DNA of 64,000 nucleotides from Desulfoferula mesophila (lineage in GTDB: Bacteria; Desulfobacterota; Desulfarculia; Desulfarculales; Desulfarculaceae), in NCBI RefSeq assembly GCF_037076455.1, contig NZ_AP028679.1, positions 3,115,501-3,179,500 of the forward strand. The letters run 5' to 3'. Shown in pieces: positions 1 through 64,000 of this stretch (within the stretch, counting starts at the first letter, position 1; every line of letters begins with the position of its first letter). The notes below the pieces were generated by a model. That model was not told the origin of the DNA and ran no database searches. It worked only from the letters and a program-made list of their open reading frames with translations. Made by a program: the position numbers and the translations under genes.

Positions 1-1106
1 AACAGCATCAGATCGGCGATGGCCCCGCGCGGGGCCTGGGCCCCCAGGCGGCAAACCGCCTCGTCGTTGTCCAGGCAGATGGGCTCGTCGCTGATGTTGC
101 CGCTGGTCATCACCAGGGCTTCCAGGCCCAGGCGCGCCGCCTCGGCCAGCAGCAAATGGTGCAGCGGGGTGTAGGGCAGCATCAGGCCCAACAGGCGGTT
201 GCCCGGCGCCACCGCCGGGGCCAACCCGGCCTCCGGGCGCAGCGAGGCCAGCACGATAGGCCGCTCCCGGCTGGCCAGGGCCAGGGCGCTCTCTTCGTCC
301 AACCCGGCCAGGCCCTGGGCCGCGGCCAGATCTGGGACCATCACCGCCAAGGGCTTCTCCTCGCGGTGCTTGCGGCCCCTCAGACGCTGCACCGCCGCCG
401 GGTTCTTGGCGTCCACGGCCAGGTGAAAGCCGCCCAGACCCTTGATGGCCAGCACATTGCCCTGGGCCAGGGCCCGGGCCGCCGCGGCCACCGGCTCGGG
501 CTCGTCCAGTTCCACTCCGGCGGCATCGGCCAGCCACAGGCGGGGGCCGCACTCCGGGCAGGCGTTGGGCTGGGCGTGGAAGCGCCGGTCGCCGGGGTCA
601 TCGTATTCCGCCTGGCAGACGGGACACAGGGTGAAGGAGGCCATGGTGGTCTGGGGCCGGTCGTAGGGCAGGTCCTTAATGATGGTGTAGCGGGGACCGC
701 AATGGGTGCAGTTGATAAAGGCGTAGCCGTGGCGGCGGTCGCTTGGGTCGTTCATCTCGGCCAGGCAGGCCTCGCACACCGCCACGTCGGGGCTGATCAG
801 GGTGCTGCGCCGGCCCGGCCGGGAAGCCCGGATGCTGAACTCGCACTCGCCGGGCTCCAGGGAGGCCTCCCCGCGCTCCACCCCGTGGATGGCGGCCAGG
901 GGCGGGGCCTGGGAGACCAGGCGGGCGAAAAACTCCTCCACCGCCGCCGCGCTGCCCTGCACGGCCAACTCCACCCCGGCGCCGGTGTTTTCCACCCAGC
1001 CGGTGAGACCCAGGCCGCGGGCCAGGTTGTAGATAAAGGGGCGGAAGCCCACTCCCTGCACCACCCCCCGCACTCGGGCTTGGTTGCGTGCCCTCCCCTG
1101 CTTCAA
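1..1106 (-). CDS. hypF: HypF carbamoyltransferase, [NiFe]-hydrogenase maturation (3' end cut by window)
   Basis: HypF uses carbamoyl phosphate to make the thiocarbamate on HypE that becomes the CN ligand of the [NiFe] site. About 368 codons are visible. They contain an N-terminal acylphosphatase domain (GVVQGVGFRPFIYNLAR), two zinc-finger-like CxxC pairs (CEACLAEM...CTHCG and CPVCQAEY...CPECG) and a YrdC-like domain (KGLGGFHLAVDAKN, later SGNISDEPICLD). The Kae1-like C-terminal domain lies beyond base 1. I place the start at a TTG (1106), 4 nt after the hypB stop, with an AAGGGG-type ribosome site; no ATG fits. It is the third gene of hypA-hypB-hypF. No hydrogenase structural genes are in the window. 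Confidence 0.93.
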   Translation of the reverse strand, partial: MKQGRARNQARVRGVVQGVGFRPFIYNLARGLGLTGWVENTGAGVELAVQGSAAAVEEFFARLVSQAPPLAAIHGVERGEASLEPGECEFSIRASRPGRRSTLISPDVAVCEACLAEMNDPSDRRHGYAFINCTHCGPRYTIIKDLPYDRPQTTMASFTLCPVCQAEYDDPGDRRFHAQPNACPECGPRLWLADAAGVELDEPEPVAAAARALAQGNVLAIKGLGGFHLAVDAKNPAAVQRLRGRKHREEKPLAVMVPDLAAAQGLAGLDEESALALASRERPIVLASLRPEAGLAPAVAPGNRLLGLMLPYTPLHHLLLAEAARLGLEALVMTSGNISDEPICLDNDEAVCRLGAQAPRGAIADLML

Positions 1107-1110
1107 AGGC

Positions 1111-1761
1111 CTACCCCTTGACCCAGCTCTCCAGCCAGCCCACCCACTCCCGCAGCCCCTCGCCGGTGCGGCAGGAGATGTCGAACACCTTCTGCTTTGG
1201 GTTGAGCGCCCGGCAGGTGTCGTGGATGCGCTGCAGATCGCAATCGATGTATGGCAGCAGGTCGATCTTGTTGACCAGCAGCACCCCGGCCGCCCGAAAC
1301 AAGGCGGGATACTTGGCGGGCTTGTCGTCGCCCTCAGTCACCGAGAGCACCGCCACCTTCATGTCCTCGCCCAGGTCGAAATCCACCGGGCACACCAGGT
1401 TGCCCACGTTCTCGATGATCAGCAGATCCAACTGGCTCAGGTCCAGGGCCTCCAGGGCCTCGGCGATCATGGGGCCGTCCAGATGGCAGGCCCCCTGGGT
1501 CTGGATCTGCACCGCGGGCACCCCGCAAGCGGCCACCCGCCGGGCGTCCTCGTCGGTCTGGATGTCGCCCTCGATCACCGCGCACCTGATACGCCCCTCC
1601 AGGCGGGTGAGGGTGCGCTCCAGGATGCTGGTCTTGCCCGCGCCGGGACTGGAGATCAGATTGAGAACCTTGAGCCCCTGGGCGGCAAAACGCTGCCGGA
1701 ACTTGTCGGCCATGTTCTGGTTGGCTTCCAGGATGTTACGCCCCACCTCTATCTCGGCCAT
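1111..1761 (-). CDS. hypB: HypB GTPase, nickel insertion for [NiFe] hydrogenase
   Basis: A 216-aa G3E-family GTPase that works with HypA to deliver nickel to the hydrogenase large subunit. The P-loop SSPGAGKTSILERT is at about residue 38, and the switch-type motif IEGDIQTDEDA and the guanine-specificity motif VNKIDLLPY follow. The N-terminal His-rich or CXXCGC nickel-binding extension found in some HypB proteins is absent, so nickel storage is probably done elsewhere. It lies between hypA (18-nt gap) and hypF (4-nt gap), evidently one transcript. Confidence 0.95.
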   Translation of the reverse strand: MAEIEVGRNILEANQNMADKFRQRFAAQGLKVLNLISSPGAGKTSILERTLTRLEGRIRCAVIEGDIQTDEDARRVAACGVPAVQIQTQGACHLDGPMIAEALEALDLSQLDLLIIENVGNLVCPVDFDLGEDMKVAVLSVTEGDDKPAKYPALFRAAGVLLVNKIDLLPYIDCDLQRIHDTCRALNPKQKVFDISCRTGEGLREWVGWLESWVKG

Positions 1762-1779
1762 GCCGGTCCTCCCCGAGGT

Positions 1780-2121
1780 CTACTCCGCCTCGATGTGATC
1801 AACGTATAGCTCTTGGCCGGAACAGAGCTCGATGTCCCGGGAGCCGCAGGCCGGGCAGGCCGCTACCAGCTCGCTCATGTCCATTTGCTCCCCGCAGGCG
1901 TGGCAGATCCCCATGGCCGGCACCCGCTCGATATCCAGCACGGCCTCGGAGGCCGCGGTGCCTTCCTTGATTAGGTCGAAACTGAAGGTAAGGGAACTGG
2001 GCACCACCCCGGCTAGGGACCCGATCTTCACCGCCACCTTGGTCACCCGACCCACCCCGTGGCGGGAGGCCTCCTGTAAGACGATGCCCAGCAGCGATTG
2101 GGCGATGGATAGTTCGTGCAC
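1780..2121 (-). CDS. hypA: HypA hydrogenase nickel chaperone
   Basis: A 113-aa protein of normal HypA length. It begins MHELSIAQSLL, and His2 is the conserved nickel ligand. The C-terminal half carries the structural zinc site CHACGEQ...CPACGS. It is the first gene of the minus-strand hypABF run. The divergent penicillin-binding protein gene starts about 140 bp away, so the promoter presumably lies in that gap. Confidence 0.95.
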   Translation of the reverse strand: MHELSIAQSLLGIVLQEASRHGVGRVTKVAVKIGSLAGVVPSSLTFSFDLIKEGTAASEAVLDIERVPAMGICHACGEQMDMSELVAACPACGSRDIELCSGQELYVDHIEAE

Positions 2122-2264
2122 GATTTTTCCCGCAACCTGGGCATGTTAAGAGACTTTTGAATGTAGCACGCAGCGCTCAACGGGGTCAAGGAGGCCCCGC
2201 CCCCCGCTTGGCTGGGCCGCTGGGGTCTGGTAGACTCCTGAATCAAAGGCCGTGGAGGGATAAG

Positions 2265-4727
2265 TTGCCATCTTCGCAGACAAAACCAACCGGTCGCCGC
2301 ATGGGTTGGCTGGGGCGCATCCTTATATGGGGCGCCGGCCTTACCCTGGTGCTGGCCATCCTGGCCGCCGGGGCCGCGGTGGTGGGCTGGTTCTATATCA
2401 CCGACAATCTACCCCGGGTGGAAAGCCTCACCGATTATCGTCCGCCCACGGTGACCCGGGTCATCGCCGCCGACGGCAGCCTCATGGCCCAATATTATCA
2501 CCAGCGCCGCTTCCTGGTGCCCATCAACCAGGTGCCCCGCCAGGTCATCCTGGCCTTCGTGGCCGCGGAAGACGGCAACTTTTTCAAACACCAAGGCATC
2601 GACCTGCTGGGCATCTTGCGTGCCGCCATAGCCAACATTCAGGCCGGGCGGGTGGTGCAGGGGGCCAGCACCATCAGCCAGCAGGTAGCCCAGGCTCTGT
2701 TGCACACCCCGGCCAAGGTATGGGTGGCCAAGCTCAAGGAGATGGTCTTCGCCTGGAAGATGGAGAAGACCCTCAGCAAAGAAGAGATCCTCTACATATA
2801 TCTCAACGAGATTTACCTGGGCCATGGGGCCTACGGGGTGGAGGCGGCGGCGCGCACCTACTTCGGCAAACCGGCCAATGAGTTGGACATTGCCGAGGCG
2901 GCGCTGTTGGCCGGGCTGGTGCAGGCCCCCAGCCGCTACAGCCCCCTGCGCCACCCCCGCCGGGCCCGCACCCGCCAGGTGTACGTGATCGGGCGCATGG
3001 CCGAGGAGGGCTTCATCACCAAGGAGCAGGCCCGGGCCGCCATGGACCAGCCGATGGACGTGGAGTTGCACTCTCCCCGGACGGTGATGGCCCCCTATTA
3101 CGAAGAGGCCGTGCGCCAATGGCTGGAAGAGCGCTACGGCAGCAAGCTCCTGTACGAGGGCGGGCTGACCGTCCACACCGCCTGCGACCCCGCCATGACC
3201 GCCGCCGCCAAGGCGGCCATCGCCGCGGGGCTGGCCGAGCTTACCCACCGCCAAGGCTATTTCGGACCCCTCAAGCGCCTGAGCCCCGAAGCGTTGGCCC
3301 AGGCGCGCTCCCGGCCCGTGGGGCCGGGCGAGGTGGCGCCGGGAGCCAGACAGGAAGCGGTGGTCACGGCGGTGGACCGGGGTAAGCAGCGAGCCGAGCT
3401 GCGCCTGGGAGCGGCCAGGGGCTACATCGGCTTCGACCAGGTCAAGTGGGCTCATCCACCGGTAAAGGACCTGAGCGCCCCCACCCCCCGGGTAAAGAGC
3501 ATAGAGGAGGTGTTCGCTCCGGGCGACGTGGTGCTGGTGCGCCCGGAAAAATACTCGGCCAACACCCAATCCTGGAGCCTGGAGCTGGTGCAGGAGCCGG
3601 TGTCCCAGGCCGCCCTGCTGGCCCTGGAAAACCACACCGGCCGGGTGCGGGTGATGATCGGCGGCTCCAATTTCGACAAAAGCCAGTACAACCGCGCGCT
3701 ACAGGCCCGCCGCCAACCGGGCAGCGCCTTCAAGCCCCTTATCTATGCCGCGGCCCTGGATCACCCCACCAAGGTCTACACCGCCTCCACCCAGATTTTG
3801 GATGCGCCCATCACCTATGACGACCCCGTGAAGCCCGGGGAAAAGTGGCGGCCCAAGAACTACAGCAGCCGCTTTTACGGGCCGACCACGGTGCGCCAGG
3901 CCCTGGCCCACTCGCGCAACGTGGTCACGGTGAAGCTTTTGAGCGAATTGGGCATCAGCTATGTGATCAATTACGCCCGCCGCTTGGGCATAACCAGCGA
4001 GCTCTACCCCAACCTGTCCCTGGCCCTGGGCACCAGCGGGCTGAGCCTGTTGGAACTCACCCTGGCCTACGGGGTGTTCGACGATCAGGGCATCCTCATG
4101 GACCCGGTGTTCGTGGAAAGGGTCAACGACCGCAACGGCGTGGAGATCTACCAATCCGCCCCCCAGAAACGCCAGGTCATCTCCCCGGCCACCGCCTATC
4201 TGGTCACCCACCTTTTGCAGGGGGTGATCCAAGAGGGCACCGGCCGCAGCATGCTGGTGCTCAAGCGGCCCCTGGCCGGCAAGACCGGCACCACCAACGA
4301 CCTGCGCGACGCCTGGTTCATGGGCTACAGCCCCCAGCTAATATGTGGGGTGTGGGTGGGCCAGGACGACAACTCGCCCCTGGGCAAGCGCGAAACCGGG
4401 GCCAGGGCCGCCGGCCCCATCTGGCGGGAGTTCATGGGCCAAGCCCTGAAAGACCAACCGGCCGAAGACTTCCCGGTGCCCGAGGGAGTGGTGTTCGCCA
4501 GGGTGGACCGCAACACCGGGGTGCCCATCGCCGCCGGCGGCAAGGGCGGATTCTTCGAGTCCTTCAAGCAGGGACGGGAGCCGGCCCCCGGCGAGGATAG
4601 CGGCGGCGGCCAGAGCGAAAAGCCCCAGGATTTTCTGCAGAGCGAGTCCTTCGGCGCGGCGCCTGTCGCCCCTGCGGTCCCCGGCGCCACCCAGCGGCCC
4701 CAGGCCCTCCCCGCCCCCGGCCACTGA
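2265..4727 (+). CDS. Class A penicillin-binding protein (PBP1A-type, bifunctional)
   Basis: A peptidoglycan glycosyltransferase/transpeptidase in the inner membrane. One N-terminal transmembrane segment (about residues 14-40) is followed by a GT51 domain (AAEDGNFFKHQGID with the catalytic Glu, GASTISQQ) and a transpeptidase domain with SxxK (PGSAFKPL), SxN (HSRN) and KTG (AGKTGTTNDLRDAW). The Pro/Gly-rich tail looks disordered. I chose a TTG start at 2265 because GGAGG lies 6-10 nt upstream. ATG 2301 is possible, but it has no Shine-Dalgarno sequence and would fall just before the membrane segment. Length is about 820 aa, normal for the family. Confidence 0.93.
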   Translation: MPSSQTKPTGRRMGWLGRILIWGAGLTLVLAILAAGAAVVGWFYITDNLPRVESLTDYRPPTVTRVIAADGSLMAQYYHQRRFLVPINQVPRQVILAFVAAEDGNFFKHQGIDLLGILRAAIANIQAGRVVQGASTISQQVAQALLHTPAKVWVAKLKEMVFAWKMEKTLSKEEILYIYLNEIYLGHGAYGVEAAARTYFGKPANELDIAEAALLAGLVQAPSRYSPLRHPRRARTRQVYVIGRMAEEGFITKEQARAAMDQPMDVELHSPRTVMAPYYEEAVRQWLEERYGSKLLYEGGLTVHTACDPAMTAAAKAAIAAGLAELTHRQGYFGPLKRLSPEALAQARSRPVGPGEVAPGARQEAVVTAVDRGKQRAELRLGAARGYIGFDQVKWAHPPVKDLSAPTPRVKSIEEVFAPGDVVLVRPEKYSANTQSWSLELVQEPVSQAALLALENHTGRVRVMIGGSNFDKSQYNRALQARRQPGSAFKPLIYAAALDHPTKVYTASTQILDAPITYDDPVKPGEKWRPKNYSSRFYGPTTVRQALAHSRNVVTVKLLSELGISYVINYARRLGITSELYPNLSLALGTSGLSLLELTLAYGVFDDQGILMDPVFVERVNDRNGVEIYQSAPQKRQVISPATAYLVTHLLQGVIQEGTGRSMLVLKRPLAGKTGTTNDLRDAWFMGYSPQLICGVWVGQDDNSPLGKRETGARAAGPIWREFMGQALKDQPAEDFPVPEGVVFARVDRNTGVPIAAGGKGGFFESFKQGREPAPGEDSGGGQSEKPQDFLQSESFGAAPVAPAVPGATQRPQALPAPGH

Positions 4728-4767
4728 GCCAAGCGGCGCGGAAAACCCGAGCGACCAGTTGACCACG

Positions 4768-4794
4768 AAAAACGGCCTCCCGGATGGGAGGCCG
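4768..4794 (-). terminator. Rho-independent terminator of the CBS-ACT gene
   Basis: A perfect 9-bp stem (4773-4781 with 4786-4794, arms CGGCCTCCC/GGGAGGCCG, GGAT loop). On the minus strand it is followed by a run of five T (4768-4772). It lies 22 nt past the stop of the minus-strand CBS-ACT gene and just after the convergent PBP gene, which it may also help to end. Confidence 0.85.
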
Positions 4795-4816
4795 CGCTTG
4801 TCTTGGTTTGGGGCTC

Positions 4817-5485
4817 TTAGATGTCGCTGAGCTGGTCGTTGCTGACCTGGACCACGGTGAAGTTGCCTTCCAGCTCATCCACCAGGGCCTTGAGCTTGTC
4901 ATCGGCCATGTCCGCGATGCGGATGTACACGTTGCGGCAGCCCTCCTCGCACATTTCGTAGGAGGTCAGGATGGAGACCATGCGGCCGCCATGCTTGCGG
5001 ATTACGTCGGCCACTTCCTTGATGGAACCGGGACGGTCTTCCAGGTTCAGGGTGAACTGCACTCCGCCGCGATAAACGCCGGTGATGCTGGTCAAGACCC
5101 GGAACACGTCGCCCTGGCTGAGGATACCCACTACCTTGCCGTCCTCGGTGACCGGCAGGCCGGTGATCTTGTGCTCCAACATCATTACCGCGGCTTTTTC
5201 CACGGTGTCGTTGGGCCTGATGGTGATCACCTTGCGGCTCATGATGTCTTTGACCTTGAGCTCGCTGAGCAGATAATACAGTTCATGCACGTCCAGGGTG
5301 GTGGCTTTGCTGGGGCTGGCCTCCTTCAGATCCCGGTCGCTGACGATACCCGCCAAGGCGCCCTTTTCATCGATAACCGGAAGGCGGCGCACGTTGTTTT
5401 CCTTCATCAACTGCGAAGCCTTCATGACCGAGGTATCGGGCGTGACGGTTACGGGGTCCGAGGTCATCCAATATTTGACCAGCAT
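4817..5485 (-). CDS. CBS-pair plus ACT domain protein (AcuB-like)
   Basis: A 222-aa regulatory protein. Two CBS motifs (about residues 1-60, MTSDPVTVTPDTSVMKAS and RRLPVIDEKGALAGIVSDRD; about 75-130, VEKAAVMML and GLPVTEDGKVVGILSQGD) are followed by a C-terminal ACT domain (about 140-222). CBS pairs usually bind adenine nucleotides and ACT domains bind small ligands such as amino acids. The ligand here cannot be read from the sequence. The gene is single, with GGGAGG before the ATG and its own terminator. AcuB-like proteins are common in anaerobic deltaproteobacteria; a link to acetoin use is not supported here. Confidence 0.88.
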   Translation of the reverse strand: MLVKYWMTSDPVTVTPDTSVMKASQLMKENNVRRLPVIDEKGALAGIVSDRDLKEASPSKATTLDVHELYYLLSELKVKDIMSRKVITIRPNDTVEKAAVMMLEHKITGLPVTEDGKVVGILSQGDVFRVLTSITGVYRGGVQFTLNLEDRPGSIKEVADVIRKHGGRMVSILTSYEMCEEGCRNVYIRIADMADDKLKALVDELEGNFTVVQVSNDQLSDI

Positions 5486-5621
5486 CTTAATTTCCTCCCA
5501 GCTTTTATGAGCACCTGAAAGAGCATATGAACTCAGGACCGGCTCTATCCGGCCCGCCTGCGACGGAATTATAGCCGAGAACTTGTGTCTGCGCTTTCCT
5601 CAAGATACAATCCCGCCCTAG

Positions 5622-7604
5622 TTGGTTGTCAAGTTTTTTCAAGTGGCTGGATGCGATATCCCGGTGACGGAGCAAGCAAAATCGCCCGACGACGCCTCCT
5701 GGGCCGAGCTTATGCTGGGCGGGGGTAGTCCCCTGGCGCAATTCATCGAAGGTTTCGCCCCCCGGCCGGGCCAAATCGACATGGCCGCAGAGGTGTCCAA
5801 GGCCCTGCGCCAGCAGGTTCCCTTGGTGGTGGAGGCGGGAACCGGCACCGGCAAGACCCTGGCCTACCTGGCCCCGGCGGCGGCCAGCGGGCTCAAGGTG
5901 GTGGTCTCCACCGGCACCCGCACCTTGCAGGACCAGGTGCAGGGCAAGGAGTTGCCCCTGTTGCGCGAGGCCCTGGCCCCGGATTTGACCTGGGCGGTGC
6001 TCAAGGGCCGCACCAATTACCTCTGCCGCCGCCGTTACCTGGGCCTGGCCGCCCAGCCCGACCTGTCCCTGCCGGGGCTCAACAGCGCCCTTTCGCTGCT
6101 GGAGCCATGGCTGGAGCACACCCCCGGCGGCGACCTGGACGAGGTGCGCGGCCAGGGGCTGGGCCCCGCCCTGGCCGCCGAGGTAAGCACCAACAGCGAG
6201 CAGTGCCTGGGGGGGCGCTGTCCCCTGCGGCAAGACTGCTTTCTCATGGAAGCCCGCCGCCGGGCCGCCGAGGCCCAGATAGTGGTGGTCAACCACCACC
6301 TGTTCCTGGCCGACCTGGTGCTTCGGGCCGGGGGCCACGGCGAGGCCCTGCCCCGCTACCAGGCCGTGGTCTTCGACGAGGCCCACATCCTGCCCGAGGT
6401 GGCCACCCAGGCCTTCGGGGTGAGCCTCAGCCAGCAGCGCCTGTCGCTGCTCTTGCGCGATTTGCTGCGCGAGATTGTCGGCAACGCCCAGGTGGCCCAG
6501 GCCGCCGCGCAGGTGGATACGGCGGGCAAGGGCTTTTTCGGCAAGCTGCGCCGCACCCTGGGGCCCGGGGGGCGGGCCACGCTGAGCCCCGAAGAGCTGG
6601 CCCGCCTGGCTCCGGCGGGAGGCGAGCTGCAAGAGGCCCTGGACGCCCTGGCCCACAGCCTGCCGGGCGACGACGAGGTCTCCGAGGCCCTGGCCCAGCG
6701 GACCCAGGCCCTGGCCCTGGACCTGGAGGCGGCGGCCCAGCCGGTGGCCGGGCACAGCGTGGCCTGGGCCGAGGCCCGGGGCGGGGCCAGCCTGCACCTA
6801 TCGCCGGTGGAGGTGGGGCCCCATCTGCAGGAGGCCCTCTACGCCCACCAGGGCCGCCTGGTGTTCACCAGCGCCACCCTGGCCGCCACCGACGACCTGG
6901 AGCCCTTTTGCCGCCGCCTGGGCCTGCCTCCCGAGACCCGCAAGAAGATCGTGGCCTCGCCCTTTGATCCCGCCTCCCAGGCCCTGCTCTACGTGCCCAA
7001 AGGCATGCCCGATCCGGGCGACGGCAAGTTCCCCGGCGCGGTGGCCCAGCAGGTGGTCCGGCTTTTGGAGCACAGCCGGGGCCGGGCTTTCGTCCTGTTC
7101 ACCAGCCACCGCAACCTGGAGGCGGTGAGCCAGCTTCTGGAGGGGCAGCTACCCTACCCCGTGCTGGTGCAGGGACAGGCGCCCCGCCTGGAGTTGCTCG
7201 CGCGTTTTGTAGAGGATAGCCCCAGCGTGCTGCTGGCCACGGCCAGCTTTTGGCAGGGGGTGGACGTACCCGGCCCGGCGCTCAGCGCGGTGATCGTGGA
7301 CAAGCTGCCCTTTGCCCCGCCCGACGACCCGTTGGTAGCGGCCCGCTGCCGCCGTTTGGAAGAGGAAGGCCAGAGCGGCTTCGCCCATTTGCTGGTGCCC
7401 GAGGCCATCCTGTCCCTCAAGCAGGGGCTGGGCCGCCTGCTGCGCACCCCCACCGACCGGGGACTCTTGGCGGTCTTGGACGGACGGCTGATAACCAAGG
7501 GCTATGGACGGCGCTTTCTCAAGGCCCTGGCCCCGGTGCCCCTTACCCACGATCTGGCCGAGGTGGCCGCCTTTTTCGCCCTGGAAAGCGAACCGCAAGA
7601 TTGA
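5622..7604 (+). CDS. dinG: DinG/XPD-type ATP-dependent DNA helicase with Fe-S cluster
   Basis: A superfamily 2 helicase of the DinG/YoaA group, expected to unwind DNA 5' to 3' and to act on damaged or R-loop DNA. Walker A is VVEAGTGTGKT (about residue 70) and the DEAH box is VVFDEAHILPE (about 250). Between them are four cysteines (LCRRRY, EQCLGGRCPLRQDC) that match the family [4Fe-4S] site. The C-terminal helicase motifs include FTSATLA and the QGLGRLLRT arginine-finger region. The start is uncertain: TTG 5622 gives the longest frame, and GTG 5643 or 5664 would remove only non-conserved residues. Confidence 0.88.
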   Translation: MVVKFFQVAGCDIPVTEQAKSPDDASWAELMLGGGSPLAQFIEGFAPRPGQIDMAAEVSKALRQQVPLVVEAGTGTGKTLAYLAPAAASGLKVVVSTGTRTLQDQVQGKELPLLREALAPDLTWAVLKGRTNYLCRRRYLGLAAQPDLSLPGLNSALSLLEPWLEHTPGGDLDEVRGQGLGPALAAEVSTNSEQCLGGRCPLRQDCFLMEARRRAAEAQIVVVNHHLFLADLVLRAGGHGEALPRYQAVVFDEAHILPEVATQAFGVSLSQQRLSLLLRDLLREIVGNAQVAQAAAQVDTAGKGFFGKLRRTLGPGGRATLSPEELARLAPAGGELQEALDALAHSLPGDDEVSEALAQRTQALALDLEAAAQPVAGHSVAWAEARGGASLHLSPVEVGPHLQEALYAHQGRLVFTSATLAATDDLEPFCRRLGLPPETRKKIVASPFDPASQALLYVPKGMPDPGDGKFPGAVAQQVVRLLEHSRGRAFVLFTSHRNLEAVSQLLEGQLPYPVLVQGQAPRLELLARFVEDSPSVLLATASFWQGVDVPGPALSAVIVDKLPFAPPDDPLVAARCRRLEEEGQSGFAHLLVPEAILSLKQGLGRLLRTPTDRGLLAVLDGRLITKGYGRRFLKALAPVPLTHDLAEVAAFFALESEPQD

Positions 7605-7612
7605 ATCGAGGC

Positions 7613-8416
7613 CTAGATGGTGCCTCGGAAATCTTGCATGCGCTCCAGGAAGAAGCTCCCCAAACCCACGGCGAACATGACCAGGGTGATGGTCGCTATC
7701 AGGCCCAAAAGCAGCGCCAGGGGCAGCACCAGGGCCCAGAAGACCCGCCAGCGCCCGGTGCCGTGGGCGGCGGCCAGGCCGCCGATGGCCACCACCATCC
7801 CCCACACCGCGGCCAGGAAGATGCCCAAATAGGGCAAGGCCAAAAGCAGGCTCGTGGCCTGACCGTAGGCCATCACCCGAAAGGTGGCCCGCACCCCGTT
7901 ATGGGCTCCCCGCAAAATCCACAGCGAAAAGTGCAACACCCAGGTGGTGAAAAACACCGAGATCAGCACCATCAAGGGCGCGAAGACCAGGCCCAGCACC
8001 GCCGAACGCAGGGTTACGTATTGCTGCCCCAGGCCGTGGCCCCAAAGGACGTTGCAGGCCTGGCCCAGGGTGCCCAGGATCAGGGCGAAGCTAAGCGCCC
8101 AGGCGTAACCGGGACGGGCCGGGGCGGAGAAAAAGCGCACCGGGTGGAACAGCACCAGGCCGATGGTGCGCAACAAGCGGGAGAAAAAGCCGCCCTCGCC
8201 TTCCCAGGCCGCATAGGAACCTGACGGCGTCTCCGGTTCTTGGCCGGGAAACCCCGGCAGGTGCGGCACCAACGGGGCCGGGCCCGGGGGCGGCGCTGCG
8301 CCGGGGAGGTCTATCTCTTGGCGGCAGGTGGGGCAGCGCACGGTTCCGGGCAACTCGCCCGGCTGGGCCTGAGCTGGGTCCACGCCGCTGCCGCAAAAGG
8401 GGCAAAAGACTCCCAT
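7613..8416 (-). CDS. Zinc-ribbon plus Yip1-like integral membrane protein
   Basis: A 267-aa protein of unknown function. The N-terminus has two CxxC pairs (CPFCGSG...CPTCRQE) forming a zinc ribbon. A Pro-rich linker follows, then a hydrophobic region (about residues 90-255) with five or so membrane segments in the Yip1/YIPF arrangement. The ATG at 8416 has GGAGG upstream and shares its A with the TGA of the preceding small gene (TGATG), so the two are translationally coupled. It converges with the helicase gene, with only 8 bp between them. Confidence 0.7.
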   Translation of the reverse strand: MGVFCPFCGSGVDPAQAQPGELPGTVRCPTCRQEIDLPGAAPPPGPAPLVPHLPGFPGQEPETPSGSYAAWEGEGGFFSRLLRTIGLVLFHPVRFFSAPARPGYAWALSFALILGTLGQACNVLWGHGLGQQYVTLRSAVLGLVFAPLMVLISVFFTTWVLHFSLWILRGAHNGVRATFRVMAYGQATSLLLALPYLGIFLAAVWGMVVAIGGLAAAHGTGRWRVFWALVLPLALLLGLIATITLVMFAVGLGSFFLERMQDFRGTI

Positions 8417-8673
8417 CAACTTTCCTCCCGGCGCGATGCCGTCTTGCGCCGCGACCAGCGCCGCATGAACCCGGCCACGCCTTCGGGGTCTCCCCGGAGG
8501 GCCTTTTCCTCGTAAAGGGTCTCGCGCCCCTGTCCCGAAGCGGCCACCCGCAGGCATTGTACCCGATGGCCGCAGTCCCAGCAGCCGGCGGCCACCTGAC
8601 GCAGACCTCCGCCGCCGGGAGGAAAAACCCGCTCCAGATCGCCGAAACATTTGGGAAGGCCGGAATCGCCCAT
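8416..8673 (-). CDS. Small Cys-containing protein, unknown function
   Basis: An 85-aa protein beginning MGDSGLPKCFGDLERVFP. It has one N-terminal Cys and a central CWDCGHRVQC cluster that could bind zinc or iron, then a basic C-terminus. It is coupled by a one-base overlap to the downstream Yip1-like gene, so the two may work together. I do not recognise the family. I chose ATG 8673 because the conserved-looking Cys region begins just after it; upstream codons in this frame look non-coding. Confidence 0.55.
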   Translation of the reverse strand: MGDSGLPKCFGDLERVFPPGGGGLRQVAAGCWDCGHRVQCLRVAASGQGRETLYEEKALRGDPEGVAGFMRRWSRRKTASRREES

Positions 8674-8830
8674 CGTCTCTCCAACGCGCCCGCCAAAACC
8701 GGGCGCTCGGGTATAATTGAGCATAAAGGGGCGGGCCGCCCGGGTCAAACTTTTATGCCCGCTCCTTGCTTGCGCCGGCATCTTGCGGCAGACTAGGCCC
8801 CCAGGACAACCGCAGCCCCAAGGAGTGGAC

Positions 8831-9493
8831 ATGCAACTAGCCCAAGGACTGTACTTTTACCCCTGGACCCAGACCACGGTCAACAACTGCAACAGCGTGC
8901 TCATCTCCGGCGGGCCGCTTACCCTCGTCGATCCCGGCCACAGCCAGCTCTACGGCCACGTGGAAAACGGCCTGGCCGGCGACGGCTTCCGCGATATCCC
9001 GGAGCTGGTGGTGATGACCCACTGCCACCCCGACCACCTGGAGGCGGCGGCCCAGCTGCAGCGGGCCGGGGCCAAGCTGGCCATGCACCCCGAGGAGATC
9101 GCCTATATGAACGGCGAGGGGCGGGCCCTGGCCAGCGCCTTGGGCATGAACTTTCCCGACCTGACCTTTGACGTCCTGTTGGAGGAAGGCGAGCTTACCC
9201 TGGGCGAGCATACCCTCCAGGTGATCCACACCCCCGGCCACAGCCCCGGCCACGTGTGCCTGTATTGGCCCGAGCACAAGGCGCTCATCGCCGGGGACCT
9301 GGTCTTCGCCCAGGGCGTGGGCCGGGTGGACTTTCCCGGCGGCAGCGGCGAGCTGCTCAAGGAGTCCATCAAAAAAGTGGCCGCCCTGGACCTGGAACTG
9401 GTGCTGCCCGGCCACGGGCCCATCGTCAAGGGACAGGAGCAGGTGGCCAAGAACTTCGCCCTGATCGAGCAGTTCTACTTCCCCATGCTCTAG
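8831..9493 (+). CDS. Metallo-beta-lactamase-fold hydrolase (glyoxalase II-like)
   Basis: A 220-aa MBL-fold enzyme. The dinuclear metal motif is MTHCHPDHLEA (about residue 60), followed by HTPGHSPGHVCLYW, the metal-bridging Asp in LIAGDLVF and a final His in VLPGHGPI. This matches the hydroxyacylglutathione hydrolase-like group, but the true substrate is unknown. Start ATG 8831 has AAGGAG 8 nt upstream; an upstream in-frame extension lacks homology features. It stands alone between divergent and convergent neighbours. Confidence 0.85.
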   Translation: MQLAQGLYFYPWTQTTVNNCNSVLISGGPLTLVDPGHSQLYGHVENGLAGDGFRDIPELVVMTHCHPDHLEAAAQLQRAGAKLAMHPEEIAYMNGEGRALASALGMNFPDLTFDVLLEEGELTLGEHTLQVIHTPGHSPGHVCLYWPEHKALIAGDLVFAQGVGRVDFPGGSGELLKESIKKVAALDLELVLPGHGPIVKGQEQVAKNFALIEQFYFPML

Positions 9494-9499
9494 GCCCGG

Positions 9500-10090
9500 C
9501 TAGGGCCGCCAGAGCTCGATCTCGGCGGGCGGGTTGGCCGCGCGCCACGCTTCGAACTCCTGGGCGGTGCGCACCCCGCCGGTCATCACCGCCTTGTAGA
9601 TATCTACGCCCCGGGCCTTGTTCGCACGGTCCGAGGCGTTTTTAATGGTGAGCACCGCCAGGCGTTGCTCGGTGGTCAGCTTGGCCGCCAGGGCGCTGGC
9701 CAGGCCGTCGGCCAGTCCCGCGTTAGGATGGTCGTGGGCCACCAGCCAGTTGTCGATGTCCCACAAATCCCCCTGCTCGTCCTCAAAGTCCACCCGCCAA
9801 TAAAGGCCCTGGTCCGGGGTGTCCATGGCGTTCAGGTAAAACACCTGGCGCACCCCCGGCACCTGGGCCAGCTCGGCGACCACCGCGAAGCCTTGGGCCA
9901 CCTGGGGTGTCTCGGTATATATCTCCAGGTCCAGGTTGGGGTGGCGCATCAGGCCGAAGCGCAAGGAGCCCACCACCACCGGCCGTCCCACCTAGGCCCA
10001 GCGCTCCAGCAGGCCCAGGCGCTTAAGCACTTCCTGCCCCCGCTTATTCAATTCGTCAGCTTTTTGCAGCAGGTGTTGTCTCTCGATCAT
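9500..10090 (-). pseudogene. Nucleotidyltransferase-like gene interrupted by one in-frame TAG
   Basis: An ATG at 10090 with an AGAAGG ribosome site opens a frame of 32 codons (MIERQHLLQKADELNKRG, then ...GLLERWA). It meets TAG at 9992-9994 and continues in the same frame for 163 more codons. The second part begins VGRPVVVGSLRFGLM and has an acidic motif (DLEIY), which resembles the GS...DxD core of nucleotidyltransferase-fold proteins. Joined, it would be 196 residues with the TAG at position 33. Either the gene has a point nonsense mutation, translation restarts at the GTG directly after the TAG, or the TAG is read through. The function assignment is tentative. Confidence 0.6.
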
Positions 10091-10106
10091 GATTTACCTT
10101 CTTTGA

Positions 10107-10637
10107 TTACTCGGCCCGGGCCAGGGCCTGGAGCAGGGTTTGCCCCGCCGCCTTCAGCTTGGCCCGGGCCGTGGCCAGGGCCGCGTCGCATCGGGCCTGA
10201 TACTCGGGATGGGCCGCCGGGTTGGGGCGCGCCGCGTCGCCGCCGATGCCCAAGGCGGCCAGCCCCTGGCTCATCTCGCCGGCCAGCTCCGCTTCCAGGG
10301 CCTCCAGGGCTGCGGCGCGTTGGGCCTGGGCCAGCTTCAGGGCCTCGTAGGCCTGACGGGCCGGGCCCTGGGAGCACAGGGCCGCCAGGGCGGGTAAGGC
10401 GCCCGCGCGCCCCTCGTCCAGGGCCTCCAGCAGGTGGCCAACCGTTGCGGCACTGGCTTCGGCGCCCAGGCCGGACAACTCGGCGGCCAATTCCGCGCCG
10501 CTCAGATCGCCCTCCAGGCATTGGCGGGCCAGGGCCTGACCTTTTTCCTGGGCCTGGCGCTTGCTGTCGTCCTCTCCCGCGCCCAGGGCGGCGGCCCGCT
10601 CCAGGGCTATTTCCAGGGCCGACTTTATTTCAGCCAT
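10107..10637 (-). CDS. Ala-rich helical protein, unknown
   Basis: A 176-aa protein that is strongly Ala/Leu/Glu-rich and almost certainly all-helical. It has no membrane segment or signal peptide and starts MAEIKSALEIALERAAAL. Similar N-termini occur in uncharacterised deltaproteobacterial proteins, but I cannot name the family with confidence. It lies 17 nt upstream of the broken nucleotidyltransferase gene and just after the terminator of the Flox-Hdr operon, so it is probably a separate transcript. GGAGG precedes the ATG. Confidence 0.65.
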   Translation of the reverse strand: MAEIKSALEIALERAAALGAGEDDSKRQAQEKGQALARQCLEGDLSGAELAAELSGLGAEASAATVGHLLEALDEGRAGALPALAALCSQGPARQAYEALKLAQAQRAAALEALEAELAGEMSQGLAALGIGGDAARPNPAAHPEYQARCDAALATARAKLKAAGQTLLQALARAE

Positions 10638-10648
10638 AGCGTTCCTCC

Positions 10649-10681
10649 AAAAGAAAGGGGCCGCCTCGCTGAGGCGGCCCC
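10649..10681 (-). terminator. Strong intrinsic terminator of the Flox-Hdr operon
   Basis: A perfect 11-bp stem (10657-10667 with 10671-10681, arms GGGGCCGCCTC/GAGGCGGCCCC, 3-nt loop). On the minus strand the T-rich tract TTTCTTTT follows. It lies 22 nt past the stop of the last hdr gene and marks the operon end. Confidence 0.92.
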
Positions 10682-10703
10682 TTGGCTTGCTGATGAATGC
10701 AGC

Positions 10704-12026
10704 CTATTCGGGGGGAGCCCAGTCGTCTTCGTCTTCCAACTCGACGCCCAACGCCTCCCACTGCGCCTCCGCCTCGGCGTGGGCCTTCTCCACCTCTTCC
10801 TCGCTCCAGGGCTCGACGATGATGGATTCGGCCAACAGTTCCCAGAGGTAGAAGGTCTCTATCTCCAGGTCGTATTCCTTGGTCAGGGCTTTCATTATCT
10901 GATCGCGGCAGTTATGGCAAGGGGCCACCACGATTTCCGCGCCGGTTTCCTGGATCTGCTGGGCCTTTTTGCGGCCGTAGTAAAGCCGCTCGTTGGTGTA
11001 GGGCATGGCCCAGGCGCCGCCGCCGGCGCCGCAGCAGTAGTTGTTTTCCCGGGTGGGATAGGTGTCCACCCAGGTGTCGCAGATCTGATCGGTGATCCAG
11101 CGGATCTCGTCGTAGTAGGCCTTGCCGAAGGTCTTTTCGCTCTTGCGGCCGTAGTTGCAGGGATCGTGCACCGTGGCCAGCTTGCCCGCGAACTTCTCGC
11201 GGTCGATCTTTAACCGGCCCTCCTTGATGTATTCCATCATCAACTCAAAGACGTTCATGACCTTGAACTCTTCGAATGCCTCGGGGAACCACTTCTTGAA
11301 ACTAAGCCTAGTTCCAAAATATGCGTGGCCTCACTCGGGTAAGAGAAGGACCTCGGCCTTCACGTTGCGGGCGTTTTCCAGCACCCGCCGGGCCTGTTCC
11401 TTCATGGACTCGTCGTCCCCGCCGAACAGGCCCCAGGTCACGCCTTCCCAGTTCTCGCTGGATACGGTCCAGCTTTCATGGGCGGCGTAGTATATCTTCC
11501 ACCAGAACTTCATGTCGTCCGGCTCGCCGAAGGGCTCCTTGGAGTTGACCGTGGAGATCACCCGGGCCCCCACCTTGTCCACGGGAACGTAGAAGCCGGG
11601 GAATCCCTCGTCTTCCATTTCCTTGGACATGTCGGCCAAGAGGAACAGCCAGTCGTCATGCGGAATACCCAGGTTGTTGCCCCGCTCCATGGACATCATG
11701 GTGCCCTTGTGGATGGGGCCCGGCACCTTGTCCCGCTCGCGCAGGCCGCGGGCGGTGCGCATCATGGCCAGGATCTCCACTCCCATGGGGCAGGCGCGCT
11801 CGCAGCGGCCGCAAAGGGTGCACACCCAGGGGAAGCGGGAGTTGATCAGTTCCTCGTCCAGCCCCAAGGCGGCCATGCGCACCGCCTTGCGGGGGTCCAT
11901 GCCGTCCACGCCGGTGACTGGGCAGCCTCCGGCGCAGGTGCCGCAAGTGAGGCACACATCGGCCCATTTGGGGTCCACGCGAAGTTTCGATTCGCGCTTA
12001 CCCAGCTTGATCGGCTCTTGGCTCAT
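10704..12026 (-). CDS. HdrD-like (HdrC-HdrB fusion) Fe-S oxidoreductase, selenoprotein with UGA at codon 232
   Basis: A 440-residue protein if UGA (11331-11333) is read as Sec232. The N-terminal third has two [4Fe-4S] motifs (CLTCGTCAGGCP and CTLCGRCERACP), as in HdrC. The rest is HdrB-like with CCG features (VHDPCNYGR, YCCGAGGGAW, APCHNC). The frame runs unbroken through the UGA: ...EVLLLPE-U-GHAYFGTRLSF... Family members have Cys here, and Fe-S oxidoreductases of this type (GlpC/HdrD group) are known bacterial selenoproteins. A SECIS-like hairpin follows directly. The role is probably to reduce a thiol/disulfide partner such as DsrC, in complex with HdrA and Flox. A standard gene caller would split it into 231-aa and 184-aa pieces. 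Confidence 0.88.
11294..11333 (-). promoter_or_regulatory. Bacterial SECIS element for UGA232 of the HdrD-like gene
   Basis: After the UGA and 11 nt, the mRNA folds into an 11-bp stem, UUUUGGAACUA with UAGUUUCAAGA. All positions pair, two of them G-U. The 4-nt apical loop is GGCU. A loop opening with G or GG about 20 nt past the UGA is the bacterial SECIS pattern recognised by SelB. The stem lies wholly inside the coding region. Confidence 0.82.
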
Positions 12027-12186
12027 ATGTTGTCTCCCAAAAATCTATTTTGCCGGGCAACCGGACCCTTGTTTCTGGGCCGGCGGTGGTGCCCAATCCT
12101 ATACCAAAACAGGGCTTTCGATAGACTATCCCAATCCCTACCGGCGCGCAAGAACATTGGGGCCGGTACGGATTGGAACTTGCTTT

Positions 12187-13026
12187 CTAGTATTCTTTCG
12201 GCAGCTTATCCAGCTGAGCCTTGGTGAACACCGGGCCGTCCTTGCAGACGTATTCCGGGCCCACGTTGCAACGACCGCAGATGCCGATGCCGCACTTCAT
12301 GCGGTTCTCCAGGCTCATGACGATCTGCTCGGGCTGCCAGCCCAGTTTGTCGAACACCGGCTGGGTGAAGCGGATCATCACCGGCGGTCCGCAGATCAGG
12401 GCCACCGCGTTGTCGGGCTTGGGGGCCACCTGCTCGGTAACCGTGGGCACGAAGCCCACCAGGCCGTCCCAACCCTCGGCCTCGCGGTCGATGGTGATGT
12501 TCACGTTGGCCTGGCCGCTGTCGCGCCAGCTGCGCCACTCGTCTTCGTAGAGCAGCAGGCCGGGGGTGCGCGCGCCGTAGATGAAGGTGATGTCGCCGTA
12601 CTTGGAGCGGTGGTCCGGGTGCAACAGCCAGTTCATGGTGGAGCGCAGGGTGGTCACCGCGAAGCCGCCGGCCACGATGACCACGTTCTTGCCCTCCATG
12701 TCCTTGAGGGGATAGCTGTTGCCCAGGGGGCCCCTGACCCCCATGATATCGCCCTCTTTCATGTTGTGCAGGCGATTGGAAACGTGGCCCACCTTGTTCA
12801 CCGTGAAGAGCAGATCGTTGCCCTCGGTGGGGCTGGAGGCGATGCCGATGGGTATCTCGCCGTAACCCGATACGCTCAGTTCGGCGAACTGGCCGGGCAT
12901 GTAGTCAAAGGCCTCTGCATCCGCCTCGTTTAGAAACTCAAGCCAGAAGGACTTGAGCATCTTGTCCTCGGTGGCCACCTCGGCCTTTTTGATGCGCACC
13001 GGATAGGGTACGTAGGTATTTCGCAT
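12187..13026 (-). CDS. floxA: FloxA-type FAD/NAD(P)H oxidoreductase subunit
   Basis: A 279-aa ferredoxin-reductase-like flavoprotein. It has an FAD-binding barrel (YMPGQFAELSV, then IPIGIASSP), an NAD(P)-binding domain (VVIVAGGFAVTTLRS, ALICGPPVMI) and a C-terminal [2Fe-2S]-type Cys cluster (MKCGIGICGRCNVG...VCKDG). In Flox-Hdr complexes this subunit oxidises NAD(P)H and passes electrons to the Fe-S subunits. I chose ATG 13026 over an upstream in-frame start because the conserved fold begins here and the upstream codons look spurious. It follows the dicluster gene by 17 nt; a 160-nt gap separates it from the HdrD-like gene. Confidence 0.88.
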   Translation of the reverse strand: MRNTYVPYPVRIKKAEVATEDKMLKSFWLEFLNEADAEAFDYMPGQFAELSVSGYGEIPIGIASSPTEGNDLLFTVNKVGHVSNRLHNMKEGDIMGVRGPLGNSYPLKDMEGKNVVIVAGGFAVTTLRSTMNWLLHPDHRSKYGDITFIYGARTPGLLLYEDEWRSWRDSGQANVNITIDREAEGWDGLVGFVPTVTEQVAPKPDNAVALICGPPVMIRFTQPVFDKLGWQPEQIVMSLENRMKCGIGICGRCNVGPEYVCKDGPVFTKAQLDKLPKEY

Positions 13027-13043
13027 AGCTATTGGACCTTGCC

Positions 13044-14072
13044 TTAAGCGTTCATGTCGTTGACCACGCGGCGCACATCGATGTTCACCGGACAAAGCTG
13101 CACGCAACGCCCGCAGCCCACGCAGCCGACCTCACCACCCCGCTTGGCGGGGATGTATTTGAACTTGTGCATGAAGCGCTGCCGCACCCGGTCCAGCTTG
13201 GTCCCGCGGGGGTTGTGGCCGGTGCCGTGCATGGTGAACAGCCAGCTCATGCAGGAGTCCCAGTTGCGCACCCGGCGGCCGGTCTCGCCGCTGGTTTCGT
13301 CCTGGATGTCGAAGCAGTGGCAGGTGGGGCAGCAGTAGGTGCAGGTGCCGCAGTTCAGGCAGCTTTCCTGCACCCGCGACCAATGGCCCGCTTCGTAGAG
13401 CTCCATCACCTCGCGCGAGAGCACCTGGTCCATGCCCACCTGGGACTCAATCTGCTCCTCGGAGGCCTTTTGCTGGGCCTCGGCCGCGGCGATTTCCTCG
13501 GCCGACGCGTCGGCCAGGCCCTCGGCCAGGGCCTCGCCTTTTTCGGTGAGCGTCTTGACCAAAAGCTTGTCGCCCAAATCCACCAGCAAGGCGTCCAGAC
13601 CGGTGGTGGAGTGGGGGCCGCAGTTCATGGAGGTGCAAAAACAGGTGGGGCAGGGATCGGAGCAACCCAGACCCACCAGGGTGGTGTTCTCCCGCTTGTC
13701 CCGCCAGTAGAAGTCGTTGGTCATCTCGTCCTGCACGAAGATCAGATCCAAGACCTGGAAGGCCTTGGCGTCGCAGGGGCGGATGTTGAGCAGCAGGCGC
13801 TTGTCACCCAGGCCGGGCTCGGAGTGCATCACCATGCCCTCTTCGCCGTCCTGCACGTTTTTAAAGCGCATCATGGTTTCGCTTTGGGGGAAGAAAAACT
13901 CCTTGGGGCTCATGTGGGTGTTGCTGAACTCCCACAAAGCCTTGTCGGTATCTTCCAGCCGGGCCCATTGGGCCTTTCCCTCGGACTCCTGCGGGGCGTA
14001 CACCTCGTATTTGGAGGTCAGCCCTTCCAGGAACCCGCCCAGCTTGTCTTTGGCCAGTATCTTCTCAGCCAT
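13044..14072 (-). CDS. Flox Fe-S subunit, 4Fe-4S dicluster (AsrA/FloxB type)
   Basis: A 342-aa cytoplasmic iron-sulfur protein. The N-terminal two-thirds resembles anaerobic sulfite reductase A/hydrogenase beta-type proteins (LLNIRPCDAKAFQVLD, CSDPCPTCFC). The C-terminus has two [4Fe-4S] motifs, CLNCGTCTYCCPTCHC and CVGCGRCVQLCP. It is expected to relay electrons from the FAD subunit to HdrA. It lies 12 nt after the previous gene. Which of the FloxB and FloxC names applies is uncertain. Confidence 0.85.
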   Translation of the reverse strand: MAEKILAKDKLGGFLEGLTSKYEVYAPQESEGKAQWARLEDTDKALWEFSNTHMSPKEFFFPQSETMMRFKNVQDGEEGMVMHSEPGLGDKRLLLNIRPCDAKAFQVLDLIFVQDEMTNDFYWRDKRENTTLVGLGCSDPCPTCFCTSMNCGPHSTTGLDALLVDLGDKLLVKTLTEKGEALAEGLADASAEEIAAAEAQQKASEEQIESQVGMDQVLSREVMELYEAGHWSRVQESCLNCGTCTYCCPTCHCFDIQDETSGETGRRVRNWDSCMSWLFTMHGTGHNPRGTKLDRVRQRFMHKFKYIPAKRGGEVGCVGCGRCVQLCPVNIDVRRVVNDMNA

Positions 14073-14084
14073 TGCCTAGCCTTC

Positions 14085-15047
14085 CTACTTGATGAATTCC
14101 TGGGGGTCGTTGGGTCGGTACACGCTCAGGGGCGGGGTGGATTCCAAGTCCAGGCCCGGGGTGTAACCGTACAACTCGCGCACGTCCTTCTCGATCTTGC
14201 TGGTGAAGCGGCGCACCTTGATGCCCATGGGGCAGGCGCTCTCGCAGGCCCCGCAGTCGGTGCAGCGCCCCGCGCAGTGGAAGGCGCGCAGCAGATGGAA
14301 GGTGGCCACGTCCGCCTCGTCCTGGCCCTTGCCGCACCATTGGGGCTGGCTCTCGTCCACGAAACACACGTGGCAGTAGCACAGGGGGCAGGCGTCGCGG
14401 CAGGCATAGCAACGGATGCAGTCCTTGATGGTGTCCTCAAAGGCCGCCCAGCGCTCCAGGGGCTCCAGCTTTTCCCAGGGCGCGGCCACCGCGTCGATGT
14501 TGCCGCCCCAGTCGGAGGGGCCTTCCTCGCCCATCAACTCGTCCACGATCACCGGGTTGCGCTGCACGCAGGTGTAGCAGTTGTCGCGGCGAACCTTTTT
14601 CTGGTCCACCCGCTCCTCGAAACCCTTGCCCTTGACGATTAGGTCTTCCCCGTCCACCGTCACCTCGGTGATGGTCTTCATGGGGAACAGGGCCTCCACC
14701 TTGCGCCGGTCCACCATGCCCGGGCTGGGCACTCCCAGGATGTAAACCTGATCGCGGGCGATCTGGTTCTCCTTGATGAGCCCCACGATGCTGCGGCTTA
14801 CGCAGCCCTGGGCCACGATGGCCACCTTGCCCTTTTCGCCCGCGGGACGGCGGATCAAAAAGTTGGCCAGGTTGTTGGTGCAAAAGGGCGACCAGGTGAG
14901 GTTGTCCGCCTCCTCGGGGGTGTAGGCGAAGTAGGGATAGTCGCGCATGGGCACGGTGCCCTGCGCGTAGCCGATCACGCAATCGACCGTGCCGTCGCTC
15001 AAAAGCTTTTTGGCCGCCTCGCGGATCTTGGTGACTAGGGCTTCCAT
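14085..15047 (-). CDS. Flox Fe-S subunit, F420-hydrogenase beta-like/4Fe-4S protein (FloxC type)
   Basis: A 320-aa protein. The N-terminal part (VIGYAQGT, IVAQGCVSRSIVGLI, DNCYTCVQRNP) resembles the FrhB/coenzyme F420 hydrogenase beta family. The C-terminal half carries CIRCYACRDACPLCYCHVC and CTDCGACESACPMG, two ferredoxin-like clusters. It overlaps floxD by one base. It is probably an electron-transfer subunit of the Flox module; F420 use is not implied in bacteria of this type. Confidence 0.85.
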   Translation of the reverse strand: MEALVTKIREAAKKLLSDGTVDCVIGYAQGTVPMRDYPYFAYTPEEADNLTWSPFCTNNLANFLIRRPAGEKGKVAIVAQGCVSRSIVGLIKENQIARDQVYILGVPSPGMVDRRKVEALFPMKTITEVTVDGEDLIVKGKGFEERVDQKKVRRDNCYTCVQRNPVIVDELMGEEGPSDWGGNIDAVAAPWEKLEPLERWAAFEDTIKDCIRCYACRDACPLCYCHVCFVDESQPQWCGKGQDEADVATFHLLRAFHCAGRCTDCGACESACPMGIKVRRFTSKIEKDVRELYGYTPGLDLESTPPLSVYRPNDPQEFIK

Positions 15048-15487
15048 CAGGCCACCTTCCGGATGTCTTTGACCATGCGCGTGGCCGGGCCGAGCTCCTT
15101 AACCGCTTCGGTTACCTTGATGACCGTATCCTGGAACTTGGTGGCCTCGGCCGAGGATATCCAACTGAAGTGCAACCGGCCGGATTCGATGCCTACGTAC
15201 TCCAGGAGGTTTTTTAGTACGGCGAACCGCCGTCGGGCGAACATGTTGCCAGCTATATAGTGGCAGTCGCCCGGGTGTCAGCCGGAGACCCAGACCCCGT
15301 CCACTCCCTGCCTGAAAGCCTGCAGGATGAACTTGGGGCTCATCCGGCCGGTGCAGGGAATGCGGATCACATGGATGTTGGGGGGATACTGCAACCGGCT
15401 GACGCCCGCCAAATCGGCCGCGCCATACGAGCACCAGTTGCACAGAAACGCCGCTATGCGCGGTTGGAACTGTTCGTTATCACTCAT
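15047..15487 (-). CDS. floxD: MvhD/FloxD electron-transfer subunit, selenoprotein with UGA at codon 70
   Basis: A 146-residue protein when UGA (15278-15280) is read as Sec70. The frame is ...[21 protein letters not shown]..., and the MvhD family signature has Cys at this position. Other family landmarks are [24 protein letters not shown] and [14 protein letters not shown]. MvhD-type proteins link a hydrogenase or Flox module to HdrA through a [2Fe-2S] cluster. The methanogen homologue VhuD is a known selenoprotein at this kind of site. It starts 21 nt after the hdrA stop and overlaps the next gene by one base. Without recoding it splits into 69-aa and 65-aa pieces. Confidence 0.87.
15235..15280 (-). 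promoter_or_regulatory. Possible SECIS hairpin for UGA70 of floxD
   Basis: Downstream of the UGA the mRNA can pair GGGCGA with UCGCCC (lower stem) and UGCCA with UGGCA (upper stem), around a 9-nt loop CUAUAUAGC. Position and size suit a bacterial SECIS. The loop does not open with G, so it is weaker than the other two in this operon. Confidence 0.45.
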
Positions 15488-15508
15488 GGGACCGTACCGT
15501 CCTATTTC

Positions 15509-18500
15509 CTACAGAGCCATGATCTGGGCCATGACGCCCTGGTTGGTGAAGCCTCTCAAGTTCGGCGCGCCGGAGCGGCAGGAGGCCACGCAGGTGCCGC
15601 AGCCCTTGCACAGGGCCTCGTTCACCACGGCCAGGCCGTTCTCGTCCTGGGTGATGGCCTGGTAGGGGCAAACCGTCCAGCAAACCCCGCAGCCCACGCA
15701 CTTGCGCTGGTCGATGATGGCCACGGTGCCCGGCAGCATCATCTCCTTGGAGCTGAGCACCGTCACCGCCCGGGCCACCGCCGCCTGGGCCTGGGCCACC
15801 GCCTCTTCCAGAGGCTTGGGATAGTGGGCCAGGCCGGCCATGAACACGCCGTCGGTGGCGAAGTCCACGGGGCGCAGTTTTTGGTGGGCCTCCAGGAACC
15901 AGCCGTCCGCGTCCATGGACACCTTGAACATCTGGGCCAGGTCGTTGGCCCGGTTGCTCACGATGGCCGTGGCCAGACCCAGCAGGTCCGCCTCGATGAG
16001 CAGGTCGCGGCCCAGGATGTGGTCGCGCACCTTGACCACCAGGCCACCATCGGTGGCCTGCACCTCGGGCTTGTGGTCCACGTCGTAGCGCACGAACAAC
16101 ACGCCCTTGCTGCGGGCCTCCTTGTACATGAGCTCCCGCTCGCCAAAGGTGCGGACGTCGCGGTAAAGGATTACCACCTGGGACTCGGGGTTGGCCTCCT
16201 TGATGGCCAGGGCGCTCTCCACCGAGTGGGTGCAGCAAACCTTGGAGCAATAGGGACGCTCCGGCTCGCGGCTGCCCACGCACTGGATGAACACCGCCTT
16301 GTTCACTTTGCTCAAATCCAGCTCGCCGCCCAGCACGGCCTGGTCGATCTCCAGGTGGGTCATCACCCGGGGGTCCTGGCCGTAGAGGTATTCGGCGGGC
16401 TTATATTCGCCCGCGCCGGTGCAGATCAGGGCCACTCCGTGCTCCACCACTTCTTCGCCGGCGTCACCGGCCAGGGTGGTCTTGAAGTTGCCCACGAATC
16501 CTTCCACCTCCTTGATGGTGGTGTTCAGATGCACGGTGATCAGGGGCTCGGCCGCGATCTTCTCCCGGAGCTCGTCCAGGTAGGGGGCGATGGGCTGGTT
16601 CTGGTAGGTGACCCTAAGGCTGCGGGCGTTGCCGCCCAGGGCGTTGTCGCGCTCCACCAGGTGGCAGGAGTAACCCTGGGCCGCCAGGTTCAGAGCCGCG
16701 TTCATGCCCGAGACGCCGCCGCCGATAACCATGGCGCCGGGAGTGACCTCGAGCTGCACCTCCTCCAGGGGGCTGAGCAGGGCGGCCTTGGCCACGGCCA
16801 TGCGCACCAAGTCCATGGCCTTTTCCGTGGCCGCGTCCGGGTTGCCGGAATGCACCCAGGAGTCCTGGTTGCGGATGTTGGCCATCTCGAACAGGTACTT
16901 GTTCAGCCCGGCGTTGACCAGGGTCTCCTGGAACAGGGGCTCGTGGGTGCGCGGGGTGCAGGCGGCCACCACCACCCGGTTGAGGCCCTCCTCCGCGATC
17001 ACCTCGGCCATCTTGTCCTGGGTGTCCTGGGAACAGGAGAACAAGTTGTTGCGCACGTAGGTGACGAAAGGCAGGGTCTTGGCGTATTCGGCCACCGCCT
17101 CCACGTCCACCACCCCGGCGATGTTGATGCCGCAGGAGCACACGAACACGCCGATCCTGGGCGAGTCGCCTGCCACGGGCCGCTCTGCCGGGTATTGCTG
17201 CTCCTGGGCCAGGCTGCCCCGGGCGCTGGAGAGCTTGCCCGCCGCGGCGCAGGCGGCGGCCGAGGCTTCCATCACCGACAGGGGGATGTCCTTGGGACCG
17301 GCCAGGGCGCCGCAGACGTACACGCCGGGGCGGCTGGTGGTCACCGGCGCGAAACAGCTGGTGGAGATGAACTTGCCGGGGCTCAGGTCGATGTCCAGGC
17401 GCTGGCAGAGTTCGATGGTCTCGGGCGAGGTCTCCAGGCCCTGGGAGAGCACCACCATGTCAAAGGTCTCGACCTTGGCCTGACCGTCCTCGGTGGCGTA
17501 CTCGATCTGCAGGGAGTGGTCTTCCAACTCGCTGATGGAGTGGATGCGGCTGCGGATGAAGCGCACGCCGTCTTCCTGGGCCCCCTCGTAGTAGCGCTCG
17601 AAGTCCTTGCCGAAGGTACGCATGTCCATGAAGAAGATGGCAGCGTCCAGATCGGTGTGCGAGTGCTCCTTGGCGATCACCGCTTCCTTGATGGCGTACA
17701 TGCAGCACACCGCCGAGCAGTAGGGATGGTCGCAGGTGTTGACCTCGCGGCTGCCCACGCACTGCAGCCAGGCGATCTTCTTGGGCTCGGCCTCGTCGCT
17801 GGGCCGCACCAGGTGGCCCATCCAGGGGCCGGAGGCGGCCAGGACGCGCTCGAACTCCAAGGCGGTCACCACGTTGGGGAAGTTGGCGTAGGAGTATTGC
17901 ACGTAGGGGCTGGGATCAAAGGGCTTGAACCCGGCGCTGATGATCACCGAGCCCACGTTGATCTCGCGAACCTCTTCCTGCTGCTCGTAGTTGATGGCGC
18001 CGGTGGGGCAGAACTTCTGACAAGCCTTGCACTTGCCCTTTTGGAAGTAGATGCAGTTATCGGCGTCGATGCCGTACTTGAGTGGCACGGCCTGGGCGTA
18101 GCGCACGTAGGCGGCCTTACGCTTGTCCAGGCCCTCGTTGTATTCGTTGGGGATGCGCTTGGGACATTTATCAGAGCAAGCACCGCAGGCAATGCACTTG
18201 TCCAGGTCCACATAGCGGGGATGGCTGACGACCTTTACCGAAAAGTCGCCTTCTTCGCCCTCGATATCCTGAACCTCGCTGAGGGTCAGGAGTTCAATAT
18301 TGATATGCCGGCCGACCTCGACCAGTTTGGGCGAGATAATTCACATTGCACAGTCATTGGTGGGAAAGGTCTTGTCCAACTGGGACATGACCCCACCAAT
18401 GGCCGGGCTCTTCTCCACTAAATAGACATAATAGCCGGAGTTGGCCAGGTCGAGAGCGGACTGCATACCTGCAATGCCGCCGCCCACCACCATAACCGCA

Positions 18501-18526
18501 CCGGTGACTTGCTTGGCTTTTGCCAT
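15509..18526 (-). CDS. hdrA: Long HdrA flavoprotein with two FAD modules, selenoprotein with UGA at codon 62
   Basis: A 1005-residue protein when UGA (18341-18343) is read as Sec62: ...[23 protein letters not shown]... HdrA normally has Cys here, and HdrA is a selenoprotein in some methanogens. Module 1 (residues 1-450) has FAD motif [16 protein letters not shown] and clusters [11 protein letters not shown] and CKACQKFC. Module 2 (about 455-1005) starts with [17 protein letters not shown] and has a second FAD motif, [17 protein letters not shown]. It ends with two ferredoxin clusters, [12 protein letters not shown] and [11 protein letters not shown]. HdrA flavins carry out the electron bifurcation. 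It is the first gene of the operon. At roughly 1.5 times usual length it looks like a fusion of two HdrA units. Confidence 0.9.
18308..18343 (-). promoter_or_regulatory. Bacterial SECIS element for UGA62 of hdrA
   Basis: After the UGA and 15 nt, the mRNA forms a 7-bp stem, CUGGUCG with CGGCCGG, including G-U pairs, with a 4-nt loop AGGU. The loop begins 23 nt past the UGA, the same spacing as the HdrD-like SECIS. The GGU loop core resembles known bacterial SECIS loops. Confidence 0.78.
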
Positions 18527-18752
18527 TGGCCTAACCTATTCCTTCTCAAAGTGAGACTCGATGAAACCCACCGATATTACATGAACAATAAGCAGTTTGT
18601 TCTACGGTTTACAAGGTAATATCTTTAACACACATTTTCCAAAACGTGTCAAGTTTTCTCTAATTTCCGATGGTATGAATGAGACCTCATGCACAACCCA
18701 TACCCCTACTTTGTCTATTTAATCACTAGCATTTAAGCGGATTGTCAGGAAT

Positions 18753-19298
18753 TCAGCGGGGTAAGGAGACTACTTGATCGCTTGGATATCCCTCTTCGGT
18801 AAGCAGCACCTCGATCACCTGATTTGGCTCCCCCAGCACCGTGGCCCCCACGAAATCCGGCTGTACGGGCAATTCCCTCCCCCCCCGGTCTATGAGCACC
18901 GCCAAATCGATTCGGCAGGCCCGCCCGAAATCCATCAGTTCATCCAGAGCGGCGCGCACCGTCCGACCGGTGTAGAGCACGTCGTCCACCAAAACCACCC
19001 GCCGACCTTCCAGGTCAAAGGCGATTTGGGTGGTGCCCACCTTGGGCCGGCTGTGCTGCGTGGTCCAATCATCCCGGTACAGGGTGATGTCCATGATCCC
19101 GGTGTCCGGCTCCGCCCCCAACAGGCTCCCCACCAGGACCGCCAGCCTCTTGGCCAGGTGCACCCCACCCGTGCGAATGCCCACCAGGCAAAGGTCGGGA
19201 CACTGTCTTTGGTCTCCTACGATGGCCCGGGCCATGGCCTCCAGTTGGGCGGTCATCTGCGCGGCGTCAAACAGCACTTTCGCCTGGCTGAGATCCAT
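18753..19298 (-). CDS. pyrR: PyrR bifunctional pyrimidine regulator/uracil phosphoribosyltransferase
   Basis: A 181-aa type I phosphoribosyltransferase-fold protein. The PRPP loop is VVLVDDVLYTGRTVRAALDE (about residue 95). GIRTGGVHLAKRLA and MDITLYRDDW are typical PyrR features, as is the C-terminal VLLTEEGYPSDQV. PyrR binds pyr mRNA and/or converts uracil to UMP. I chose ATG 19298 (GGGAGC upstream) over an in-frame start 21 nt earlier. No pyr genes or PyrR-binding loop lie nearby in the window. It is transcribed away from tRNA-Leu. Confidence 0.9.
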   Translation of the reverse strand: MDLSQAKVLFDAAQMTAQLEAMARAIVGDQRQCPDLCLVGIRTGGVHLAKRLAVLVGSLLGAEPDTGIMDITLYRDDWTTQHSRPKVGTTQIAFDLEGRRVVLVDDVLYTGRTVRAALDELMDFGRACRIDLAVLIDRGGRELPVQPDFVGATVLGEPNQVIEVLLTEEGYPSDQVVSLPR

Positions 19299-19425
19299 GT
19301 TTGTTATTGCTCCCGGCAATGGGGGTGTGGGGCCCGGAAATTTTTTTATATCCCACCCTGCGTGTACTCACAAGAAATTTTAGGTAAAAATGGGACCGCA
19401 CCGACAAAAAGCCCCATTCTTACTC

Positions 19426-19454
19426 TTGACCTGAGCCCTTCTGGGGCCTATAAA
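19426..19454 (+). promoter_or_regulatory. Sigma-70-type promoter of tRNA-Leu
   Basis: -35 TTGACC at 19426-19431 and -10 TATAAA at 19449-19454 with an ideal 17-bp spacer. Transcription would start a few bases before the mature tRNA 5' end. Confidence 0.8.
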
Positions 19455-19465
19455 TTGGCCTGTGC

Positions 19466-19553
19466 GCCGGAGTGGCGGAATTGGTAGACGCAGGGGACTC
19501 AAAATCCCCCGGTCTTTATGGCCTTGCGAGTTCGAGTCTCGCCTCCGGCACCA
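19466..19553 (+). tRNA. tRNA-Leu(CAA)
   Basis: An 88-nt tRNA with encoded CCA. The acceptor arms GCCGGAG and CTCCGGC pair perfectly. The anticodon loop CTCAAAA gives anticodon CAA. A long variable arm (type II tRNA) and TTCGAGTC T-arm are present. The 3' end is followed by a terminator and then the IS-rich accessory island, as expected of a tRNA used as an integration target. Confidence 0.97.
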
Positions 19554-19574
19554 ATAAAATCAAGTGGTTACCCT

Positions 19575-19610
19575 GGCAACTCTAGCTATGGCGGAGTTGC
19601 CAATTTTTTT
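19575..19610 (+). terminator. Intrinsic terminator after tRNA-Leu
   Basis: Arms GGCAACTC (19575-19582) and GAGTTGCC (19594-19601), then AA and seven T. It directly serves the tRNA transcript. Confidence 0.88.
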
Positions 19611-19686
19611 GTGAAACACCGTTTGTGCCACTATTGTGAACCGCCCCGGGATTGCCGGAGACTCCATTACTTGAGAGGATGGAGTC

Positions 19687-20906
<1,220 letters not shown>

Positions 20907-20945
20907 CTCAAACAAAAGAGCCTCCGGAAAAACCGGGGCGATTCA

Positions 20946-21401
20946 AATTGCTGTTTTCATAAGGTCCTCCATTTTGGGTATTACGTTGAATATTCTTTAA
21001 AGTTTGTCCTAGGGGAATTTCCTTGAAAATGAAAGATCAAGCGCATGGAAGAGGATGCGGAGTTTTATGCGGATGGGCATGTGGAATTTGGGATCGGTGA
21101 GGATATGAGTAATTTGTGTGGATGGAGATTATGGTGAAAAGCCCAGGATCCTGGGTTTTTTGTTAGACTAACGCAGAGGAAGCTACTCAGGGTATAGGCC
21201 TGCGGCGCAGGAGTCGCCATAACCTGGACTGAGCCCCCTAAACGAAGAGGTTATTAAGCCTAAGGTCTACCGGGACTCTGTCCATCAGAAAAAACCTAGT
21301 CGTGTTCCAAACGCTTTGACGATGTACATTGGACCCCGGATCATCTTATTTCTACTGCAGGTCGCAGGCCAGACAGTCAGATTAAAAGCGCTTTGGTATG
21401 G
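20946..21401 (+). other. Gene-poor stretch with one terminator-like palindrome
   Basis: I see no supportable gene in this 456-bp AT-richer stretch. It contains the palindrome CCCAGGATCCTGGG at 21142-21155 followed by six T, listed separately. Confidence 0.5.
21142..21161 (+). terminator. Terminator-like palindrome, instance 1
   Basis: A 14-bp perfect palindrome CCCAGGATCCTGGG followed by TTTTTT on the plus strand. No recognisable gene precedes it on that strand. A near-identical unit recurs at 23352-23374. Confidence 0.6.
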
Positions 21402-21887
21402 TTATCTCAAGCTTGCGTCAAACTCATTTTTAAGGGCATAGCGGCACTGCTCGAGCATTTTCCTGCCTTGGGCCGGTTTTAACCTTTTTAACCACACGAA
21501 AAATTTCCCCTCGCGCCAGCGGAGGCCTTGGGCCACGTAATAAGTGCGGCCAGGGACCAATTGCAGGACAATTTCGGCTCTATTATGCAGAGAAACACTT
21601 AAAGTATGTTGCCCGGGCGGCAGCATAGCTGCCAAATAGGCTCCCCCCTTAACTGTCCCGAAACCGCGCCCGTCCAGCAAAATCCTAGTACCTATGGGGT
21701 CTCCTTCTCCTGGCTGGGGTGGCCGGATAAGATAAAGAAGGGCCTTACCGGAGGCTGGGGCCAGGCTCTTGTAGCGGGCGTCCACCTCCGGTCCGGCCAA
21801 GGGAATTTGCCACATGCAGGCGGTGGCTAGGCAAAGAGCCACCACGAAGAACCTGAAAGTACAGGACAACTTGCGGAGTGGCGACAC
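21402..21887 (-). CDS. DUF2846-like lipoprotein
   Basis: A 161-aa predicted lipoprotein. The signal peptide contains a hydrophobic core and a lipobox, LATAC, with the lipid-bearing Cys at about residue 24. The rest resembles the DUF2846 domain (GKALLYLIRPPQP, then LPPGQHTLSV and LVPGRTYYVAQG), a beta-rich periplasmic fold of unknown function. The start is GTG at 21887, with GGAGG 6 nt upstream. It is a single gene within the accessory island. Confidence 0.72.
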   Translation of the reverse strand: MSPLRKLSCTFRFFVVALCLATACMWQIPLAGPEVDARYKSLAPASGKALLYLIRPPQPGEGDPIGTRILLDGRGFGTVKGGAYLAAMLPPGQHTLSVSLHNRAEIVLQLVPGRTYYVAQGLRWREGKFFVWLKRLKPAQGRKMLEQCRYALKNEFDASLR

Positions 21888-22071
21888 TTATTCCTCCGAT
21901 GTTGGTAGTTTATTCCCATTATAGATATGGATAGGAACACTTAAGGCTATTTTAAAAGGCATGGGGAGAGATGAAACGTTTGTCGGCCTGATCGCGGAGT
22001 TGTTTTTTTCAGGGTGTCAGTGACCTATCCTCTTAACCTGACATGCCCTCGTTCCTTCTGGCGAGGCACCC

Positions 22072-22229
22072 TGACCTACCCCCCTTCACCCGGTCCAAGA
22101 TTTTAAGTTAGGATTTGGGACGAGAGAGGGAGGGCGACGATGGCTAGGAAGCGCTATTCGGCCAGGCAGATTAAAATGCCAGTGAGCCTATCTCGAAAAA
22201 TGCTAGGTCACCTATCCAGTATTTTCTAA
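22072..22229 (+). mobile_element. Decayed IS3-family left end with orfA remnant (scar 1)
   Basis: 22072-22104 (TGACCTACCCCCCTTC, then ACCCGGTCCA) closely matches the inverted repeat of the element at 24534-25839. After about 35 bp a short frame begins at 22140 (MARKRYSARQIK), a typical OrfA N-terminus, and then degenerates to a stop at 22229. Confidence 0.65.
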
Positions 22230-22405
22230 ATCTGCTTCAACAGGCCAACTTTGTTGTGGGACTTTGCGACCAGTCCCGAGGCACCTAACAATTCAAATTA
22301 ATCGCTGAGTTCATATGGGATGCGCAGCTTGTGCAACATGATCCTGGCCATGACGTAATGAAGGAGTAAATCCCGTAAAAGCTGCTTGGCGGCCCATTAA
22401 CAGGT

Positions 22406-23059
22406 TTACTTCTTTTGCAACTCGATCATCATCTCGTTGTGCCGGAAAAATGGTATGGTCCACGGAGGATCATAGCCAGCATACATAGGTGTGGAGACAA
22501 CCTTAAAATCTGTATTTTTGGCAAGCCAATCCAGTAGTTCTTTGGCCTTATCCTCGTTACGCTCCAAGCTGCCGTACCAGCCATAACTGATGACCGCCAC
22601 ATACCTGGCAGGGATTTTATCGAAGCTTACCCGTTTATCCCTTGGTGTGGGCAACTCCTCCATGTCGTAAGTGGAAGGCATCATAAAGGTCATCACCCAT
22701 TCATCCCCACTGCCGCTTTGCACCACAGGGCCGGTCATGGCAATTTTTTCATTTTGCGCATCCTTTTTTTGCACTACCGGGCCGGTCATGGCGATCTTCT
22801 GCTTCTTGATATTGTTCCCAAAAATATAGTCAGCCAGTATCCTGAAGGCGGCGGTCTGCGCCTCTTTGAAATTACCTTTTACTGTGGTCTTGGCAACGAT
22901 AAAGGGCTTGTAATACCTGATCTCCTTGTCACCATCTTGCTGGATGACTTTGTAGCTGGGTGACTCATAGTCATGAACCCCAAACACCGAACAACCAGTG
23001 CTAATGATTGCGAGCATAGCGAATATGGCCGTTTTTTTTATCTTGTTGTATAGGCTCAT
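22406..23059 (-). CDS. SOUL-family heme-binding-like lipoprotein
   Basis: A 217-aa protein. The N-terminal signal ends in lipobox ISTGC (Cys at about residue 23), which suggests a membrane-anchored periplasmic lipoprotein. The body matches the SOUL/HBP family (YKVIQQDGDKEIRYYKP, AFRILADYIFGNN, KIAMTGPVV, WVMTFMMPSTY). The segment KIAMTGPVVQ occurs twice, 17 residues apart, apparently a small tandem duplication. SOUL proteins bind heme in some lineages; the axial His is not evident here. Codon use is AT-richer than in the core genes. Confidence 0.82.
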   Translation of the reverse strand: MSLYNKIKKTAIFAMLAIISTGCSVFGVHDYESPSYKVIQQDGDKEIRYYKPFIVAKTTVKGNFKEAQTAAFRILADYIFGNNIKKQKIAMTGPVVQKKDAQNEKIAMTGPVVQSGSGDEWVMTFMMPSTYDMEELPTPRDKRVSFDKIPARYVAVISYGWYGSLERNEDKAKELLDWLAKNTDFKVVSTPMYAGYDPPWTIPFFRHNEMMIELQKK

Positions 23060-23110
23060 TTTTTATAATTTACTTATTCATCGGATGTCTTATGCTAATA
23101 TATGTTTTTC

Positions 23111-23269
23111 CTAGAGCACAATCAGTTTAACAGAACTTTCAATATTAGGCCCACCCTGGGAAAGGGCCTGCTCGATGGAGTTGAAAACGGTGTTTACCGT
23201 GCTTTCGGCCATTTTGAGGGTGAGGCCCTCTTTCTCGGCAAGCATTCTGATCGGGTCGGATTTGTTCAT
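23111..23269 (-). pseudogene. Truncated HU/IHF-type DNA-binding protein
   Basis: Only 52 codons: MNKSDPIRMLAEKEGLTLK, then AESTVNTVFNSIEQALSQGG. This matches the dimerisation half of HU family proteins. The beta-arm and C-terminal half, beginning at the GFGSF-like motif, are missing. The ATG has a GGGGGG ribosome site. It looks like a 3'-truncated remnant of a roughly 90-aa gene. Confidence 0.6.
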
Positions 23270-23351
23270 GGATTGGTGTCCCCCCTTGAGGAATTGGTAT
23301 TTTGGCGTGATCTTAGGTGGTTGGGTGCTTAATGTCAACTTGGTGTAAGGG

Positions 23352-23374
23352 AAGCCCAGGATCCTGGGCTTTTT
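23352..23374 (+). terminator. Terminator-like palindrome, instance 2
   Basis: AAGCCCAGGATCCTGGGCTT followed by further T. It shares the 14-bp palindrome with 21142-21155. The T-run is on the plus strand, but the neighbouring genes here are on the minus strand. Confidence 0.6.
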
Positions 23375-23523
23375 GCCTGACCAGCTAAGAATCATAGGAG
23401 AAATAGGTTTGACCCGTTCAGGGGTATCCAATCCATGATCGAGGCATGGAAGAAAGATTACAACCGGAAGCGTACCCACAGGTCCTTGGACAACCAAATT
23501 GGAAATACCGCCCAAAAAAGACG

Positions 23524-24462
23524 CTAGGCCACCGTTGCTTTGTGGGTCGGACGGTTGACCAATACCAGGCCGATGCTGATCAGAGCCAAGGACAGCAATA
23601 ATCGGATCTCCACATTTTCATGCAAAATCCAAAACCCACTGATGAACACCCCGGCCACTGGTGTGAAGAAGGTGAAGGCCTGCACCAGGCTGGCCGGGTG
23701 GTGGTGGATCAGGTTGAACCATGCCAGGTAGCTGATGAAGGCCACTATTACCGACTGATAGAAAAGCGAGAAGGCCCCGAAGCCGGTTAGGCTGGCCGAC
23801 AGCGGGTCTTCCAGCAAAAAACTGGCTGCCAGCAGTAACGGCCCTGAGAAAAAGAGTTGGTAAAAGAGCGTTTGCAGGGCCTGCGCACGTTCGGCTAGGA
23901 ATCGCTTCAGATAGACGGTGGTGGCTCCCCACAGGGCCCCGGCAGTTAGTGAAAACAGATCGCCCAACAGGGACCTGGGCGTGATTCGGTCTAGACCTTG
24001 GCCAAACAGGACCACCAGGCCGCCGAAGGCCAGCACCAAGCCTGCCACCTTCAGGCGCGTCAAGCGGTCGTTTGGCAGCCAGAAATGGGCCCCCACGGCC
24101 ACGAAAAACGGCGCAGCATACAGTAGCAGGTAGCTGCGGGCCACGTTGGTCAAGACCATGCCCGGATAAAGAAAGCCGAACTCTGTGCCGAAGAAAAGGC
24201 CTAGGACTAGGCCGTGAACCACCACCACCCGGTTCGGAAATACCCGCACCCCCTTGAACACCATCCACACCCACAGGCAAGATGCGGCCACTACCGAGCG
24301 AACTCCGGCCTGGAAAATGGGAGGCAATTGGCCCGCGGCCAGCTTGACCACGGCCATGTTGGTGCCCCAGAGCAGCGCCAGGGCCAGCATAGTTAGGACC
24401 ACGCCTATGCTTAGGCTCTGCTCGGTTTGTGCTGGCGGAGGTACTGCTGCCGACTGTTTCAT
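23524..24462 (-). CDS. EamA/DMT-family inner-membrane transporter
   Basis: A 312-aa drug/metabolite transporter-type permease. It has ten predicted membrane segments in two EamA repeats (LALALLWGTNMAVVKLA at the start of repeat 1; LTAGALWGATTVYLKRFLA at the start of repeat 2). Substrates of such proteins are usually small metabolites and cannot be deduced here. I chose ATG 24462 because the fold begins right after it. An ATG at 24534 would place the start on the terminal base of the adjacent IS. The IS lies directly upstream and may have replaced the native promoter. Confidence 0.8.
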   Translation of the reverse strand: MKQSAAVPPPAQTEQSLSIGVVLTMLALALLWGTNMAVVKLAAGQLPPIFQAGVRSVVAASCLWVWMVFKGVRVFPNRVVVVHGLVLGLFFGTEFGFLYPGMVLTNVARSYLLLYAAPFFVAVGAHFWLPNDRLTRLKVAGLVLAFGGLVVLFGQGLDRITPRSLLGDLFSLTAGALWGATTVYLKRFLAERAQALQTLFYQLFFSGPLLLAASFLLEDPLSASLTGFGAFSLFYQSVIVAFISYLAWFNLIHHHPASLVQAFTFFTPVAGVFISGFWILHENVEIRLLLSLALISIGLVLVNRPTHKATVA

Positions 24463-24607
24463 CAAATTACGCCGCAGGATGAGATTAGCTTGGACCAGAA
24501 CAAGGGATGGTAGCCCCAAACTAACATGAAACATGACCTGCTTCCCGAATTCTGGTCCATATCGGATGAGAAAATCGTCATAATTCTCATTTGACCAGGA
24601 GGACTGG

Positions 24608-24874
24608 ATGAAGCGCAGGAGGTACACCGAGCCCCAGATCGTTTTTGCCCTGCAGCAGGCTGACAGCGGCACCCCGGTGGCGGAGATCGTGCGCAAGATG
24701 GGGGTGAGCGAGGCCACCTTTTACCGCTGGAAGAAAAAATTCGCGGGCATGGGCGTGGCGGAGATCAGGCGCCTGAAGCAGCTTGAGGAAGAAAACCGTA
24801 AGCTCAAGCAGCTGGTGGCTGACTTGAGCCTGGACAAGGCCATGCTGCAGGACGTCATAAAAAGAAAACTATGA
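24608..24874 (+). CDS. IS3-family OrfA (IS407-like)
   Basis: An 88-aa protein with helix-turn-helix (RYTEPQIVFALQQADSG, then GVSEATFYRWKKKF) and a C-terminal coiled coil (LEEENRKLKQLVADLSLDKA). It overlaps orfB by 4 nt (ATGA) in an A-rich stretch where frameshifting to a fused transposase is likely. Confidence 0.9.
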   Translation: MKRRRYTEPQIVFALQQADSGTPVAEIVRKMGVSEATFYRWKKKFAGMGVAEIRRLKQLEEENRKLKQLVADLSLDKAMLQDVIKRKL

Positions 24875-25809
24875 AGCCTGTCCGCAAGCGTGCTCTGGCC
24901 GGCTATTTGGAGAAGGTATTCAAGGTCAGTGAGCGGCGGGCCTGCCAGGTGCTCAAGTTTGCCCGCTCCAGCCATCGCTACCAGAGTATTGCGGACAGGC
25001 AGGACGAATTGCGCATGCGGCTGAGGGACCTGGCCGCGGTCCGGGTCAGCTATGGCTACCGGCGCCTGCATGTGCTCCTGAGGCGGGAGGGCTGGCTGGT
25101 CAACGCCAAGCGGGTTTATCGCCTTTATACCGAGGAGGGGCTGACCATGCGCCGCAAGCGCCCCCGGCGCCGGGTGAGCGCGACCCGCCGGGTGGTCAGC
25201 CAGCCAAAGCCCAAGAGGAGCAACGAGAGCTGGTCTATGGACTTTGTGTCCGATCAGCTTTATTCTGGGCATCAGCTCCGGGTGCTGACGATAGTGGACA
25301 ACTTTAGTCGTGAGAGCCTTGCTTTGAAGGCTGGTCAGAGCCTACGGGGCGATGATGTAGTGGCAGTGCTCAACCAGCTGGTCGCTGAACGTGGAGCCCC
25401 CAAATCCATCAAAGTGGACAACGGGAGCGAATTCACCTCTAAAGTCCTTGATCAGTGGGCGTACTGGAACAAGGTGGAGCTTGATTTCAGCCGCCCAGGC
25501 AAGCCCACGGACAACCCATTTATCGAGTCATTCAACGGACGTCTTCGGGAGGAGTGCTTAAACGAAAACTGGTTTGTGTCGGTGGTGGACGCCCAGGACA
25601 AGCTGGACACCTGGCGGCTGGATTACAACCAACATCGGCCACACAGCTCCCTGGGTAACATGACCCCGGAGGCCTATGCCAAGCAGGTGGGACCTGCCCC
25701 CTGCGTGGCCTCCCCCAGGGCTCCATCTCCAAAGAAGCAAACCTGGGAATCTCTCATCTCACCTGGACCCGAAACGGGTAGCACCTCACGGCCCAAAATC
25801 CTAACGTAA
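24871..25809 (+). CDS. IS3-family OrfB transposase (IS407-like)
   Basis: A 312-aa DDE transposase. Catalytic motifs are SMDFVSDQL (D), KVDNGSEFTS (D) and FIESFNGRLREECLN (E), followed by DYNQHRPHSSLGNMTPEAY. It is full length and apparently intact. Confidence 0.92.
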   Translation: MKPVRKRALAGYLEKVFKVSERRACQVLKFARSSHRYQSIADRQDELRMRLRDLAAVRVSYGYRRLHVLLRREGWLVNAKRVYRLYTEEGLTMRRKRPRRRVSATRRVVSQPKPKRSNESWSMDFVSDQLYSGHQLRVLTIVDNFSRESLALKAGQSLRGDDVVAVLNQLVAERGAPKSIKVDNGSEFTSKVLDQWAYWNKVELDFSRPGKPTDNPFIESFNGRLREECLNENWFVSVVDAQDKLDTWRLDYNQHRPHSSLGNMTPEAYAKQVGPAPCVASPRAPSPKKQTWESLISPGPETGSTSRPKILT

Positions 25810-26010
25810 AATGTGGACCGGGTTAAGGGGGGCAGGTCAAGGGGGGCAGCTTTCAATTGCCGTGATCGCTGGTTATGGCTGGCCCGGCAAAGCGCCCGCC
25901 GATGCACCAGCCATACGCAACCGGCTAATTTACCTTTGAATCCCCAGAAAAATCCCCAGAATTTTCCCGCCGGACCTTGGAGGAGTACGGGTTTTGCCTT
26001 TTATGTGACG

Positions 26011-26034
26011 TTTAATTCATTTATTAGAATTAAA
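26011..26034 (+). promoter_or_regulatory. Candidate TetR operator upstream of the efflux operon
   Basis: A perfect dyad, TTTAATTC (26011-26018) and GAATTAAA (26027-26034), with 8 bp between the arms, in an AT-rich promoter region 66 bp before the regulator start. The size suits binding of a TetR-family dimer. An extra AATTCATTT direct repeat overlaps it. Confidence 0.6.
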
Positions 26035-26099
26035 ATTCATTTGGTGTAAAATTGCTTCATGTCGATTTGGATCGGCATTGCTGGTTTTGAGGAGATTCA

Positions 26100-26762
26100 A
26101 TGACGCCTGTCAAAAAGCTTTCACGCCGGGAAAGGGAGCGGTTGCGGCAACGCCGGGACATGCTTGCCGCCGCATTGGAGCTGTTCTCCCGTAACGGCTA
26201 TTACAACGTTTCCATGAATGAGATCGCTGAGAAAGCCGAATTCGCGGTAGGGACGCTGTACAAATTTTTCAAGAACAAGGAAGACCTTTACCGTTCCATC
26301 ATGATCGAGGAGACCGACTGGTTCCATAAGGTCATGGACCAGGCCCTGGACAGCGGCGGCGATGAGATCGAGAAGCTGCGCAACTACGTGTCCACCAGAG
26401 GTGTGGCGGTAACCGAAAAAGAAGCGGTGGTGCGTCTCTACCATGCGGAGGTGCGCGGAAGAAGCTTCAACCTCCGTGCTGGGCTTGACGACGAAATCAT
26501 AAAACAATTGAATGAATTGCGCGAAAGGCTCACCTCGATTTTCGCCAGCGGGATCAAGAAGAAAATTTTCCGCCCAATCGCCGAGCCGAGGCAGTTGGCC
26601 GTTGCCCTGGAAAACATCTGCAGCGGCTTCATCATGCGCTGGCTGGAAGATCCGCAAAACAACAAGTACCCGGAAGAGCCGGACGTCATCCTCAATATAA
26701 TCTTCCAAGGGCTTATTCCGGGGGAGTACCACTCGCCCCGCCCGGCGGCCCAAAATAGTTAG
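26100..26762 (+). CDS. TetR/AcrR-family regulator of the RND operon
   Basis: A 220-aa regulator. The N-terminal helix-turn-helix (RRDMLAAALELFSRNGYYN, then MNEIAEKAEFAVGTLYKFF, KNKEDLY) is canonical. The C-terminal ligand-binding half has no identifiable ligand. GGAG precedes the ATG. It is the first gene of the operon, and its stop abuts the adaptor gene (TAGATG). It probably represses the operon through the upstream dyad. Confidence 0.9.
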   Translation: MTPVKKLSRRERERLRQRRDMLAAALELFSRNGYYNVSMNEIAEKAEFAVGTLYKFFKNKEDLYRSIMIEETDWFHKVMDQALDSGGDEIEKLRNYVSTRGVAVTEKEAVVRLYHAEVRGRSFNLRAGLDDEIIKQLNELRERLTSIFASGIKKKIFRPIAEPRQLAVALENICSGFIMRWLEDPQNNKYPEEPDVILNIIFQGLIPGEYHSPRPAAQNS

Positions 26763-28007
26763 ATGTCAGCCAAAGTCAAGTCACATGGAGCGTATCTGAT
26801 GCAATCCAACGGCGGGGTAGGTGGACTCATGGGGCACGGTGCCAGGTCGGCGGTCCTGCTGGCGGTCCTGTTGGCGGCGCTGCTGGTAGCGGCCTGCGGA
26901 AACCAACCGAAAACCCAGCGGCAGCAGGCGGTTCCGGAGGTTTCCACCTTCACGGTGCAACCGGTGAACATAACCGTTTCCACCGAGCTGCCGGGGCGCA
27001 CCTCGGCCTTTCGCATCGCTGAAATCAGGCCCCAGGTCAACGGACTGATTCAAAAGCGCCTGTTTACGGAGGGCTCCGACGTCAAGGCCGGTCAGACGCT
27101 GTATCAGATCGACCCCGCTCCCTTCCAGGCCGCCCTGGACAGCGCCACGGCGGCCCTGGCCAAGGCCAAAGCCAACCTGCCCTCCATCACCTCCAAGGCC
27201 GAACGCTACAAGTCGCTGGCGGCGGCCAAGGCGGTGAGCCAGCAGGACTACGACGACGCGGCGGCCGCCCTGGCCCAGGCCAAGGCGGACATCCTTTATT
27301 GGCAGGCGGCGGTGCAGACGGCGCGCATCAACCTGGGCTATACCAAAGTGGCCGCGCCCATTGCCGGGCGCATCGGCAAATCCAACGTCACTGTGGGGGC
27401 CATCGTCACCGCCTACCAGCCCCAGGCCCTGGCCACCATTCAGCAGCTCGACCCCATCTACGTGGACGTGCCCCAATCCACCTCCGATCTGCTAGAGCTG
27501 AAGCGCCGCCTGGCCAGCGGGCGCCTGATCCGCAGCGGCCAGGGGCACAACAAGGTCAAGCTATTCCTGGAGGACGGGACGCCCTACCCCCTGGAGGGCA
27601 CCTTGCAGTTCCGCGACGTGTCGGTGGACCCCACCACCGGCTCGGTCTTCCTGCGCATGATCTTCCCCAACCCCGAGGGGGTGTTGCTGCCGGAGATGTT
27701 CGTGCGTACCGAGATCACCGAGGGGGTCAACGACCACGCCATCCTGATCCCCCAACAGGCGGTGTCGCGCAACCCCAAGGGCTCTCCCTACGTCTTGCTG
27801 GTGGGCTCCGACAACAAGGTGGCGCTACGCATGATCACCGTGGATCGGGCGGTGGGGGATAAATGGCTGGTCTCCGCGGGCCTGGCCCCCAGCGACCGGG
27901 TGATCGTGGAGGGACTGCAAAAGGTCCGCCCCGGCGCGCCGGCCAAGCCGGTGCCCTATAAACCCGCCCCCGCCCCCTCGGCCGCTCCCGCCGCCGGGTC
28001 CAAGTAG
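26763..28007 (+). CDS. RND efflux periplasmic adaptor (AcrA/MexA family)
   Basis: A lipoprotein adaptor. The signal region contains lipobox VAAC, followed by VSTFTVQPVNITVSTELPG, biotinyl-lipoyl halves (RIAEIRPQVNGLIQKRLF and YTKVAAPIAGRIGKSNV), an alpha-helical hairpin (about residues 120-190) and a beta-barrel domain. It links the inner-membrane pump to the outer-membrane channel. ATG 26763 directly follows the TetR stop. ATG 26799 (GGAG 8 nt upstream) or 26829 may be the real start, since either would give a more normal signal peptide. Confidence 0.93.
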   Translation: MSAKVKSHGAYLMQSNGGVGGLMGHGARSAVLLAVLLAALLVAACGNQPKTQRQQAVPEVSTFTVQPVNITVSTELPGRTSAFRIAEIRPQVNGLIQKRLFTEGSDVKAGQTLYQIDPAPFQAALDSATAALAKAKANLPSITSKAERYKSLAAAKAVSQQDYDDAAAALAQAKADILYWQAAVQTARINLGYTKVAAPIAGRIGKSNVTVGAIVTAYQPQALATIQQLDPIYVDVPQSTSDLLELKRRLASGRLIRSGQGHNKVKLFLEDGTPYPLEGTLQFRDVSVDPTTGSVFLRMIFPNPEGVLLPEMFVRTEITEGVNDHAILIPQQAVSRNPKGSPYVLLVGSDNKVALRMITVDRAVGDKWLVSAGLAPSDRVIVEGLQKVRPGAPAKPVPYKPAPAPSAAPAAGSK

Positions 28008-28021
28008 CGGAGGCGCGCGTC

Positions 28022-31000
28022 ATGCTCTCCAAGTTCTTTCTGGAGCGGCCGGTATTCGCCTGGGTCATCGCCATCATCATGATGACCGCGGGACTGCTGG
28101 CCATCCACAACCTGTCCATATCCCAGTACCCCAACATCGCCCCGCCCTCCATCGCCATCGACGCCTTCTTCCCCGGGGCCTCGGCCGAGACGGTCGAGAA
28201 CACGGTGACCCAGATCATCGAGCAGAAGATGACCGGCCTGGAGGACATGCTCTACCTGTCGGGCACCAGTTCCTCTTCCGGGGCCTCGCGGGTGGAGCTC
28301 ACCTTCGCCGCCGGCACCGACCCGGACATCGCCTGGTCCAAGGTGCAGAACAAGCTGCAATTAGCCATGGCCAGCCTGCCCGACGTGGTGCAGCGCCAGG
28401 GGGTGCAGGTCAGCAAGTCCACCCGCAACTACCTCATCATCGTGGGCCTAATCTCCGAAGACGGCAGTATGGACGGCGACGCCCTGCGCGATTACGCCCA
28501 GTCCAACCTGGAGAAAATTCTTTCGCGGGTGCCCGGGGTGGGCGAGGTGAACAACTTCGGCACCCAGTACGCCATGCGTATCTGGGTGGACCTGGACAAG
28601 CTGATCAAGTATCGCCTCACCTTGGCCGACGTGACTGAGGCGCTCAAGACCTACAACGTCGAGATCTCGGCCGGGCAGTTCGGCGGCGCGCCGGCGGTCA
28701 AGGGCCAGCGCCTCAACGCCTCCATCATCGTGCAGCACCTGCTGCAGACCCCGGAGCAGTTCGCCGACATACCCATCCGCACCAACCCCGACGGCTCGGT
28801 GGTGCGGGTGAAGGACGTGGCCAGCACCGAGCTGGGCACCGAGCGTTACGACGTGGTCGCCGAATATGACGGCAAGCCGGCCGCGGGCATGGCCATCCGC
28901 ATGGCCGCCGGGGCCAACGCCCTGGACACGGCCAACGCCATCAAGGCCAAGCTGGTGGAGATGAGCCGTTATTTCCCGCCGGGCATGAAGGTCATCTACC
29001 CCTACGACACCACGCCCTTCACCCAGGTGGCCATCGACGAGGTGGTCAAGACGCTCTTCGAGGCGATCCTGCTGGTGTTCATCATCATGTACCTGTTCAT
29101 GGGCACCTTCCGGGCCACCCTGATCCCCACCATCGCGGTGCCGGTGGTGCTGCTGGGCACCTTCGCGGTGCTGGATCTCTTCGGTTTTTCCATAAACATG
29201 CTGACCATGTTCGCCATGGTGCTGGCCATCGGCCTGTTGGTGGACGACGCCATCGTGGTGGTGGAGAACGTCGAGCGGATCATGTCCGAGGAGGGCCTGC
29301 CCCCCAAGGAGGCCACCGCCAAGTCCATGGATCAGATCACCAGCGCCTTGATCGGCATCGGCCTGGTGCTCTCGGCGGTGTTCGGCCCCATGATGTTTTT
29401 CCCCGGCTCCACCGGGGTGATCTACCGGCAATTTTCGGTAACCGTCATCTCCTCCATGCTGCTGTCGGTGGTGGTGGCCCTGATCCTCACCCCGGTGCTG
29501 TGCGCCACCCTGCTCAAGCCCGTGGCCAAGGGCCACGAGTCCTCCGAGCACGTGGTGTTTTTCCTGCGGCCTTTTTTCCGCTGGTTCGACCGCGTATTTT
29601 TGCGCACCCGGGAGTGGTACCTGGGGGTGGTGGGCCGGGCTTTGAGCAAGAAGCTGCGCTACATGGCCTTGTTCGTGCTGATCGTGGCGGCCATGGCCTA
29701 CCTGTTCCAGCAGATGCCCACTTCCTACCTGCCGGACGAGGACCAGGGCATACTCTACGTCCAGGCGATCCTGCCCTCCGGGGCCACCCTGGAACAGACC
29801 CAGGACGTCTTGAATCAGGTGCGGGAATATTTCGTCAAGAACGAGAAGGACGCGGTGGAGTCCATGATGGCCGTCGCGGGCTTCAGCTTTGGCGGCCAGG
29901 GCCAGAACGTGGGCCTGGGCTTCGTGAAGCTCAAGGACTGGGATAAGCGCCGGAGCGCCAACCTCAGCGTCTGGGCCATAGCCGGCCGGGCCATGGGCTA
30001 CTTCTCCACCATCAAGTCGGCCATGGTCTTCGCCTTCGCGCCGCCGGCGGTCATCGAGCTGGGCCGGGCCAACGGCTTTGACTTCGAATTGCAGGACCGG
30101 GGCGGGCTGGGCCACGAAAAGCTGATGGCGGCCCGCAACCAGCTATTGGTCATGGCCGCGCAAGACCACCGCCTGGCCAGGGTGCGGCCCAACGGCATGA
30201 ACGACGTGCCCGAGTATTACATCGACGTGGACTGGCGCAAGGCCGGGGCCCAGGGGGTGTCCGTCGCCGCCATTCACAACACCATCTCCGCCGCCTTCGG
30301 CAGCGCCTACGTCAACGACTTCATCCAGGCCGGGCGGGTCAAGCGGGTCTACATCCAGGCCGACGCTCCCCACCGCATGCTGCCTGGCGACCTGCAAAAG
30401 CTCTACGTGCGCAACAACGCCGGCAGGATGGTGCCCTTCTCCTCCTTCGCCACCGGCCGCTGGTCTTCGGGCTCGCCCATGCTGGAGCGCTACAACGGCT
30501 TCCCGGCGGTCAACATATGGGGCGAGCCGGCCCCCGGCTACAGCTCCGGCGACGCCATGCAGGCCATTGAGGAAATCGCGGACAAGCTGCCCAAGGGCAT
30601 AGGCTACGACTGGACCGGGCTGTCCTACCAGGAACGCATGGCCGGCTCCCAGGCGCCCTTGCTCTACGCCTTTTCCATTTTCGTGATCTTCCTGTGCCTG
30701 GCGGCCCTGTATGAAAGCTGGCCCATTCCCATCTCCATCTTGATGGCCTTGCCCCTGGGGGTCATCGGAGGTGTAGCCGGCTCTTACTGGCAGGGCCTGC
30801 CCAACGACGTCTACTTCCAGATCGGCTTGCTGACCACCTTGGGGCTGACCACCAAGAACGCCATCTTGATCGTGCAGTTCGCCAAGGCCCGGGTGGACCA
30901 GGGGACCCCCCTGCTGGAGGCGACCCTGGAGGCGGCCAAGCTGCGCCTGCGGCCCATTGTCATGACCTCCATGGCCTTCGGTTTCGGCATCCTACCCCTG

Positions 31001-31204
31001 GCCCTGGCCACCGGGGCGGGCTCCGGGGCGCAGAAGGCCATCGGCATCGCGGTGCTGGGCGGCATGTTTACCTCCACCTTCCTGGTTACGGTGTTCGCGC
31101 CGCTGTTTTACGTGATCATCTACAACCTGCTGGGCAAACACAAAAAACGGGCGGCGCCCAGACCCGGCCGCCATGCCGACCGGGGGGGGCCAGCACATGA
31201 CTAG
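28022..31204 (+). CDS. RND efflux inner-membrane pump (AcrB/MexB, HAE1 family)
   Basis: A 1060-aa proton-driven transporter of the usual length with 12 membrane segments and two large periplasmic loops. Proton-relay residues are visible: the Asp pair in LLVDDAIVVVENVERIM (TM4) and the Lys in GLTTKNAILIVQFAK (TM10). MLSKFFLERPVFAWVIAII is the typical N-terminus. GGAGG lies before the ATG, 14 nt after the adaptor gene. HAE1 pumps export hydrophobic or amphiphilic compounds; the natural substrate is unknown. Confidence 0.96.
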   Translation: MLSKFFLERPVFAWVIAIIMMTAGLLAIHNLSISQYPNIAPPSIAIDAFFPGASAETVENTVTQIIEQKMTGLEDMLYLSGTSSSSGASRVELTFAAGTDPDIAWSKVQNKLQLAMASLPDVVQRQGVQVSKSTRNYLIIVGLISEDGSMDGDALRDYAQSNLEKILSRVPGVGEVNNFGTQYAMRIWVDLDKLIKYRLTLADVTEALKTYNVEISAGQFGGAPAVKGQRLNASIIVQHLLQTPEQFADIPIRTNPDGSVVRVKDVASTELGTERYDVVAEYDGKPAAGMAIRMAAGANALDTANAIKAKLVEMSRYFPPGMKVIYPYDTTPFTQVAIDEVVKTLFEAILLVFIIMYLFMGTFRATLIPTIAVPVVLLGTFAVLDLFGFSINMLTMFAMVLAIGLLVDDAIVVVENVERIMSEEGLPPKEATAKSMDQITSALIGIGLVLSAVFGPMMFFPGSTGVIYRQFSVTVISSMLLSVVVALILTPVLCATLLKPVAKGHESSEHVVFFLRPFFRWFDRVFLRTREWYLGVVGRALSKKLRYMALFVLIVAAMAYLFQQMPTSYLPDEDQGILYVQAILPSGATLEQTQDVLNQVREYFVKNEKDAVESMMAVAGFSFGGQGQNVGLGFVKLKDWDKRRSANLSVWAIAGRAMGYFSTIKSAMVFAFAPPAVIELGRANGFDFELQDRGGLGHEKLMAARNQLLVMAAQDHRLARVRPNGMNDVPEYYIDVDWRKAGAQGVSVAAIHNTISAAFGSAYVNDFIQAGRVKRVYIQADAPHRMLPGDLQKLYVRNNAGRMVPFSSFATGRWSSGSPMLERYNGFPAVNIWGEPAPGYSSGDAMQAIEEIADKLPKGIGYDWTGLSYQERMAGSQAPLLYAFSIFVIFLCLAALYESWPIPISILMALPLGVIGGVAGSYWQGLPNDVYFQIGLLTTLGLTTKNAILIVQFAKARVDQGTPLLEATLEAAKLRLRPIVMTSMAFGFGILPLALATGAGSGAQKAIGIAVLGGMFTSTFLVTVFAPLFYVIIYNLLGKHKKRAAPRPGRHADRGGPAHD

Positions 31205-32606
31205 GCGGTTGTTACCGGTGTGGCTGGCGCTGCTTGTCTTGCTGGGCGGCTGCAACCTGGCGCCGCAATATCGCCGGCCCGAGGCGCCGGTCCCGGCGCA
31301 GTGGCCCAAGGGGGAGGCCTACCGGCCGTCCCAGGTCGCGCCCGGCGCGCCGGCGGTGGCCCAGCTGAAGTGGCAGGATTTTTTCCGGGACCAGCGGCTG
31401 CAAAAGATCATCACCATGGCCCTGGAGAACAACCGGGACCTGCGCCTAGCCGCCCTGAACGTGGAGCGGGCCCGCGCCCTGTACGGCATACAAAGGGCGG
31501 AGCTGTTTCCCCAGGTGCAATTGGGGGCCGGGGCCCAAAAGCAGCGCACCGCCGTCGAGCTGACCACTCCCGGCAACCCCAGGACCTCGGAAAAATACAA
31601 CATCGACCTGGGCGTGGTGGCCTGGGAGATCGACTTCTTCGGGCGCATCCGCAGCCTGGAGGAACAGGCCCTGCAGGAATACCTGGCCACCGAGCAGGCC
31701 CGGCGTAGCGTGCAGATAATGCTGGTGTCGGAAACCGCCCGGACCTACCTGGCCCTGGCCGCCGACCGCGACAACCTGCGGCTGGCCCAGGAAACCCTGC
31801 AATCGCAACAATACGCCTACGACCTGGTGAAAAAACGTTTCGACGTCGGCGCGGCCACCGAGCTGGACCTGTTCCGGGCCGAAACCCCGCTGCAGACCGC
31901 CAAGGTGGACATAGCCCGCTATCAGCAGTTTGCAGCCCAGAGCCTGAACGCCCTCAATCTGCTGGCCGGGGCCAGCGTGCCCCGGGAACTGCTGCCCGCC
32001 GGGCTGGACGACCTGACCGGACCTGAGGAAGTCTCGGCGGGCCTTTCTTCCGAGGTGCTCTTGCAGCGGCCGGACATAATGGCCGCGGAACACCGGCTGA
32101 TGGGTGCCTACGCCTTGATCGGCGCGGCGCGGGCCGCCTTTTTCCCGCGCATCGTCCTCACCGGCTCCGTAGGCACCGCCAGCAACCAGCTCTCCGACCT
32201 GTTCGGCGCGGGGTCCGATACCTGGAACTTCGCGCCCCGTCTCATCATGCCCATATTCGACCCCCGCGTCTGGGCCGCCTTGCGGGTAAGCGAGGCCGAC
32301 CAGAAAATCATCCTGACCCAGTATGAAAAGACGATCCAGACGGCGTTCCGCGAAGTGGCGGACACTCTGGCCGTAAAAGGCACCATAGGCCGGCAACTAT
32401 CGGCGCAGCAGGCCCTGGTCAACGCGGAGAAGAACTCCTACCGGCTCTCCGCGCAACGCTACGTCAACGGAATCGACAACTACCTGGGGGTGCTCTACTC
32501 CCAGCAATCCCTCTTCACTTCGCAAAAGGTCCTGGTGATCCTGCGTCTGGCCAAGCTGGCCAACCAGGTGAAGCTCTACGAGGTGTTGGGCGGCGGCGCG
32601 TACTGA
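31197..32606 (+). CDS. Outer-membrane efflux lipoprotein (NodT/OprM family)
   Basis: A 469-aa TolC-type channel. It begins MTRRLLPVWLALLVLLGGC with lipobox LGGC. Two outer-membrane-efflux repeats follow (NRDLRLAALNVERARALYG and TELDLFRAETPLQTAKVDI; RPDIMAAEHRLMGAYALIG). The start overlaps the pump gene by 8 nt, indicating coupled translation. It completes a tetR-adaptor-pump-channel operon. Confidence 0.94.
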   Translation: MTRRLLPVWLALLVLLGGCNLAPQYRRPEAPVPAQWPKGEAYRPSQVAPGAPAVAQLKWQDFFRDQRLQKIITMALENNRDLRLAALNVERARALYGIQRAELFPQVQLGAGAQKQRTAVELTTPGNPRTSEKYNIDLGVVAWEIDFFGRIRSLEEQALQEYLATEQARRSVQIMLVSETARTYLALAADRDNLRLAQETLQSQQYAYDLVKKRFDVGAATELDLFRAETPLQTAKVDIARYQQFAAQSLNALNLLAGASVPRELLPAGLDDLTGPEEVSAGLSSEVLLQRPDIMAAEHRLMGAYALIGAARAAFFPRIVLTGSVGTASNQLSDLFGAGSDTWNFAPRLIMPIFDPRVWAALRVSEADQKIILTQYEKTIQTAFREVADTLAVKGTIGRQLSAQQALVNAEKNSYRLSAQRYVNGIDNYLGVLYSQQSLFTSQKVLVILRLAKLANQVKLYEVLGGGAY

Positions 32607-33124
32607 CGGCCGCCGGACGGCAAAATGGTGCATCCGCGGTAACGGCGGCTCATAATAAATGTTTGGATAATTGACATCAATCTAGCCTACCCGCTAACTC
32701 TGGCCTGTCTCATTGATTTAGGATATGTGTAGCTACTTTGTAGCTATATGGTGCAGGTGCGCTGGCGCTTGGCGATTAGCATGATGTCCCGCAGCCGGTC
32801 GGCGTCTTGGGCCGCGCCCCATTGGTCGACAAAAGCGGGGTTGCCGGCGGTGCGGAAGACTTCAAAGTTCCTGGATACGCTTGCTTAAGTTCCGGCTTCG
32901 AAACCTTTTTTAGCGCCCAACCAAGCGGCACTGGCACAGATGCTAGCTTAAATGAAGGAAGCGAAATCGCCTAACCAGATCAGCCGGTCAATTGGGTAGG
33001 TTGATGATTTATCTGCAATTCCTGCGGCTAAGGGTTGAATCGACTTGCCTCGTTTAGACCCATGGCCCACCATGGTAAATAGCCCAGACCACAAAAATTA
33101 GGACTCTAGCGGCAGGGAGAAAAG
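32607..33124 (+). other. 518-bp stretch with no clear gene
   Basis: No complete gene is supportable. A GC-rich fragment on the minus strand (about 32744-32887) reads as unbroken protein-like sequence and is listed separately. Confidence 0.5.
32744..32887 (-). pseudogene. Possible gene fragment, unknown
   Basis: About 48 codons between stops, reading VSRNFEVFRTAGNPAF, then VDQWGAAQDADRLRDI, then MLIAKRQRTCTI. Its GC-rich codon pattern is unlike the surrounding AT-rich spacer. There is no start codon or ribosome site. It may be the 3' remnant of a lost gene. Family not recognised. Confidence 0.3.
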
Positions 33125-33412
33125 ATGGATACGGAAAAGGTCCAAGAAATGGCCAAGCAGAAGTTGGAGGATTTGGAGGCGGAATACAAACATCTGCGCG
33201 AGCGCGCCAAACTGAGCAAAACCGACCTACAGATTGATTACACCATGAAATTTCACGAACTGCGACAAAAAATGGACGATTTGGGCATCGAGCTTAGGCG
33301 CTACCGAGAAACAGGTATGGGAAGCTGGCAGTTGCTGGCCGAGGGCTTCGAAAAAGCCGCAAAAGAAATGGGTGAAGCCTTCCGGGATGCCTGGGCCAAG
33401 CTCAAGAAGTAA
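33125..33412 (+). CDS. Small coiled-coil protein, unknown
   Basis: A 95-aa, highly charged, all-helical protein (KVQEMAKQKLEDLEAEYKHL with heptad spacing). The C-terminal amphipathic segment (LAEGFEKAAKEMGEAF) looks apolipoprotein-like. It has no signal peptide. A good ribosome site (GGGAG) precedes the ATG. No function can be assigned. Confidence 0.72.
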   Translation: MDTEKVQEMAKQKLEDLEAEYKHLRERAKLSKTDLQIDYTMKFHELRQKMDDLGIELRRYRETGMGSWQLLAEGFEKAAKEMGEAFRDAWAKLKK

Positions 33413-33549
33413 TTTTGTAAGGACTATGGGAGAGACACTTGGCCTTTTGCTGCCTACTAACCAAAATCTACTTCACCACCCACTTCACCAAATACAAGGA
33501 GGGCTCAGCCAACTGACTGAATCCTCACAGTATTTTTAACGGATGTTAG

Positions 33550-33717
33550 CTAGTCGCCCAAGGCAACCCCGGCAGTAGCGTCATCGACACATTTGTCCAA
33601 TTCTTCTTTGCTGGCCTTTTTGGGGTCCTTGAGGTCACCGATCTTACAAATGAACTCGTTACCAGCCTTGTCTTTAACCCAAACGTAATTCCAATCGGTC
33701 TTGGTGGCTTCAGTCAT
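33550..33717 (-). CDS. 55-aa protein, unknown
   Basis: Starts MTEATKTDWNYVWVKDKAGN, then EFICKIGDLKDPKKASKEEL, and ends with DKCVDDATAGVALGD. GGGAGG lies at ideal spacing before the ATG, and the codon pattern is protein-like. It has two Cys and mixed charge. Short proteins with a WVKDKxGNEF motif recur in deltaproteobacteria as far as I know, but their role is unknown to me. Confidence 0.68.
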   Translation of the reverse strand: MTEATKTDWNYVWVKDKAGNEFICKIGDLKDPKKASKEELDKCVDDATAGVALGD

Positions 33718-33839
33718 TGTTTCCTCCCTTTGATTGTTTAGTTGGTTAATAATATTAACTTCGTCTATGCAACCTATGGGTTGATTAATATTTTAAAAAC
33801 AACCAGGGGTGAAGGCAAGACATCTCATTCATTTTCCGA

Positions 33840-36032
33840 TCAATCAACTGGCAGACTGTTACTTCCCACTGTGACTATACCCAAATTACCGTCGACACTT
33901 AACATGTCTCCCGTACTGATAAGGTTGACTGCCTCAGGAACACCCGTGACGCAAGGTATATTATGTTCGCGGGCAATTATGGCCCCGTGTATAAGCATGC
34001 CTCCCCGGCGTTCCACAATCGCCGCGGCCAAAGGGACGACAAAGGTCATGTTGGGGTCAATGGCGTCACAGACCAGTACCTCGCCGTTCTCAAATGCAAA
34101 CAAATCTTGCGGGTCTTGGACCACCCTGGCATGACCAGAGGCCCATCCCTCGCTCGCCGGCTGGCCTACCAGCTGCCGGGCCTTGAAGGACAAGACAGCT
34201 TTCCCTTTCTTTTTTGCCCTGGATTTTTGGGGGGGTGCTGGAGCCCGGCCGTTTTCAAGCGCTAGCAAGACGTCCTCAGCTTGGAGGTCCTTTGGCATAG
34301 CACCCCATTTAGCGCTCAGCCTAGCAACACCCTCTGAAACCGCGCGTGCAAGCTCCCCCTCGAGCCTCCCCAAATAGATGTTGTCGTCGTCCCTTAACCG
34401 GTAACTGGCCCTGCCTATCTCTAGCAGTTCCAAGGCATACGGTGACTGGGTAACCGCAAAACTCCGAATAAATTCCCGTTCCAGTTCCCCCTTGTCGGAG
34501 CTCAGCGCCTCCTCTGCCGGCGCTGAGGTGTTGGCATACCTAGCCGCAAGCCTAGCCACCGTCTTGCGGTTCAACCGGAACTCGCGCCCCCCCCAAGATG
34601 TGTCACCATAAAGGGAGATATATTGATCAATCAAGGAAAGAAAATGTGGAAATCCTGCCATGTCTCCCTCTTGAGACACGGCGTGGGCCAGGGTGGGGTC
34701 CGCCGCTATTAATTGGCCTATTTCCCAAAGGCATCGGTTCCGGCTGGTGCTCTGCAGCCTTGAACCGGATAGCAGTTGCATAAACTCATATGGGTCTTGG
34801 GGTGCCAGACGGTCATTGTAGACTTGGCCAAAAAGCCTCATTCCGTGTGCAAAAGGAATGCATTCCCGCCAGTAATCATCGACTCCCTTTTGAACTATTT
34901 TTTGGCGTCGTCTTATCTCTGTGACCAATTCACGGTCCGTAAGACGGCTGAGATTATTAGCGGCCAGTTCACGGGATTGACGTTCCATTTCTGGAAGCAA
35001 GGTCTCCTCGATTGACTTCCGCAGGGCCTTAAGGTTCTCGATGCTTCGCTTTAGGCCCAGATAGCGTCTCCGTTCATCATCCTCCCCCGAAACTGCCAGG
35101 GTGGTAATGTTGCGTGATTGCAGAATGTGGAATTCATGGTCTTCAAGGGTCCATTCCATGTCTTGGGGAGCGCCGAAAGCCACTTCCAGGCTGCGGGAAA
35201 TTTGGAATATTTCTATAACCTGTGCGGAGCTTAGGGGCGGTTGTTGCTGCTGCTTTTCGGGCAGGGCTTCGGCCACTGAACCTTCAGGTCCCGGCGCAAT
35301 CGCCATGCGCCGCTGGGCCCCCCGGTGCTCAACAATATGCCCTGTTGCCCGGTCCAACTCCCAGTGGTCTGGCTCGATGGAACCGTCCACCAAGCCCTGA
35401 TTCAACCCGTAGACCGCCTCTACCGAAGCGCGGGACTTGTCCAGGGGATTCATGCTGAAAGCAACGCCGGAGCTTTGCCCGACAACCATCTCTTGCACCA
35501 CTACGGCCATGGCGCTTGCAAAAGGATCTAATGCCAGTTCCTGCCGGTACAACAGGGCTCGGTCGGACCAAAGCGAGGCCCAGACCAATTTAATGTGCTT
35601 GAGTATGCTATGGATGCCGCGGACATTAATAAATGACTCGTGCAGCCCGGCGAAGGAGGCTTGAGCCGAGTCTTCGGCCAGGGCTGAGGAGCGTAGCGAG
35701 ACCGGACGGTCTCCAAAAAGGTGGTTCACGCCATCCTCTATGGCCTGTGACAAGTCGCTAGGTATCTCGGCTTTTCCAAAGACATTGCGCAAACGTAGCG
35801 AGACATCCCATAGTTCCTCCCAGCGCATGTTGTCAAAACTCTTTTTGCCTAGTTCAAGGCTGATCCGCTGGTCGAGGCCATTCCGGCTTAAGTAATAGCG
35901 ATAGGCTACTGCCGGAAGGCACAAGGCCGCAGGCACCTTCAGACCTTGTCGTTTGAGGGCGGCCAACGCCCTGGCCTTGCCTCCCACCTCGCTGCTAGGC
36001 TCTATTTCGTCAAGGGTCAAGATCCAATTCAT
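33840..36032 (-). CDS. PEP-synthase-like/PEP-utilising enzyme (possibly rifampin-phosphotransferase-like)
   Basis: A 730-aa protein. The N-terminal ATP-grasp domain (about residues 1-320) has GGKARALAALKRQGLKVP, PVSLRSSALAEDSAQASFAG and MEWTLEDHEFHILQSR. A helical middle region follows, then a C-terminal mobile phosphohistidine domain (GGMLIHGAIIAREHNIPCVT) whose catalytic His is in LIHGA. The PEP/pyruvate-binding barrel of true PEP synthase is absent. That leaves the ATP-domain plus His-domain layout of rifampin phosphotransferases and related enzymes. Substrate unknown. It overlaps the upstream FMN-type gene by 4 nt (ATGA), so the pair is co-translated. Confidence 0.78.
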   Translation of the reverse strand: MNWILTLDEIEPSSEVGGKARALAALKRQGLKVPAALCLPAVAYRYYLSRNGLDQRISLELGKKSFDNMRWEELWDVSLRLRNVFGKAEIPSDLSQAIEDGVNHLFGDRPVSLRSSALAEDSAQASFAGLHESFINVRGIHSILKHIKLVWASLWSDRALLYRQELALDPFASAMAVVVQEMVVGQSSGVAFSMNPLDKSRASVEAVYGLNQGLVDGSIEPDHWELDRATGHIVEHRGAQRRMAIAPGPEGSVAEALPEKQQQQPPLSSAQVIEIFQISRSLEVAFGAPQDMEWTLEDHEFHILQSRNITTLAVSGEDDERRRYLGLKRSIENLKALRKSIEETLLPEMERQSRELAANNLSRLTDRELVTEIRRRQKIVQKGVDDYWRECIPFAHGMRLFGQVYNDRLAPQDPYEFMQLLSGSRLQSTSRNRCLWEIGQLIAADPTLAHAVSQEGDMAGFPHFLSLIDQYISLYGDTSWGGREFRLNRKTVARLAARYANTSAPAEEALSSDKGELEREFIRSFAVTQSPYALELLEIGRASYRLRDDDNIYLGRLEGELARAVSEGVARLSAKWGAMPKDLQAEDVLLALENGRAPAPPQKSRAKKKGKAVLSFKARQLVGQPASEGWASGHARVVQDPQDLFAFENGEVLVCDAIDPNMTFVVPLAAAIVERRGGMLIHGAIIAREHNIPCVTGVPEAVNLISTGDMLSVDGNLGIVTVGSNSLPVD

Positions 36033-36517
36033 GGTACGACCCTGAACTCGAATACACTCTGAAACCGGCTAACCACATAATAGGCATCGACGTTGAGACA
36101 CAGATGAGCGGTATTTGAGGCTTCAAGGAATTCACCCATGTGAGGTTGCTTGGCCAAAAAGACCTGCCTAAATACCGCCTCTTTGTCAGGCCCTATCGCC
36201 TCTACTTTGCCCACGGCAGTGGCCGCAGCCGCCAGGCGAAGATCTGTTGCTTGGTTGCTGCGGTTGTCCATCAAAATCGCCGCTCTGGGGTTTCCCTGCA
36301 GGTTATTAAACTTGCGAGTGGTACGGCTGGTGGAGAAGTAAATGCGTGCAAGGTCCGTTGAAGCCGCAAAAGCCACAAGGCTAGCGTAGGGCTGCTTCCC
36401 CCCCACAGTGGACAGAACCGCAAAAAGCTGGCTTGCCGCCATATCCCGCAAATGCTGTTCTAGCTCCTGGGCTTGCTGGCCAGGTGGGTTGAGATTCAAA
36501 TGCACAAACTCCTCCAT
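36029..36517 (-). CDS. Pyridoxamine-5'-phosphate-oxidase-like FMN-binding protein
   Basis: A 162-aa split-barrel protein: FAVLSTVGGKQPYASLVAFA, YFSTSRTTRKFNNLQGNPRA and a C-terminal strand. Such proteins bind FMN, F420 or heme and do varied redox chemistry. It is the first gene of a two-gene operon with the PEP-utilising enzyme. The tight coupling suggests that the two act on a common substrate, but nothing shows which. Confidence 0.75.
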   Translation of the reverse strand: MEEFVHLNLNPPGQQAQELEQHLRDMAASQLFAVLSTVGGKQPYASLVAFAASTDLARIYFSTSRTTRKFNNLQGNPRAAILMDNRSNQATDLRLAAAATAVGKVEAIGPDKEAVFRQVFLAKQPHMGEFLEASNTAHLCLNVDAYYVVSRFQSVFEFRVVP

Positions 36518-36720
36518 AAAAAAATTAAACCTAGGTTAACAGGGCAACGGGACGTTTTCTAAAAGCTTAAGAGCGTTTCAAGGGATAACGGTTTTACTCC
36601 TTCTTCATGCACCCCTCCTAGAGGCAGGCCATATTTATTTTAGGCGTCGGGATATTGGGAAAGGCCCTCTCACTACCTTAATGCAAAATGGCCTTCGGAG
36701 AAGGTGGTGATTGAACTATT

Positions 36721-36909
36721 TTAACCCAGTCTAGGTTTTAGTTTAGGGTTTTGGGCCAAGAGAGTGAGAATGACTATGGCCAGGCAGCGCTACTAAGACG
36801 AGCAGATCCTTGGCGAGCTTCGTGAGGTTGAGACCTTTTTTGCCAATGGCCAAACGATGGAGCGGGTTGATAAGCTGATTGGCCACCTATTCACCGGTAT
36901 AATGTATAA
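36721..36909 (+). mobile_element. Decayed IS3-family left end with orfA remnant (scar 2)
   Basis: A remnant frame from 36776 reads MARQRY, a stop, then DEQILGELREVETFFANG and IGHL. This is an OrfA N-terminus broken by TAA. The preceding 50 bp resemble scars 1 and 3. It runs up to the next gene start. Confidence 0.6.
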
Positions 36910-37326
36910 ATGCAGACATTTCTCCCATATTCCGATTATGATCGGTCCGCCCAGGTGCTGGACAACCGTCGTTTGGGTAAACAGCGCTCGGAAGCCCTAG
37001 CCATCCTACGCATCATTGATAATCGCACGGAAAAGCGTGGATGGCGCACCCACCCCGCTGTGCTCATGTGGAAAGGCTATGCTGAGGCCTTGAAGTTATA
37101 TATGAACGCTTGCATCAAAGAATGGGTTGCGCGGGGTTTTGAGAACCGAATTCCTTTGGAAAGGATCAATCATAAAAGACTGGTCTCACCCTGGTGGTTG
37201 GGGCGTGAAGAATTGCACTCCTCCCACCGGGCCAACCTGTTACGCAAGGATCCCAATTTCTACGGCAAATACGGTTGGAACGAGGACCCAAAGATGGAGT
37301 ACTGGTGGCCTTCAAAACACAGCTAA
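36910..37326 (+). CDS. Pyrimidine-dimer DNA-glycosylase-like protein (MSMEG_6728/PF03013 type)
   Basis: A 138-aa protein. MQTFLPYSDYDRSAQVLDNR, RLGKQRSEALAIL and HPAVLMWKGYAEALKLYMN match the PF03013 family, which includes phage T4 endonuclease V (denV) and bacterial homologues. The catalytic N-terminal Thr of denV is not obvious, so repair activity is not certain. It lies in the island between IS scars. Its presence in a mobile context suits phage-related transfer. Confidence 0.72.
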   Translation: MQTFLPYSDYDRSAQVLDNRRLGKQRSEALAILRIIDNRTEKRGWRTHPAVLMWKGYAEALKLYMNACIKEWVARGFENRIPLERINHKRLVSPWWLGREELHSSHRANLLRKDPNFYGKYGWNEDPKMEYWWPSKHS

Positions 37327-37760
37327 CTAGTTCAATTCCATTCCAGCCTATCCAGCCTAGTCACGCCACCTTCAACTTGGCCGCGGCCTATAGTGGTTAA
37401 TTCTCGGTACCCGTTGGTGACGCCATAGTATTTTTACGGGGTTCAGCCATCTGGCTGGGCCCCATTTTGTTTTGGTGAAGTAGGGTTGGGGGAGGCAGAT
37501 CACATCTCCTTGGGCTACACTCCAGCTGGCCCAAACCCCAACCGGAGGATTTCCAAAATTGCTAAATCCTCCCCCGCTGTCCGAATCTAATCCGGGGTTA
37601 CCTCCAAAGGGCCAAATCCTCACCTGTTGGCCTTTTCTAATTCGAAGGCACCTTCATACAATCAGAATAGTAGTACAATAATTATGAATAGTTCAAATTG
37701 CCTCTAGTTTCGCCGCTGGAAAAAGCAATTTCTTATCGCCTCATTGAGGGAGGACTTATT
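37327..37760 (+). other. 434-bp stretch with no clear gene
   Basis: No gene supported. Frames here lack ribosome sites and protein-like composition. Confidence 0.45.
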
Positions 37761-38093
37761 ATGCGTCTCAAAGATTTGGACGTTTTCAACCAAATGCCCT
37801 TCCTGTTTTGGGTTAAGGACAAGGAAGGCAAACACCTCTTTGGTAACAAGGTGATTTGCGATCTAGCCGGCGAGGACGTGGTCGGAAAAACCGACCGGGA
37901 ATTAATTTGGGCAAAGGATGCGGACGCGTTACAGGCAGATGACAGACAGGTGTTGGAAACCGGAAAGACGTCCTTTATCCATGAGCATGTGCGGCAATCC
38001 GTCCGCGGCGACGCTACGCTGAACGTCTGCAAGTGGGTCGGAGATTTGGACGGTCAACGATGCTGCTTCGGGATTTCATTCATCATCCAGTAG
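37761..38093 (+). CDS. Single-domain PAS protein
   Basis: A 110-aa protein that is almost entirely one PAS fold (FNQMPFLFWVKDKEGKHLFG, then DLAGEDVVGKTDRELIW, VLETGKTSFIHEHV). It has no output domain, so it may act through a partner. ATG 37761 has GGGAGG upstream. The ligand is unknown. Confidence 0.75.
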   Translation: MRLKDLDVFNQMPFLFWVKDKEGKHLFGNKVICDLAGEDVVGKTDRELIWAKDADALQADDRQVLETGKTSFIHEHVRQSVRGDATLNVCKWVGDLDGQRCCFGISFIIQ

Positions 38094-38115
38094 CTAGTGA
38101 AGGTTCCAGGTTACC

Positions 38116-38190
38116 TGACCCCCTAACCCGGACCACAGTTTGAATTTGGATTTTGTGCCAAGCGAGGGCGAGTGATGATGGCCGAAAACC
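38116..38190 (+). mobile_element. Decayed IS end (scar 3)
   Basis: TGACCCCCTAACCCGGACCACA at its start matches the IS inverted repeat of the 24534-25839 element. The next 60 bp resemble scars 1 and 2 down to a degraded ATGGCC orfA start. Confidence 0.6.
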
Positions 38191-38214
38191 AGTAAGCGAT
38201 TTAACGCGGAGTTG

Positions 38215-38336
38215 TTACATCGTGCTTAACATCCCAACCGTATCCCGCAAATCACTCGATATCCGCTGCACATACCTCTCGGTGGCCTGCAAGCTCTGAT
38301 GCCGAAGTAAACCCTGGATCGCCTTAATGCTGACGT
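38215..38336 (-). pseudogene. C-terminal fragment of a tyrosine recombinase (integrase)
   Basis: The last 40 codons of a phage-type integrase: VSIKAIQGLLRHQSLQATER, then YVQRISSDLRDTVGMLSTM. The catalytic His (in LLRHQSL) and the Tyr nucleophile (in ERYVQ) are visible. The rest was removed exactly where the second IS copy begins at 38337. Confidence 0.78.
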
Positions 38337-38386
38337 TGAACCGCCCCGGGATTGCCGGAGACTCCATTACTTGAGAGGATGGAGTC

Positions 38387-39606
<1,220 letters not shown>

Positions 39607-39645
39607 CTCAAACAAAAGAGCCTCCGGAAAAACCGGGGCGATTCA

Positions 39646-40368
39646 CTTGCCGCGTTTATACAGGTCGACCATGCCGTCGATGGGCTTCATCTGATAGCCG
39701 TCGGAGTAATCTCCGCTGTAGGACATCTAGTAGTTGAAGTCGCCTTCCACGCCGCCCACCGAGGCGTAGGGCCGGAAGGTGTTGTTGGAGCCGTAGGCCA
39801 TCTGGGCCGTGGCTCCCTCGCCCTCCTTGCCGCTACGGGTGATGATGTTCACCGCGCCGCCCGCCGCGCTGGCTCCGTACAGGGCCGAGGAGGGCCCCAG
39901 CACCACGTCAACCCGCTCGATGTCGTGGGGGTTGATGGCCGGGGACAGGAAGGCGTGGATGGGCACGCCATCGATCAGATAGGCGGTGCGCTGCAGGAAA
40001 TGTCCCGTGCCGCGCAGGTGCACCCAGGGGGGGCCCCAAGGATAGTATTGGGCCACGTGCACGCCGGGGATGTCCCGGATGTATTCGCCGAAGTTATTCA
40101 TGTAGTAATTGGGCTGGTCGGCGATGTCCTGGCGGTCTACCACGTAGGAGTCCGCCGGCGACAGAGATGGGTCGACCTCGGTGCGGGTGGCGGTGACGGT
40201 GATTTTCTCCAGTACGGCCCTTTCTTTTTGGGCTTCCTTGACCTCCTTGCTGGAACTAACGGTTTCTTGGCCGGTGGTTGTTTCGGCCGCCCAGACCATG
40301 CCTCCGGTGGCGAGCCACAACAAGCAAAACAGACTGAATATTAAACTGACTCTGATTGATCGCGGCAT
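39646..40368 (-). pseudogene. TonB-dependent outer-membrane receptor, truncated by IS and containing an in-frame TAG
   Basis: It begins with a signal peptide (LIFSLFCLLWLATGGMVWA) and then the plug domain: ITVTATRTE, DIPGVHVAQYYP, YLIDGVPIHAF, VLGPSSALYGASAAGGAVN. After GGVEGDFNY a TAG (39727-39729) interrupts the frame. It then continues in phase for 27 more plausible codons (MSYSGDYSDGYQMKP...) up to the IS end, whose first bases supply a TGA. The 22-strand barrel is missing. The product cannot function as a transporter unless the rest lies elsewhere. AGGAG precedes the ATG. Confidence 0.85.
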
Positions 40369-40385
40369 GATGGCGTCTCCTAAAG

Positions 40386-40548
40386 AAAAAACCCAGGCGA
40401 AACCGCTTCCGCGGTTCCCCCAGGTTTTCTTCCCCTAGGAGCGTCCTGGTAGATTGTTCAGGCTAAATAGTTATCTTGAAATGACCCTGCCACGCTTCTT
40501 CGCAGCCATTTTGAGCAAACAGTTAAATGATAAAAACAAAAATGTCAA
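40386..40548 (-). promoter_or_regulatory. Attenuator/riboswitch-like leader of the TonB-receptor gene
   Basis: A hairpin at 40392-40424 (inner arms AACCGC and GCGGTT with GGAA loop, outer CCUGGG/CCUGGG partly paired) is followed on the minus strand by six U, only 18 nt before the receptor ATG. Upstream CCAGG (40445-40449) can pair with the terminator arm CCUGG, an alternative antiterminator. A TTGACA -35 box is at 40543-40548; the -10 is weak. I cannot assign a riboswitch class. Molybdenum-cofactor and cobalamin types were considered. Confidence 0.5.
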
Positions 40549-40722
40549 GTTTCGCGTCCTCACCATAATTAAGCCGAAATTAAAAAGAGGGGGATGGTGT
40601 GGAGGTTCTATAATCGCTAATCGGCTTCAATAAACTTTTCATCACTGGGCCAGGACTCCAAATTGAGCGGCTCAGTCGTTCCTCCTACCCGCATGGCAAC
40701 CAAAAGCCCGGCCTGGAGGCCG

Positions 40723-40872
40723 TCAGGCAGCCTCGGCGGTGGAGGAGATCTGCTTGCTCTCTTCGGCCTTGTCGATGGCGGCCCCCAGGCGGGCGAGCTC
40801 GTCCCGGCTGAGATAGCGTTTTCGCTTGCGCTCCTTGAACCTCTCCACGTGGCGGCAGGGGCTTTCATCAGG
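40723..40872 (-). pseudogene. Internal fragment of a tyrosine recombinase (P4-type integrase)
   Basis: A stop-bounded 49-codon segment reading DESPCRHVERFKERKRKRYL, then SRDELARLGAAIDKAEE. This is the linker between the core-binding and catalytic domains of P4-like integrases. It ends at a TGA. It is on the same strand and in the correct order relative to the C-terminal fragment at 38215-38336, so both may come from one integrase. Confidence 0.65.
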
Positions 40873-41083
40873 CTACAGGTCCCGGCGGCCGGCCAATCTT
40901 TTCAATGCAAGCGTAGCGCAAGCACTAGGATTGATTTCGGCCATTAGGGAGTAGTACGTTTATCCTCCGTAAAGGGCTATCCTGGGCTATAGAGCCGAAC
41001 AGACGGCCCGAGCCCCGGAGCCCCCCGAGCATCGGCGCGGCGCCCGGCCTTGGGCCCCGCCCCCAGACCAGTGAGGACGAGCC

Positions 41084-41992
41084 ATGCAACCAGACCCCGT
41101 GACCGTGGTGGAAGTGGGCCCGCGCGACGGCTTGCAGTACGAGTCGGTGTTTTTCCCCACCGAGGCCAAAATCGCCCTTATCGACCGCCTGTCGGCCACG
41201 GGACTCCGGCGCATCGAGGTCACCTCCTTCGTGCATCCCAAGGTGATCCCCCACCTCAAGGACGCTCTGGAGGTGCTGCACGGCATCCACAAAGCGCCGG
41301 GAGTGATCTACAGCGCCCTGGTGCCCAATCTCAAGGGCTGCCTGCGGGCCCTGGAGACCCCGGTGGACGAGCTGGCCCTGTTCGTGTCGGCCAGCCAGGC
41401 CCACAACCACAAGAACGTGGGCATGTCCATCGAGGACTCGCTCAAGGGCTTCGCCGACATCGCCCGGCAGGCCCTGGCCGCCGGCAGGAGCCTCCGGGGC
41501 TACGTGGTCACCGCCTTCGGCTGTCCCTACGAGGGGGCTATCCCCCTGGAGCGGGTGGAGCGCATCATCGAGGCTTACGGCGAGCTGGGGGCGCGCGAGG
41601 TATCCCTGGGCGATACCACCGGCATGGCCAATCCCCGCCAGGTGGGCGAGGTCTTCGCCCGGCTGGGCGCGGAGCACCAGGGCCTGCCCCTGGCTGCCCA
41701 TTTCCACAACAGCCGGGGCCTGGGCCTGGCCAACGCCTATGCCGCCTACCAGGCCGGTTGCCGGGTATTCGACTCCTCGGTGGGCGGTCTGGGCGGCTGC
41801 CCCACCGCGGTGGGGGCCATGGGCAACGTAGCCACCGAAGACCTGGTGAACATGATGGAGGAGATGGGCGCGGCCACCGGCGTGGATTTCGACCGCCTGC
41901 TGGAGGCCACCGAGCTGATCAAGCAGACCCTGGGCGGCGAGCTGGCCTCTTTTACCTGCAAGCAGGGGCGGCCCGCCTGGAACGCGCCATAA
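41084..41992 (+). CDS. Hydroxymethylglutaryl-CoA lyase
   Basis: A 302-aa DRE-TIM metallolyase that cleaves HMG-CoA to acetoacetate and acetyl-CoA. Motifs: VEVGPRDGLQYE (DRE-type start), LAAHFHNSRGLGLANAYAAY (metal His pair) and the signature FDSSVGGLGGCPTAVGAMGN with its active-site Cys, then VATEDLV. Length is normal. It is a single gene just outside the IS-rich island, probably for leucine or other acyl-CoA degradation. No neighbouring pathway genes are seen. Confidence 0.92.
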   Translation: MQPDPVTVVEVGPRDGLQYESVFFPTEAKIALIDRLSATGLRRIEVTSFVHPKVIPHLKDALEVLHGIHKAPGVIYSALVPNLKGCLRALETPVDELALFVSASQAHNHKNVGMSIEDSLKGFADIARQALAAGRSLRGYVVTAFGCPYEGAIPLERVERIIEAYGELGAREVSLGDTTGMANPRQVGEVFARLGAEHQGLPLAAHFHNSRGLGLANAYAAYQAGCRVFDSSVGGLGGCPTAVGAMGNVATEDLVNMMEEMGAATGVDFDRLLEATELIKQTLGGELASFTCKQGRPAWNAP

Positions 41993-42252
41993 CCAAGCCA
42001 AAGGGGCATAGCGCCCTTTTTAAAACCAGGCGTCTCATAAGGCGAAGCCAGGCGCCCGGCCTCCACTCAGCGGTCTAAATAGCCATGTCCGGCCGCACCG
42101 TCCCCTGAATGGCAATCCACCAAAACCTTAGTCTCTTAGCGCCAAGGCGCCTAACCCTCCTTGCCGAAGCTTGTTTAGCCTGGGGCTACAACATCGGATG
42201 ACATCTTGGCTACGGACAAACCGGAACTTTTCCAAGGCAATGGAGGCGGGAC

Positions 42253-42849
42253 ATGACCAGGACCATCGGCTACTTCAGCCTGTGTATTTTGCTTTTGGCT
42301 TGTTGCTCCGGCGCGGTGAGCGCTTGGGCCGAAACCTCGCAAGGCGATATACCCCCCTATCTGCAGCAAAAGGTGCTGGAGTCCTGCGACCAGGCCGCCA
42401 AGCAGGGCCTCATGGCCCCGATTGCCGGTGTGGACCGGGCGGCCCTGCTCGAATTGTTGCAGGCTCCTTGCGACCACGTGCGCATGGTGGCGGTATATAC
42501 CCTGGGCGAAATCCGCGAGCCCGCGGCCCTGGAGCCCCTGATCGTGCTTTTGGCCTCGCCTGACGCCCATATGTGCCGGGCCGCGGCCCACGCCCTGGGC
42601 AAGATAGGCAGTGAGCGGGCGGTAGACCCCCTGGCCAAGCTGTTGAACGACCCCGGCCGGCCGGACTCCGCACGCTGCACCGCTGCCCGCTCCCTGGCGC
42701 GAATCGGGGGAGCGCAGGCGTCTTCGGCCTTGCGCCAGGCAGCGCGCACCTGTACCGGCCAGCTCCACGTCGTGGTCTCCCTGGCCCTGCTCAAGTGCCC
42801 CTCGGCCACGGGTAAGACAGGGCTTCAGACCGCGGGAGTCACCTTTTAA
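42253..42849 (+). CDS. Exported HEAT-repeat protein
   Basis: A 198-aa protein. The N-terminal signal peptide (GYFSLCILLLACCSGAVSAWA) is followed by three or four HEAT-like repeats (CDHVRMVAVYTLGEIREPAA, AHMCRAAAHALGKIGSERAV, RCTAARSLARIGGAQASSAL). Such scaffolds bind proteins; the partner is unknown. GGAGG sits 7-11 nt before the ATG. Confidence 0.8.
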   Translation: MTRTIGYFSLCILLLACCSGAVSAWAETSQGDIPPYLQQKVLESCDQAAKQGLMAPIAGVDRAALLELLQAPCDHVRMVAVYTLGEIREPAALEPLIVLLASPDAHMCRAAAHALGKIGSERAVDPLAKLLNDPGRPDSARCTAARSLARIGGAQASSALRQAARTCTGQLHVVVSLALLKCPSATGKTGLQTAGVTF

Positions 42850-42876
42850 GGCGAAAGACCAGATAAGGCGCAAAGC

Positions 42877-42908
42877 GGCGCTGTTGCTCGGGCCGGAGCA
42901 ACAGCGCC
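42877..42908 (+). terminator. Perfect 13-bp hairpin after the HEAT gene
   Basis: Arms GGCGCTGTTGCTC and GAGCAACAGCGCC with a 6-nt loop, 28 nt past the stop. There is no U-run on either side, so it is either a non-canonical terminator or an RNA-stabilising hairpin. Confidence 0.55.
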
Positions 42909-43132
42909 CAACCACCCAGTCAACCGGCCCCCCCGCCTTCCCGGCCAAACTGGCCGCCGCGCCGGCCCCGGCCCGCCCCGGGCTTTACAAACGACGCCCG
43001 GGCTGTCGATAATGCCAATACGTGAGTAAAAGGGCATTTCCAAGGCTCACAACGGCCGCGCCGATCTACGGTGGAAGCCGGAATTTTAGCCCCTGCTCAC
43101 GGTTAGCTTATTTTGGGGGGGGTAATGGGACC

Positions 43133-43945
43133 ATGATGAAGCAAGCCGAAGTATGGGTGTGCGTGCTGATACACGGGCATCCCACCTATTATTTGTCCGG
43201 GCGGCAAACCGTGCTGTCCGTCCTTCGGCGTAGCGACTTCAAGGTCTTCCTGGTAACCGACCACCTGTATAAGACCGGCCTGCGCCGGAGTGAGCGCCTG
43301 GTCGCGCATCCCCTGGGCCCGGTGGAGAGCGGCGTGCGCGCGCGGCGTTTCCTGGCCAAGTTCAACGCTCTCAGGGCCATGTTGCACCACACCGACTCCG
43401 AGCTGGTCATGCTCATGGACGCGGACGCGGTCCTGGTGCGCGACTTGGGCGCCGACGACGTGAGAAAGGCCTTGAACGGCAAGGGCCTGGGCATGGTGGA
43501 GCAGACCACCATTTTAAATTCCACCATGAACCGCGCCGCTTTTTTGAAGCACTATAAGGAGCACTCCCTCCGCTGGCTGGCCCCCGAAGCGGCGGCCCCT
43601 TCCCTGGAGGAATACCGGTTTTACAATTCGGGGGTGGTCTTGGCCCAACGGCGGGAAATGGGCCGCTTTTGCGACTGGGCCGTGGATATGCTGGCCAAGC
43701 GGCCCGGCGACCACCAAGTTGGGGATCACATAGTAGCCGACCAAGATTATTTCCAGTATTATGCCAACAATTTGCACCCAGAAGCCTGCCAAGAGTTGCC
43801 CTGGCGATGGAACCATTGCGAGCACTGGGACCGGGGCTTCCCCCGGCCGGGCGCCTATGTGGCCCATTTCAGCAACCACTGTCTGGGTCCCAGTTGGCGC
43901 GGGCTTTGGCGCATTCGAAACGCTTGGCGACGAGGGATGGCATAA
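43133..43945 (+). CDS. Glycosyltransferase-like protein (GT-A fold, DxD)
   Basis: A 270-aa cytoplasmic protein. VLIHGHPTYYLS at the start, then LVMLMDADAVLVRDLG with a DxD metal/sugar-nucleotide motif, and YFQYYANNLHPEACQ near the end, suggest a nucleotide-diphospho-sugar transferase. ATG 43133 follows a G-rich ribosome site. It is the first of the glycosyltransferase run that continues to 51.6 kb. The donor sugar cannot be told. Confidence 0.72.
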   Translation: MMKQAEVWVCVLIHGHPTYYLSGRQTVLSVLRRSDFKVFLVTDHLYKTGLRRSERLVAHPLGPVESGVRARRFLAKFNALRAMLHHTDSELVMLMDADAVLVRDLGADDVRKALNGKGLGMVEQTTILNSTMNRAAFLKHYKEHSLRWLAPEAAAPSLEEYRFYNSGVVLAQRREMGRFCDWAVDMLAKRPGDHQVGDHIVADQDYFQYYANNLHPEACQELPWRWNHCEHWDRGFPRPGAYVAHFSNHCLGPSWRGLWRIRNAWRRGMA

Positions 43946-43948
43946 ACA

Positions 43949-44743
43949 TTGAGCCTGGCGATCATCATAGTCACCTACAATTCGGCCAGAGTGATAGAAG
44001 CCTGCCTGGACAGCCTGGGGCCCTGGGCCCGCAAGGCCCTGGTGGTGGACAACGCCTCCAGCGACGCCACGGCCGAGTTGGTGCGCCGCCGGGGGGTAAG
44101 GCTGCTCAGTATGCCCGGCAACCTGGGCTTTGCCCGGGCGGTGAACCGAGGAGTAAAGGCCGCCCTCAGCCGTAATGTCTGCCTGCTGAACCCGGACTGT
44201 CTGGCCACGCCGGAGCTGTTTTCCCTGGGGCTGGCGGCCTTGGAAGGCGGAGAAAGGCTCATCGCCGCCCCGGCCCTGGACGATCACGGCCAAACCGTGC
44301 CCGGCCGCCAGCCGGGCTATAGCCGCCTCAAGCTGGCCCACGACCTATTGACGCTGGGCTGGCCCTTCCCCCACAAGTTGGCCTGGATGAGCCGCCGGCC
44401 CGGTTATCATGACCGCTCGTGGTATTGGGCCCACGGGGCCTGCCTATTCATGCAACGCGAGCTGTTCCTGCGCCTGGGGGGGATGCCCACCAACTATTTC
44501 ATATATATGGAAGACGTGGAGTTGGGCCTGCGCCTGCGCCGGGCCGGGGGCCGGGTGGTGGAGTTGCCCTACACCCTGCCCCATCTCACCGCCCAAGGAG
44601 CCGTGGTGACCGCCGCCCGCCGCCGCTGGCTTTTGGCCAGGGGCCGCCTCAAATACGCGGCCCGGCACTACGGCACGTTGTTCGCAGTGGGCCTGGGCTT
44701 GCTCACCCTGCCGGGCCTATGGGCCAAGGGAGCGCTCAAATGA
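43949..44743 (+). CDS. Family 2 glycosyltransferase
   Basis: A 264-aa rhamnosyltransferase-like GT2. LAIIIVTYNSARVIEACLDS, VVDNASSDATAELV and CLLNPDCLATPE (DxD-type) are family motifs; FIYMEDVELGLRLRRAGG is the ED acceptor motif. A hydrophobic C-terminus (FAVGLGLLTLPGLWA) may touch the membrane. The start is TTG, 3 nt after the previous stop. It overlaps the next gene by 4 nt (ATGA). Confidence 0.88.
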   Translation: MSLAIIIVTYNSARVIEACLDSLGPWARKALVVDNASSDATAELVRRRGVRLLSMPGNLGFARAVNRGVKAALSRNVCLLNPDCLATPELFSLGLAALEGGERLIAAPALDDHGQTVPGRQPGYSRLKLAHDLLTLGWPFPHKLAWMSRRPGYHDRSWYWAHGACLFMQRELFLRLGGMPTNYFIYMEDVELGLRLRRAGGRVVELPYTLPHLTAQGAVVTAARRRWLLARGRLKYAARHYGTLFAVGLGLLTLPGLWAKGALK

Positions 44744-45621
44744 TCTACTACTTTCTGCCCACCGGGGGCGTCGCCGGCGGGGTCAAGGTAGGCTTCCAGT
44801 TCATGGAGGCGCTCATTTCCCTGGGGGTTCCCGGCGTGGTGGCCACCCCTGGCGGCGAGGCGGCCCAGTGGTTTTCCTGCTCCGTGCCGGTGATGGATCG
44901 CGGTCGGGCCCTGGAGCGCATCACCCCCCAAGACTGGGCCATACTCAACTGGCCCCACGACCTGGACGACTTGGCGGCCAGCGGAGCCCGCCTGGCCGCC
45001 CACGTGCAGGGCGTCCCCGACATGGAGCCTGTCTTCCGCCATCCGGGCGTCCGGTTTTTGACCTGCTGGGAGACGGCGACCCAGCACCTGAAGAAAAACT
45101 ACGGACATGACCCCGTGTTCGTGGGCATAAGTGTTTCCCAGTGCTTTTTCAATCAGGGCGAGATGAAACGGGACAACCAGGCCGCCTACATGCCTCGGCG
45201 GGGGCTGAGCATAGCCACCCGAGCCGCGCGCTCCCTTGACCACCTGGATTGGCATCCCCTGGACGGCATGGACGAGGCCGGGATATGCCGCCACCTGCAC
45301 AAGGCGGGGGTCTACTTGGCCACCGCGGTAAAAGAGCAGTTCGGTCTGCCCCCCCTGGAGGCCATGGCCGCCGGTTGCCTGGTGGCCTCGGTGCCGGTGG
45401 TGGGGGGCATGGAGTTTTTGCGCGACGGCTACAACTGTCTGGTGGATGAACCCGAGGCCCTGGTAGGCCGACTTAAAAAGCTCACCCGCCCCGAACAGGC
45501 TCCCTTGCGCGAGCTTATGCGCCTGCGGGCCAGGGCCACGGCCTATAATTATCACCCCTACACCCTCAAGCGGCGGCTGGCCCACCTGCTTGACGGGCCT
45601 CTAGAGGGATTGAGGGCTTGA
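44740..45621 (+). CDS. Glycosyltransferase (GT4-like)
   Basis: A 293-aa protein starting MIYYFLPTGGVAGGVKVGFQ. The C-terminal half has the GT-B signature VKEQFGLPPLEAMAAGCLVA and VVGGMEFLRDGYNCLVD, where the conserved Glu binds the nucleotide sugar. The N-terminal domain is short for GT4. The start overlaps the preceding GT2 gene. Confidence 0.83.
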   Translation: MIYYFLPTGGVAGGVKVGFQFMEALISLGVPGVVATPGGEAAQWFSCSVPVMDRGRALERITPQDWAILNWPHDLDDLAASGARLAAHVQGVPDMEPVFRHPGVRFLTCWETATQHLKKNYGHDPVFVGISVSQCFFNQGEMKRDNQAAYMPRRGLSIATRAARSLDHLDWHPLDGMDEAGICRHLHKAGVYLATAVKEQFGLPPLEAMAAGCLVASVPVVGGMEFLRDGYNCLVDEPEALVGRLKKLTRPEQAPLRELMRLRARATAYNYHPYTLKRRLAHLLDGPLEGLRA

Positions 45622-45769
45622 GGCGGGCCGGCGTATGGTGGGCCGCGACCCGGCCACGTCGCTCCCCATGGGGCGGCGCGATGCTCCTGCCCTGTGGCCA
45701 CGGATATCGCCCGATGAAAGGCAATGGTTAGGCAATGATGGGCCCGAGGCGAAGCGAAAGGATCTCACC

Positions 45770-46519
45770 ATGGGTTCCAGGCTGCTTACGGTGATAATAC
45801 CCTCAAGGGGCATGCTGCCCCTGCTGGAGCAGTGCCTGGCTACCCTGTGGCGCTCGTTGGACGCCGCTGGAGTGGCCGAGCGCAGCTGCGTGGCCGTGGT
45901 GGACAACGCCAGCCAGCCCCCCCTGCCCCCCCGGCGCATCGCCGCCGGAGGGGCCGAGCTGATCAGGCTGGACGGGCACCACAGCTTTTCCCGGGCCAAC
46001 AACCTGGCCGCCCGGCACCTGCCCGCGGCCAACTACCTGCTGCTCAACAACGACGTGCTCTTGGCTCCCTCGGCCATTGGCGAGATGCTGGGACTTTTCA
46101 GGCGGATCCCCCAGGCGGGCATCTGTGGAGCCAGGTTGGTGTTTCCCGACGGCAGCCTGCAACACGCCGGCGTGGTGTTCGGCCCGGGTCAGCAGGGGCC
46201 CTATCACTTGCTGCGCGCCCAGCCCAGCCATCTCATGCCTCGGTTGGAGCGCGAGTTCCAGGCGGTCACCGGGGCCTGCCTGCTTATCCGGGGCGAGTTG
46301 TGGGACGAGTTGGGCGGCTTGGACGAATCCTATCCCTTCGGCTTGGAAGACATCGATTTTTGCCTGCGGGCCCGGCAACTAGGCTGGCGCATCTTTTGCT
46401 GCCAGGACAGCGAATCGCTGCACTTCGAATCCATGACCCCCGGCCGGGTCAAGCTGGACGTGGGCAGCCGCAAGCAGTTTATGTCCCGCTGGCAGGGGCA
46501 TTACACCATAGACGGATGA
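45770..46519 (+). CDS. Family 2 glycosyltransferase
   Basis: A 249-aa GT2: LTVIIPSRGMLPLLEQCLAT, VAVVDNAS, YLLLNNDVLLAPSA, FGLEDIDFCLRARQLGW. The ATG has AAGGAT upstream. An upstream in-frame extension to 45635 looks non-coding. It probably adds one sugar to the same polysaccharide as its neighbours. Confidence 0.87.
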   Translation: MGSRLLTVIIPSRGMLPLLEQCLATLWRSLDAAGVAERSCVAVVDNASQPPLPPRRIAAGGAELIRLDGHHSFSRANNLAARHLPAANYLLLNNDVLLAPSAIGEMLGLFRRIPQAGICGARLVFPDGSLQHAGVVFGPGQQGPYHLLRAQPSHLMPRLEREFQAVTGACLLIRGELWDELGGLDESYPFGLEDIDFCLRARQLGWRIFCCQDSESLHFESMTPGRVKLDVGSRKQFMSRWQGHYTIDG

Positions 46520-46522
46520 GTT

Positions 46523-47443
46523 ATGTCTGATACCAGGATCACCGGCATCGTACACACCCGCGACTCGGCGGCCACCCTGGAAGCGGCCCTGGCCAGCCTG
46601 GCCTGGGTCGACGAGCTGATGGTGGTGGACATGCAAAGCAGCGACGACAGCGTGGCCATAGCCAAGCGCATGGGCGCGCAGGTGCACCACGCCGAAATAG
46701 CCCCGCGCATAGACGGGGTGCGCAACCGCTACGTGGCCAAGGCCTCGGGGGATTGGGTTCTGGTGCTGGACTCCGACGAGTACCTCTCCGACGACGCTCC
46801 CGAGCTGGTGCGGGGGCTCATCGCCGAGTCGGGCGGCAAATACGACGCCTATGCCCTGCCCCGCTACAACTATCTGGGAGAGCAAGTGACCCTGGGTGGG
46901 GGCCGCCATCCCGACTACCAGATCCGGCTGTTCAAAAAGGGCGCGGTGCTTTGGCCCGACGCCCACCACACCCCGCCGGTGATCACCACCGGCCCGGCCC
47001 GGCTGCGGGAGGTGCCTCCCAGCCAAGGCCCGCACATTCACCACCGCAACTACCGCGACCTGCGGCAGCTGATCGCCCGGCAGCTCGACTATGCCCTGAG
47101 CGACGTATATCCCAGCGACCCGGAGTCCTTCGACTTCGCCGCCTACCTGGCCAAGGCCCACGAGCAAATGGCCCTGCGCCGCGATCCCCAGACCGACGGC
47201 GATCTTTCGGAGGCCATGGCCCTGGTGATGGCCTGGGACTCGGTGATGCGCGGCCTCATCCACTGGGACTCCCTGGAGCCCCGCCCGCCGCTGAACATGC
47301 TGCAGGCCTTGCCCAGTTCCGCCGCCCAGATACCCAGCTGGGAGATCCGGGCGCGCCGCTACCTGGGCCGCCACCTGGCGCTCCGCCACCTGCTCAAGGC
47401 GGTGCGGTTGCGTCTGCGCGCCCTGTTGCCCAAGCGAGGTTGA
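46523..47443 (+). CDS. Family 2 glycosyltransferase (WaaE/KdtX-like)
   Basis: A 306-aa GT2 of the LPS-core type: TGIVHTRDSAATLEAALASL, DELMVVDMQSSDDSVAIAK, DWVLVLDSDEYLSD. The metal-binding Asp residues and the following Glu are in DSDE. It lies 3 nt after the previous gene. Members add beta-glucosyl or heptosyl residues to LPS cores in other bacteria. Confidence 0.88.
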   Translation: MSDTRITGIVHTRDSAATLEAALASLAWVDELMVVDMQSSDDSVAIAKRMGAQVHHAEIAPRIDGVRNRYVAKASGDWVLVLDSDEYLSDDAPELVRGLIAESGGKYDAYALPRYNYLGEQVTLGGGRHPDYQIRLFKKGAVLWPDAHHTPPVITTGPARLREVPPSQGPHIHHRNYRDLRQLIARQLDYALSDVYPSDPESFDFAAYLAKAHEQMALRRDPQTDGDLSEAMALVMAWDSVMRGLIHWDSLEPRPPLNMLQALPSSAAQIPSWEIRARRYLGRHLALRHLLKAVRLRLRALLPKRG

Positions 47444-47499
47444 GGCCGAGCCCTTGGCGCGCCGATCCCGGGGGGGAGGTGTGCCTGGTTTCGCCGGCC

Positions 47500-47520
47500 G
47501 CCGGCATTAAAGATGCCGGC
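47500..47520 (-). terminator. Hairpin between convergent GT2 and ABC genes
   Basis: Arms GCCGGCAT and ATGCCGGC with a TAAAG loop, ending on the stop codon of the ABC gene. There is no T-run; possibly a bidirectional weak terminator. Confidence 0.45.
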
Positions 47521-49328
47521 TAGTCGTCTTTTCCGAAAAGCTCGCGGTACTGGGGGCAGCTGGCCAACAGGGAATCATGGTTTCCCTGGGCTATGAGGCG
47601 GCCCTGTTCCACCAGCAGGATCTGGTCGGACCAGCGCACGGTTTGCAGGCGGTGGGCGATGACGATGACCATCAGGCGCGAGGCCAGGTTGCGTATGGTC
47701 TGGGCGATGATGCGCTCCGAGGTCTTGTCCAGGGCGCTGGTGGGCTCGTCCAGGATCAGCACCCTGGCCTTTACCACCAGGGCGTGGGCGATGGCCAGGC
47801 GTTGTTTCTGGCCCTGGGACAGGCGCGAACCCCGCTCGCCCACCGGGGTGTCCAGGCCTTGTTCCAGACGGCTGACGAACTCCCAGCTGCCGCTGTCCTT
47901 GAGCACCTGTTCCAAAGCCTCGTCGGACAGGGGAGGCACCACTCCGAAGTTGAGGTTCTCGCGGATGGTGTCGTTGAAGAAAAAGGGCTGCTGGTCCACG
48001 AAGGCCATGCCATGGCGCAGGGCCGACAAACGGTAGGTCTCCAGGGGGTGCCCGTCCAGCAAAATCTCGCCCTGGGTGGGCAGGTGGTAGGCGGCCAGCA
48101 GGTTGGCCAGGGTGGACTTGCCCGCCCCCGAGCGCCCCACCACGGCGGTCAACGAGTTGGCGGCTATGGCGCAATTCACCTCCCGCAAGGCGTAGTCGTC
48201 CTCTTTGGCTCCGGGATAACGGAACCAGACGTCGCGGAACTCCACTCCCTCGACCGGCACCGGTCCCGGGCGGTGACCGCCGCCCGACTCCCGCCGCTCA
48301 CCGGCCTGGGCCACCAATTGCCGCACCCGCTGCAGGCTGGCCATGCAGGCGTTGCGCTGGGACCATATGTTGATGAACAGGTTCACCTGCGGGGCCATGC
48401 GCACCAGCACGAAAACGAAAACCGCCATGACTTCCAGGCTGACCTCGGCGGCCGCCACCGCCAGGAGCATCACCAACAGGCCCGCCGCGGCCATCAGCGG
48501 GTGGGTGGAAATCTCCACCGCCAGGCGCAGGCGCTCCAGGTTGAACATCCCCCGGAAGATGCGCTCCGCCGTGGTGGACAGCAGCTCCTCGGCTTTGGCC
48601 TCCTGGCCGCGCATCTTGATGCGCAGGATGCCGCCCAGCACCTCTGAAATCTGATCGCCCAAGCGCAGGTTCTGCTCACTGACCGCCGTGGCCAGGGAAA
48701 ATGACTTGCGGCTCTGCCATCTGAGGACCAAGGCCACCAGGGCCAAAATGGGCACCGTTACCGCCGTGAGCAGGGGGGAGAGCAACACCAGCAGCAGCAT
48801 GTAAACCACCACCAGGGCCGTCGCGGTGATAAGGTTCACCTGGGCCGAGGCCGCCTGGCCGGCCCGCTCGGTTTCCAGGGTCAGGCTGGATTGCAGCTCT
48901 CCGCTGCGGCGGGAAAGCAGATAGCCCAGGTCCGAGCGCACCAGAACCCGCACCACCTTGTCGCGCAGCATGCGGGTAATGGAAAGGCGCAAGTGGACCA
49001 GCCGGACGTCGCGCACGTAGTTGACGGCGTAGCGCAGGCAAATGATGCTAAAAGTAAGCACCAGGAGCCCGGCCAGCTCCCAGTTCTTGCCCCAGGCCCC
49101 CAACCAGCCCAGGGCGTCACCCATGACCCGCCCGATAAACCCGTCGGCAGGCAGGCCCCCGGTGCGCACGTAGGCCAGCACCGGCAGCAGCATCCCCAGG
49201 CCCACCCCCTCGAACACCGCGAGCACAATGCTTAACATGAAAAGCCAGGCCAACACCGACTTGGTCACTCCCAGTTCGGCCAAGCCGATCTGGGACCCGC
49301 TGGTCTTTGTGGGTCGGGGAGTGGTCAT
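47520..49328 (-). CDS. ABC exporter, fused permease-ATPase (MsbA-like)
   Basis: A 602-aa half-transporter. Six membrane segments (about residues 20-320) are followed by an ATPase domain with Walker A AVVGRSGAGKST, signature RLSQGQKQR and Walker B VLILDEPTSALD. Homodimers of this type flip lipid-linked glycans or lipid A. It sits opposite to and inside the glycosyltransferase cluster, so it probably exports their lipid-linked product. The region from 49329 to the next gene likely holds divergent promoters. Confidence 0.88.
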   Translation of the reverse strand: MTTPRPTKTSGSQIGLAELGVTKSVLAWLFMLSIVLAVFEGVGLGMLLPVLAYVRTGGLPADGFIGRVMGDALGWLGAWGKNWELAGLLVLTFSIICLRYAVNYVRDVRLVHLRLSITRMLRDKVVRVLVRSDLGYLLSRRSGELQSSLTLETERAGQAASAQVNLITATALVVVYMLLLVLLSPLLTAVTVPILALVALVLRWQSRKSFSLATAVSEQNLRLGDQISEVLGGILRIKMRGQEAKAEELLSTTAERIFRGMFNLERLRLAVEISTHPLMAAAGLLVMLLAVAAAEVSLEVMAVFVFVLVRMAPQVNLFINIWSQRNACMASLQRVRQLVAQAGERRESGGGHRPGPVPVEGVEFRDVWFRYPGAKEDDYALREVNCAIAANSLTAVVGRSGAGKSTLANLLAAYHLPTQGEILLDGHPLETYRLSALRHGMAFVDQQPFFFNDTIRENLNFGVVPPLSDEALEQVLKDSGSWEFVSRLEQGLDTPVGERGSRLSQGQKQRLAIAHALVVKARVLILDEPTSALDKTSERIIAQTIRNLASRLMVIVIAHRLQTVRWSDQILLVEQGRLIAQGNHDSLLASCPQYRELFGKDD

Positions 49329-49507
49329 TGTTGGGGATCGCTCCTGATGGTTGCGGGGTCGCTGCCCGAAAAAGATATCCTTGCGCGGTTAATTATGATA
49401 TGTCAAAAATATAAAACTGACCACGCATAAGTAAACCCTGCCTCATTTAGCGACCCTTTGGAGGACCATTCCTCTGCGCGCTTAAACACAAACGAGGGCG
49501 AACGGGA

Positions 49508-50383
49508 TTGCGTTACAACCAGGGATCCCGCCGGAGCACCGTGTATGCGGTGCTGGTGAATTATAACGGCCTGCCCCACGTGCTGGACGGCATCTTATCC
49601 CTGTTGGATCTTGCCCGCGCGCCGGAACGGATCGTAATGGTGGACAACGCCTCGCGAGACGGTTCGCCCGATATAGTGCGAGAACGCTTCCCGATGGTGG
49701 AGTTGCTGACCTCCCCTGTCAACGCCGGATTCGCCCAAGGGGCCAACCTGGGCCTGGAGTTGGCCTTGCAACGCGGCGCCGACACGGTGTGGCTGTTCAA
49801 TCCGGACGCCAGGGCCCATCCCCGCGCCCTGGAGGCCATGCTGCGGGTCCTGGATGCCGATCCTCAGGTGGGAGCGGTGGGTTCTCTGCTCCGCTGGGCC
49901 GGCCGTGACCGTGTGCAGGCCTGGGGCGGAGGCCGGGTCAGCCTGGTCACCGGACGGGCCCGCCACCTCACCCGCCCGCCCGACCGCGGCGGGCTGGATT
50001 ATCTTTGCGGAGCCAGCCTGCTCCTGCGCGCCCGGGCCCTGCGGCAGGTGGGCCTTTTGGACCCCGGCTTCCCGCTGTATTGGGAGGACGCCGACCTGAG
50101 CCTGCGCCTGCGCCGGGCCGGGTGGCGCCTGGCCGTGGCCCCGGACTCGGTGGTGGAGCATCAGCCCAGCACCGGGCTGGGCCACGACGAGGCGGCCTGG
50201 CACCGGCTCTATACGGGGGGCTCGCTGCGTTTCTTCGGCAAGCACGCCCCCCTGCCCTGGCTGCCCGTGGGCCTGGGCAGCGCCGCCCGCCTGGCCCGCC
50301 GCCTGGCCCAAGGACGCCGGGCGGCGGCGGCGGGCATTATCCAGGGCCTTTTTTCGCGAGACTGGAAAAAGTTGCCATCATGA
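49508..50383 (+). CDS. Family 2 glycosyltransferase
   Basis: A 291-aa rhamnosyltransferase-like GT2: YAVLVNYNGLPHVLDGILSL, IVMVDNASRDGSPDIV, VWLFNPDARAHPRAL, LYWEDADLSLRLRRAGW. TTG start with GAGGG upstream. The C-terminal basic/hydrophobic segment may associate with the membrane. dTDP-rhamnose genes lie 1.2 kb away. Confidence 0.87.
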   Translation: MRYNQGSRRSTVYAVLVNYNGLPHVLDGILSLLDLARAPERIVMVDNASRDGSPDIVRERFPMVELLTSPVNAGFAQGANLGLELALQRGADTVWLFNPDARAHPRALEAMLRVLDADPQVGAVGSLLRWAGRDRVQAWGGGRVSLVTGRARHLTRPPDRGGLDYLCGASLLLRARALRQVGLLDPGFPLYWEDADLSLRLRRAGWRLAVAPDSVVEHQPSTGLGHDEAAWHRLYTGGSLRFFGKHAPLPWLPVGLGSAARLARRLAQGRRAAAAGIIQGLFSRDWKKLPS

Positions 50384-50405
50384 ATCGCCAATTGGGACTC
50401 ATGCT

Positions 50406-51557
50406 ATGAAGCTGTTGTTGTGGCACTGGGGCCGCAGGGGCGGAGGCCCCATGTATACCTATGAGATGGCCAGGGCCTTGTCCACCCTGCCCTCGCTGCA
50501 GGTGCATCTGTCCCTGTCTCGCCAATCGGAGCTTTTGAAAGAGTCGCAGGAGCTCGGCCTGCCCGGCTGGCCGGTGGACACCTATACCGGCCCCATGGAC
50601 GCCTTGCGGGCCAGCCTGCGGCTGCCCCGTTTGCGCAGAAAGTTCTCCGCCTATCTGGACCGGGAGCGTTTCGACTGGGTCTGCTGCACCATGACCCATT
50701 TATGGAACCCCTTCATGTTGAAAGGGGTGCGGCAAAGCGGGGCTCGCTATTTGCTGGTGTTGCACGACGCTCGGCATCATCCCGGCGAGCGCTATCCGCT
50801 GCTGGGGCGCATGCTCAAATCCGAGGTGAACCGGGCCGACCTTGTGGTGACCCTGAGCGAATACGTGCGCTCCCAGGCCATCGAGACTTTTAAGCTGCAA
50901 CCAGCGAACGTGTGTGTGATACCGCACGGGCCGTTTTTTTACGGACGGCCCCGAACCCCTGCCAGCGCCCCGCCCGCCAAAATGCCCATGCGGCTTTTGT
51001 TCTTTGGCCGCATCCTGCCCTACAAGGGGTTGGACCTTCTGGTGGAGGCGATGCGCCTGCTGAAGCGGGATTTCCCCGAAGTGAAACTGATTGTGGCCGG
51101 GCAGGGAAACCTGGGCGAAGGCAACCGCAAGGCCCTGGCCGAGTTGGGGGCCAAGGTGGTAAACCGCTGGCTGGCCTCCGAGGAGGTGTCGGCGATCATC
51201 GCGGAGGGCGACCTGCTGGTGGCGCCCTACACTTCGGCCAGCCAGTCCGGGGTGTTGCCCCTGGCCTATGCCCACGCGCTGCCGGTGGTGGCCACCGAGG
51301 TGGGAGGCCTGCGGGAGCAAGTGCTGCCGGGGGTCACCGGCCTGCTGTCCGGCCCCCCGGACCCGGCCTCCCTGGCCCGCACCATCGCCCGGGTGATAAG
51401 CGACCCCGCCCTCTACGCCCGCCTGTCCGCCGGGGCCAGTGAATACGCGGCCCAGTCCATCGCCTGGCCCGGCCTGGCCCGTCAGTTGGCCAGCGCCATG
51501 GAACAAACCGGGAAAAGGATGTCATCCCCGCATCGCCTCCGGCCAGTTCCGGCTTAG
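50406..51557 (+). CDS. Family 4 glycosyltransferase
   Basis: A 383-aa GT-B enzyme: LLLWHWGRRGGGPMYTYEMA (N-terminal acceptor domain), ADLVVTLSEYVRSQAIETF, CVIPHGPF, LLFFGRILPYKGLDLLVEAM, LAYAHALPVVATEVGGLREQ. This is the retaining GT4 layout. It converges with rfbC. Confidence 0.9.
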   Translation: MKLLLWHWGRRGGGPMYTYEMARALSTLPSLQVHLSLSRQSELLKESQELGLPGWPVDTYTGPMDALRASLRLPRLRRKFSAYLDRERFDWVCCTMTHLWNPFMLKGVRQSGARYLLVLHDARHHPGERYPLLGRMLKSEVNRADLVVTLSEYVRSQAIETFKLQPANVCVIPHGPFFYGRPRTPASAPPAKMPMRLLFFGRILPYKGLDLLVEAMRLLKRDFPEVKLIVAGQGNLGEGNRKALAELGAKVVNRWLASEEVSAIIAEGDLLVAPYTSASQSGVLPLAYAHALPVVATEVGGLREQVLPGVTGLLSGPPDPASLARTIARVISDPALYARLSAGASEYAAQSIAWPGLARQLASAMEQTGKRMSSPHRLRPVPA

Positions 51558-51588
51558 CCAGACGCATGGAACTCATGAGGGATGCGGC

Positions 51589-52050
51589 CTAGCCGTCGCG
51601 ATCGCTCCAGTCCCAGGGGATGTGGGGGTCGTGGGCGTCTCGGCGGTATTCGTCAGGCTCGGCGTAGTCGTAGGGATGGGTCACGGTGTTGATGATCAGG
51701 GCCTCCTCGGTGCTGATGCATTTCCAGCCGTGGTAGAGCCCCGGCGAGATTTGCACCAGCAGGGGATTGTGCACCCCGATGAAAAACTCGTTGCCCTGGC
51801 CTTTGGTGGGCGAGTCCTCGCGGTCGTCATAGATGCCCAGGCGGATCATGCCCGCCGCGCAGAACACGTGGTCGTGCTGTTTGCGGTGCAGATGCCAGGC
51901 CTTGACGATGCCCGGCCGGGTGGTGGTCATGTAGACCTGGCCGAAGCCCTGAAACATCTCATCGTCGGCTCTTAGAATCTCCACCAGGCGGCCCCGCCCG
52001 TCGGGGATCACCTTTAGGGGCTTCACCTTGACCCCGTGCAGCAAATCCAT
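51589..52050 (-). CDS. rfbC: dTDP-4-dehydrorhamnose 3,5-epimerase-family protein
   Basis: A 153-aa cupin: KVIPDGRGRLVEILRADDEM, QVYMTTTRPGIVKAWHLHRK (catalytic His region), SPGLYHGWKCIS. It is shorter than typical RmlC (about 180 aa) and could also be a sugar 3,4-ketoisomerase. Its place after rfbDAB supports RfbC. ATG 52050 has GGGAG; an upstream extension is not supported. It is the last gene of the operon. Confidence 0.8.
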   Translation of the reverse strand: MDLLHGVKVKPLKVIPDGRGRLVEILRADDEMFQGFGQVYMTTTRPGIVKAWHLHRKQHDHVFCAAGMIRLGIYDDREDSPTKGQGNEFFIGVHNPLLVQISPGLYHGWKCISTEEALIINTVTHPYDYAEPDEYRRDAHDPHIPWDWSDRDG

Positions 52051-52079
52051 GTCTTCTCCCTTGCGCGGCGGGGGCGGGC

Positions 52080-53147
52080 TCAGGCCAGCCCCAGCCTCAC
52101 CCCGTCGTAGCGTTCCTTTTGAATGCGCTCCCACCAGGCTCGATTGTCCAGATACCAGCGCACCGTGTCGGCCAGGCCTTGGTCAAATTCCACCTGGGGG
52201 GACCAGCCCAACTCCGCCCGGGCCTTGCCGATGTCCAGGGCGTAGCGCTGGTCGTGACCCGGCCGGTCGGGCACGAAGGTTATCAGCTCCTCGTGGGGCC
52301 CCCGGCGGCTGCCGGCCAGCTCTTGGTCCAGCATACGGCAGATACGTTGGACCAACTCCAGATTGTTAAGCTCCACCCCGCCGCCCAGGTTGTAGGTCTG
52401 GCCGATCTGCCCACGTTCCATGGCCATCAGGAGGCCGCGGGCGTGGTCGCTCACGTGCATCCAGTCGCGCACGTTGTCCCCCTTGCCGTACACCGGCAAG
52501 GCCTCGCCGTTTTGGGCCTTGATGATCATCAAGGGGATGAGCTTTTCCGGAAACTGGCGGGGGCCGTAGTTGTTGGAGGCGTGGCAAGTGATGGTGGGCA
52601 GGCCATAGGTGCGCTGCCAGGCCCGCACCAACAGGTCGGAAGAGGCCTTGCTGGCCGAATAGGGTGAATTGGGCAAATAGGGGCTGTCCTCGCGAAACAG
52701 GCCCCGGGGGCCCAGGGAGCCGTACACCTCGTCGGTGGACACGTGCAAAAAACGGAAGGCCTCCTTTTCACTTCCCGCCAGGCCGCGCCAATAGGCCAGG
52801 GACGCCTCCAGTAGCGCGTGGGTGCCCATGATGTTGGTCTGCAAAAAACCGGCGGCATCGTCTATGGAGCGGTCCACATGGGATTCGGCGGCCAGGTGGA
52901 TCAGGCCTTGGGGCCGAAACTCGGCCAGCAGGCGCTCCACCAGGGGCCGGTCGCAGATGTCGCCCCGCGCGAAGCCGTAATTGGGCTCGCGGGCGAAGCG
53001 CTTCAGGGCCTCGGGGTTGGCCGCGTAGGTCACCTTGTCCAGGTTGAGCACCCGCACCCCGGGCCGGGCCAGCAGCATTTCCACCAGGGCCGAGCCGATG
53101 AAGCCCCCACCTCCGGTGACCAGTAAATTTGTCGTGTCCAAGTTCAT
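52080..53147 (-). CDS. rfbB: dTDP-glucose 4,6-dehydratase
   Basis: A 355-aa short-chain dehydrogenase/reductase: NAD motif TGGGGFIGSALVEML, active-site region VSTDEVYGSLGP and the catalytic YSASKASSD (Tyr and Lys). HLAAESHVDRSIDDAAGF is the RmlB signature. It is the second step of dTDP-L-rhamnose synthesis. 22-nt gap after rfbA. Confidence 0.94.
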   Translation of the reverse strand: MNLDTTNLLVTGGGGFIGSALVEMLLARPGVRVLNLDKVTYAANPEALKRFAREPNYGFARGDICDRPLVERLLAEFRPQGLIHLAAESHVDRSIDDAAGFLQTNIMGTHALLEASLAYWRGLAGSEKEAFRFLHVSTDEVYGSLGPRGLFREDSPYLPNSPYSASKASSDLLVRAWQRTYGLPTITCHASNNYGPRQFPEKLIPLMIIKAQNGEALPVYGKGDNVRDWMHVSDHARGLLMAMERGQIGQTYNLGGGVELNNLELVQRICRMLDQELAGSRRGPHEELITFVPDRPGHDQRYALDIGKARAELGWSPQVEFDQGLADTVRWYLDNRAWWERIQKERYDGVRLGLA

Positions 53148-53169
53148 GCTTTAAGTTGAGTTATGGGTG

Positions 53170-54060
53170 TCAGGCCGGGGGCACTGGGCCACCCGCCTCT
53201 ATCAGGTCCAGGACATACTTGTAATAAGGTATGTCGCGCTTATCTTCGAGCATTTGCTTTAACTGATCTCGCCCCATCAACTCCAGGTTGTAGGCGATCT
53301 CCTCCAGGCAGGCGATCTTGACCCCTTGGCGGCTTTCGATGGTGCCCACGAAACTCGAGGCCTGCAACAAGGCCTCGGGGGTGCCGGTGTCCAGCCAAGC
53401 GTAGCCCCGCCCCATCTTGATGGCCTGGATGCGCTGGGACTTGATGTAGTGGTTGATGACCTCGGTAATCTCATACTCGCCCCGGGCCGACTTTTGCACC
53501 CCGGCAGCCACCTCGCTCACCTCGGGAGTGAAGAAGTACAGGCCGGTCACCGCCCAACGCGAGGGAGGTTCTTTCGGTTTTTCCACCACTTGGCAGATGT
53601 CGCCCTGCTCGTCGAACTCGGCCACGCCATAGCGTCCGGGATCGGAGACCTGGTAGAGGAACACGGTGGCCAGGTCTTCGCGGGAGGTGGCCTGGCGCAG
53701 CAGATTGGTAAAGGCGTGCCCGAAGAACAGGTTGTCGCCCAGCGTGAGGGCGGCTGGCGCGCCGTCCAGGAACTCGCGTCCCAAGGTGAAGGCCTGGGCC
53801 AGGCCCTCGGGACGGGGCTGGACTATGTAGGAGAACTTCAAGCCCCATTGGGAACCGTCGCGCAGCAGGGCCTGGTAGGCGGGCTGGTCGTTTTCAGTCG
53901 TGATCACCAGTATTTCGGTTATGCCGGCCAGCATGAGGGTGGCTATGGGGTAATAGATCATGGGCTTGTCGTAAACCACCATGAGCTGCTTGCTTACAGC
54001 CTTGGTGGCCGGGTAGAGCCTGGTGCCGTTTCCCCCGGCCAAGACGATTCCTTTATACAC
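53170..54060 (-). CDS. rfbA: Glucose-1-phosphate thymidylyltransferase
   Basis: A 296-aa nucleotidyltransferase: GIVLAGGNGTRLYPATKAVS and KPMIYYPIATLMLAGI. The metal-site region ALTLGDNLFFGH and the sugar site RGYAWLDTGTPEALLQAS are also present. It makes dTDP-glucose. It overlaps rfbD by 8 nt. Confidence 0.95.
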   Translation of the reverse strand: MYKGIVLAGGNGTRLYPATKAVSKQLMVVYDKPMIYYPIATLMLAGITEILVITTENDQPAYQALLRDGSQWGLKFSYIVQPRPEGLAQAFTLGREFLDGAPAALTLGDNLFFGHAFTNLLRQATSREDLATVFLYQVSDPGRYGVAEFDEQGDICQVVEKPKEPPSRWAVTGLYFFTPEVSEVAAGVQKSARGEYEITEVINHYIKSQRIQAIKMGRGYAWLDTGTPEALLQASSFVGTIESRQGVKIACLEEIAYNLELMGRDQLKQMLEDKRDIPYYKYVLDLIEAGGPVPPA

Positions 54061-54964
54061 GGGGTGGTTGCTCCGATTTCTGCAAATATTCCACGATGCG
54101 GGCCAACTCCGGACGCCAGTCTTCCATGGCCAGGCCGAAAGTTTGCTCTATCTTACTACAATCCAAAGCGGAATAGGCCGGCCGCTTGGCCGGGGCGGCA
54201 AAGGCCTCGCTGCCCACCGGCTCGATGACCAGATCCTTGTCCAGGCGCTTGCAGGCCTCGGCCCAAATCATTTGGGCGAACTCGTAGCGATTGAGCACCA
54301 AGGGACCGCTTAGATGATAGGTGCCCCAGACGGGTTCGCGCTGGGACAACACCAGACCCGCCAGGCGCAACAGCCCTTGGGCCAGGTCACCGGCCGAGGT
54401 GGGGCAGCCCACCTGATCGGCCACCACCTTGATGGCCGCGCGGGTGCGCATCAACTCCAGCATTAGGTGGATGAAGTTGCGGGACAGGGCCCCGAAAAGC
54501 CAGGAGGTGCGCACGATTAGATGGCTGGGGCACGCTTGGCGCACCAGTTGTTCGCCGCGCAGCTTGGTCAGGCCATATTGGTTGAGCGGCGCGGGCGGGT
54601 CGTCTTCCCGGTAGGGGATGGTCTGGCCGCTGCCGCCGAACACGTAATCCGTGGACACCTGCAGCAGGGGTATGCCGGCCTGGCCACAGGCCCGGGCCAG
54701 GTTGCCCGGCCCCTGGGCGTTCACCGCCAGGGCCACCTTGGGTTGGCTTTCGGCCCCGTCCACGTTGGAAAAGGCGGCCGCGTTGAGGACCAGGCCGGGC
54801 CGGTGCTCGGCCAGGGCCCGGTCCACCTGCTCCGGCGAGGTGATGTCCGCCTGAGCCCTGGTTAGCCCCACCAGACTCAGGCCGCCGGGCAGCGGCGCGC
54901 CCAGCAATTCGCGCCCCAGCATGCCCCCGGCTCCGAAGAGCAAGATCTTGGTGTTATCGGCCAT
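54053..54964 (-). CDS. rfbD: dTDP-4-dehydrorhamnose reductase
   Basis: A 303-aa NAD(P)-dependent reductase: LFGAGGMLGRELLGAPLPGG, VSTDYVFGGSGQTIPYREDD, and catalytic YGLTKLRGEQLV (Tyr and Lys). It catalyses the last step to dTDP-L-rhamnose. It is the first gene of a minus-strand rfbDABC operon that supplies the glycosyltransferase cluster. Confidence 0.94.
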   Translation of the reverse strand: MADNTKILLFGAGGMLGRELLGAPLPGGLSLVGLTRAQADITSPEQVDRALAEHRPGLVLNAAAFSNVDGAESQPKVALAVNAQGPGNLARACGQAGIPLLQVSTDYVFGGSGQTIPYREDDPPAPLNQYGLTKLRGEQLVRQACPSHLIVRTSWLFGALSRNFIHLMLELMRTRAAIKVVADQVGCPTSAGDLAQGLLRLAGLVLSQREPVWGTYHLSGPLVLNRYEFAQMIWAEACKRLDKDLVIEPVGSEAFAAPAKRPAYSALDCSKIEQTFGLAMEDWRPELARIVEYLQKSEQPPRV

Positions 54965-55172
54965 GCGCCTGTTTCATCCGTGCGGGGAAATGGCGGAGTT
55001 CCTGTATCGATTGGATTCAATTAACGCATCCCGGATAGGTAAGCAAGACCTTTTAGAAAAAGACGCGGCCCCGGCATGGCCCCGTCACCAGGCCCGGCAA
55101 GGGACGGGTCATGGCGGCCGACCCCAAAAGGCCAACATTCTCAGTTGGCTACGCCACACAATATGGTGCGAC

Positions 55173-55206
55173 TTGATTTGAAGGCGACCACCATATATAG
55201 TGGTCG
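55173..55206 (+). promoter_or_regulatory. Promoter overlapping a perfect dyad just before recJ
   Basis: The -10 TATATA (55194-55199) lies inside the 8-bp spacer of a perfect dyad, CGACCAC (55185-55191) and GTGGTCG (55200-55206). A -35-like TTGATT lies 15 bp upstream. Transcription starting about 7 nt past the -10 would begin almost at the recJ ATG (55208), so the mRNA may be leaderless. The dyad could be an operator. Confidence 0.5.
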
Positions 55207-55207
55207 T

Positions 55208-56926
55208 ATGGTACCTTCACCCCCACCGCTGACTTGGCGGGTCAAAGAGCCCACCCCCGAGGCCGCCGCGGCGCTGTCCCGTTCCCTGGGGCTGCCGCCC
55301 CTGGCCGCCCAGATCTTGTGCCATCGCGACCTGCACGACCCCGAGCAGGCCCGGCGCTTCCTTTGCCCGGGCCTGGAGCAGCTTCCCATGCCCGAGGAGA
55401 TGCTGGGGCTTCCCCAAGCCCTGGAGATAATCATCCCGGCCATACGCTCCGGCGCGGTCATCGGGGTGGCCGGGGACTACGACGCCGACGGCGTGACCGC
55501 CACCGCCCTGCTGGTGGAGTTTCTGGAGGCCTGCGGCGCTTCGGTAGTGTGGGATTTGCCGCACAGGGTCAAAGACGGCTACGGCTTCAAGCCCCAGCGG
55601 GCCCGGCGCCTGGCCCAGGCCGGGGCCCAGGTCATCGTGACCGCCGATTGTGGTATCAGCGATCACGAGGGGGTGAACGAGGCCACCCGCCTGGGCCTGC
55701 CGGTGGTGGTCACCGACCATCACCTGCTTCCGCCCGGCCCCCTGGTGCCCGCCGCGGCGGTGGTCAACCCCAAGCAGGAGGCCTGCGGCATGTCGGTCCA
55801 CCTGGCCGGGGTGGGCGTGGCCTTTTATCTGGCCGCCGGCATCCGGGCCGCCCTTCGCGAGGCGGGCTGGTTCAAGGACCGGCCCGAGCCCAACTTGCGC
55901 CACAGCCTGGACCTGGTGGCCCTGGGCACCTGCGCCGACGTGGTGCCCCTGGTGGAAGCCAACCGGGTCTTGGTGGCCGAGGGGCTCAAGGTGATGAGCC
56001 AGGGTCTGCGCCCCGGCCTGGCCGCCCTGGCCAAGGTGGCCGGGCGCAAAGGCGTGTTGGACACCATGGATCTGGGTTTCTACCTGGCCCCGCGCATAAA
56101 CGCCGCCGGCCGCCTGGACAGCCCGGACCCGGCCCTGGAGCTGCTGCTGGCCTCGGAGGAGGGGCAGGCCCTGCGCCGCGCCCAGCGTCTGGACCGCCTC
56201 AACGGCGACCGCCGGGAGGTGGAATCGGTTATCTTCGAGCAAGCGCTAAAATGCATCGGAGACGATGCCTCCCTGCAAGAGGCGGCCTGTCTGGTGCTGG
56301 GCGGCGAAGGCTGGCACCAGGGAGTCCTGGGCATCGTGGCCGGCCGGCTTTTGGAGCGCACCGGACGGCCAACCATGCTGTTTTCCGTGCAAAACGGTAC
56401 GGCGGTGGGTTCGGGCCGCTCGCGGGAGGGCTTTCATCTGCAACGGGCCCTGGCCGCCAACGCCGAGTTGCTCACCCATTACGGCGGGCACGCCTTGGCC
56501 GCCGGGGCCACCATGCCCAGCGCCGACCTGGGGCGCCTGGCCCAGGCCCTGGCCCTGGAAGCGGCCCGCCATTTGCCGCCGGACACCGGCCAGGCGCTGG
56601 ACATCGACGCCCAGGTGAGCCTGGGCCAGCTCGGCCCCCAGATGCTGGAGCACATCGGGCGCTTGGCCCCCTTTGGCCAGGCCAACCCCGAGCCCATGCT
56701 CTGCGCCCATGGCCTGGAGGTGGACTCTTGCCGGGTGGTCGGGGAAAACCACCTAAAAATGGAGCTGTCGCAAGATGGCGTGCGCCTGCCCGCCATCGCC
56801 TTCAACTGCGACGAGCCTTGGATCGAAAACGGCTCCCGGCTCTCGGCGGCCTTCATTCCCCGCATATCCACCTTCCGGGGGCCGCACCTGGAAATGGTGA
56901 TCAAGGATCTGCGCCCCTCCGCCTGA
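55208..56926 (+). CDS. recJ: RecJ single-strand DNA exonuclease
   Basis: A 572-aa DHH-family 5'-3' exonuclease. Motifs: VAGDYDADGVTATALLVEF (DxD metal), VTADCGISDHEGV, VVTDHHLLPPG (the DHH motif), APRINAAGRLDSPDPALELL and the DHHA1 region GSGRSREGFHLQRAL and HYGGHALAAGATMP. It acts in recombination and mismatch/base repair. I chose ATG 55208. It has no Shine-Dalgarno sequence, which would suit leaderless translation. Upstream in-frame ATGs (55076, 55163) precede the likely promoter. Confidence 0.92.
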   Translation: MVPSPPPLTWRVKEPTPEAAAALSRSLGLPPLAAQILCHRDLHDPEQARRFLCPGLEQLPMPEEMLGLPQALEIIIPAIRSGAVIGVAGDYDADGVTATALLVEFLEACGASVVWDLPHRVKDGYGFKPQRARRLAQAGAQVIVTADCGISDHEGVNEATRLGLPVVVTDHHLLPPGPLVPAAAVVNPKQEACGMSVHLAGVGVAFYLAAGIRAALREAGWFKDRPEPNLRHSLDLVALGTCADVVPLVEANRVLVAEGLKVMSQGLRPGLAALAKVAGRKGVLDTMDLGFYLAPRINAAGRLDSPDPALELLLASEEGQALRRAQRLDRLNGDRREVESVIFEQALKCIGDDASLQEAACLVLGGEGWHQGVLGIVAGRLLERTGRPTMLFSVQNGTAVGSGRSREGFHLQRALAANAELLTHYGGHALAAGATMPSADLGRLAQALALEAARHLPPDTGQALDIDAQVSLGQLGPQMLEHIGRLAPFGQANPEPMLCAHGLEVDSCRVVGENHLKMELSQDGVRLPAIAFNCDEPWIENGSRLSAAFIPRISTFRGPHLEMVIKDLRPSA

Positions 56927-57017
56927 ACCGTACTTGCGGTAATTACTTTAATAAAAGCGCCGTTTTGCGGAGCCGCCTTCCTGTCCCGCCGCCGGGCGGG
57001 GGTATAGGCTTGCGGCC

Positions 57018-57635
57018 ATGGAAACCTGGGACACGCCATATCGCGAAATAAGCTTGGGCCCGGCCCGCCTTTGGTTGCGGCCCTTGGAACCCTGGCAATG
57101 GGCCCCCCGCCGCGAGGCCTCCTGCGGCCCGGCCTCCCTTTGTCTGGAGCTGCTGGGGAAGGCTCCCGTGGGTTGGCGCGACGTGTTCACCTGCCAAGGC
57201 CAGGTGGCCGAGCCCGCCACGGATAATCTCGCCGCCTTGCCCGCTGCCTACCTGGACACGCTGCTCACGGCCCTACAGGCCCCCTGGCTCACGCCGGAGG
57301 AGGCGGCGGATATGGCCCTGCTGACCCGGCACCTGGAGCACCGGGCCGATTTTCCGGGGGTGGACTGCGCGGCCTGTGCCCAGCAAGACGCCGCCGGCGA
57401 GGGCCCGCCGGACTGCGCGGCCTGTCCCCTGCCCCCCCTGTCCGCCGCCGGTTGGGAGGCGCTGCGTCTGTTGGGCCTGGTGCGCCGCTGTCCGCCGGAG
57501 GCCGCGGCCCTCCTCCCGTACCTTGCCGCCGGGGCCGGGCCGCGAGAGCTGCGCCTATTGCTCATGCGCTGGTGCCTGATCGCCGCCCGCCTGGAGCGCC
57601 GTTCTGGCCCGGCCGGGGGGGCCATGCTAAAATAG
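57018..57635 (+). CDS. Cys-containing protein, unknown
   Basis: A 205-aa protein. It begins METWDTPYREISLGPARLWL and has two central CxxC pairs (DCAACAQQ and DCAACPLPP) that may bind a metal. The C-terminus is helical. I do not recognise the family. It is followed 20 nt later by the CoA-binding gene in the same direction. Confidence 0.6.
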   Translation: METWDTPYREISLGPARLWLRPLEPWQWAPRREASCGPASLCLELLGKAPVGWRDVFTCQGQVAEPATDNLAALPAAYLDTLLTALQAPWLTPEEAADMALLTRHLEHRADFPGVDCAACAQQDAAGEGPPDCAACPLPPLSAAGWEALRLLGLVRRCPPEAAALLPYLAAGAGPRELRLLLMRWCLIAARLERRSGPAGGAMLK

Positions 57636-57655
57636 CGGCACATATGGAGGCGCCC

Positions 57656-58084
57656 ATGTCCCTTAGAAGCACGCTCGACAATCCCGGCGACCAAGAGGTC
57701 AAGGAACTTTTGGGGCAGGTCAAGCGCATCGCCGTGGTGGGGCTTTCCGACAAGCCCACCCGCGACAGCTACCGCGTGGCCCGCTACCTGCAAGACCACG
57801 GCTACGAGGTCATCCCCGTCAACCCCATGGCCCAGGAGATTCTGGGGCAAAGGTCCTACCCCGACCTGGCCTCGGTGCCCGGCCCGGTGGATCTGGTTGA
57901 CGTGTTCCGCCGCAGCGACGCGGTGCCCGAGATCGCCGAGGCGGCCGTGAAGATCAAGCCCAAGGCCCTGTGGATGCAGCTGGACGTGCAGAGCCAAAAA
58001 TCGGCCGACCTGGCGCGCCGGCACGGCATCATGGTGGTGCAAGACGCCTGCCTCAAGGTGGAGCACCATCGGTTGCTCTCTTGA
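57656..58084 (+). CDS. CoA-binding domain protein (YccU-like)
   Basis: A 142-aa Rossmann-fold protein: RIAVVGLSDKPTRDSYRVAR, VIPVNPMAQEILGQ, VDVFRRSDAVPEI, ALWMQLDVQS. This is the small stand-alone CoA-binding family, related to the N-terminus of acyl-CoA synthetases. Its physiological role is unknown. GGAGG before ATG 57656; an upstream in-frame extension is not supported. Confidence 0.88.
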   Translation: MSLRSTLDNPGDQEVKELLGQVKRIAVVGLSDKPTRDSYRVARYLQDHGYEVIPVNPMAQEILGQRSYPDLASVPGPVDLVDVFRRSDAVPEIAEAAVKIKPKALWMQLDVQSQKSADLARRHGIMVVQDACLKVEHHRLLS

Positions 58085-58098
58085 GCGCCGCCTCCCCC

Positions 58099-58605
58099 AT
58101 GGGCCTGGCCGACATCCAGGCGGCCCTGGACGAATTTCACGCCAGTCTGGACGAGCCTTACAGGATGACCCCGGCGGGCATGTGGGCCTGCTCCCAGAGC
58201 GAGGAGGTCTACGACCTGCTGCGCCGGATGGACCTGGGGCGCTACCGAAGCTTTGCCGACGTGGGCAGCGGCGACGGCCGGGCGGTGCTCATAGCCTCGC
58301 TGTTCATGCCCGCCACGGGCATTGAAGCGGACCCGGCTCTGGTGGAGGCGGGGCGCTCCATAGCCCGGCGCCTGGGGTTAAACCAGGCCAATTTCCTTTG
58401 CGACGACTGCCGCCGGGTGGACCTCGCCGCTTATGACCTGCTGTTCATCTACCCCGACAAGCCTTTGGACTGGCTGGTGGCCAGGCTACCGGAAGACTGG
58501 GCAGGCAACCTGCTGGTCTATGGCGCTTACTTCCAACCCCCCGAATTGGCGCACATAGACACCATTCAGGCCGGACATAGCAAGTGCACCTTGTGGGAGA
58601 GATAA
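58099..58605 (+). CDS. SAM-dependent methyltransferase-like protein
   Basis: A 168-aa class I fold: YRSFADVGSGDGRAVLIASL (SAM loop), GIEADPALVEAGRSIARRLG and LLFIYPDKPLDWLVARLPED. The substrate is unknown. A TTG at 58081 overlapping the previous stop is an alternative start and would couple translation to the CoA-binding gene. Confidence 0.75.
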   Translation: MGLADIQAALDEFHASLDEPYRMTPAGMWACSQSEEVYDLLRRMDLGRYRSFADVGSGDGRAVLIASLFMPATGIEADPALVEAGRSIARRLGLNQANFLCDDCRRVDLAAYDLLFIYPDKPLDWLVARLPEDWAGNLLVYGAYFQPPELAHIDTIQAGHSKCTLWER

Positions 58606-58635
58606 GGGCGGTCTCCCTGAATTTTCGCGCAAGGC

Positions 58636-58664
58636 TTGCCCCCACTATCTCCCTGGGATATAAT
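58636..58664 (+). promoter_or_regulatory. Sigma-70-type promoter for the small membrane protein
   Basis: -35 TTGCCC (58636-58641), 17-bp spacer, -10 TATAAT (58659-58664), about 60 bp before the ATG at 58725. Confidence 0.65.
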
Positions 58665-58724
58665 TAAGACACAGGTATCATTACGTGAACACTCCAACTT
58701 TCTTTCATAAGGCCTAGCGACCCC

Positions 58725-58976
58725 ATGCGTTATTACGGCAAAGAAGGCCCCCAGTGCAAGCTGCCCATCGAAAAAGATTGCCACGGCGTGGAGCGCTGCC
58801 GCCAGGCGGCGCAGGCGGTGCTTTTCGGGCGGGTGCCCCGTAGCGTGGTGATTTGGCTGGGCCTGGGAATCGTGGCCACGGCCCTTACCATGGGGATCTT
58901 GAGTGTTTCCTTCCTGGGCGGTGGCAGCCGCCCCCATGTGAGCGACGTCGGCAGCGCCATCAGCATCCGCCGCTAA
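58725..58976 (+). CDS. Small single-pass membrane protein, unknown
   Basis: An 83-aa protein. The Cys-containing N-terminus (CKLPIEKDCHGVERCRQAA) is followed by one membrane segment (VVIWLGLGIVATALTMGILS) and a short C-terminal tail. It has its own promoter and terminator, so it is probably a real monocistronic gene. Family not recognised. Confidence 0.62.
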   Translation: MRYYGKEGPQCKLPIEKDCHGVERCRQAAQAVLFGRVPRSVVIWLGLGIVATALTMGILSVSFLGGGSRPHVSDVGSAISIRR

Positions 58977-58999
58977 ACAGACGCCTAAATAAAATACGA

Positions 59000-59030
59000 A
59001 ACCGGAGGCCGCGGCCTCCGGTTCTTTTTT
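59000..59030 (+). terminator. Strong intrinsic terminator
   Basis: Arms AACCGGAGGCC (59000-59010) and GGCCTCCGGTT (59013-59023), then C and six T. It ends the small membrane-protein transcript and lies just before the convergent thyX stop. Confidence 0.92.
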
Positions 59031-59049
59031 GTGGGGCGTGGTCGGCCGG

Positions 59050-59739
59050 TTAGGCGGGCTCCGCTCCTCCCAGGGCCGCCGGCCCCTGGGCAAAATCGGC
59101 GATATCCTTGGCGTATTTTTCGGCCAAATCCGCGAAAAACTCAGGCAGCCGCTCAGCCAGCTCTCCCAGGAGCGGCAGGGATACCTGGCGGATCTGGGGA
59201 TGGGCCGCCTTGGAGCTGCGCAGGTTAAGGACGTGGCGCCACTCGCGCAGGTTGGCGGTCATCACGATCTCGGTCTTGAGACTGTTGGGCAGCACCGCCC
59301 GGGCCTCCTGGGGCTTGGCGCCGCCGGCCAGAAGGGCCAGGTAGGCCTCCTCGGCCGCGGCCATGGCCGCCTCCCAGAGGCGGTAGGGCTCACTGTCCTC
59401 GGGCCAGAACATGGGCTTGATCACCGTTATCTGGCTGCCGAAACGATCCTGGGCATAGTTGGCATAGCGGGTGGATTCCTGGCTGTAGGCGGCCAGGCGG
59501 TGGCGCACCAGCTCGTGGGTCACCCCGCGGTCGCACACGAAGCGCACCGTTAGGCTGGAGTGCTCGATTACGCTGTGATGGCCCGAATCCACGATGCGCC
59601 TGACGAACTCGGGCGCCGAGTCGCTGCTGATCAGGTGCTCGGACTTGTAACAGGTGCGCCCGGCCGCTTCCACCAGGGCCAACACCTGCTCCCGCGGGGG
59701 CAGGAACAAAATCTCATAGTAAGGGGCTATTACCTTCAC
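59050..59739 (-). CDS. thyX: Flavin-dependent thymidylate synthase ThyX
   Basis: A 229-aa FAD-dependent enzyme that makes dTMP from dUMP. The ThyX signature RHRLAAYSQESTRY is at about residue 83, with GHHSVIEHSSLTVRF and a C-terminal REWRHVLNLRSSKAAHPQIR. I chose GTG 59739 (GGCGGGG upstream), 14 nt after the stop of the preceding lipoprotein gene; the longer frame upstream runs into that gene. ThyX instead of ThyA is common in anaerobes. Confidence 0.93.
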   Translation of the reverse strand: MKVIAPYYEILFLPPREQVLALVEAAGRTCYKSEHLISSDSAPEFVRRIVDSGHHSVIEHSSLTVRFVCDRGVTHELVRHRLAAYSQESTRYANYAQDRFGSQITVIKPMFWPEDSEPYRLWEAAMAAAEEAYLALLAGGAKPQEARAVLPNSLKTEIVMTANLREWRHVLNLRSSKAAHPQIRQVSLPLLGELAERLPEFFADLAEKYAKDIADFAQGPAALGGAEPA

Positions 59740-59753
59740 GCGCGTTACCCCGC

Positions 59754-61217
59754 CTAGGAGGCCTCCCGCTTGGCCAGATAGTTCTTGGCCTGGGGCGAAT
59801 CCACCTTCAAGAGCACCTTTTTGGCCACCGGCCACAGGGGGCCCACCGCGGTGTCGGCCTGGTCCAGGAACACCGCCTGCAAGCGGGGCTTGCCCTTGAG
59901 GGCGGCGGCCAGCTGGTCGATGAGCTCGTCCTGCAGGGTCTGGGCCTGGGGCGTCAGAGGCAGCGGCTTGGGAGTCTCCTTGGGCTTGTCGGCCTTGGGA
60001 GTCACCTTGGGCCTCTGGCCCGTGTAATCCTCCTGGGGATCGGGCATGGTGGGGCGAGCCAGGACGGGGATCTGAACCTTGGTGGCGGGGGGCGCCGCCT
60101 CGGCCTCGGCCTTGGCCTTGGGGGTCACCGGAGCCATGGCGTTCAGAATCAGAGCCAGGGCTTGCCGCGTCACTTCGCCATGGGCCAGGGCCCGCTCCAC
60201 GGCGGGGTCGTCAAACAGCTTCTCGGCCTGCGCCTCGCCCAGCCTCTGTTTGGCGGGCAGCTCCTTGACCTCCTTGAGGCCGGCGTATTTGGCCCTAAGC
60301 TCGTTGACCTGCTCGGCCCGCATGCCCGCGCCGACCAAGCCGTCGCGCAATATCTTGGCCTCGTTCGGTGAGTAGGACAAGGGGCCCAGCAGCCCCACCA
60401 GACCCTGTGCCGCGCGCATGCGCTCCTCGGGGTTGGTGGAGGTTTCTATCACCTCGCGGGCCCGAGCCAGGCGCACCCAGGAATTGAGATAAAGCCAGTT
60501 GGGGTCCCGGCTGATCTGGGCGGTCAACTCCTGCAAAGCCTTCATGCCTTGCGCCTTGCCTATCTTGACCCCGTCCTCGGAGCTGGTGCCTCCCACGTAG
60601 GCCATGACCTCGCGCTGGCTGACCGATCCCAGTTCCACCTTAACCTGGTAGCCCCGGGTGAGGATGGGCTTCTTGAGCCCCTTTTCCCCCCAGGCGACAT
60701 CGGCGTTGATGGTGGTGCCCATCCTGGTGCTGGGCAGCACGTAAGCCCCGCTGTCGACTTCCCCCTTGGTGGCCACGACCACCACGCCGAACACCGGCAG
60801 GATCAGCCCGTCAAGAATATAGGCTCCGGCGGACCAGGAGTTGTTGCCCAAGGTGCTCAGGCTGAACTCGTTTATGGTCACGGTAAACTGATCGTTGAGG
60901 CTCTGGGCCGCCGGCTGGTCCGGCGCGGGCAGGGCCACGAACAGACCGCTGCCCAGCAGGCCCTGGCGCAGTTGGTCGGTTATGCCCGGGGCGAAGATAT
61001 GGATGTTGGGATCGGGCGTGTCGCTGTCCTCGCGGGGCCAGGACCGCTTGTCGGTCACCGGAGGCATCACCGCCTTGAGGCCCGCCTTTACCACCGGCCC
61101 CGGAGCGGGGGTGGGCGCGTCGGCGGTGGTCGCGGTTTTAATGGTGGAACAGCCGGTCCCCAGGACCAGGCCTGCCAGCAACAACATATAAGCGACACAA
61201 GCCGCGATGGATCTCAC
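59754..61217 (-). CDS. Large lipoprotein, unknown
   Basis: A 487-aa predicted lipoprotein with lipobox LGTGC (Cys at about residue 23). The mature part has an N-terminal DPNIHIFAPGITDQLRQGLL domain with beta character, then a helical middle and a Pro/Lys-rich segment (TPKADKPKETPKPLPLTP). It is probably periplasmic, anchored to a membrane. Family not recognised. It is followed closely by thyX, though a functional link is unlikely. Confidence 0.7.
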   Translation of the reverse strand: MRSIAACVAYMLLLAGLVLGTGCSTIKTATTADAPTPAPGPVVKAGLKAVMPPVTDKRSWPREDSDTPDPNIHIFAPGITDQLRQGLLGSGLFVALPAPDQPAAQSLNDQFTVTINEFSLSTLGNNSWSAGAYILDGLILPVFGVVVVATKGEVDSGAYVLPSTRMGTTINADVAWGEKGLKKPILTRGYQVKVELGSVSQREVMAYVGGTSSEDGVKIGKAQGMKALQELTAQISRDPNWLYLNSWVRLARAREVIETSTNPEERMRAAQGLVGLLGPLSYSPNEAKILRDGLVGAGMRAEQVNELRAKYAGLKEVKELPAKQRLGEAQAEKLFDDPAVERALAHGEVTRQALALILNAMAPVTPKAKAEAEAAPPATKVQIPVLARPTMPDPQEDYTGQRPKVTPKADKPKETPKPLPLTPQAQTLQDELIDQLAAALKGKPRLQAVFLDQADTAVGPLWPVAKKVLLKVDSPQAKNYLAKREAS

Positions 61218-61657
61218 TTGTCCCTCCCGCTCGGGGGTTTTCTCTGGCCAGAGGCTATCGTCACCACAGGTGTTTTGTCAAGCTTTACGGGCCGCTTGCC
61301 CCCTAAAAGGGGTGCCCGGCCATGGCCCAGGCCGCCCCACCCTCGTCGGAGAAGCCCACGTGCAGCCTGGGCGCCGCCCTTGGGGCCATTATCCGCAAGC
61401 CTATCCCCCTGTCTTACTTGATACCCTGGGCTACTTTGTCCGTCCGGCCTCACCAAAAACCACGAGGCGCAACCAGGAGAAATCGGGGGATTTCAGCCGG
61501 CATGCCTGCCCGGGGACTGGCGCGGCCGGCGTCCAGGCCGGTTCTCAGGCAGGCAACAAGCGCCGACGGTAGAGCCGGACGAAAAAAGGCGAGCCCTCCT
61601 GGTACGGCTCTGGTCTGCCGGCAACGTCTCTTGTGGCGCTTGAGCGAAGAAACGACT
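61218..61657 (+). other. 440-bp stretch with no clear gene
   Basis: Several overlapping open frames on both strands are GC-rich artefacts without ribosome sites. I see no supportable gene here. The promoter for the minus-strand lipoprotein gene presumably lies in its first 150 bp. Confidence 0.45.
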
Positions 61658-61690
61658 CGCGGCGGGAGGCACGAACCGCCTCCCGCCGCG
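61658..61690 (-). terminator. Hairpin terminator after eno
   Basis: Perfect 13-bp arms CGCGGCGGGAGGC and GCCTCCCGCCGCG, 7-nt loop, 10 nt past the eno stop. The minus-strand tail AGTCGTTTCTTCG is only moderately U-rich. Confidence 0.75.
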
Positions 61691-61700
61691 AAGCAACGTC

Positions 61701-63282
<1,582 letters not shown>

Positions 63283-64000
63283 ATGCAAACCTTCGCGCAC
63301 ATCATGACCAAATACCTGCCCCTGTGGGTGGGCCTGGACATCATCTTGGCCATCACGGTGGGCTACCTGTTCCCCGCAGTTTCGGTGCTGGAACATCTGG
63401 TCCCCCTGCTGCTGTTTTTGATGCTCTACCCCATGATGGTGACCCTGCGCATCGAGGAGGTGGGCAACGCCCTGAAGCACCCCAAGCTCTTGGCAACGGC
63501 CATGGTGCTCAACTTCGCGGTCACCCCCCTGCTGGGTTGGCTGTGGGGTCATATTTTCTTCAGCGGCACCAACTCCTACCTGACCGCCGGTTTCATCCTC
63601 AAGACCCTAATCCCCGGCAGCGGCATGGTGGCCGCCTGGACCGGGTACGCCCGGGGCAAGGTGGGCTCGGCGCTGGTCATCGTGGCGGTGAGCCTGTTGT
63701 TGTCGCTGGTGATGGTGCCGTTTTGGATGTGGGTGTTGGCCGGGGCCTATGTGACCATCGAGCCGCTGGTCATCTTCCGCGCCATGGGCCTCATCGTGGT
63801 GGCCCCCCTGGTTGCCGGGGTGCTCACCCGGCGCTACGCCGTGCGCCGCTGGGGCCAGGCCAAATTCCAGGAGCGGGCCAAGGTGTTTCCGGTGATCTCC
63901 ACCTGCGCCATGATGCCCATGCTGTTCATCATCGTCTCTTTCCAGGCGGTGATGATCGTCGAAAACCTCTACTGGATGCTCCTGGTGATCGTGGCCATCG
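63283..64000 (+). CDS. BASS/ACR3-family transporter (3' end cut by window)
   Basis: About 239 codons of an integral membrane protein with multiple hydrophobic segments: LPLWVGLDIILAITVGYLFP, LLLFLMLYPMMVTLRIEEVG, NFAVTPLLGWLWGH, LKTLIPGSGMVAAWTGYARG. It resembles the bile-acid:sodium symporter/arsenite permease superfamily. The Cys typical of the ACR3 arsenite site is not seen in this part, so an organic-anion substrate is as likely. G-rich ribosome site before ATG 63283. Confidence 0.8.
   Translation, partial: MQTFAHIMTKYLPLWVGLDIILAITVGYLFPAVSVLEHLVPLLLFLMLYPMMVTLRIEEVGNALKHPKLLATAMVLNFAVTPLLGWLWGHIFFSGTNSYLTAGFILKTLIPGSGMVAAWTGYARGKVGSALVIVAVSLLLSLVMVPFWMWVLAGAYVTIEPLVIFRAMGLIVVAPLVAGVLTRRYAVRRWGQAKFQERAKVFPVISTCAMMPMLFIIVSFQAVMIVENLYWMLLVIVAI

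Follow-up and report, generated by a model that had tools for sequence, protein, structure and literature searches.

The window analysed here, a stretch of 64,000 nucleotides of the Desulfoferula mesophila genome, carries on its minus strand an HdrD-like gene (12026..10704) whose reading frame is open but for a TGA at codon 232. The hairpin that follows this codon is almost certainly the bacterial SECIS of a selenoprotein gene, as judged from sequence. An earlier note on this DNA had proposed a SECIS after UGA232, and the proposal is borne out in several ways. The hairpin agrees with the published sequence and fold rules, and its presence among homologues is coupled to selenocysteine (Sec) rather than cysteine at the equivalent residue. 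The genome also encodes tRNA-Sec (71.8 bits, cut-off 47), SelB (393 bits, cut-off 242) and SelA (612 bits). Read through the TGA, the gene would encode an Fe-S oxidoreductase of 440 aa with HdrC and HdrB domains and a Sec232 in the motif PE-U-GHA, where the TGA aligns with the TGC or TGT of Cys homologues.

All parts of the element lie on the minus strand. The in-frame UGA (11331..11333) is followed by an 11-nt spacer, GGCCACGCAUA (11320..11330), and then by the 5' arm UUUUGGAACUA (11309..11319), the apical loop GGCU (11305..11308), which lies 22 nt past the UGA, and the 3' arm UAGUUUCAAGA (11294..11304). The arms are defined by fold and covariation. All 11 stem pairs form between 11319 and 11294 (9 Watson-Crick and 2 G-U), and RNA folding of the locus gives precisely the 11-pair hairpin with the GGCU loop. 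The earlier note had placed such a hairpin 11 nt past a UGA in the context LLLPE-U-GHAYFG; it named no strand, but its coordinates are correct, the fold agrees and the UGA is the sole interruption of the frame. Its eleven consecutive pairs all form here, but they exceed the core conserved outside the window's genus, which is about 7-8 pairs long and which the lower A/U pairs extend locally.

Bacterial SECIS elements (bSECIS) are described as having a loop of 3-9 nt on an upper stem of 4-16 bp, G at the first two loop positions, a distance of 16-37 nt from the UGA to the apical loop and an MFE of at most -7.5 kcal/mol (PMC13188914). The corresponding values here are a loop of 4 nt, a stem of 11 bp, the loop sequence GGCU, a distance of 22 nt and an MFE of -9.4 kcal/mol for the 30-nt hairpin. 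A search of Rfam at gathering thresholds matched no family at the hairpin.

Taken by itself, the length of the stem counts for little, because about two dozen other sites on the minus strand of the window have uninterrupted stems of 11 pairs or more. With long stems so common in this GC-rich window, the hairpin could be read as an unselected by-product of the conserved AYFGTRLSF residues and codon bias. Tests of stability give this reading some footing: the 50-nt fold is moderately more stable than dinucleotide shuffles (z -2.0; 7 of 200 shuffles equally stable), the 110-nt context around the hairpin is ordinary by the same comparison, and across Sec genes the MFE-only test yields a modest mean z of -1.36. 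Plain MFE tests are weak to moderate because GC-rich shuffles fold well, so a hairpin-specific score was used instead. Codons were resampled for the same residues and the hairpin was scored by the published SECIS rules. Under this synonymous null an equally good SECIS-shaped hairpin is rare (p about 0.001). Moreover, GCA TAT TTT GGA ACT AGG CTT AGT is the most atypical eight-codon run of the operon (rank 1 of 2,359 windows of that size), its synonymous frequencies being 0.009-0.18 against the usage of the five operon genes taken as reference (operon GC3 0.88). Both results back the impression in the earlier note that AU-rich arms within GC-rich coding DNA look selected. The by-product reading also has to contend with coupled codon changes across the stem (ACC/ACT with GGT/AGT, GGG/GGA with ACC/GTC) and with Cys genes that encode a similar protein motif and lack the hairpin, and it is very improbable. 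A selected SECIS is the preferred reading.

Homologues were sought among 148 relatives and 395 genomes of the phylum, and the matching regions were then fetched. The codon equivalent to 232 is TGA in 109 of 168 readable homologues, drawn from three subfamilies, and TGC or TGT in the other 59; the Sec homologues have the motif U-G-H. Hairpin regions were also taken from 77 matches in 80 additional loci, which belong to Desulfarculaceae, Desulfobacteraceae, Desulfobulbaceae, Syntrophobacteraceae and other Deltaproteobacteria. A hairpin was counted as present if it had at least 6 pairs and a loop starting 20-24 nt after the Sec or Cys codon. Among 136 non-redundant proteins it is present in 81 of 84 Sec genes and 5 of 52 Cys genes, which leaves three Sec genes that fail this definition and five Cys genes that pass it. 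Both the conservation of the stem among Sec orthologues, compensatory changes included, and its loss from Cys orthologues had been put forward in the earlier note as checks on the SECIS, and both speak for it. In a tree from which the hairpin columns were excluded, Sec and Cys switch at least 13 times, and about 10 phylogenetically independent contrasts agree with the coupling while 0 oppose it (median p 0.002). The median synonymous-null p is 0.019 in Sec genes versus 0.69 in Cys genes, with p < 0.01 reached individually by only about one third of the Sec sequences.

Some Cys members (L117, L118, L119/L120/L134 and L036/L132/L133) nest within the Sec clade, which suggests reversion from Sec to Cys. 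All eight genomes in question contain SelB and so had kept the capacity for Sec decoding. A third subfamily is more distant (L087 and L088, about 31% identity, motif TECGHAYR). Alongside Cys members it has Sec members whose hairpin occupies the same position, and in L088 the hairpin has 9 pairs (p 0.005). The genome of D. mesophila itself also contains a Cys paralogue that is 49% identical (L051, C1:4184720-4185976, minus strand). There PDCGGGSYGC replaces PEUGHAYFG, and neither the hairpin nor the His at +2 is present; all fetched members with this motif are Cys.

The hairpins of the Sec genes occur in two architectures. Type A, which includes the window, is associated with the Arg codon AGG and has an upper stem of GACC/GGUC, GACU/AGUC or AACU/AGUU with a GGCU-like loop of 4 nt; a U on the 3' side is unpaired in most relatives. 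Type B is associated with the codons CGG, CAG or CTG and has seven pairs, a loop of five nt and no bulge, its stems being GCAACCC/GGGUUGC, GCGGUCC/GGACUGC, GCAAUCC/GGAUUGC and others. G at the first loop positions is kept in the Sec relatives. With the SECIS of E. coli fdhF and the bSECIS consensus the window hairpin shares its place in coding sequence just past the UGA, the 4-nt GG loop, the 22-nt distance, the 11 bp and an MFE below -7.5 kcal/mol. In the fdhF SECIS the upper stem carries a bulged U in its 5' strand. The window stem has no bulge, whereas the unpaired U of its type A relatives lies on the 3' side.

Covariation in the stem of related genomes, another check named in the earlier note, is seen in both types, with more double changes than in any of 500 shuffles. 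In type A 85.7% of cells are paired and 18 are double-change cells (shuffled mean 7.8); in type B the values are 87.5% and 25 (shuffled mean 7.7). Cells are sequences rather than events and the shuffles ignore relatedness, so that counts of changes on the tree serve as a guard. The observed register exceeds all slid registers, which in type B reach at most 42% paired and at most 8 double-change cells. Taken by group, the signal is carried by the AGG type and by the TEC subfamily. For the PEC Sec set without AGG, taken alone, shuffles equalled the observed covariation value. The swap from C-G to U-A at pair 23/30 (0-based from the U of UGA), with at least 4 changes on the tree, couples a synonymous Thr change (ACC/ACT) to a change between Gly and Ser (GGT/AGT). 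Likewise, the Gly codon GGG/GGA covaries with Thr ACC or Val GTC.

The tree implies at least 8 exchanges between types A and B. It is conceivable, though on present evidence somewhat doubtful, that SelB accepts two interchangeable architectures at one position in this gene family, so that loop G residues at a fixed distance, and not the details of the stem, would define the signal, and that the change from Sec to Cys can drop the GG of the loop while the stem still stands. Among the open-access papers searched, none dealt with covariation in the stems of bacterial SECIS elements. Nor were the two architectures or the L118 relic described below found in the literature searched, which mostly excluded subscription papers and hence gives no proof of novelty.

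The gene L118 carries TGC and shares 74% identity with the closest Sec relative. At the same place it has an 8-pair stem (-14.8 kcal/mol) whose loop, UUCUU, has lost its G residues. Its genome also encodes two Sec paralogues (L150 and L157) and SelB. The stem is likely a fossil SECIS, in which the loop may have lost its G ahead of any loss of the stem. Remnant SECIS structures are known in reverted FdhA and HesB-like genes (PMC1794560). A strong stem retained in a Cys gene could also mean that the hairpin is selected for pausing, mRNA stability or generic readthrough, the UGA being read as Cys or Trp; the binding of SelB to the window hairpin is, after all, a prediction. Yet L118 is without the loop G residues required by the bSECIS model, and hairpin presence follows Sec across independent lineages. 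The genome of the window encodes the tRNA-Sec, SelB and SelA that Sec insertion would use, and the homologous residue is Cys. Selection for another purpose is thus highly unlikely, and a SECIS remains the preferred account of the hairpin. There is next to no chance that the UGA is a true stop or a sequencing error, with two genes or a pseudogene and an incidental hairpin, for although a downstream ATG (11258) could begin an ORF of 184 aa, more than 100 homologues share the TGA at this codon and have an open frame before and after it, homology continues through the TGA, the codon is otherwise Cys and the hairpin covaries.

The HdrD-like protein joins a Fer4_8 domain (HdrC-like 4Fe-4S dicluster) to CCG (HdrB-like) domains by Pfam. 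It belongs to a known type of selenoprotein, Fe-S oxidoreductase-like/GlpC/HdrD, to which the window adds a member. Earlier publications cover the family, the UGH motif, the SECIS rules and the gene clusters with Sec HdrA and Sec FrhD/MvhD. With the GlpC/COG0247 (PTHR43551) selenoprotein it shares UGH, the HdrC and CCG domains, the occurrence in Deltaproteobacteria and the nearby Sec HdrA and Sec FrhD/MvhD. The published glpC operons, however, carry FrhG/FrhA hydrogenase genes, in place of which the window has HydB/HydG-like genes (NAD-linked, Flx-like). By its description, hdrD4 of Desulfobacterium autotrophicum HRM2, a soluble HdrC-HdrB fusion reported to contain selenocysteine, is also alike (PMC2702500). 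HmcF, TmcB and DsrK are related to it at the level of the overall family, with profile scores of 207, 186 and 134 bits. Identity with any of the three was rejected since these scores lie far below the curated NCBIfam cut-offs (750, 735 and 400 bits, respectively).

The predicted structure of the protein has a mean pLDDT of 83.6. The best structural match of the model is the soluble domain of Mycobacterium EtfD (PDB 9ojn; Z 25.5), and HdrB matches with Z of about 19-20. Cys581 of EtfD binds a linear cluster, and the ligand set of the noncubane cluster is completed by His583 (PMC13083937). By spacing and fold of the model, U232-G-H234 would correspond to Cys581-x-His583, and by spacing C290, C331, C332, C370 and C373 would correspond to the five noncubane-cluster cysteines of EtfD. 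EtfD was not among the results when an alignment to it around U232 was sought by sequence, and the residue match at U232 is therefore based on fold, range and motif spacing. U232, H234 and the five cysteines are invariant in the aligned Sec set. Given this invariance and the match in spacing, the probable place of Sec232 is next to a noncubane [4Fe-4S] cluster that has the five cysteines and H234 as ligands. The protein differs from EtfD in that Sec replaces Cys, A235 replaces Cys584 and the other Cys ligands of the first CCG domain are not conserved. Because of the last two differences a linear [3Fe-4S] cluster is unexpected. As a guess, Sec232 may be a selenolate that is cluster-proximal, attacks disulfides or binds metal.

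The hdrD gene stands last in an operon on the minus strand with the order hdrA - mvhD - 4Fe-4S protein - hydB-like - hydG-like - hdrD. The HdrA-like gene (15509..18526; HdrA2 model) has an in-frame UGA at 18343-18341 in the motif CAMU, and the MvhD/FlpD-like gene (15044..15490; PF02662, E 5.9e-53) has one at 15280-15278. They are followed by genes for a 320-aa 4Fe-4S protein (14085..15047; Pfam Fer4), a HydB/AsrA-like Fe-S subunit (13044..14072; NCBIfam) and a HydG/AsrB-like FAD/NAD-binding subunit (12187..13035; NCBIfam). The same gene order is found in four other named loci with sufficient flank. Since HdrA and MvhD have in-frame UGAs of their own, three selenoprotein genes seem to share one operon. 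By analogy with Flx-Hdr complexes, its product is probably an NAD(H)-linked electron-bifurcating complex, a disulfide reductase. In such a complex the Sec232 protein would be the HdrC-HdrB subunit and would act with HdrA, MvhD and the HydB/HydG-like subunits.

The UGA of the HdrA-like gene lies in the context NDCAM-U-IISPK and is followed by a candidate SECIS of 7 pairs with the loop AGGU at 22 nt (synonymous-null p 0.066). Calling of ORFs with the standard code starts this gene downstream, at 18211, and misses the N-terminus. The UGA of the MvhD/FlpD-like gene (context WVSG-U-HPGDCH) has no convincing standard SECIS by score (p 0.30), so its element may be of a non-standard bacterial SECIS class.

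Elsewhere in the window two ALIL pseudoknots (Rfam RF01497, 105.9 bits each) lie about 18.7 kb apart on the plus strand, at 19965-20081 and 38665-38781, near a tRNA-Leu(CAA) at 19466-19553. This pseudoknot is a frameshift element known from IS3-type insertion sequences. The stretch between the two may be a mobile island.

When a ribosome reaches UGA232, SelB carrying Sec-tRNA-Sec would bind the hairpin with the apical GG loop 22 nt further on, so that Sec would be inserted in place of termination. The hairpin would then unfold and be translated as residues 236-245. Standard annotation would cut the HdrD-like gene at this UGA. With at least 13 switches between Sec and Cys, two architectures and a likely fossil, the family makes a good natural data set on the requirements of SelB and on reversion to cysteine. 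The locus and its relatives present a bacterial SECIS that is kept by compensatory evolution within coding DNA and that tracks the Sec/Cys state across lineages.
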